A stretch of DNA of 20,251 nt from a virus: the IMG/VR virus record IMGVR_UViG_3300044482_000039, positions 1-20,251 of that record; one strand, written 5' to 3'. Under the pieces are notes generated by a model, which saw nothing but the letters and a program-made list of their open reading frames with translations, had not been told where the DNA came from and did no database searches. The translations under genes and the position numbers were made by a program. Positions 1 to 20,251 of the stretch are shown piece after piece (the stretch's first letter is position 1; the number at the start of each line of letters is the position of its first letter).

Positions 1-75
1 AGTCTCGGTGACTATCCGAACATCAGCGCCCTCCTGGTCTGATGCTACGGATATGAAATTTCCTTGCTTAGACAT
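1..75 (-). CDS. Partial small phage gene downstream of coat protein, N-terminus only
   Basis: An open frame starts with ATG at 75 and runs off the left edge of the window; 25 residues are visible, beginning MSKQGNFISVASDQEG. Its ATG shares a base with the TAA stop of the preceding 45-residue gene (TAATG), which indicates translational coupling. By position, next after coat protein in a head operon, a head completion or connector protein is possible, but no family is recognisable from 25 residues. Confidence 0.5.
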   Translation of the reverse strand, partial: MSKQGNFISVASDQEGADVRIVTET

Positions 76-212
76 TATTGTTTAGCAGGGCGACCGCGTT
101 TAGCAGGCTCTTGGATAACGAGCTTATGCTTTGACGCATCGTAATCGGATTTGTTGATCTGTACGGGGCCGTTCTCGGTTTGGATGGTGACTACTTCGCA
201 GGTCTGACTCAT
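75..212 (-). CDS. Small basic-tailed phage protein (45 aa), unknown function
   Basis: The ORF starts at 212 (MSQTCEVVTIQTENG) and ends in a lysine/arginine-rich tail (EPAKRGRPAKQ). A clear Shine-Dalgarno (AGGAG) lies about 7 nt upstream of the ATG. It sits 58 nt after the coat gene and its stop overlaps the start of the next gene. The GRPAK tail resembles a DNA-binding AT-hook-like stretch, but that is only a sequence resemblance. Small genes of this kind are common directly after coat genes. No function is assigned. Confidence 0.6.
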   Translation of the reverse strand: MSQTCEVVTIQTENGPVQINKSDYDASKHKLVIQEPAKRGRPAKQ

Positions 213-270
213 GCTCTATCTCCTAGTGGACTCAAGATTGCCCCCTCATAGAAGGGGCAACGGTAAGGCA

Positions 271-1413
271 CTAGCCGAGCAGTAGCGCGGTGTGTTCAGG
301 CTTGATGTTCTTAACGCCCCACGCTAGAGCTACTTCATACCGAACTTTACGGTAGCCCTTATACATGGAGAATTCCAAACTTAGGCCGCTTCGTGGATCG
401 GTGATGGTCATAACATCTACGGCCAAATCACCTTCCTCTGGACGGGCAGGCAAACGAGCAGCAAGCACCAGTGCGGAACGGTTGAAGCACATGTTACGCG
501 CCGAGGTAGCGCCAATGGTCATGGCAACAGCCGAGGCCGCAAGAGCTACACGCAGGCCAGGAGCCGCCAGAACAATAGTGCCAGGAGCCGCTACACCGGT
601 AGTCACTACATATTTGTTGGTGTCCCCAGCAAACGTCACAGTATCGCCAGCCAACACAGTACCACTACCGGTGATGATCGGAATGGAGGTTGTGCCGATG
701 GCAAAGCCGGTTGTTGCAGAGGTGTAGCTAGTGCCGGTTCCTTTAGTCTGCGTTACGACCTGGGCAGACTCGCGAAGCGGCATCCCTTGCAGGTCTAACA
801 GCACACCTTGGCGCAGCATCGAGTCAGTACCGGCGGCGTTGACTGCCGACTGTTTGCCGATGAAGTTGGCCCCAGCGGTGGTATTTAACACCAACTGATT
901 GTCGCTGCCTGGAGCGCCGTTATCTTTGAGGATTTTCAGCACATTCGACGCGTCGGTGTAATCGTTGGCGGTGCCGAAAGGCGTGGTTGTTGGCGTACCG
1001 TATGCGCGGGAGAATGTTGACTGTAGCGCAGCCAGATCCACCTCTACCTCGTTGGTAAGGCCGCGAATTGCCTGTGCGATTTTACCCGCTCGGCTGTTCA
1101 TGTACCCTGGGCCGGTATTAAGCCCCATTTGATCATTACCGTTGAAACCGAACGGGAATGCTCGTTCTTTGGTGATGATGATCGGGGTTCCGGTATCTGT
1201 TAGTCCGGTGGGGTCTGGCGCTACCATCGCGGGAGTGATGTCTACGCCGGTGATGGTGGGCGAGATATCAACCAGGATCTCTTGATTGAGTCGGGCGCGA
1301 GCTGCGGATGAAGACATGGTTACGGACGGGATCATCCCCGTCAGTTCACGGGATACGACATCTAATGCCTCAAAGATGTCGGGTACGATTGCATCAATAT
1401 TATTCTCAGCCAT
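271..1413 (-). CDS. Major capsid protein, P22 coat-like
   Basis: A 380-residue protein, likely the coat subunit that forms the icosahedral head (HK97 fold, P22 gp5-like branch). The N-terminus is helical (MAENNIDAIVPDIFEALDVV). A middle segment at about residues 225-305 is rich in Gly, Thr and Val with alternating beta character (GDTVTFAGDTNKYVV). It corresponds in position to the insertion domain of P22-type coat proteins. The C-terminal part (YRKVRYEVALAWGVKNIKPEHTALLLG) matches the P22-type ending, in which an ALWYGVNATRPE-like strand precedes the C-terminus. It is somewhat shorter than P22 coat (430 aa). It lies directly after a scaffold-like gene, the usual gene order. The Shine-Dalgarno GAGGA 8 nt before the ATG overlaps the end of the scaffold gene, suggesting coupled translation. 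Family assignment is by recognition, not alignment. Confidence 0.75.
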   Translation of the reverse strand: MAENNIDAIVPDIFEALDVVSRELTGMIPSVTMSSSAARARLNQEILVDISPTITGVDITPAMVAPDPTGLTDTGTPIIITKERAFPFGFNGNDQMGLNTGPGYMNSRAGKIAQAIRGLTNEVEVDLAALQSTFSRAYGTPTTTPFGTANDYTDASNVLKILKDNGAPGSDNQLVLNTTAGANFIGKQSAVNAAGTDSMLRQGVLLDLQGMPLRESAQVVTQTKGTGTSYTSATTGFAIGTTSIPIITGSGTVLAGDTVTFAGDTNKYVVTTGVAAPGTIVLAAPGLRVALAASAVAMTIGATSARNMCFNRSALVLAARLPARPEEGDLAVDVMTITDPRSGLSLEFSMYKGYRKVRYEVALAWGVKNIKPEHTALLLG

Positions 1414-1425
1414 TGTTCAAATCCT

Positions 1426-2124
1426 CTATCTGGTCAGTTTCCCGCCGCCGCTCATAAATTTGGCTTGGGCGAGTGGATCAAGTGCGTCAAATTGGGCGCG
1501 TGTGATTTCTTTCGCAGCACCGCCGCCATTTGACCCACCAGCAGCACCGCCGCCAGAGGATTGATTGCCTTTAATCAGATGAGCTATCGAGGCACTGCCT
1601 GCGAACTCTTTTCGGAGGTCTTCGAGTTTAGAAACCGTCAAATCTCCATTGTTATCAGTAATTCTAATACCCTCATCAGTAGATTTCAAGCGTTTGGCCA
1701 ATTTCTCGGCTAAATCCTGAGCCGCGAACTCTGATACAGGGTTGAGCGAGATAGCCAATTTCATAGCCTCGCTTAACTCTTTTTCCTTCCGCGTGGCGGT
1801 ACCCATCTTCTCCAGTTGCTCGGCCAGGGTCTGGCGCTCAGTCTCGGAGGATTTGAAAAGCTGCTCATAGTTCCCGTCAGCCTCGGCCTTCTTTCGTGCT
1901 GCCTCAGTTGCTTGGCGCTCTGCCTCGCGGGTGTGTTTGTTGGCCTCGGTAATCTTGGCCAGCAGTCGGGCATTCTCAGCCTGTGAAGCGTTGAATTGCT
2001 CCTGTAGAGCTGCAATACCTGGGTCAATAGTCTTTTCTGCGGCATCAGGCGTACCCCCAGCATCGCCATCACCGCCGCTTTCCTCACGGTACATGCGGTC
2101 AAATTTCATATCTTGGTTGAACAT
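1426..2124 (-). CDS. Capsid scaffolding protein
   Basis: A 232-residue acidic and alanine/glutamate-rich protein with a long predicted coiled coil (about residues 30-130, heptad-like EAERQATEAARKKAEA). A glycine-rich linker (GGGAAGGSNGGG) follows, then a short basic C-terminus (FMSGGGKLTR). This is the typical composition of phage scaffolding proteins, whose C-terminal basic patch binds coat protein during procapsid assembly. An ATG lies 18 nt further upstream, but AAGGAG sits 6 nt before the ATG at 2124 (MFNQDMKFD), so that start is preferred. It is immediately upstream of coat. It must be transcribed from its own promoter or by readthrough, because three opposite-strand genes separate it from the other head genes. 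Confidence 0.75.
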   Translation of the reverse strand: MFNQDMKFDRMYREESGGDGDAGGTPDAAEKTIDPGIAALQEQFNASQAENARLLAKITEANKHTREAERQATEAARKKAEADGNYEQLFKSSETERQTLAEQLEKMGTATRKEKELSEAMKLAISLNPVSEFAAQDLAEKLAKRLKSTDEGIRITDNNGDLTVSKLEDLRKEFAGSASIAHLIKGNQSSGGGAAGGSNGGGAAKEITRAQFDALDPLAQAKFMSGGGKLTR

Positions 2125-2143
2125 TTCTACTCCTTCGGTCACT

Positions 2144-2172
2144 GACCTAGTTTACGGCACCGCCGCTGTCAA
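2144..2172 (-). promoter_or_regulatory. Possible promoter for scaffold/coat genes
   Basis: On the minus strand a perfect TTGACA (2172-2167) is followed after 17 nt by TAGGTC (2149-2144), a poor -10 match. It lies about 20 nt before the scaffold start, downstream of the inserted + strand genes, where a new promoter would be needed. The weak -10 suggests activator dependence or a chance match. Confidence 0.25.
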
Positions 2173-2267
2173 ATCATTTTAGCTTATGTGGGCATAAAAA
2201 ACACTATGTTGCAGAAATATGGGGAGTTGGAGATATTGATCACGTTAATAACTATCGGAGAATCTAC

Positions 2268-2585
2268 ATGGCAAAGGCATCAGCTAGAACAGGCGAGGGT
2301 GGCGGAATGCTTATTTTCGGCATGGACCCGAACATCAGGACAGCAGAAATGCACGGCGAAAGTGTATCTTTATGGGATAGAGATATTTCTTTGCTTGGAA
2401 AAGGCTTGCTTGGAGATCTTCTGGGGTCTGCAAAATACGATATGCTGGCGCACCATGTGATTGAAGACGGGTTTGCACTAGATTCTCCTGTTATTTACGG
2501 TAATGCGGGAACGATTCGAGAGATAAAAATATGCTCGCATGTGTACCGGTCAAACACGATAACCTACGACAAGAGGGAGTTATAG
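2268..2585 (+). CDS. Unknown 105-aa protein, first gene of inserted + strand block
   Basis: The ORF starts MAKASARTGEGGGML after a GGAG Shine-Dalgarno 7 nt upstream. No family is recognised. The protein has a glycine-rich N-terminus and a region with several Leu/Gly repeats (LLGKGLLGDLLGS, about residues 46-58) that could be an amphipathic helix; there is no signal peptide or long membrane span. It is the first of three closely spaced rightward genes placed between scaffold and head-protein genes that run leftward. This is the usual look of a moron-type insertion. The next gene starts 3 nt after its stop. Confidence 0.6.
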   Translation: MAKASARTGEGGGMLIFGMDPNIRTAEMHGESVSLWDRDISLLGKGLLGDLLGSAKYDMLAHHVIEDGFALDSPVIYGNAGTIREIKICSHVYRSNTITYDKREL

Positions 2586-2588
2586 ATA

Positions 2589-2792
2589 ATGACTACAGAC
2601 ATAGACGCAGACCTGCAAAAGCATGAAATGTACAAACTAATCCACGCGATTAACAGGCTGAAGACCACAATATTACGGCTTGAGGAGGCAGCAATTGCGG
2701 CGCGCATAGACAGTAGCAGGAAACAGGCGACAATAGATTCTCTATCGGCTGCAATAGGCAAAATGAAACGCAGAGAGAAGCGCCAATCATAG
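2589..2792 (+). CDS. Small coiled-coil protein (67 aa), unknown
   Basis: The ORF starts MTTDIDADLQKHEMYK with GGGAG about 9 nt upstream. Heptad-like leucines and isoleucines (INRLKTTILRLEEAAIAAR) indicate a coiled coil over about residues 18-60, followed by a basic tail (KMKRREKRQS). It is the second gene of the inserted block, between two unknown genes. No function can be assigned; oligomerisation or a partner role in the block is plausible. Confidence 0.6.
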   Translation: MTTDIDADLQKHEMYKLIHAINRLKTTILRLEEAAIAARIDSSRKQATIDSLSAAIGKMKRREKRQS

Positions 2793-2816
2793 TTTTGTTT
2801 TAAATAGGAGAGTGTT

Positions 2817-3116
2817 ATGAGTGATTGTTGTATAAGGAAAATAGTTGGCACCGATTCTATAGTCATAGAAAAGGTGAAAAAAGAGGTGCGCAGCAAGAAT
2901 ATAACAAAACAGACCGTTGTTAGGACGGCGACTGCGGCAATAGTCCTAGATTGTGGGCACATGCTACCTGTAACGTTATTCTCAAAAGTGCCTGCAAACT
3001 CTACTCGGTGCTTGGTATGCGCAAGAATCAGTACCGGAAGGGAGCTTTACGGGTGGATGAGGCAGTCTATTAGCCGCCATATTTGGCAGAAATATGGCAA
3101 CTCTGACATTATTTAG
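2817..3116 (+). CDS. Putative zinc-binding protein (99 aa), unknown
   Basis: Preceded by a good Shine-Dalgarno (TAGGAGAG, about 6 nt from the ATG). Cysteine and histidine spacing in the middle (LDCGHMLPV at about residues 44-52, then RCLVCARI at about 63-70) suggests a small CxH...CxxC zinc knuckle. It ends with a basic/aromatic segment (RQSISRHIWQKYGN). It is the last gene of the rightward inserted block and ends 18 nt from the stop of the convergent head-protein gene. Function unknown. Confidence 0.6.
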   Translation: MSDCCIRKIVGTDSIVIEKVKKEVRSKNITKQTVVRTATAAIVLDCGHMLPVTLFSKVPANSTRCLVCARISTGRELYGWMRQSISRHIWQKYGNSDII

Positions 3117-3125
3117 GCTCTACTT

Positions 3126-3145
3126 AGGAGGTTTTCACGCCTCCT
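3126..3145. terminator. Possible bidirectional hairpin between convergent genes
   Basis: AGGAGG (3126-3131) and CCTCCT (3140-3145) can pair around an 8-nt loop between the ends of convergent genes. Neither strand shows a real U-run after the stem, so intrinsic termination is doubtful. The 3' arm overlaps the last codons of the leftward gene. Confidence 0.3.
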
Positions 3146-4169
3146 GAAAAGCAATAGGATTCATACCCCTCAGCTCCTTGATGGTGTAGACCCTTCCTGT
3201 CGGGTCTGTGAAGCCGCCTATTTTGATAGCACCAGACCTGAACAGCTTAGAGCGTTCAGGCCCAAGAGCCTCATCGACGAATGCGGCGGGCTGCTTCTTT
3301 AGCCACCCGCCGTATGTTGTCTTGCTCCCAACCGCCTCAACACCATCGGCACCGATAGATGGGCGCTCACCTTTTAGCCCTGCTGCTAGGCTGTACTCAG
3401 GTTTTACGCGTGGTACCGTTGTTGACCTGCACCCATAATGTAGGCTTGGCTTCGGGCCTGGCATTCCATTCGGAACGAACTCCTGATCATGTTCCGCGCA
3501 CGTAAGAGTCGTTGAGCTATCAAGCGTCGCAACAAATGTATACCCGTCGATAATGTCGGAGTTTGCGTCATAGGTAGCAGTCCTAGCCATAGATGATGTC
3601 GAGTTAGCAACCGTCCTCACCAAGGTATCAAGCTGCCGCCTTTGCAGGGTGTTGATTAGTGTACCGACCTTCTGCGATATAGTCGGAGTCGTATCGCCCA
3701 ATACAAGCCCGTCTGTGATTGCCTGCATTATCTGCTTGGACTTTTTCGTGCCGAACTGGCGCAGAGATTCGTCTATGGTCTTCGAGCCAATCAGTGGGCC
3801 ACCCATAGGCGCAGACTCAACAGCGGCGAGCAATACAGACTCAGCAGGAAGGACGAATGTAGCAGTTGACACTTTGTTGTATAGATTGACCGAGAATTCA
3901 GCCTCGTTCGATACCAGCTCCATGGCGTCCAGCTTAACCTTCTGCTTGATGGTGCCGAAAGCCTGAACTGATAGCTTCTCGATATCCTCCAGCACTGCCA
4001 CCAGCCGGTTACGCTGGAACACAGTAGGCTCTTGCGATAGACGGGCGTTAATATCCCGCCTTAGTCGTGAGAGTGTGGCTATAGCTTCTTTAGAGCGGCC
4101 TGCCGCATACCGCTGGAGGAATACTTGGTGCCTTGTTGAGGCATCGACGAGATATTGCGTGGCGCTCAT
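3135..4169 (-). CDS. Head morphogenesis / minor capsid protein, SPP1 gp7 / Mu F-like
   Basis: A 344-residue protein of the SPP1 gp7 / Mu gpF type, which associates with the portal and is packaged in the head. The signature is near residues 215-250: TLDSSTTLTC (215-224) followed by HYGCRS (244-249). This matches the family's TLD..T...C...H..CR pattern, in which Cys/His residues are conserved. The N-terminal half is helical and basic. The ATG at 4169 shares a base with the portal stop (TAATG), so translation is coupled to portal, the standard neighbour. The downstream side is unusual: the next head gene (scaffold) comes only after three opposite-strand genes. Confidence 0.75.
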   Translation of the reverse strand: MSATQYLVDASTRHQVFLQRYAAGRSKEAIATLSRLRRDINARLSQEPTVFQRNRLVAVLEDIEKLSVQAFGTIKQKVKLDAMELVSNEAEFSVNLYNKVSTATFVLPAESVLLAAVESAPMGGPLIGSKTIDESLRQFGTKKSKQIMQAITDGLVLGDTTPTISQKVGTLINTLQRRQLDTLVRTVANSTSSMARTATYDANSDIIDGYTFVATLDSSTTLTCAEHDQEFVPNGMPGPKPSLHYGCRSTTVPRVKPEYSLAAGLKGERPSIGADGVEAVGSKTTYGGWLKKQPAAFVDEALGPERSKLFRSGAIKIGGFTDPTGRVYTIKELRGMNPIAFQEA

Positions 4170-5557
4170 TACAGCATCACATCGGCTGATTCTGCCTCAC
4201 CGTCAATCTCTTCATTCGTGCGCTCACCGTCAATCTCGCCCTCTTCCCTTAGCTTGTCCTGTAGGTCTGACTGGGCAATCACGCCACGGTCTAGCAGGGC
4301 AATGCGCGCCATGATGAGCTGCGGATCAACAGTTTTGTCATAGAATGATTTGTTAAGCTCGAAAATGTTATCACCAGTTCCGCCCATGAATTTCATGACA
4401 TGCTCCAGGCTGCGCTCTATTGCCGCCTCCACGTTACTGACTACGGTATAGAGGTTCGCATTCTGCCCAGCGAAACGAATTTTTGCCGCCTCTGCCGTCT
4501 CCGTCCCGCTTGAATCTTGAATGATTCTGCCGCCGAGCTTAACAATCTGCTTCTCTTTAAGCTCCATGCCGCGCTCAGGCATTGTGTTATCTGATGGCTG
4601 TAGCAACTTAGCGTCAGCGCCTTCATTCAGCACTGCTGGCGCTCTTGACCCCATCCTTACCCCTGATTTATTGATCCTGTCAGCAGTCGTTTGATTTACT
4701 CCGGTGAAGATTGGCCACGGCTGCCCAACCATATACGAAGAGTCCTCGAAATCGGCTGAGTTGCGGAAATGAGCAAGGTTGATCTCTGCAATGTCGTAAG
4801 TTGGAGCCTTGTCCGGCTTAGGATTATTGTTTATTGATCCTGCAAACTCGAACGGTATGTAATTCCACCTCGCACCAGATGAGTTCCTCGGCTCCATGTA
4901 TTCGATCACATTGTCGTCGTCATCATAGAGCATTTGAACGTATAGCCCGTCGATGATGCTCAGGACGCGAGTATATTTCTTGATCGAGTATGAGAAGCCA
5001 TCAGGCGAGTATGATTTATGGTCTTCAATCAGCGATACGCTAGAGAGGCGCTCGACTGCGCCAATTATCTCGGTATCCCAATTAGGTATTGACTCTGGCC
5101 TATATGGTTTGATATTTGCCCGTAGCTGTAACGCTGTGACCTCCGCACTACTCAGGCCTTCCGGCGCAGCAGGGTAGTCGGTCAGGAAACCGTATCGCCC
5201 CGTCTGTAGCGTGTCGCTCACTGCGCCTTTAGCCATCTGCTCAAGTGACAATCCTGCACCGTTGGCATTCTCTACCAGATACTCAATCTCAGCCTGTAGC
5301 ATGATTTCAGGGTCTTTTCTGAACGCCATCCCTAACATCCCATCGACTGTGGAGCCGGTGAAATTCACGAAGTTAGCGCGCATCAGGTAATCATCGTATC
5401 GAAGGCTGTTCTCGTGGCTGTCGTCTTCCGGTGACGGTTTTGGCAGGTACTTGGTGCGCCCAGCTTTGATAGCTGATGAGCCTGCAACACAGGCGCGGAC
5501 AGTCTGCCACAGTGGCAGATTAGCGTCATATTCGGGATGATGGTCTGATGCTGGCAT
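4169..5557 (-). CDS. Portal protein, DUF4055-type
   Basis: A 462-residue protein resembling the DUF4055 portal-like family. The portal is the dodecameric ring at the capsid vertex that docks terminase and passes DNA. Family-like features are the N-terminal region (PLWQTVRACVAGSSAIK; YDDYLMRANFVNFT; TVDGMLGMAFRKDPE, about residues 15-85), a central NLAHFRNSADFEDSSYMVGQP stretch typical of these portals, and a helical C-terminal part with acidic end. It is flanked by large terminase upstream and a gp7/F-like head protein downstream, both with one-base TAATG overlaps. Context and family features agree. Assignment is by pattern recognition without alignment. Confidence 0.75.
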   Translation of the reverse strand: MPASDHHPEYDANLPLWQTVRACVAGSSAIKAGRTKYLPKPSPEDDSHENSLRYDDYLMRANFVNFTGSTVDGMLGMAFRKDPEIMLQAEIEYLVENANGAGLSLEQMAKGAVSDTLQTGRYGFLTDYPAAPEGLSSAEVTALQLRANIKPYRPESIPNWDTEIIGAVERLSSVSLIEDHKSYSPDGFSYSIKKYTRVLSIIDGLYVQMLYDDDDNVIEYMEPRNSSGARWNYIPFEFAGSINNNPKPDKAPTYDIAEINLAHFRNSADFEDSSYMVGQPWPIFTGVNQTTADRINKSGVRMGSRAPAVLNEGADAKLLQPSDNTMPERGMELKEKQIVKLGGRIIQDSSGTETAEAAKIRFAGQNANLYTVVSNVEAAIERSLEHVMKFMGGTGDNIFELNKSFYDKTVDPQLIMARIALLDRGVIAQSDLQDKLREEGEIDGERTNEEIDGEAESADVML

Positions 5558-6876
5558 TAGCGGGTGAACCTCACGTTTAATTCTACTGCGGCCTGCTCAA
5601 TCGGCCATTCGTAATCAACACAATACCCAATAGCTGTGGTCACATGCTGGTACTGGTTGTCCTTCTGATTCTCCTGAAACGTCGAACCTTCCTGCAATTG
5701 TACTGTACTTAGCCCTTTATCGCACCATTCCGCTGTTGCTGGGTTGACATACAGAGAGATTGCACCGTCTGCTGTGCGAATCTTTGCCCTTACTGAGTTT
5801 TGGCGGTCTTTGATAGCGGGGTGAGCGGCCTTCACTCGCCTGTCATAACTCCAGCCGTGGGCCTTCAACACCCCTTCGATGTCGGTATAGTCCGATGCGT
5901 GGCCGTGTTTCTCGCCGTTCTTGCCAGATGGGTCGCCGTATATCAGAACGTGCTTATTCAGGTGGTCTTTGTACCTATCGACAAACTCAAGCGCCGATTG
6001 CTTCGACACTGCCGATGTAAGGATTATCTCATCCAACAGGTATAGAGACTCTCCTCTGCGGACACCGATGGCAGATGATAGCGGGGTATAGTTCTGGTCG
6101 TGCATCCAAAGCAGTTGCTCATGCGACTCTATAGATGCGTCAGTGTGATTTGCCTTGCTATAGTCCTCGTAGATGCGCCCTGTGGCGGTCTCGAAACTGG
6201 CTTCATACTCTTGTTTATATTGTTTCTCGCTCATCCTGCCTTTAGCTGACGCGATTACCTCAGCGGATAGAATGTCTGATGATTTCCAGTGGAAAACCTT
6301 GGCATCAGGGGTCTTTCCTGAGTCAGCCTGGCAACACATATCATAGTAATGGTTCAGCCCATCAGGCACACCAAGGAACCAGCACCACGCAAGATACCCA
6401 GGTTTAGACGGGTTTTCAGTATCAAGGGCTGGCATGATGTTCTCATTAACTGCTTTGGCTTTAATGTCTGCAATCTCATCAATGCCGCCCCCTGTCCAGT
6501 TGACCCCTTCTATACGCTCTGGTTTGTCTAGCCCCAATACGTGTATTTCTGTGCCGTTTGGCATGTAGATTTTAAGGTCTGTCTCGGATGGTTTGCGGGA
6601 ATGGGTCGAGCTGAAGGTTAGGAGCTTTAGATCATCCCAAAATATTTTTTTAGCTTGGGCATAAGTAGGGGCTGCGGCGAAATATTTTTCGTTGGGGTTT
6701 GTCATTGCCTGTTTAGCGAGGAAACGTTTAAACCGCTCTGTTTTTCCGCTCCTCCGGCCTGCCGGTACTAGCGGGAACCTTATGCCACTGTGGACAGCAT
6801 CAACAAGGGCGAGCTGCACAGGGTGGTCTTTGAGCTTGTACCACCTCTCTGCCTCACGCTCTATGTGCAGACTCAC
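5557..6876 (-). CDS. Terminase large subunit
   Basis: A 439-residue packaging motor that couples ATP hydrolysis to DNA translocation and cuts concatemers. The Walker A-like motif is GRRSGKT at residues 40-46 and Walker B is IDEIAD at 132-137, with Glu134 the likely catalytic carboxylate. The C-terminal RNase H-like nuclease shows conserved acids at WMHD (Asp260) and YGDPSG (Asp315). The start is GTG at 6876, overlapping the small terminase stop by 4 nt (GTGA). An ATG-only gene caller would miss this start. It is followed by the portal gene with a one-base overlap. Length and gene order fit a normal large terminase. Confidence 0.9.
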   Translation of the reverse strand: MSLHIEREAERWYKLKDHPVQLALVDAVHSGIRFPLVPAGRRSGKTERFKRFLAKQAMTNPNEKYFAAAPTYAQAKKIFWDDLKLLTFSSTHSRKPSETDLKIYMPNGTEIHVLGLDKPERIEGVNWTGGGIDEIADIKAKAVNENIMPALDTENPSKPGYLAWCWFLGVPDGLNHYYDMCCQADSGKTPDAKVFHWKSSDILSAEVIASAKGRMSEKQYKQEYEASFETATGRIYEDYSKANHTDASIESHEQLLWMHDQNYTPLSSAIGVRRGESLYLLDEIILTSAVSKQSALEFVDRYKDHLNKHVLIYGDPSGKNGEKHGHASDYTDIEGVLKAHGWSYDRRVKAAHPAIKDRQNSVRAKIRTADGAISLYVNPATAEWCDKGLSTVQLQEGSTFQENQKDNQYQHVTTAIGYCVDYEWPIEQAAVELNVRFTR

Positions 6877-7175
6877 GACGGGAGCTTGTCCGCCAGGATA
6901 GCAAGGGCTTGAGCCAGTGCTTCATTTGGGTCTGTCTTCTGCTCTATTTCGACGGCTTTTAGGTCTGGAAGGTATTTGTTCACTAGGCGCATTTTGATGT
7001 CTGCTGCCGCTTTCATCCTATTAACATCTGAATTTTCAAGGGGTTGCGATAGGTCTCCCAATTTATCAGCTATATCAATGATGTGTTCTATCATACCCCT
7101 GGCGGATAATTGCTCCCTTATAGCCTCCTGCCGTATCTGCTTGTTCTGCGTTGCTCTTGTAATTCCACTCTTCAT
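6873..7175 (-). CDS. Putative small terminase subunit (100 aa)
   Basis: A short helical protein located directly before and overlapping the large terminase, the position of the small subunit that recognises the packaging site. It is charged, with predicted helices throughout (IIDIADKLGDLSQ; RMKAAADIKMRLVNKYLPD). A clear N-terminal helix-turn-helix is not obvious, and at 100 residues it is shorter than most small terminases. The ATG at 7175 has only a weak Shine-Dalgarno (GGTGA) but overlaps the stop of a 15-codon ORF (ATGA), so it may rely on coupled translation. The assignment rests mainly on context. Confidence 0.6.
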   Translation of the reverse strand: MKSGITRATQNKQIRQEAIREQLSARGMIEHIIDIADKLGDLSQPLENSDVNRMKAAADIKMRLVNKYLPDLKAVEIEQKTDPNEALAQALAILADKLPS

Positions 7176-7219
7176 CTGTCACCGACTAGACGTTGCGGGC
7201 ACTGCCCTGGATAAGACAT
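7172..7219 (-). CDS. Possible 15-codon leader ORF coupled to small terminase
   Basis: ATG at 7219 opens MSYPGQCPQRLVGDR and its TGA overlaps the small terminase ATG in an ATGA junction. The terminase gene has a weak Shine-Dalgarno, so reinitiation from this leader is a reasonable idea. There is no independent evidence of expression. Confidence 0.3.
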   Translation of the reverse strand: MSYPGQCPQRLVGDR

Positions 7220-7947
7220 GGAATTATAGGCTTTCCCGCCCCATGTGGCGAGGAGGATAGGCGTTCGGCTTTACCCAAAGGTGCGCTTCACTCATTTTCC
7301 CCCCATGTCACAAACGGCCTAGAGGTTGCCGATTCACATAGACCGAGAATCCCCAGTCATGGCTTGTGATGCCGTGGTGAATAAATGCCGGTTATGTGTC
7401 CGGCGTGGCCGCGTCATCGCCACCATTCGGCATCATGCCCCATATCACGCCTCACTTTATCCGCCGCGCTCATGAGTCTCGCGCTGGTATAGTACCGATA
7501 TTGCTCACGGTTCCGCTAGACTAGATTGAGGCTAGTCACACTATCCGCCATTTCTGACTGATTAGGTTAATCTCTTCCTGCTCAATGTTATCAGTGCTCA
7601 TTCCATACCGCCTTTGTTGTTGTTGGAAAATATGACCTTTGATAGTGACTCTGCTTGCAGTTCGCCTACTCCCCATCGCGGGGCGGATAACGCGGCCTAG
7701 ACCTATCTCGCTGCCTGACATCTAGACTAGTTTAGATAGAGCCACTATCAAAGCCCGCTCTTTCGCCACCTGCGCGGGTACAGGCATTATGGGAAAACTT
7801 AGAAACCCTGGCTTGCAGATTATTCACCAGCACAGACTAGGTTGGAAGCCTTGACCTATTTACTACTAGGTGGCGCCTGTACTGGCATTGCGATCTGCCA
7901 TCGCGTGTACGTTAGTTTAGTCCACTGACTGAGCTAGTGCAATCATC
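7176..7947. other. 772-base stretch without a convincing long gene; micro-ORF chain on minus strand
   Basis: No ORF here is long and well supported. On the minus strand there is a succession of short frames with overlapping or abutting stops and starts: 21 codons ending TAGATG, a frame from 7721 whose internal ATG at 7601 has AAAGGCGG upstream and reads MSTDNIEQEEINLIS, a 19-codon frame joined by CGATGA to a 27-codon frame, then the two micro-ORFs listed separately. Several copies of GACTAG/CTAGTC occur (around 7185, 7520, 7726, 7843). It also contains an imperfect direct repeat GTAC(A/T)GGCATT (7778-7788, 7879-7889). The stretch may be a small-peptide region, a decayed gene area or a packaging-site region. 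Confidence 0.4.
7224..7295 (-). CDS. Possible micro-ORF (23 aa) with strong ribosome binding site
   Basis: The ORF reads MSEAHLWVKPNAYPPRHMG then RESL. It has an unusually good Shine-Dalgarno (GGGGGG, 3-4 nt before the ATG). It ends 5 nt before the next micro-ORF's start. No family known; listed because the ribosome binding site is better than chance would usually give. Confidence 0.3.
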   Translation of the reverse strand: MSEAHLWVKPNAYPPRHMGRESL

Positions 7948-8211
7948 CTACCTTGTTGCCCTGGCAGCGCGCATTATCTTAGCGATAGTGCCAAAACTTG
8001 TAATAACCGCTTTGCCGGAAGCATGGGAGCTTCCCTCCACGCCACTAGACATAATCGCTATGGCCTGTGCGCGCGCCATAGCCGCGACACCTGCACATTG
8101 AGCCATGGCAATGAACATCCGCCTCTTATAAGGCTTAGACATCGCCGTATCTATCCACTTAACGCCGCGCCACTTGGATGACTTACGCTTCCTGTTACGT
8201 TGTAGGCTCAT
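7948..8211 (-). CDS. Unknown basic protein (87 aa) coupled to upstream gene
   Basis: The ORF starts at 8211 (MSLQRNRKRKSSKWRGVKW) and its ATGA overlaps the stop of the preceding gene by 4 nt, the best argument that it is real. The N-terminal 20 residues are strongly basic. A following alanine/methionine-rich stretch (MFIAMAQCAGVAAMARAQAIAIM, about residues 32-54) could be a weak membrane helix or buried helix. No family recognised. It has no strong Shine-Dalgarno of its own, consistent with coupling. Confidence 0.5.
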   Translation of the reverse strand: MSLQRNRKRKSSKWRGVKWIDTAMSKPYKRRMFIAMAQCAGVAAMARAQAIAIMSSGVEGSSHASGKAVITSFGTIAKIMRAARATR

Positions 8212-8708
8212 TTCACCACCCCTGTGATGCGGAAGGCGATGATGTCGTGCTCAGAATTATCATTTTCCCAGCATATATCCCACCTGGAAGAGGCGGCCGT
8301 ATTCCCGCCGCGATCCGTGCCACCCCCACGGAATACCACCTCCACCTCCACGTTACCAGGCACAGGGAATTTGCCTCCAGCCCAGTAGTAGAATGGGGAT
8401 TCATCAGGAACCCATGAGCTAATGCCGATTGGAGGACGAACTATTGTTTGTTTACTGTTCAGATTTATAACCGGCAATCCACCATACTGCTCAAAGAACT
8501 CCCAGTTGACCGCGTCCCAGTCAATCTCAGGTTTCGTGTCGTCGATGATGGCGAACTCAAACATCGACATATTCCACCTAGTATGTGTAGCGCCACAAGT
8601 AAACCTCCACGGGAACCTATTGTCTGTGCGGTAGGCGAACGGCTCACCCTCACTAGCGCGCTTTAGCACTTCCCACGGTTCAAGACCTTCGATTACTTTG
8701 ATTTTCAT
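8208..8708 (-). CDS. Phage hypothetical protein (166 aa), accessory early-region family
   Basis: The ORF starts MKIKVIEGLEPWEVLKRASEG after a strong GGGAGAG 4-5 nt from the ATG. The C-terminal half (FPVPGNVEVEVVFRGGG, then RWDICWENDNSEHDIIAFRI) follows a pattern I associate with small phage proteins that have a PVP..V.V.FR motif, a central W and a DIIAYRV-like ending. Their function is unknown. It is rich in tryptophan and aromatic residues. Its stop overlaps the next gene by 4 nt. It belongs to the leftward accessory region between replication control and packaging genes. Confidence 0.65.
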   Translation of the reverse strand: MKIKVIEGLEPWEVLKRASEGEPFAYRTDNRFPWRFTCGATHTRWNMSMFEFAIIDDTKPEIDWDAVNWEFFEQYGGLPVINLNSKQTIVRPPIGISSWVPDESPFYYWAGGKFPVPGNVEVEVVFRGGGTDRGGNTAASSRWDICWENDNSEHDIIAFRITGVVK

Positions 8709-8738
8709 TTCACTCTCCCGTTATTTAGACAATACTAG

Positions 8739-8888
8739 TCATAAGAGCTTCTGTGGAATCCATCCCACAAGGCTATTGTTCACAAGCCATTCAAAGCATC
8801 TATACGTTTATCCGCATCACTTCCCAATCCTTGGAGGGTGACCCTGTTCCTGATTCCACATACAACGGTTTACGCTTCTTGCTCCCCC
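8739..8888 (-). pseudogene. Possible decayed small gene with lost start and frameshift
   Basis: On the minus strand GGGGGAGCAAGAAGCG (from 8888) resembles the GGGGAAAGAAGATG leaders used by the two genes just upstream, but with GCG where ATG would be. The frame that follows reads KPLYVESGTGSPSKDWEVM up to TAG at 8802-8800. A -1 shift near 8803-8808 would continue with YRCFEWLVNNSLVGWIPQK to TGA at 8741-8739. Protein-like composition in two abutting frames plus a broken start suggests a decayed gene, or less likely a frameshifted gene with a TTG start at 8865. Confidence 0.25.
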
Positions 8889-8986
8889 GCTCTTAAAAGG
8901 GGTGTATAGATAACTGTGCATCTGGTACGCCAAGGCATTAACTCAGCCTGTTGTTGACCCATTCGAGAGGCCCAGACGCAAGAAAA

Positions 8987-9088
8987 GACAGCTTTAGTTG
9001 TTCTGCGTCCGGTAAGCTGGTCGGCAACACGGATTCCCCTAAGGGTTTAAGACGCAGAACACTGAAACTGTCTTCTAGGATGCCGACC
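8987..9088. repeat. Two interleaved inverted repeats; possible structured RNA
   Basis: Arm b (8987-9009) and arm b' (9051-9072) are imperfect inverted repeats sharing a perfect 10-bp core (GTTCTGCGTC / GACGCAGAAC) and outer GACAG/CTGTC. A second pair, GGTCGGCA (9019-9026) with TGCCGACC (9081-9088), crosses it in order b-a-b'-a', a pseudoknot-like topology. A small CCC/GGG hairpin sits in the central loop. There is no convincing ORF over it. It lies in the 8709-9092 gap of the leftward operon. Known RNA class: none recognised. Confidence 0.45.
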
Positions 9089-9092
9089 AAAG

Positions 9093-9236
9093 CTACCTAC
9101 CACCGATTATAGCCTCCTTCGGCTTAACAATCCACAGTACCCTCCCGCACGCCTTGCACTGCTCGAAACTTCCTACCTCCTTTTTCTTCCTAATTACCGT
9201 ATGGGATGATGTCTCACCGCCACATTTGCACTGCAT
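9093..9236 (-). CDS. Small zinc-ribbon-like protein (47 aa)
   Basis: The ORF reads MQCKCGGETSSHTVIRKK and later EQCKACGRVLWIVKPK, giving a CxC...CxxC four-cysteine arrangement typical of a small zinc ribbon. The Shine-Dalgarno AGGGGAAAGAAG directly precedes the ATG at 9236 and is identical to the leader of the next gene upstream. Such small Zn proteins are common in phage early regions. Specific function unknown. Confidence 0.65.
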   Translation of the reverse strand: MQCKCGGETSSHTVIRKKKEVGSFEQCKACGRVLWIVKPKEAIIGGR

Positions 9237-9263
9237 CTTCTTTCCCCTATTCTACCGGCTTCT

Positions 9264-9521
9264 TCAAACCTTTAAGGTTCCCATCGCCGCCATGTAGCAC
9301 CCCAGAAGACCTGCATCTACATAATCATCAATGCGCTTGTCAATATCCTTGTGCCGAATTGACAGCATGTCAGCACCTTTTGCCGTTGTCCCGCCGCCTG
9401 TCTTTGCTCGGATCTCTTCGGCAACCTTCTCCAGCGCCTCATCGGTCACAAATTTCATTATTACAGGATTGGCTCTGTAGTTCATGATTGCCTGTGCTGC
9501 GTGATTTGCTAAAGTTTCCAT
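9264..9521 (-). CDS. Unknown helical protein (85 aa)
   Basis: The ORF starts METLANHAAQAIMNYRANP after AGGGGAAAGAAGATG, a strong ribosome binding site. It is mostly helical and charged (DEALEKVAEEIRAKTGG; HKDIDKRIDDYVDAGLLG). No family recognised. A promoter-like leader (9522-9606) lies directly upstream and resembles that of the first gene of the leftward operon at 11927, so transcription may restart here. Confidence 0.6.
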   Translation of the reverse strand: METLANHAAQAIMNYRANPVIMKFVTDEALEKVAEEIRAKTGGGTTAKGADMLSIRHKDIDKRIDDYVDAGLLGCYMAAMGTLKV

Positions 9522-9606
9522 CTTCTTTCCCCTGTTCGTTTTCGATGATTCATTATCAGCCTAAACCGCCATGATGTGAAATACCGATTTTCTATGCCGG
9601 TATTAA
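9522..9606 (-). promoter_or_regulatory. Leader/promoter-like region, duplicated upstream of 11927
   Basis: On the minus strand it contains TTAATACCGGCATAGAAAA (9606-9588), then ATTTCACAT...CAT, then AATGAATCATCGAA, in the same order as 12006-11935. The first element lies in a hairpin loop: AATACCG (9580-9586) pairs with CGGTATT (9598-9604). This looks like a shared phage promoter or operator plus leader. Confidence 0.45.
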
Positions 9607-9607
9607 C

Positions 9608-9742
9608 TCACTTTATCCTCCCAATCACCCTGGCGACCATTCTCATTATCCCTACCCTGACCAACCTCTGGCCGAGCCTGTTGCGCTGTATGGCGTTAAA
9701 CCAGCCCATGAGGGACGCGAGCCTATATAGTAAGCTGCGCAC
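9608..9742 (-). CDS. Small basic protein (44 aa), GTG start, coupled to leader ORF
   Basis: GTG at 9742 opens a strongly basic, hydrophobic frame containing RLASLMGWFNAIQRNRLGQR and ending RVIGRIK. Its GTG overlaps the stop of a 21-codon ORF upstream (TAGTG), so translation is likely coupled; no good Shine-Dalgarno of its own is visible. Amphipathic arginine-rich composition resembles tiny phage proteins of unknown function. It starts where the next cassette of the minus-strand attC region would start, but the recombination site there is not canonical. Confidence 0.5.
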   Translation of the reverse strand: MRSLLYRLASLMGWFNAIQRNRLGQRLVRVGIMRMVARVIGRIK

Positions 9743-9807
9743 TACAGGCAGGCCGCACAGGTGACGATATGGACTATTTCTATGGCGTATCCGCAGAGCA
9801 TTATCAT
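9742..9807 (-). CDS. 21-aa leader ORF, coupled to 9608-9742
   Basis: ATG at 9807 follows CAGGAGAAACAA, a good Shine-Dalgarno. It encodes MIMLCGYAIEIVHIVTCAAC plus Leu, hydrophobic with three cysteines. The TAG stop overlaps the next GTG. It parallels the attC-embedded leader frames found elsewhere in this window. A hydrophobic micro-protein role is equally possible. Confidence 0.45.
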   Translation of the reverse strand: MIMLCGYAIEIVHIVTCAACL

Positions 9808-9870
9808 TTGTTTCTCCTGTATAGGAAGAGTCTGTCTATTTCTGTTTGCATAGAGTCTGCCTAACTCGTG

Positions 9871-10131
9871 TTATGGCTCAATAGGAATGTGAGTCCACCT
9901 GTCTGGGTCTCTGTAGTTATTATCCACATCAACACAAGCAGTCCCTCCGTATCTATCGCATTTAATATGTATAACTCTAAACACGAATGGCCTATGCTGG
10001 CCCTTCCTTCCAATTACCCACACTCCGGCAGGAGGAAGTCCGTCTTCCTTTTTAGTCCAATTAGCCATAACAAAGCGCTCGTGCCGACCTGCTGCGTCGG
10101 CGTCTGATTTAATTGCGGTGGTTTCGGTCAT
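9871..10131 (-). CDS. Cassette gene A: DUF551-like protein with attC-encoded N-terminus
   Basis: From ATG at 10131 the product is 86 aa. Residues 1-21 (MTETTAIKSDADAAGRHERF) are encoded inside the attC site. The cassette-encoded part begins at the in-frame ATG at 10068, within R', and reads MANWTKKEDGLPPAGVWVIG. It ends DRWTHIPIEP, resembling the W..LPP.GV.V......W.PLP pattern of DUF551-type phage proteins. ATG at 10137 is also possible. However, GGAG is 9 nt from 10131, and the homologous attC at 15954-16061 keeps only the 10131-equivalent start. Both long and short products may be made. The TAA lies in the R'' box. Function unknown. Confidence 0.65.
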   Translation of the reverse strand: MTETTAIKSDADAAGRHERFVMANWTKKEDGLPPAGVWVIGRKGQHRPFVFRVIHIKCDRYGGTACVDVDNNYRDPDRWTHIPIEP

Positions 10132-10185
10132 CGTCATTGTCTCCAGTTGTTTCGGGCCGCAGGCAGCACAGCTTTGTAGTTATTC
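10065..10185 (-). mobile_element. attC recombination site (minus orientation)
   Basis: Minus-strand elements in order: R'' GAATAAC (10185-10179); 6-nt spacer; L'' GCTGTGC (10172-10166); variable region; L' GCACGAGC (10084-10077); 5-nt spacer; R' GTTATGG (10071-10065). L'' and L' pair over 7 bp with exactly one extra-helical base in L'. ATAAC pairs with GTTAT. Total 121 bp. These are the diagnostic parts of integron attC sites. About 89 of 108 bases match the + strand site at 15954-16061 (hand count). Confidence 0.7.
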
Positions 10186-10186
10186 G

Positions 10187-10465
10187 TCAGTACCATCCAC
10201 TTGATCTGAAATGTGGCGGGTTCTTTTTATATTCCGAAGCCTGCTCCAGTGCTCTAATCCCGATAGCCTCCACATCGCTATTCGATAGACGGTCAAACCA
10301 ATCAGCGCCAGAGCTATCAACGCACGATTGAACCTCGGCAGACGGTGACATGATGCCAACGCTAGTATCTGTGCCCTCAATCTCTACTTCGCACGCGAGA
10401 TCTACCTCTGCGTAAAAATCACCGGCGCAGTCGTAATGCTCATGCGCCCAGTTTACGGTAATCAT
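10187..10465 (-). CDS. Unknown acidic protein (92 aa)
   Basis: The chosen start is ATG at 10465 (MITVNWAHEHYDCAGDFYAE), preceded by GAGGTGGG at good spacing. A longer in-frame ATG at 10483 lacks that spacing. It overlaps the stop of the upstream 27-codon ORF (ATGA). The protein is acidic with a beta-rich first half (YAEVDLACEVEIEGTDTS) and helical second half (SDVEAIGIRALEQASEY). It ends just before the R'' box of the attC site. A complement of that R'' was not found at its 5' side, so it is probably a resident phage gene rather than a full cassette. Confidence 0.55.
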   Translation of the reverse strand: MITVNWAHEHYDCAGDFYAEVDLACEVEIEGTDTSVGIMSPSAEVQSCVDSSGADWFDRLSNSDVEAIGIRALEQASEYKKNPPHFRSSGWY

Positions 10466-10545
10466 GGAACCCACCTCACGCAACGATTCTTTCCGAGAAA
10501 TAGCATAAGCTCGCGCATTGTCATGTCCTTTGGTAGATTAATCAT
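10462..10545 (-). CDS. Micro-ORF (27 aa) between two overlapping genes
   Basis: ATG at 10545 (MINLPKDMTMRELMLFLGKN) has GGAGG 8 nt upstream, and its TGA overlaps the next gene's ATG. An ATG at 10551 is too close to the Shine-Dalgarno. It overlaps the end of the preceding gene by 8 nt. Context supports expression, but function is unknown. Confidence 0.45.
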   Translation of the reverse strand: MINLPKDMTMRELMLFLGKNRCVRWVP

Positions 10546-10771
10546 TGCCATACCCTCCCATGTGATACCGATGCGCACCATCCTGGATAAGGCCGACCTG
10601 CTCACGCCACCAGGACTCAGCAGACCGACCAACCCTCCGGCGCACTGCTCTGGTAGTTTTAGACCAGCTAGACCCGATCAATGCCTCAGTATTCATTGAG
10701 CCAACATCAAAGCGGTAGCAGTCGAGGTTATACGGTGGGTAGTTGGTGCGTTTTACATAGTACTGTTTCAT
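10538..10771 (-). CDS. Unknown phage protein (77 aa)
   Basis: The ORF starts MKQYYVKRTNYPPYNLDCYR after a near-perfect AGGAGGTGG Shine-Dalgarno. It is basic in the middle (RAVRRRVGRSAESWWREQ) and tyrosine/tryptophan-rich. It follows the coiled-coil gene by 11 nt in the leftward operon and overlaps the next micro-ORF. No family recognised. Confidence 0.6.
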   Translation of the reverse strand: MKQYYVKRTNYPPYNLDCYRFDVGSMNTEALIGSSWSKTTRAVRRRVGRSAESWWREQVGLIQDGAHRYHMGGYGND

Positions 10772-10782
10772 TTTACCACCTC

Positions 10783-11718
10783 CTAGTATTTAATCATCAT
10801 GTTTTCGACAGATCCAGATAACACCAATTTGATGAAAGCCTTTCCTTCCTTGTCACCAATGCCAGCCGATAGCATAGCCTCAAGAATAGCGTTGTTCACT
10901 TTTCTGCGATTCTCTTTGTCTTTTGCCCGTGCCGCGTCCTCATCAGATATGCGTTTTTCTTCCGCCACCCTGGCTGACTCTTTCGCATCTGCTGCATCCT
11001 TGGCGGCTTTCTCTGATGCCGCAACGTCATTAATCCTGCGCTGCTCTGCTGCTTTCTCAGCCTCTAACTGCTCGCGCTTTGCTCGCTCTTCCGATGCTTT
11101 CGCCTCTGCAACTTTCCGCTCTTGTTCCGCCCTCTCTTTAGCTGCTGATTCGCGCTCGTTGGCAATTGCCTGTTCTGCTGCATCCTTGGCAATTTGAGCC
11201 TCGCGTTTAATGCGCGCCTCCTCTACCTCTTTACGTTCAACCTCAACGCGTTCCGCCTCTGCAATTTCTAACTTTTCAGCAGCTATGCGCTCAATCTCAA
11301 AATTCCTGTCGAATAGCTCGTTTTCCATCACCGCAAAATCGTAAGCGTCAGCAACATCTTTAGCGAGCCTTTCACCTTCAATGCGCGCCTTTTCAGCTTC
11401 CTCCCAGTCAGTTAAAGGTTTACGAACCTCATCACGCAGAGCATCAAGCCTGTCACGAATCATCTTCCGCTCGTTGTCAACGGCCTTTGATTTAGACTTC
11501 CAGTCTGTCACCAGGTCTTTACCAAGACCATCAAGCGCCGTCTTGGACTGAGACACCCTGTAAGCAAGTGAAGCTATTTCCTTGCGCCCTGTGGCCGTTG
11601 ACAGGTCAGGCACGAAACTACGCACCTCTGATTCGATCTTTCCAACAATCGCTTCAGCACTGTCGCAGCAATAAACCTCTAAAGCTGTAGTTTTTTCACT
11701 AATCACTAAATCATTCAT
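10783..11718 (-). CDS. Long coiled-coil early phage protein (311 aa)
   Basis: The start at 11718 (MNDLVISEKTTALEVYC) is chosen because GGAGGTGATAAA precedes it; the frame is open 16 codons further upstream but without support. A globular N-terminal part of about 90 residues is followed by a long Glu/Ala/Lys/Arg-rich coiled coil (about 95-275), then a short C-terminal domain (NNAILEAMLSAGIGDKEGKAF). Many phages carry such a protein near recombination genes. The C-terminal pattern resembles proteins annotated only as coil-containing. A role in DNA metabolism is possible by context but not shown. Its ATG overlaps the stop of the winged-helix-like gene. Confidence 0.65.
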   Translation of the reverse strand: MNDLVISEKTTALEVYCCDSAEAIVGKIESEVRSFVPDLSTATGRKEIASLAYRVSQSKTALDGLGKDLVTDWKSKSKAVDNERKMIRDRLDALRDEVRKPLTDWEEAEKARIEGERLAKDVADAYDFAVMENELFDRNFEIERIAAEKLEIAEAERVEVERKEVEEARIKREAQIAKDAAEQAIANERESAAKERAEQERKVAEAKASEERAKREQLEAEKAAEQRRINDVAASEKAAKDAADAKESARVAEEKRISDEDAARAKDKENRRKVNNAILEAMLSAGIGDKEGKAFIKLVLSGSVENMMIKY

Positions 11719-11927
11719 TTTATCACCTCCATTTGATACCGGTAAATTCCGGCATCGCGCTGACATTTTATTTTCTTTCCATTGTCGCGCAGTTCCGAGA
11801 TTATTGAGTTAACGGCGCATACGTGAGCGGCCATCATGATGTACCTCGTGCTGTGCGGATTGCCATCACCGAGTATTGATAATACCCTGCGCAACCGTTC
11901 GCTCTTTTCTATTTTTGCTGAGTTCAT
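11715..11927 (-). CDS. Small winged-helix-like protein (70 aa), first gene of leftward operon
   Basis: The start MNSAKIEKSERLRRVLSILG follows an AGGAGGTGATAT leader. The sequence RRVLSILGDGNPHSTRYIMMA ... VNSIISELRDNGKKIKC ... YRYQM fits a winged helix fold: first helix, a recognition-like helix ending ELRDNG, then a beta wing. Such small HTH proteins in phages act in regulation or replication control. It is the promoter-proximal gene of the leftward operon and overlaps the next gene by 4 nt. Function is inferred from fold only. Confidence 0.55.
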   Translation of the reverse strand: MNSAKIEKSERLRRVLSILGDGNPHSTRYIMMAAHVCAVNSIISELRDNGKKIKCQRDAGIYRYQMEVIK

Positions 11928-12010
11928 ATATCACCTCCTGTTCGATGATTCATTCTCTGACAGTTTCTATGATATGTGAAATGGAATGTTTCTATACCCA
12001 TATAAGTAAA
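11928..12010 (-). promoter_or_regulatory. Leftward operon leader/promoter region
   Basis: Minus-strand order: CTTATATGGGTATAGAAAC (12007-11989), ATTTCACATATCATAGAAAC (11982-11963), AATGAATCATCGAA, AGGAGG. The same blocks occur before the gene at 9521, and the first block recurs elsewhere in the window. TATAGA or CATATCAT could serve as a -10; no strong -35 is seen. It lies just downstream of a leftward terminator. Confidence 0.45.
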
Positions 12011-12021
12011 ATCTATAGGCA

Positions 12022-12046
12022 TAAAAAAGCCCCACATAAGCGGGGC
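12022..12046 (-). terminator. Rho-independent terminator, leftward
   Basis: On the minus strand a GC-rich stem GCCCC...GGGGC (12046-12042 with 12033-12029) encloses an 8-nt loop and is followed by CTTTTTTAT (down to 12022). All genes immediately to the right run the other way. It would therefore stop either antisense transcripts or a leftward transcript starting within about 200 bp, upstream of the leftward operon. Confidence 0.75.
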
Positions 12047-12097
12047 AATGGTGTTGCAGGAGGTGTATGGACAGTATAGCGGCTTAATCTGGCTTGT

Positions 12098-12132
12098 CTA
12101 GTCTGTATGCGTGTGCTAGTCTTGTTTGCGTG
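12098..12132 (+). repeat. Tandem direct repeat in divergent control region
   Basis: CTAGTCTGTATGCGTG (12098-12113) and CTAGTCTTGTTTGCGTG (12116-12132) are near-identical and 18 bp apart, about two helical turns. The position between divergent operons suggests operator or iteron-like binding sites. CTAGTCTGT also occurs on the minus strand near 7840. Confidence 0.5.
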
Positions 12133-12160
12133 ATATAGCAGTCACCTTAAATAGTTAACA

Positions 12161-12230
12161 AAGCTCTGTTGTCTTTCCTGGTCGGGTACTATTTCCCACT
12201 GCTATCCAGGTAAGACGGCAGAGCTTTTTT
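12161..12230 (+). promoter_or_regulatory. Long terminator-like hairpin in leader of replication operon
   Basis: Three perfectly paired segments (AAGCTCTG 12161-12168 with 12219-12226; GTCTT 12171-12175 with AAGAC 12212-12216; CCTGG 12177-12181 with CCAGG 12206-12210) make an 18-bp stem. It is interrupted by symmetric 2x2 and 1x1 internal loops, with a GGG/CCC mini-stem in the apical loop. A run of T (12225-12230) follows directly. It sits 14 nt before the start of the first replication gene. This is consistent with an attenuator or an antitermination target controlling the operon. Confidence 0.6.
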
Positions 12231-12244
12231 ATTGCGAGGCAAAA

Positions 12245-12979
12245 ATGCACTACTACCAATTTAACATAGCAGATTATCGAAAGGATACGGCCCACCTGTC
12301 ACCGATTGAGCATTACATATATCGGCAGCTGATGGATAGCTATTACCTAGATGAGAAGGCAATACCGAAAGAAACCCAGTCGGTTATGCGGCGGTTATGC
12401 ATCGGTTCTGATGGTTTAGAAATGCTTAATAATGTACTAGTTGATTTCTTCTTTTTAGTTGGTGATGAGTGGCATCATAAGCGGATAGATGCTGAAATTA
12501 ATTCATACCATGAAAAGGCTGCAACTAATAAAGAAAATGGCAAAAAGGGAGGCAGGCCAAGAAATCAACAACTTAGCGATGCTAATAAACCGAAAATAAC
12601 CCAGCCGGTTAATTCCGCTAACCAAAACGAAAGCGAAACGAAGCCTAACCAAGAACCAAAGAACCAAGAACCAAGGAACCAAAGAACCAATAACAACAGT
12701 AAAACAAAACTAAACTTCGAGTCATGGCCAAATGAGCCAAGTGCTGACATTCTTTCAGACTGGAAGAAGGTGAGACAGAGCAAGAAAGCCCCACTAACGC
12801 AGACAGCTATTTCGAGAATGGCAAAGGAGATAGTTTTAGCTCATGCAAGCGGGTTTACTGTTGACGACTGCATTGGTCAAGCAGTGGAAAGGGGGTGGAC
12901 AGGATTCAAGGCCGAATGGATGCTGAATTGCAACGGGGTAGAAAAACAACAGCCATCGAATTACAAGGATCTGAACTAA
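12245..12979 (+). CDS. YdaU-like (DUF1376) replication protein
   Basis: A 244-residue protein beginning MHYYQFNIADYRKDTAHLSP with the DUF1376 pattern: an N-terminal IADY..DTAHLS..E...Y..LMD.YY motif and a winged-helix-like first 85 residues, then KKGGRPR. A low-complexity Asn/Gln/Pro/Glu linker follows (about residues 120-155). The C-terminal domain is DnaT/phage-initiator-like with the ERGWTGFKAEW motif. Such proteins pair with a DnaB-type helicase, which is the next gene and overlaps by one base (TAATG). Likely role: origin recognition or helicase loading. The Shine-Dalgarno is GCGAGG; an extensive leader hairpin lies just upstream. Confidence 0.75.
   Translation: MHYYQFNIADYRKDTAHLSPIEHYIYRQLMDSYYLDEKAIPKETQSVMRRLCIGSDGLEMLNNVLVDFFFLVGDEWHHKRIDAEINSYHEKAATNKENGKKGGRPRNQQLSDANKPKITQPVNSANQNESETKPNQEPKNQEPRNQRTNNNSKTKLNFESWPNEPSADILSDWKKVRQSKKAPLTQTAISRMAKEIVLAHASGFTVDDCIGQAVERGWTGFKAEWMLNCNGVEKQQPSNYKDLN
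12640..12705 (+). repeat. Degenerate AACCAAGAACCAA tandem repeat within replication gene
   Basis: Short AACCAA-type units repeat in the linker-coding part of the YdaU-like gene, encoding NQEPKNQEPRNQ. Copy number could vary by slippage without affecting the flanking domains. Confidence 0.6.
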
Positions 12980-15255
12980 TGAAAAACTACGATACAGAGC
13001 TAGCCCTGGTTGCTGGCCTTATGCAGGACAACGCTAGAATCATGGAAGTTGACCTGCTTGCTGAGGAATTCGCCTACGAGGAGCCGCGCAGCATATACAT
13101 TGCAATCCAGGAGCTGACGCACCAACGCATACCGGCAGATATAATCACAGTAGCTGAATACATGGACGCAAGGCACGGCGGCGCGCACTGGTTCAATCGC
13201 ATCGGCCACTATGTCGCTAACGTCACCTGTACCAATGCCAGAATCTACGCTGATTCGATCCGTGCCAGCGCCACAAAGCGCAGAGCGGTAGAGATAGCCC
13301 AAGCTCTGCTAGAGGGGGCAAATGATGGCCAACCGGCTGTAGATGTGGCAATCGGCGCACTTATGGAGATAGGAAGAAGCACACGCAAATACGAGTACAC
13401 GATAAAAGAGACGCTAAGGGCCGCTGTAGACGATATAGAGCGATCAATGGAGCTGGGGGATATGCCAGGGCTACCAAGCGGAATCGAAGCATTAGACGGC
13501 CTTACAGGCGGCTTCCACGATACTGACTTTATTGTGATAGGGGCAAGACCGGCGATGGGTAAGGAATTGACAATGGACTCATTAGTGCTATTATCTAACG
13601 GAAGATTTAAGCCAATGAAGGATATAGAAATGAATGATGATGTGGCGTCTGTTGATGGGAGAGCGTCTAAGGTTGTTGGTGTTTATCCGCAGGGGGTGAA
13701 GCCGGTGTATAAAATAACCTTCAGTGATGGCAGGAGTGTTGACGCTGGGCTAGACCACCAGTGGGAGGTTATGTATAGGGGGTGGAGTGATCCTCGGGTA
13801 CTGACAACCAGCCAACTGATTCACAAGTTAAAGTGCAAGAGGTACAGCAATAGGATCTATATTCCAAATCATACGGCTGACTTCGGTGAGGATGTGGATA
13901 TTAATATTGACCCGTATCTTCTCGGTGTTTTGCTTGGTGATGGAAGCTTTGCAGGGCAAGGGGTTAAGTTGACAACATCGCATAGCCATATTATTGACAA
14001 GATAAAAGCCAAGCTTATGGGGTGTTCACTGAAGTCTGCTGGAGGGATAGATTATAGAATATCCAGCAGACCAGGCTCTAAAAACAAGCTCCTTGATGAG
14101 ATAAGGAACCTTGGACTTGGTGGCGCTTTATCCCACCAAAAGTTCATACCTGCTAATTATTTATCTGCCACTAAAGAGACTCGACTTGAGATTATGAGAG
14201 GGCTAGTTGACACGGATGGAACCGTAGAAAAACATGGGTCAATGACGTACACGAGCACCAGTAAGCGGTTGGCTAGCGATTTCCAAGCGCTAGCTAGGTC
14301 ACTTGGCTCATACGCGTCTATGACATCAAGAGTCACAAAATACACTTATCTTGGCGAGAAGAAAGAAGGGAAGCGATCTTATACAGTGTGCATAAGTTGC
14401 GCGCACTATGGCGATTTTGTCACGTTGCCAAAAAAGAAAGATAGGATATTGCATGGCAAATCAAGCAGGAATCTAAATATTAAAACAATAGAATATATCG
14501 GTGACTTTGACTGTCAGTGCATATCTGTTGACCATCCGCGAAGCCTCTATATGTCAAATGATTACACGGTAACTCATAACACGGCATTTATGCTTAATTG
14601 CGCCCTTGGAGCTAACGCCTGTGTCGGAATTATGTCCACAGAGCAGGGCTATTCCCAGCTCGGTACGAGGCTGATAGCCATAGACGGAAAAGTATCAATC
14701 AGCCGGATGAGAAGAGCGCAGCAATTGGACGATTCAGATTTTGCCCGCATTACTGGATCTTCAAACCGTATGATGGACGGTGAAATCTATATCAACGACA
14801 TGCCATCACCGACGCTTGCTGATATAGCCAGGCAGGCAAGGCAGTGGAAGTTCAGGAAGAATATTAAAGCCCTGTATATAGACTACATCCAGCGGATAAA
14901 AGTTACCGGTTCAGCGCCACGCCATGAGCAGATAGGCGATATTGCTATGGGTCTAAAAGAGCTTGCGAGGGAGTTGAATATCCCAGTGATAGCATTGGCG
15001 CAAGTCAATCGTAACGTGGAGCAGAGGGCAGACAGGAGGCCAGGAATGGCAGATCTAAAGGACTCTGGCGGGATTGAGCAAGAGGCAGATATGGTTATGA
15101 CGTTGTATCGGGATGAAGTCTACAACCAGGACACGCAAGACAAGGGCATGATAGAGATACTCATTGCCAAAAATAGGCACGGAGAGACCGGCAGATTGAG
15201 AGCGGCATGGATGGGCGAGTATCTGAAAGTAGGGACGCTTGAGAATAGGTATTAA
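12979..15255 (+). CDS. Replicative DnaB-like helicase precursor containing an intein
   Basis: The start at 12979 overlaps the previous stop (TAATG) and has AAGGAT upstream; an ATG at 12895 in the same frame overlaps the preceding gene and is rejected. The precursor is 758 aa. Exteins are residues 1-195 and 535-758, giving a mature helicase of 419 aa. The N-terminal DnaB domain starts YDTELALVAGLM. The P-loop GARPAMGK (188-195) is split from its Thr535 by the intein. The C-extein has LYIDYIQRI (Walker B) and IPVIALAQVNR with RPGMADLKDSGGIEQEAD, characteristic of DnaB helicases. Helicase activity must await protein splicing, since the ATP site is interrupted. Confidence 0.9.
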   Translation: MKNYDTELALVAGLMQDNARIMEVDLLAEEFAYEEPRSIYIAIQELTHQRIPADIITVAEYMDARHGGAHWFNRIGHYVANVTCTNARIYADSIRASATKRRAVEIAQALLEGANDGQPAVDVAIGALMEIGRSTRKYEYTIKETLRAAVDDIERSMELGDMPGLPSGIEALDGLTGGFHDTDFIVIGARPAMGKELTMDSLVLLSNGRFKPMKDIEMNDDVASVDGRASKVVGVYPQGVKPVYKITFSDGRSVDAGLDHQWEVMYRGWSDPRVLTTSQLIHKLKCKRYSNRIYIPNHTADFGEDVDINIDPYLLGVLLGDGSFAGQGVKLTTSHSHIIDKIKAKLMGCSLKSAGGIDYRISSRPGSKNKLLDEIRNLGLGGALSHQKFIPANYLSATKETRLEIMRGLVDTDGTVEKHGSMTYTSTSKRLASDFQALARSLGSYASMTSRVTKYTYLGEKKEGKRSYTVCISCAHYGDFVTLPKKKDRILHGKSSRNLNIKTIEYIGDFDCQCISVDHPRSLYMSNDYTVTHNTAFMLNCALGANACVGIMSTEQGYSQLGTRLIAIDGKVSISRMRRAQQLDDSDFARITGSSNRMMDGEIYINDMPSPTLADIARQARQWKFRKNIKALYIDYIQRIKVTGSAPRHEQIGDIAMGLKELARELNIPVIALAQVNRNVEQRADRRPGMADLKDSGGIEQEADMVMTLYRDEVYNQDTQDKGMIEILIAKNRHGETGRLRAAWMGEYLKVGTLENRY
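13564..14580 (+). mobile_element. Class 3-type intein with LAGLIDADG homing endonuclease in DnaB
   Basis: 339 residues inserted between Lys and Thr of the P-loop. Residue 1 is Glu, not Cys/Ser. The class 3 triad is visible: Trp67 in DHQW (block B), Cys319 in QCISVDHP (block F) and Thr337 in TVTHN (block G), with terminal His338-Asn339 and Thr as the +1 residue. Two LAGLIDADG motifs, LLGVLLGDG (119-127) and MRGLVDTDG (211-219), both retain Asp, so an active homing endonuclease is likely. The DNA appears more AT-rich than the exteins, consistent with separate acquisition. Confidence 0.9.
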
Positions 15256-15260
15256 CTAAC

Positions 15261-15279
15261 CTTATACCGCCATAGAAAC
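15261..15279 (+). promoter_or_regulatory. Copy of repeated ATAGAAA motif before cassette array
   Basis: CTTATACCGCCATAGAAAC, 6 nt after the helicase stop, matches the repeated motif seen before ERF and in leftward leaders. It could be the promoter or operator for the cassette array. Confidence 0.35.
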
Positions 15280-15316
15280 AAGTGATTTGTGATTATTGCG
15301 GGGTTTGGTATTGTTT

Positions 15317-15403
15317 GCGTAACGCTGGAGTTAAAAGGGCGCAGCACAGCGCCGACTACAAAGCGCAAAATGTAAAGCGCTCCTTTTGAATGACTTGTTA
15401 TAA
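15317..15403 (+). mobile_element. attC site 1
   Basis: R'' GCGTAAC (15317-15323), 7-nt spacer, L'' TTAAAAGG (15331-15338), variable region with GGCGC/GCGCC hairpin, L' CCTTTTGAA (15382-15390), 6-nt spacer, R' GTTATAA (15397-15403). The L boxes form 8 bp with one extra-helical G; R boxes pair over TAAC/GTTA. 87 bp. No matching cassette start lies upstream, so this is the entry edge of the array. Confidence 0.65.
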
Positions 15404-15419
15404 CGCGAGGTGAACGAAG

Positions 15420-15620
15420 ATGAGTAACGGATTTTTACGATACAAAGGGTACTCAGGCACCGTGTGCCAAGATGACCAAGGTTGGAACGGTAAGCTGATA
15501 CGGAAGCCCAACGGTGAGGCAATGTTTGACTTATGGCTATATGAAGCCGATAACTACGAAGCCCTAAAGCCAGCATTTGCAGAGGCCGTTGATAGCTACG
15601 AAAAATCATTAGCGTTATAA
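15420..15620 (+). CDS. Cassette gene 1: HicB-like orphan antitoxin domain (66 aa)
   Basis: The ORF starts MSNGFLRYKGYSGTVCQDDQ with GAGGTGAACGAAG directly upstream, inside the cassette. The YKGYSGTV opening, GKL strand and C-terminal ALKPAFAEAVDSYEKS follow the HicB family pattern (YKGYTGSVE...L..AF.EAVDDYL), a partial RNase H-like fold. The usual C-terminal DNA-binding RHH/HTH is absent, and no HicA-like toxin gene is adjacent. Toxin-antitoxin parts are common cargo of integron cassettes. It may neutralise a host HicA toxin, which is inference. The TAA stop lies in the R'' of attC site 2. Confidence 0.55.
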   Translation: MSNGFLRYKGYSGTVCQDDQGWNGKLIRKPNGEAMFDLWLYEADNYEALKPAFAEAVDSYEKSLAL

Positions 15621-15741
15621 CTTTTGAGCTAACCGGCGATGAGCCAGCAGGAGGTGAACGATGAGCACTGAAACACCGGAACAACCAGAACCCGCAGAAT
15701 GTCGCGGCGAAGCGTCCGATTCGTTTAGCGATTTGTTATGT
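15615..15741 (+). mobile_element. attC site 2
   Basis: R'' TTATAAC (15615-15621), 6-nt spacer, L'' GCTAAC (15628-15633), L' GTTTAGC (15723-15729), 5-nt spacer, R' GTTATGT (15735-15741). L boxes pair over 6 bp with a single extra-helical T in L'. 127 bp. A perfect AGGAGGTG and ATG (15661) lie inside the site. Confidence 0.65.
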
Positions 15742-15948
15742 GGCTCTTTGGAGTTGGTGGTAGATCCTATTGATGAGGCGCTAGAAGAAATATCCGCTAT
15801 CGCTGCTGCTTGGCAGAAGAACCGAGACAGGAAGCGGCCATCTCCTATATTGCGTAGGGCATTAATACATGCAGCGCAAGAGTTGGTGGATGAGGTTCAT
15901 ATATTCCATAAACGTCAGTCTGACGAAGCCAAGGATAGAGCCGTATAA
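15661..15948 (+). CDS. Cassette gene 2 with attC-encoded N-terminus (95 aa), unknown
   Basis: The AGGAGGTGAACG Shine-Dalgarno points to ATG at 15661, which lies within attC site 2. Residues 1-25 (MSTETPEQPEPAECRGEASD and on) are attC-encoded and acidic/proline-rich, unlike the rest. The cassette-encoded part continues in frame through R' as LCGSLELVVDPIDEALEEIS, then a basic helical region (KNRDRKRPSPILRRALIHAA). An internal start (TTG or GTG near 15768) cannot be excluded. The TAA is inside the next R''. No family recognised. Confidence 0.55.
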   Translation: MSTETPEQPEPAECRGEASDSFSDLLCGSLELVVDPIDEALEEISAIAAAWQKNRDRKRPSPILRRALIHAAQELVDEVHIFHKRQSDEAKDRAV

Positions 15949-16062
15949 CGACTAGCTGTGCCGACTGCGGCCCGAAACAACTGGAGACAATTAAGATGAC
16001 CGGAACTACTGAAATTAAAGCGCCCTCCGACCTAGCAGGTCAGAACGAGCGCACTGTTATGC
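15943..16062 (+). mobile_element. attC site 3
   Basis: R'' GTATAAC (15943-15949), 5-nt spacer, L'' GCTGT (15955-15959), L' ACGAGC (16045-16050), 5-nt spacer, R' GTTATGC (16056-16062). L boxes pair over 5 bp with an extra-helical G. 120 bp. It is a diverged copy of the minus-strand site at 10065-10185. Confidence 0.65.
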
Positions 16063-16232
16063 GACCAGACGTAACTGCCACCGCTTTTGTTGAGGGTTAC
16101 CACGACGGCAGTAAAGACCCAGGATATGTAACTTCAACACAGCCAGGGAGTGTTGTTGTGCCTGACAGGTACAGCGCCAACGAAGTTGATGCAGTTAACT
16201 ATAAGTCTGGATATAGGTCTGCGATAAATTAG
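15996..16232 (+). CDS. Cassette gene 3 with attC-encoded N-terminus (78 aa), unknown
   Basis: ATG at 15996 has GGAG 9 nt upstream, both within attC site 3. Residues 1-21 (MTGTTEIKAPSDLAGQNERT and V) are attC-encoded and homologous to the N-terminus of the minus-strand cassette gene at 9871-10131. The cassette's own in-frame ATG lies in R' at 16059 (MRPDVTATAFVEGYHDGSKD), giving a 57-aa product. The cassette parts of these two genes are unrelated. Stop TAG precedes the next R'' by 1-2 nt. No family recognised. Confidence 0.55.
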   Translation: MTGTTEIKAPSDLAGQNERTVMRPDVTATAFVEGYHDGSKDPGYVTSTQPGSVVVPDRYSANEVDAVNYKSGYRSAIN

Positions 16233-16234
16233 AC

Positions 16235-16337
16235 GTATAACGACCATGCTAAGGTGCGCCATACCGCGCACCACAGAGCTTAGAATTTACCACAAAACGT
16301 GACGCGGTATGGTGTCGCCTGGAGCTACTTGTTATGT
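16235..16337 (+). mobile_element. attC site 4
   Basis: R'' GTATAAC (16235-16241), 6-nt spacer, L'' GCTAAGG (16248-16254), L' CCTGGAGC (16318-16325), 5-nt spacer, R' GTTATGT (16331-16337). An inner 10-bp stem CCATACCGCG (16259-16268) / CGCGGTATGG (16303-16312) closes a 34-nt loop. This is the clearest foldback of the set, 103 bp, with no competing ORF. Confidence 0.75.
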
Positions 16338-16549
16338 GTGACCTACATAAAAAACACATGAGTTTGATTGATGCCGTGAATAATGCTGAGAACGATCAAA
16401 TGAGATTGATCGCAGACTTAACATTGCGAGGCTGGCGAGACGGTATCGCAGACGCGGGGATCAATCTCGGAAATATGCTGATAAATGCAGACCTTGAGCA
16501 GATTGAGCGTGGTAATGATGTTGCTATGTGCTGCGGAGTATTCATTTAA
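16334..16549 (+). CDS. Cassette gene 4 (71 aa), unknown
   Basis: The ATG is part of R' (GTTATG) and reads MCDLHKKHMSLIDAVNNAEN. The only Shine-Dalgarno is GGAG at 16321-16324, which belongs to the L' box of attC site 4. The previous cassette's attC thus supplies the ribosome binding site. The protein is acidic and helical (IADLTLRGWRDGIADAGINL). TAA is adjacent to R'' CACATAAC. No family recognised. Confidence 0.55.
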   Translation: MCDLHKKHMSLIDAVNNAENDQMRLIADLTLRGWRDGIADAGINLGNMLINADLEQIERGNDVAMCCGVFI

Positions 16550-16582
16550 CACATAACAGGTGAATATACGGAATCCGTATAT
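16550..16582 (+). repeat. Terminal R''-like box plus near-perfect palindrome
   Basis: CACATAAC (16550-16557) is the exact complement of the start of cassette 4. It is followed by the palindrome ATATACGG-AAT-CCGTATAT (16564-16582). No L' or GTT-type R' follows within 130 bp, so the last attC seems truncated. The palindrome could alternatively be an operator upstream of the ERF gene; it lacks a U-run. Confidence 0.45.
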
Positions 16583-16603
16583 CTCCAGACAATCATAAAC
16601 TAA

Positions 16604-16642
16604 TTTTATGCGCCTATAGAAAACATTGAATATCTACAGGCG
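16604..16642 (+). promoter_or_regulatory. ATAGAAA-motif hairpin upstream of ERF
   Basis: TTTTATGCGCCTATAGAAAA (16604-16623) matches the repeated motif. CGCCTATAG (16611-16619) can pair with CTACAGGCG (16634-16642) with one mismatch. It ends about 38 nt before the ERF start and is a candidate promoter or operator for the recombination operon. Confidence 0.4.
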
Positions 16643-16680
16643 TAATCATCCGCTAAAGTGGCATCTTTAAGAGGTGGAAT

Positions 16681-17385
16681 ATGAATGACTTAGTTGGAAA
16701 ACAATACGGGCAGATATCGGCGCAGACGGTTACACCGATGGACATGCTCCAAATGGCAATCCAGCAAGGTGCAGACCTGGATAAACTAGAAAAGTTGATG
16801 GATATGAAGGACAGGCACGAGGCGAACGAGGCGCGGAAAGCATATGTCCAGGCGATGAGCGCATTTCGATCTGGCTGCCCAGCAATAGCAAAGACACGCG
16901 ACGGGCATAACAACCGATACGCAGGACTTGCCGAGACTATCGAGCAGATTAAGGGCGTTCTTTCTGCTTGTGGCCTGTCTCACTCTTGGGAAATGTCGCA
17001 ACAGGGTGAATCAATCACCGTTACATGCTGTATTACTCATTCAATGGGTCATCAAGAGTGCACCTCTATGACTGCTCCGCCAGACGCTGGAGGCAGTAAA
17101 AATAAGATTCAGGCGATAGCGTCCACCGTTTCCTACCTTGAGCGGTACACCCTATTCGCAAAGCTCGGGCTAGCATCCGCTGAAATGGACGACGATGGGA
17201 ACCTTTCCGGAACTAAAGTCGAGTATATCAGCGCCGAACAGATTGCTACGCTGGAATCACTGGCAGAAGAAGTTGGAGTGAAAACGCAATCAATGTGCGC
17301 TCATTACAACTGCAGGCACATCGGTGTATTTCCGGCGAAACTGTATAACGATGCAGTCGCTAACCTTGAGGGGAGGAGAAAGTAA
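16681..17385 (+). CDS. ERF-family single-strand annealing protein
   Basis: A 234-residue recombinase that anneals complementary single strands in phage recombination. The start MNDLVGKQYGQISAQ has AGAGGTGG upstream. The ERF core spans about residues 55-180: ANEARKAYVQAMSAFRSGCP, then the hallmark RYAGLAETIEQI and later ASTVSYLERYTLFAKLGLAS, followed by DDDGN. The C-terminal tail (about 180-234) is probably a protein-interaction region. It is coupled (TAATG) to the YqaJ exonuclease gene, the usual annealase-exonuclease pair. Confidence 0.85.
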   Translation: MNDLVGKQYGQISAQTVTPMDMLQMAIQQGADLDKLEKLMDMKDRHEANEARKAYVQAMSAFRSGCPAIAKTRDGHNNRYAGLAETIEQIKGVLSACGLSHSWEMSQQGESITVTCCITHSMGHQECTSMTAPPDAGGSKNKIQAIASTVSYLERYTLFAKLGLASAEMDDDGNLSGTKVEYISAEQIATLESLAEEVGVKTQSMCAHYNCRHIGVFPAKLYNDAVANLEGRRK

Positions 17386-18002
17386 TGGAGCAAGGGTCGC
17401 AAGAATGGCTGTTGGCGCGATGCGGAATGGTGACAGCATCAAGGGTATCTGATGTGGTTGCTACGCTTAGAGGCGGTGGGCCTGGCGCAAGTAGGGCGAC
17501 TTACATGGGTCAGCTTATAGCTGAGAGGCTCTCCGGAGAGCCTGCCTCGTCTTTCTCCAGTGCGGCTATGCAATGGGGTACTGAGACAGAGCCAATGGCT
17601 AGAGGGGCTTACGAGTGGGTTACGGGCGGAACTGTAACGGAGGCAGGCTTTATCCAGCACATGACTATTGAAATGGCTGGAATGTCTCCTGATGGTCTTA
17701 TCGGTGATGATGGGCTAGTTGAAATTAAATGCCCTAACACATCGACGCACATTGATACATTGCTAAGTGAAAAGGCTCCAGCTAAATACATCGACCAGAT
17801 GCAATGGCAGATGGCATGTAGTGGGCGGGAATGGTGCGATTTCGTTAGCTATGACCCACGGATGCCTCTTAGCATGAATATGTATATAACTCGAATAATG
17901 CGCGACGATGCAAGAATAAACCATCTTGAATCATCGGTAATTATCTTCATCGAAGAAATGGACGATAAAATCAAACAATTAACAAACCGATACAAGGGGT
18001 AA
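17385..18002 (+). CDS. YqaJ-type recombination exonuclease (lambda Exo-like)
   Basis: A 205-residue PD-(D/E)xK nuclease that resects DNA ends to produce single strands for the ERF protein. Motifs are QEWLLARCGMVTASR (6-20, YqaJ N-terminal signature), GTETEPMAR (65-73), SPDGLI (101-106, metal-binding Asp) and LVEIKCPN (111-118, the ExK motif), followed by YIDQMQWQMACSG. The ATG overlaps the ERF stop by one base. SSB follows after 3 nt, completing a recombination set. Confidence 0.9.
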   Translation: MEQGSQEWLLARCGMVTASRVSDVVATLRGGGPGASRATYMGQLIAERLSGEPASSFSSAAMQWGTETEPMARGAYEWVTGGTVTEAGFIQHMTIEMAGMSPDGLIGDDGLVEIKCPNTSTHIDTLLSEKAPAKYIDQMQWQMACSGREWCDFVSYDPRMPLSMNMYITRIMRDDARINHLESSVIIFIEEMDDKIKQLTNRYKG

Positions 18003-18005
18003 TTC

Positions 18006-18446
18006 ATGAGCGACATTAACGGCATTACAATCACTGGCAACCTCGGGCGCGATGCCGAGCAGAAATTCACCAAGGACAGTAAAGCGGTGGTTTCTTTCTC
18101 GGTGGCCAATACAACCGGATTCGGAGACAAGGAACAGACGAACTGGTTTAATTGCGCCATCTTCGGCAAGAAGGCAGAGGGCCGACTTCACGAGTACCTG
18201 AAAAAAGGAACACAGGTCACGGTTCAGGGCGAGGTTACGCTTAACGAGTACACCAATGCCGACGGACAGAACAAGGCGAGTCTAAAACTGTTTGTGACTG
18301 ATATTAAGCTACAGGGCGGAAGGTCATCAGGTGAAGGCCAGCAAACGCCACAGCAGCCGCAGAGGAAGCCACAAAACCAAGGGCAGCAATCACCTCCGCA
18401 GCAGCCAGCCGGTTTTGCTGATTTCGATGATGATATCCCATGGTAA
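18006..18446 (+). CDS. ssb: Single-stranded DNA-binding protein
   Basis: A 146-residue SSB with an N-terminal OB fold (about residues 1-105: GITITGNLGRDAEQKFTKDS; WFNCAIFGKKAEGRL; LKKGTQVTVQGEVTLNEY). A Gln/Pro/Gly-rich linker follows, then an acidic tip DDDIPW. The usual tip is DDDIPF; Trp replaces Phe here. AAGGGG precedes the ATG. It protects single strands during replication and recombination and recruits partners through its tip. It overlaps the next gene by 7 nt. Confidence 0.9.
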   Translation: MSDINGITITGNLGRDAEQKFTKDSKAVVSFSVANTTGFGDKEQTNWFNCAIFGKKAEGRLHEYLKKGTQVTVQGEVTLNEYTNADGQNKASLKLFVTDIKLQGGRSSGEGQQTPQQPQRKPQNQGQQSPPQQPAGFADFDDDIPW

Positions 18447-18712
18447 AGGTTTACTTCGGCGATGAGCGTGATTATTGCCTTAGCTGCCCGTTGCCTCCTG
18501 AAACCTGTGACAGTAGAACAGCACTGTGCAGGTACAGGGAGAACACCAGCGGGAAAGATAGGCGATTGCGGTCAAGGGGGGCGATGATTAAAGAGTCGTG
18601 CGGAGTGAGAGAAATTCCACTCTTCAAGCTCAACGGTGGAATGTCTGAGTTTTGCCGTGATGTCGCTAAATATTCCGAACCAGGGATGCACGATTTCGAC
18701 TGGGGGACATGA
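18440..18712 (+). CDS. Small cysteine-rich protein (90 aa), unknown
   Basis: The ATG at 18440 lies inside the end of SSB (7-nt overlap). The N-terminus has a CxxC...C...C pattern (YCLSCPLPPETCDSRTALCR, about residues 12-31), suggesting zinc binding. The middle is basic (KDRRLRSRGAMIKES). Its TGA overlaps the next ATG (TGATG). It is part of the recombination operon; no precise family recognised. Confidence 0.6.
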   Translation: MVKVYFGDERDYCLSCPLPPETCDSRTALCRYRENTSGKDRRLRSRGAMIKESCGVREIPLFKLNGGMSEFCRDVAKYSEPGMHDFDWGT

Positions 18713-18882
18713 TGAATAGAACAGAATCACAGAAATACATTGACCGGCATACTGCGCGAGAGGCGATTACTCTTGCTTGCTCGAATATCAAACGGTTATG
18801 CACTGAGCCTGAGAAACAAAAAAAGCTCTCTGGCGTGATTGAGTCGCTGGAGCATGTGCGCGATTCGTTGATCGGTAGCTGA
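18712..18882 (+). CDS. Small unknown protein (56 aa)
   Basis: The ORF starts MNRTESQKYIDRHTAREAIT at 18712, sharing a base with the previous stop. It is helical and charged (LSGVIESLEHVRDSLIGS at the C-terminus). The Shine-Dalgarno is within the preceding gene (GGGGGA, about 6 nt upstream). It is in tight operon context, with no family recognised. Confidence 0.55.
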   Translation: MNRTESQKYIDRHTAREAITLACSNIKRLCTEPEKQKKLSGVIESLEHVRDSLIGS

Positions 18883-18883
18883 T

Positions 18884-18937
18884 ATGCAGGTTCTTATGCT
18901 AATTGTCGGGATAATTATAGTAGTTGTGGTGTTGTGA
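18884..18937 (+). CDS. 17-aa hydrophobic micropeptide, coupled to next gene
   Basis: ATG at 18884 encodes MQVLMLIVGIIIVVVVL, essentially a bare membrane helix. Its TGA overlaps the GTG start of the next gene (GTGA). The Shine-Dalgarno is weak (GGTAG). It may be a membrane micropeptide or only a coupling leader. Confidence 0.4.
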   Translation: MQVLMLIVGIIIVVVVL

Positions 18938-19125
18938 CCTGCACACATGACCGCTATAGAGCGCATCCGTATATGAGTGATGCTGAGGCCATGCGAATGA
19001 TTAAGGCCAAAAATGATGTCTGTTATATGGGCATGATAATTAAGTCATGCGGCGATTGCGGCGCTGATATATCGCATGGGAGAAGGGTGATGGTTAAGAC
19101 AGTGAAGGAGGTTCTTGGTGGGTAA
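18934..19125 (+). CDS. Small zinc-binding-like protein (63 aa), GTG start
   Basis: GTG at 18934 opens MTCTHDRYRAHPYMSDAEAM; later SCGDCGADISHGRR gives a CxxC pair that with N-terminal Cys/His could bind zinc. It overlaps the upstream micro-ORF by 4 nt and the next gene by about 8 nt. No precise family recognised. Confidence 0.55.
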   Translation: MTCTHDRYRAHPYMSDAEAMRMIKAKNDVCYMGMIIKSCGDCGADISHGRRVMVKTVKEVLGG

Positions 19126-19507
19126 ACGTAAATTCATCATCAATAATCAACAGATTCGCTCCCGTGCCGCTGCCGAGGTTGCAGCTATCAAGGGCGATGA
19201 TTGCATGGAGGTAATCATTCAGCCATACGTAGACGACCAGACAGTGGAACAGCGCGGCTTTTTCCATGTACTGGTCAAGATCCTGGCCGATGAGCTTGGA
19301 TATTCTCCGGACTCGATGAAGCAGGCGATTAAAGCTGAGACATGGGGCACTGATACAGTCGAGGTCTGCGAAATGACGGTGGACGTTATCAGGTCATCGG
19401 CAGGCGCTAAGAAAGATGAGTATTCCGAGCTTATCGAAACGACTTACCGATTGGCTGCAAACTATGGCGTAATTTTGCCTAATGCGAGGTGGCAGGGTGA
19501 AACCTAA
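19118..19507 (+). CDS. ninB: NinB-like recombination protein
   Basis: The start is set at GTG 19118 (MGKRKFIINNQQIRSRAAAE), with AAGGAGG 6 nt upstream; TTG at 19115 is too close. 129 residues resembling the lambda NinB/Orf family, recombination mediators that bind single strands. The core EQRGFFHVLVKILADELGYS corresponds to the family's Q...FHA.L..IA region. The C-terminal part has the conserved helix ending YGVILPNARW. It directly precedes a NinG-like gene, as in lambdoid nin regions. Confidence 0.65.
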   Translation: MGKRKFIINNQQIRSRAAAEVAAIKGDDCMEVIIQPYVDDQTVEQRGFFHVLVKILADELGYSPDSMKQAIKAETWGTDTVEVCEMTVDVIRSSAGAKKDEYSELIETTYRLAANYGVILPNARWQGET

Positions 19508-20021
19508 AAAGTGCAAAGTATGCGCTACTGAATTCTCGCCAGCCATGTCACTACAGCGCACATGCTCGCCACGATGCGCTATAGAAGACGGGCGAGTGTC
19601 GCAGAAGAATGAATTTAAGCGCACAACTCGGGTAATGAAGGCCAAAGCAAAGACCAAAGCGATGTGGCTGAAAGAGGCTCAGGCCGTATTTAATAAGTTC
19701 ATCCGACTGAGGGACTCGGTAGCGCCTTGTATCTCATGCGACAGGCATCATCAAGGCCAGTACCACGCAGGCCACTACAGGAGCGTGGGGGCTAACCCAG
19801 AGCTTAGATTTATAGAGAGTAACTGCAACAAACAGTGCTACCCATGCAATACGCGGCTTTCAGGGAATTTAATTAGATACAGGGTTAGATTGATTAGGAA
19901 AATAGGGATTGATCGGGTCGAATGGCTCGAAGGCCCACACGAACCGGCAAAATATACTGTTGATGACATCATCGCTATAAAAGCCGAGTACACAAAAAAG
20001 GTGAGGGAGTTAAGCGAATGA
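19497..20021 (+). CDS. ninG: NinG-like recombination nuclease (Rap family)
   Basis: The start is placed at GTG 19497 (reads MKPKKCKVCATEFSP), with GAGGTGG 4-5 nt upstream; an in-frame ATG at 19482 has no Shine-Dalgarno. 174 residues. The N-terminal CKVC...CSPRC zinc ribbon, central FNKFIRLRD, CISCDRH and the histidine-rich HAGHY followed by NCNKQCYPCN and LSGN match the NinG/Rap family, an HNH-like structure-specific nuclease acting on recombination intermediates. It overlaps NinB-like by 11 nt and the next gene by 4 nt. Confidence 0.85.
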   Translation: MKPKKCKVCATEFSPAMSLQRTCSPRCAIEDGRVSQKNEFKRTTRVMKAKAKTKAMWLKEAQAVFNKFIRLRDSVAPCISCDRHHQGQYHAGHYRSVGANPELRFIESNCNKQCYPCNTRLSGNLIRYRVRLIRKIGIDRVEWLEGPHEPAKYTVDDIIAIKAEYTKKVRELSE

Positions 20022-20218
20022 CACCATTACAGAAGCAGTGTGCTACCAGGAAGGCAGAGAGAGCGCAGGAGAAATTTATTGCAAGTCAGAGATTGACTAA
20101 AGACGGCCAGATACGCACGTTGTCACAGAAGCTAGTACGGGCAGAGGTTGAGATGTCGGCGCTGAAAGATGAGCTTACTAAGGCAAAGTTTGCTTTATAC
20201 GCGTATAGAAATGTTTGA
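20018..20218 (+). CDS. Small coiled-coil protein (66 aa), unknown
   Basis: The ATG overlaps the NinG-like stop (ATGA). It is basic at the N-terminus (MTPLQKQCATRKAERAQEKF) with a heptad-like region (LSQKLVRAEVEMSALKDELT, about residues 35-54). No family recognised; coupled to the recombination operon. Confidence 0.6.
   Translation: MTPLQKQCATRKAERAQEKFIASQRLTKDGQIRTLSQKLVRAEVEMSALKDELTKAKFALYAYRNV
20194..20211 (+). promoter_or_regulatory. Copy of repeated ATAGAAA motif near window end
   Basis: TTTATACGCGTATAGAAA matches the repeated motif and falls just before a possible new start at 20211, inside the end of the preceding gene. Confidence 0.3.
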
Positions 20219-20251
20219 TTTGATAAGTTTTGTTGCTGACTGGACAATAAC
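20211..20251 (+). CDS. Possible partial gene running off the right edge
   Basis: ATG at 20211 opens MFDLISFVADWTI and stays open to the window end, overlapping the preceding gene by 8 nt. No Shine-Dalgarno is visible, so it is tentative. Confidence 0.3.
   Translation, partial: MFDLISFVADWTI

Follow-up and report, generated by a model that had tools for sequence, protein, structure and literature searches.

Integron-type cassette arrays with genes opposed to attC polarity in the operons of a tailed phage

Introduction

Are the tiny genes lying between two replication and recombination genes of a phage true integron cassettes and, if so, how are they read and moved? The question is raised by a 20,251-base IMG/VR record (IMGVR_UViG_3300044482_000039), a fragment of a phage genome that we refer to in its entirety as the window. 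The original prediction, made from the letters alone, described four attC-like sites and their cassettes between dnaB and erf, with attC polarity following the genes, and proposed exchange with host integrons through the host IntI. Clusters of attC sites in phages, and a few complete phage integrons, have already been published, and the attCs of three virulent phages have proved operational (Qi et al. 2023, PMC9892861). In integrons generally, attC recombines as a folded bottom strand with crossover at G/TT, the choice of strand orienting the cassette for expression from the Pc promoter (PMC8946536).

Results

The window phage

The window has the gene content of a tailed phage, with major head protein, portal and terminase encoded on the minus strand. 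Those on the plus strand encode a primosomal/O-like protein, DnaB, Erf, a YqaJ-type exonuclease, SSB and NinG. Two of them flank the principal array (array 1):

12895 to 15255, plus strand: DnaB-like helicase (phrog_19, E 1.8e-77)
16681 to 17385, plus strand: Erf-like annealing protein (phrog_155, E 1.3e-36)

The four cassettes between them do lie within a replication-recombination operon, as had been claimed, and a search with TIGR02249 found no integron integrase in the 20-kb fragment. Searches of phage records and IMG/VR (ERF, portal, blastn) found no close relative of the window phage. As a separate observation, the DnaB-like helicase (786 aa) is apparently split by an intein: helicase matches span only its C-terminal third, the stretch at about 211-565 of the protein matches profiles of unrelated phage proteins, probably via common inteins, and the segment preceding the last helicase part terminates in VTHN.

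Recognition of attC sites

A covariance model of 17 pairs, R1, was trained on 50 attCs from bacterial intI-linked arrays of gammaproteobacterial genomes, with none from the window phage, in order to avoid circularity, and was run with cmsearch on both strands with filters off. Known integron attCs score 21-63 bits with this model. In phage TJE1 it finds three sites, the published number, two TJE1 attCs having been tested with IntI1 (PMC9892861). Across a further 185 kb from other phages nothing matches at E<=1, a figure that goes with limited sensitivity, since published sites of P12002L, which is within those 185 kb, are missed.

Five sites in the window rise above background, with E-values from 6e-8 to 0.03; the next-best match has 11.5 bits and E 0.54. 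These E-values are rough, the calibration having been short.

15317 to 15403, minus strand: attC S1, 87 nt (R1 37.1 bits, E 6.9e-7)
15615 to 15741, minus strand: attC S2, 127 nt (R1 17.2 bits, E 0.026)
15943 to 16062, minus strand: attC S3, 120 nt (R1 24.2 bits, E 6.5e-4)
16235 to 16337, minus strand: attC S4, 103 nt (R1 41.8 bits, E 5.7e-8)
10065 to 10185, plus strand: attC S5, 121 nt, array 2 (R1 20.6 bits, E 4.3e-3)

The four sites originally reported are thus recovered in place, far beyond chance, by the kind of scan that the original prediction had itself proposed; a fifth site, with its cassette on the other strand (9870-10185), had been overlooked. The R'' and R' boxes of all five fit the attC pattern. 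S2 is the weakest and its stem is unusual. S5 is homologous to S3: in a DNA self-comparison, 10066-10186 (minus strand) and the S3 region share 81% identity. A search of Rfam matched no family. Array 1, with four attCs within 1.1 kb and none beside intI, is a CALIN, a cluster of at least two such sites; array 2, with one attC, does not by itself make a cluster.

Other measures were less informative. It had been noted that the first bases of each cassette are complementary to its own R'', and this is correct: cassette 1 pairs GTTATAACGC with GCGTTATAAC at 10/10 positions, and the paired runs measure 10 in cassette 2 (two wobbles), 8 in cassette 3 (one wobble) and 9 in cassette 4 (no wobble). 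Chains of this kind are weak evidence by themselves, 2 of 60 Markov shuffles likewise reaching four links, and they were dropped as an attC test, together with a home-made stem score, for their low specificity. The suggested folding of the sites was carried out as an unconstrained fold of each; most were unremarkable, and their unimpressive z-scores were set aside as evidence.

Cassette genes and array boundaries

The boundaries of the two arrays and their cassette genes are as follows:

16551 to 16557, minus strand: first G/TT box of array 1 (GTTATGT), of canonical polarity; right array boundary, 9 bp complementary to R'' of S4
9870 to 9876, plus strand: limit of array 2, a G/TT box (GTTATGG) with complementarity to R'' of S5
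15420 to 15620, plus strand: cassette ORF c1, 66 aa, HicB-like (phrog_9151, E 1.9e-4), with Shine-Dalgarno (SD) GAGGTG upstream
15661 to 15948, plus strand: cassette ORF c2, 95 aa, start inside S2, SD AGGAGG-ATG
15996 to 16232, plus strand: cassette ORF c3, 78 aa, start inside S3, SD GGAG-ATG
16334 to 16549, plus strand: cassette ORF c4, 71 aa, start at the end of S4, SD GGAG-N9-ATG
9871 to 10137, minus strand: cassette ORF c5, 88 aa, start inside S5, array 2, SD GGAG-ATG
16564 to 16582, no strand assigned: inverted repeat ATATACGGAATCCGTATAT with 9-bp arms, just outside array 1; possibly, on weak grounds, an orphan attI

At its left end, S1 presents a canonical R' (GTTACGC) abutting phage DNA downstream of dnaB. 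Array 2 is a single cassette in a leftward operon. Every cassette gene in the window is preceded by its own SD, and four of the five (c2-c5) start inside their own attC, with c1 starting just past its site. S2, for example, contains the ribosome site, start codon and leader of c2; S3 carries the ribosome site and start of c3; and an arm of S4 supplies both the GGAG and the ATG (GTTATG) of c4.

The resemblance of c1 to HicB is of modest significance, and profile searches assigned no family to c2-c5. Comparison of the window cassette proteins with all the loci fetched gave no convincing homologue, and the protein of cassette 1 had no match in 369 gammaproteobacterial genomes. Beside array 2, at 9859-9876, GCCTAACTCGTGTTATGG has an R''-like and an R'-like box with just 4 bases between them (R1 10.7 bits); it could be an attC that has collapsed or else a minimal target site.

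The same attC type in other phages

Exact pattern scans using the core of S3 and S5 found nothing; a looser pattern derived from the same two sites found G374, a 38.7-kb myovirus contig whose genes include those for tail sheath, baseplate and a phage integrase. It has six model-supported attCs near the two contig ends (five within 1-1650), all opposite to the genes, and intI was not found in it. S5 can be aligned with two of its sites, GB (131 nt, E 3e-9) and GC (86 nt, embedded gene start included). A 26-nt stretch of S2 is 92% identical to site GB, and an attC-like stretch at about 255-389 of the contig, below the model threshold, resembles S2.

A second model, built from this attC family, matched the bacterial genome G341, in which the contig concerned (C17) is a temperate phage encoding IntI. 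Its phage genes include those for an integrase, SbcC-like and SbcD-like proteins, repressor, primase, portal, protease, head and tape measure. The intI gene (TIGR02249, 458 bits) sits between the SbcC-like and SbcD-like genes and is adjoined by two reversed cassettes. Another gene of this contig, which might be taken for RecT, matches a Gp3-like family and not RecT. A further phage contig in a bacterial genome, G381:C295, has nine attCs and eight reversed genes beside a regulator and an O-like replication gene. All three phages share the attC family of the window, with embedded starts.

Gene polarity and competing explanations

On the polarity of the sites the original prediction proves to be the reverse of what is found. 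Each of the five window attCs is canonical on the strand opposite its cassette gene: array-1 sites score 17-42 bits on the minus strand and at most 11.1 bits on the plus strand with R1, and in array 2 the c5 gene is on the minus strand with S5 canonical on the plus strand. Read with this polarity, every window cassette holds a whole gene; all five have genes opposite to attC polarity and along a phage operon.

Orientation was scored across intI-linked bacterial arrays and a phage set comprising the window, G374, G381, the G341 prophage and the intI-bearing viral contigs of the clade described below. Bacterial arrays yielded 108 sense and 4 reversed confident cassettes, the phage arrays 4 sense and 30 reversed (P 1e-22). 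Since cassettes in one array are not independent, the comparison was also made by locus, giving sense-to-reversed ratios of 23:1 for bacteria and 2:12 for phages (P 4e-7). The scorer rewards SD motifs and was applied identically to both sets. Sense arrays do exist in phages (TJE1, L215 and part of L225). We also considered whether attC arms generally spell an SD and ATG on the other strand and rejected the idea, the motif, present in 9/66 phage and 5/50 bacterial sites, being not clearly commoner in phages; and of the 42 reversed cassettes no more than 16 have their start within attC, which makes the embedded start a feature of a subset.

These figures bear on the possibility that the window merely holds a fragment of a host chromosomal integron, passively captured and now an ordinary, functionless attC cluster. 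Such cases have been published for Vibrio and other phages (PMC9892861), the window has no intI, and the attC arms of S3 and S5 resemble attCs of bacterial arrays. However, the sense orientation prevails in bacterial arrays, whereas the window has five reversed cassettes out of five; it has two separate arrays, each aligned with its own phage operon; and attCs of this family, embedded starts included, turn up again in unrelated phages. Capture of this kind is accordingly improbable, if still the best of the alternatives.

Much less credible is the arrangement originally envisaged, in which site polarity runs with the genes and a host IntI exchanges cassettes between phage and host integron. 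IntI1 does accept attCs of three other phages (PMC9892861), and the complementarity of cassette ends, being symmetric, suits either polarity, but the plus-strand scores of array 1 tell against it, as does its consequence that the preceding cassette would contain the ribosome sites and leaders of c2 and c3. Exchange by a host IntI with the reversed polarity is possible. That the hairpins are phage RNA or transcription elements mimicking attC, such as weak terminators between small genes, can practically be dismissed: the minus strand of S1 does contain one terminator-like match, and weak termination has been ascribed to attCs (PMC9892861), but the attC model is specific, Rfam gives no match, the R'' and R' boxes of all five sites conform to attC, and homologous sites adjoin intI in a prophage.

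A phage clade of IntI and its attI

Reversed-gene arrays of this kind occur with an integrase of their own. A scan of IMG/VR with an IntI-specific segment found 37 viral contigs encoding IntI, a sample that favours kin of the G341 IntI used as the query. In a tree that also includes 63 IntIs from bacteria and plasmids, 17 from viruses and prophages fall into a single exclusive clade (support 99/90), sister to the class 1 type; its members are the G341:C17 enzyme and others from among the viral contigs L214-L233. In L214, L216, L221 and L225 the gene immediately upstream of the phage tyrosine integrase, and on its strand, is intI, and a recognisable attI is common to most of these phages. The inverted repeat at 16564-16582 of the window is positioned like the attI of phage integrons, with a sequence unlike that of the phage-clade attI. 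Since reversed-gene arrays of the same kind accompany this clade of 17 viral and prophage IntIs, the host IntI invoked originally is not the only possible route of exchange.

Further IntI-like proteins were encountered. A second, deep-branching viral group comprises L246, L247, L249 and L250, and in the last two most cassettes are reversed. In virus Rctr41k (KX853513, 4680-5678 and 7921-8813), a phage from a methane-oxidising enrichment, a protein resembling IntI (45% identity to IntI1) is encoded and attC matches lie on the same strand; Rctr41k does not appear in the published table of phage integrons consulted.

Natural array exchange

The original prediction also called for related phages to be compared for indels at the G/TT of R'. 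Indels of this type are present in a set of near-identical intI-bearing contigs, L226, L227/L228 and L229/L230, though these are not kin of the window phage. The contigs are 99.7-100% identical over kilobases and differ between attI and the far array end. They remain identical through attI up to AATTTAAGTT or GGTGTCGTCGAATTTAAGTT and diverge right after it; L227 and L230 rejoin from GTTAGCAGG, the last R' GTT at the far end, so that both breakpoints of this pair are G/TT points. These comparisons indicate that some phage integrons do recombine, the near-identical contigs parting immediately past the GTT of attI and coming together again at that of the last R'. In L226 the first cassette past attI, at about 130-480, appears by eye to encode a reversed QueD-like protein (7-deazaguanine pathway).

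Discussion

Comparison with known systems

The nearest published counterparts are the phage CALINs (Qi et al. 2023, PMC9892861), which likewise have attC-bounded cassettes of small unknown genes without a neighbouring intI. The window differs in its attC-embedded starts and its occupation of two operons, and its relatives encode a phage-clade IntI. The cassettes of TJE1 and PH101 are described as oriented like bacterial arrays (PMC9892861), and those of TJE1 are sense by R1, whereas those of the window and its relatives are reversed. With the sedentary chromosomal and class 1 integrons the window shares R'', L'', L' and R', extrahelical bases and G/TT, to which its relatives add IntI and a conserved attI. 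In the phages, however, genes read towards intI from the phage operon, not away from it, and the relatives' IntI belongs to a separate clade. Shewanella phage M16-3 and Vibrio phage Va_90-11-286_p16 also carry IntI with arrays, but their IntIs group with bacterial ones, outside the phage clade.

In the open-access literature, to which our search extended (preprints and subscription journals lying outside it), we found no description of reversed-gene arrays, the phage IntI clade or the natural swap. Since phage CALINs have been published and these features were not found described, the window is best filed as a CALIN with a new arrangement.

Expression, mechanism and cargo

We conclude, with a probability of roughly 0.85, that the window phage has two genuine integron-type arrays lacking intI, of the reversed-gene kind common to several phages, laid along phage operons. 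Four cassettes lie between dnaB and erf and one in a leftward operon, and each is a promoterless but complete gene with its own SD and start. The attC sites would fold as hairpins on single strands during replication, and the IntI recombining them would come from a co-resident phage, from the host or from a gene beyond the 20-kb fragment. For the window phage itself we infer such exchange rather than observe it, because neither the window nor G374 contains intI.

As the genes of phage arrays are inverted relative to the Pc rule, expression must come from phage promoters, and in the window the cassettes would be read from the phage's own. A recurring motif, approximately CTTATA-N(6-8)-ATAGAAA, stands at the heads of gene blocks (15272, 16616 and 20205 on the plus strand; 11995 and 9595 on the minus strand) and may be such a promoter. 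Its occurrence just upstream of array 1 (15272) and of erf (16616) fits this mode of expression without proving it.

The cargo is presumably a variable set of host-interaction genes. Among the cassette products of related phages are DNA methylases of the C5 and N6/N4 types, a Mom-like protein and a PAPS-reductase-domain protein, along with a DHH-type protein that falls under the curated cut-off. The methylase, Mom-like and PAPS-reductase-domain cargo points to modification against restriction, and we infer a cassette role against host defence.

Taken more broadly, the data lean towards a phage-specific integron lineage, run by temperate and other phages, with its own IntI clade, with attI at the end of an early operon by the phage integrase, and with inverted genes expressed by the phage operon instead of Pc. 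Such a lineage would constitute exchangeable banks of anti-defence genes, and the window phage would draw on the same pool.

Implications

Integrons are known as a bacterial stockpile of resistance and adaptive genes. If a phage integron lineage with inverted genes is indeed real, cassettes also move in the viral gene pool, and the accessory regions of phages could be rebuilt gene by gene through site-specific recombination. The near-identical phages that differ mainly in their arrays offer a ready test system.
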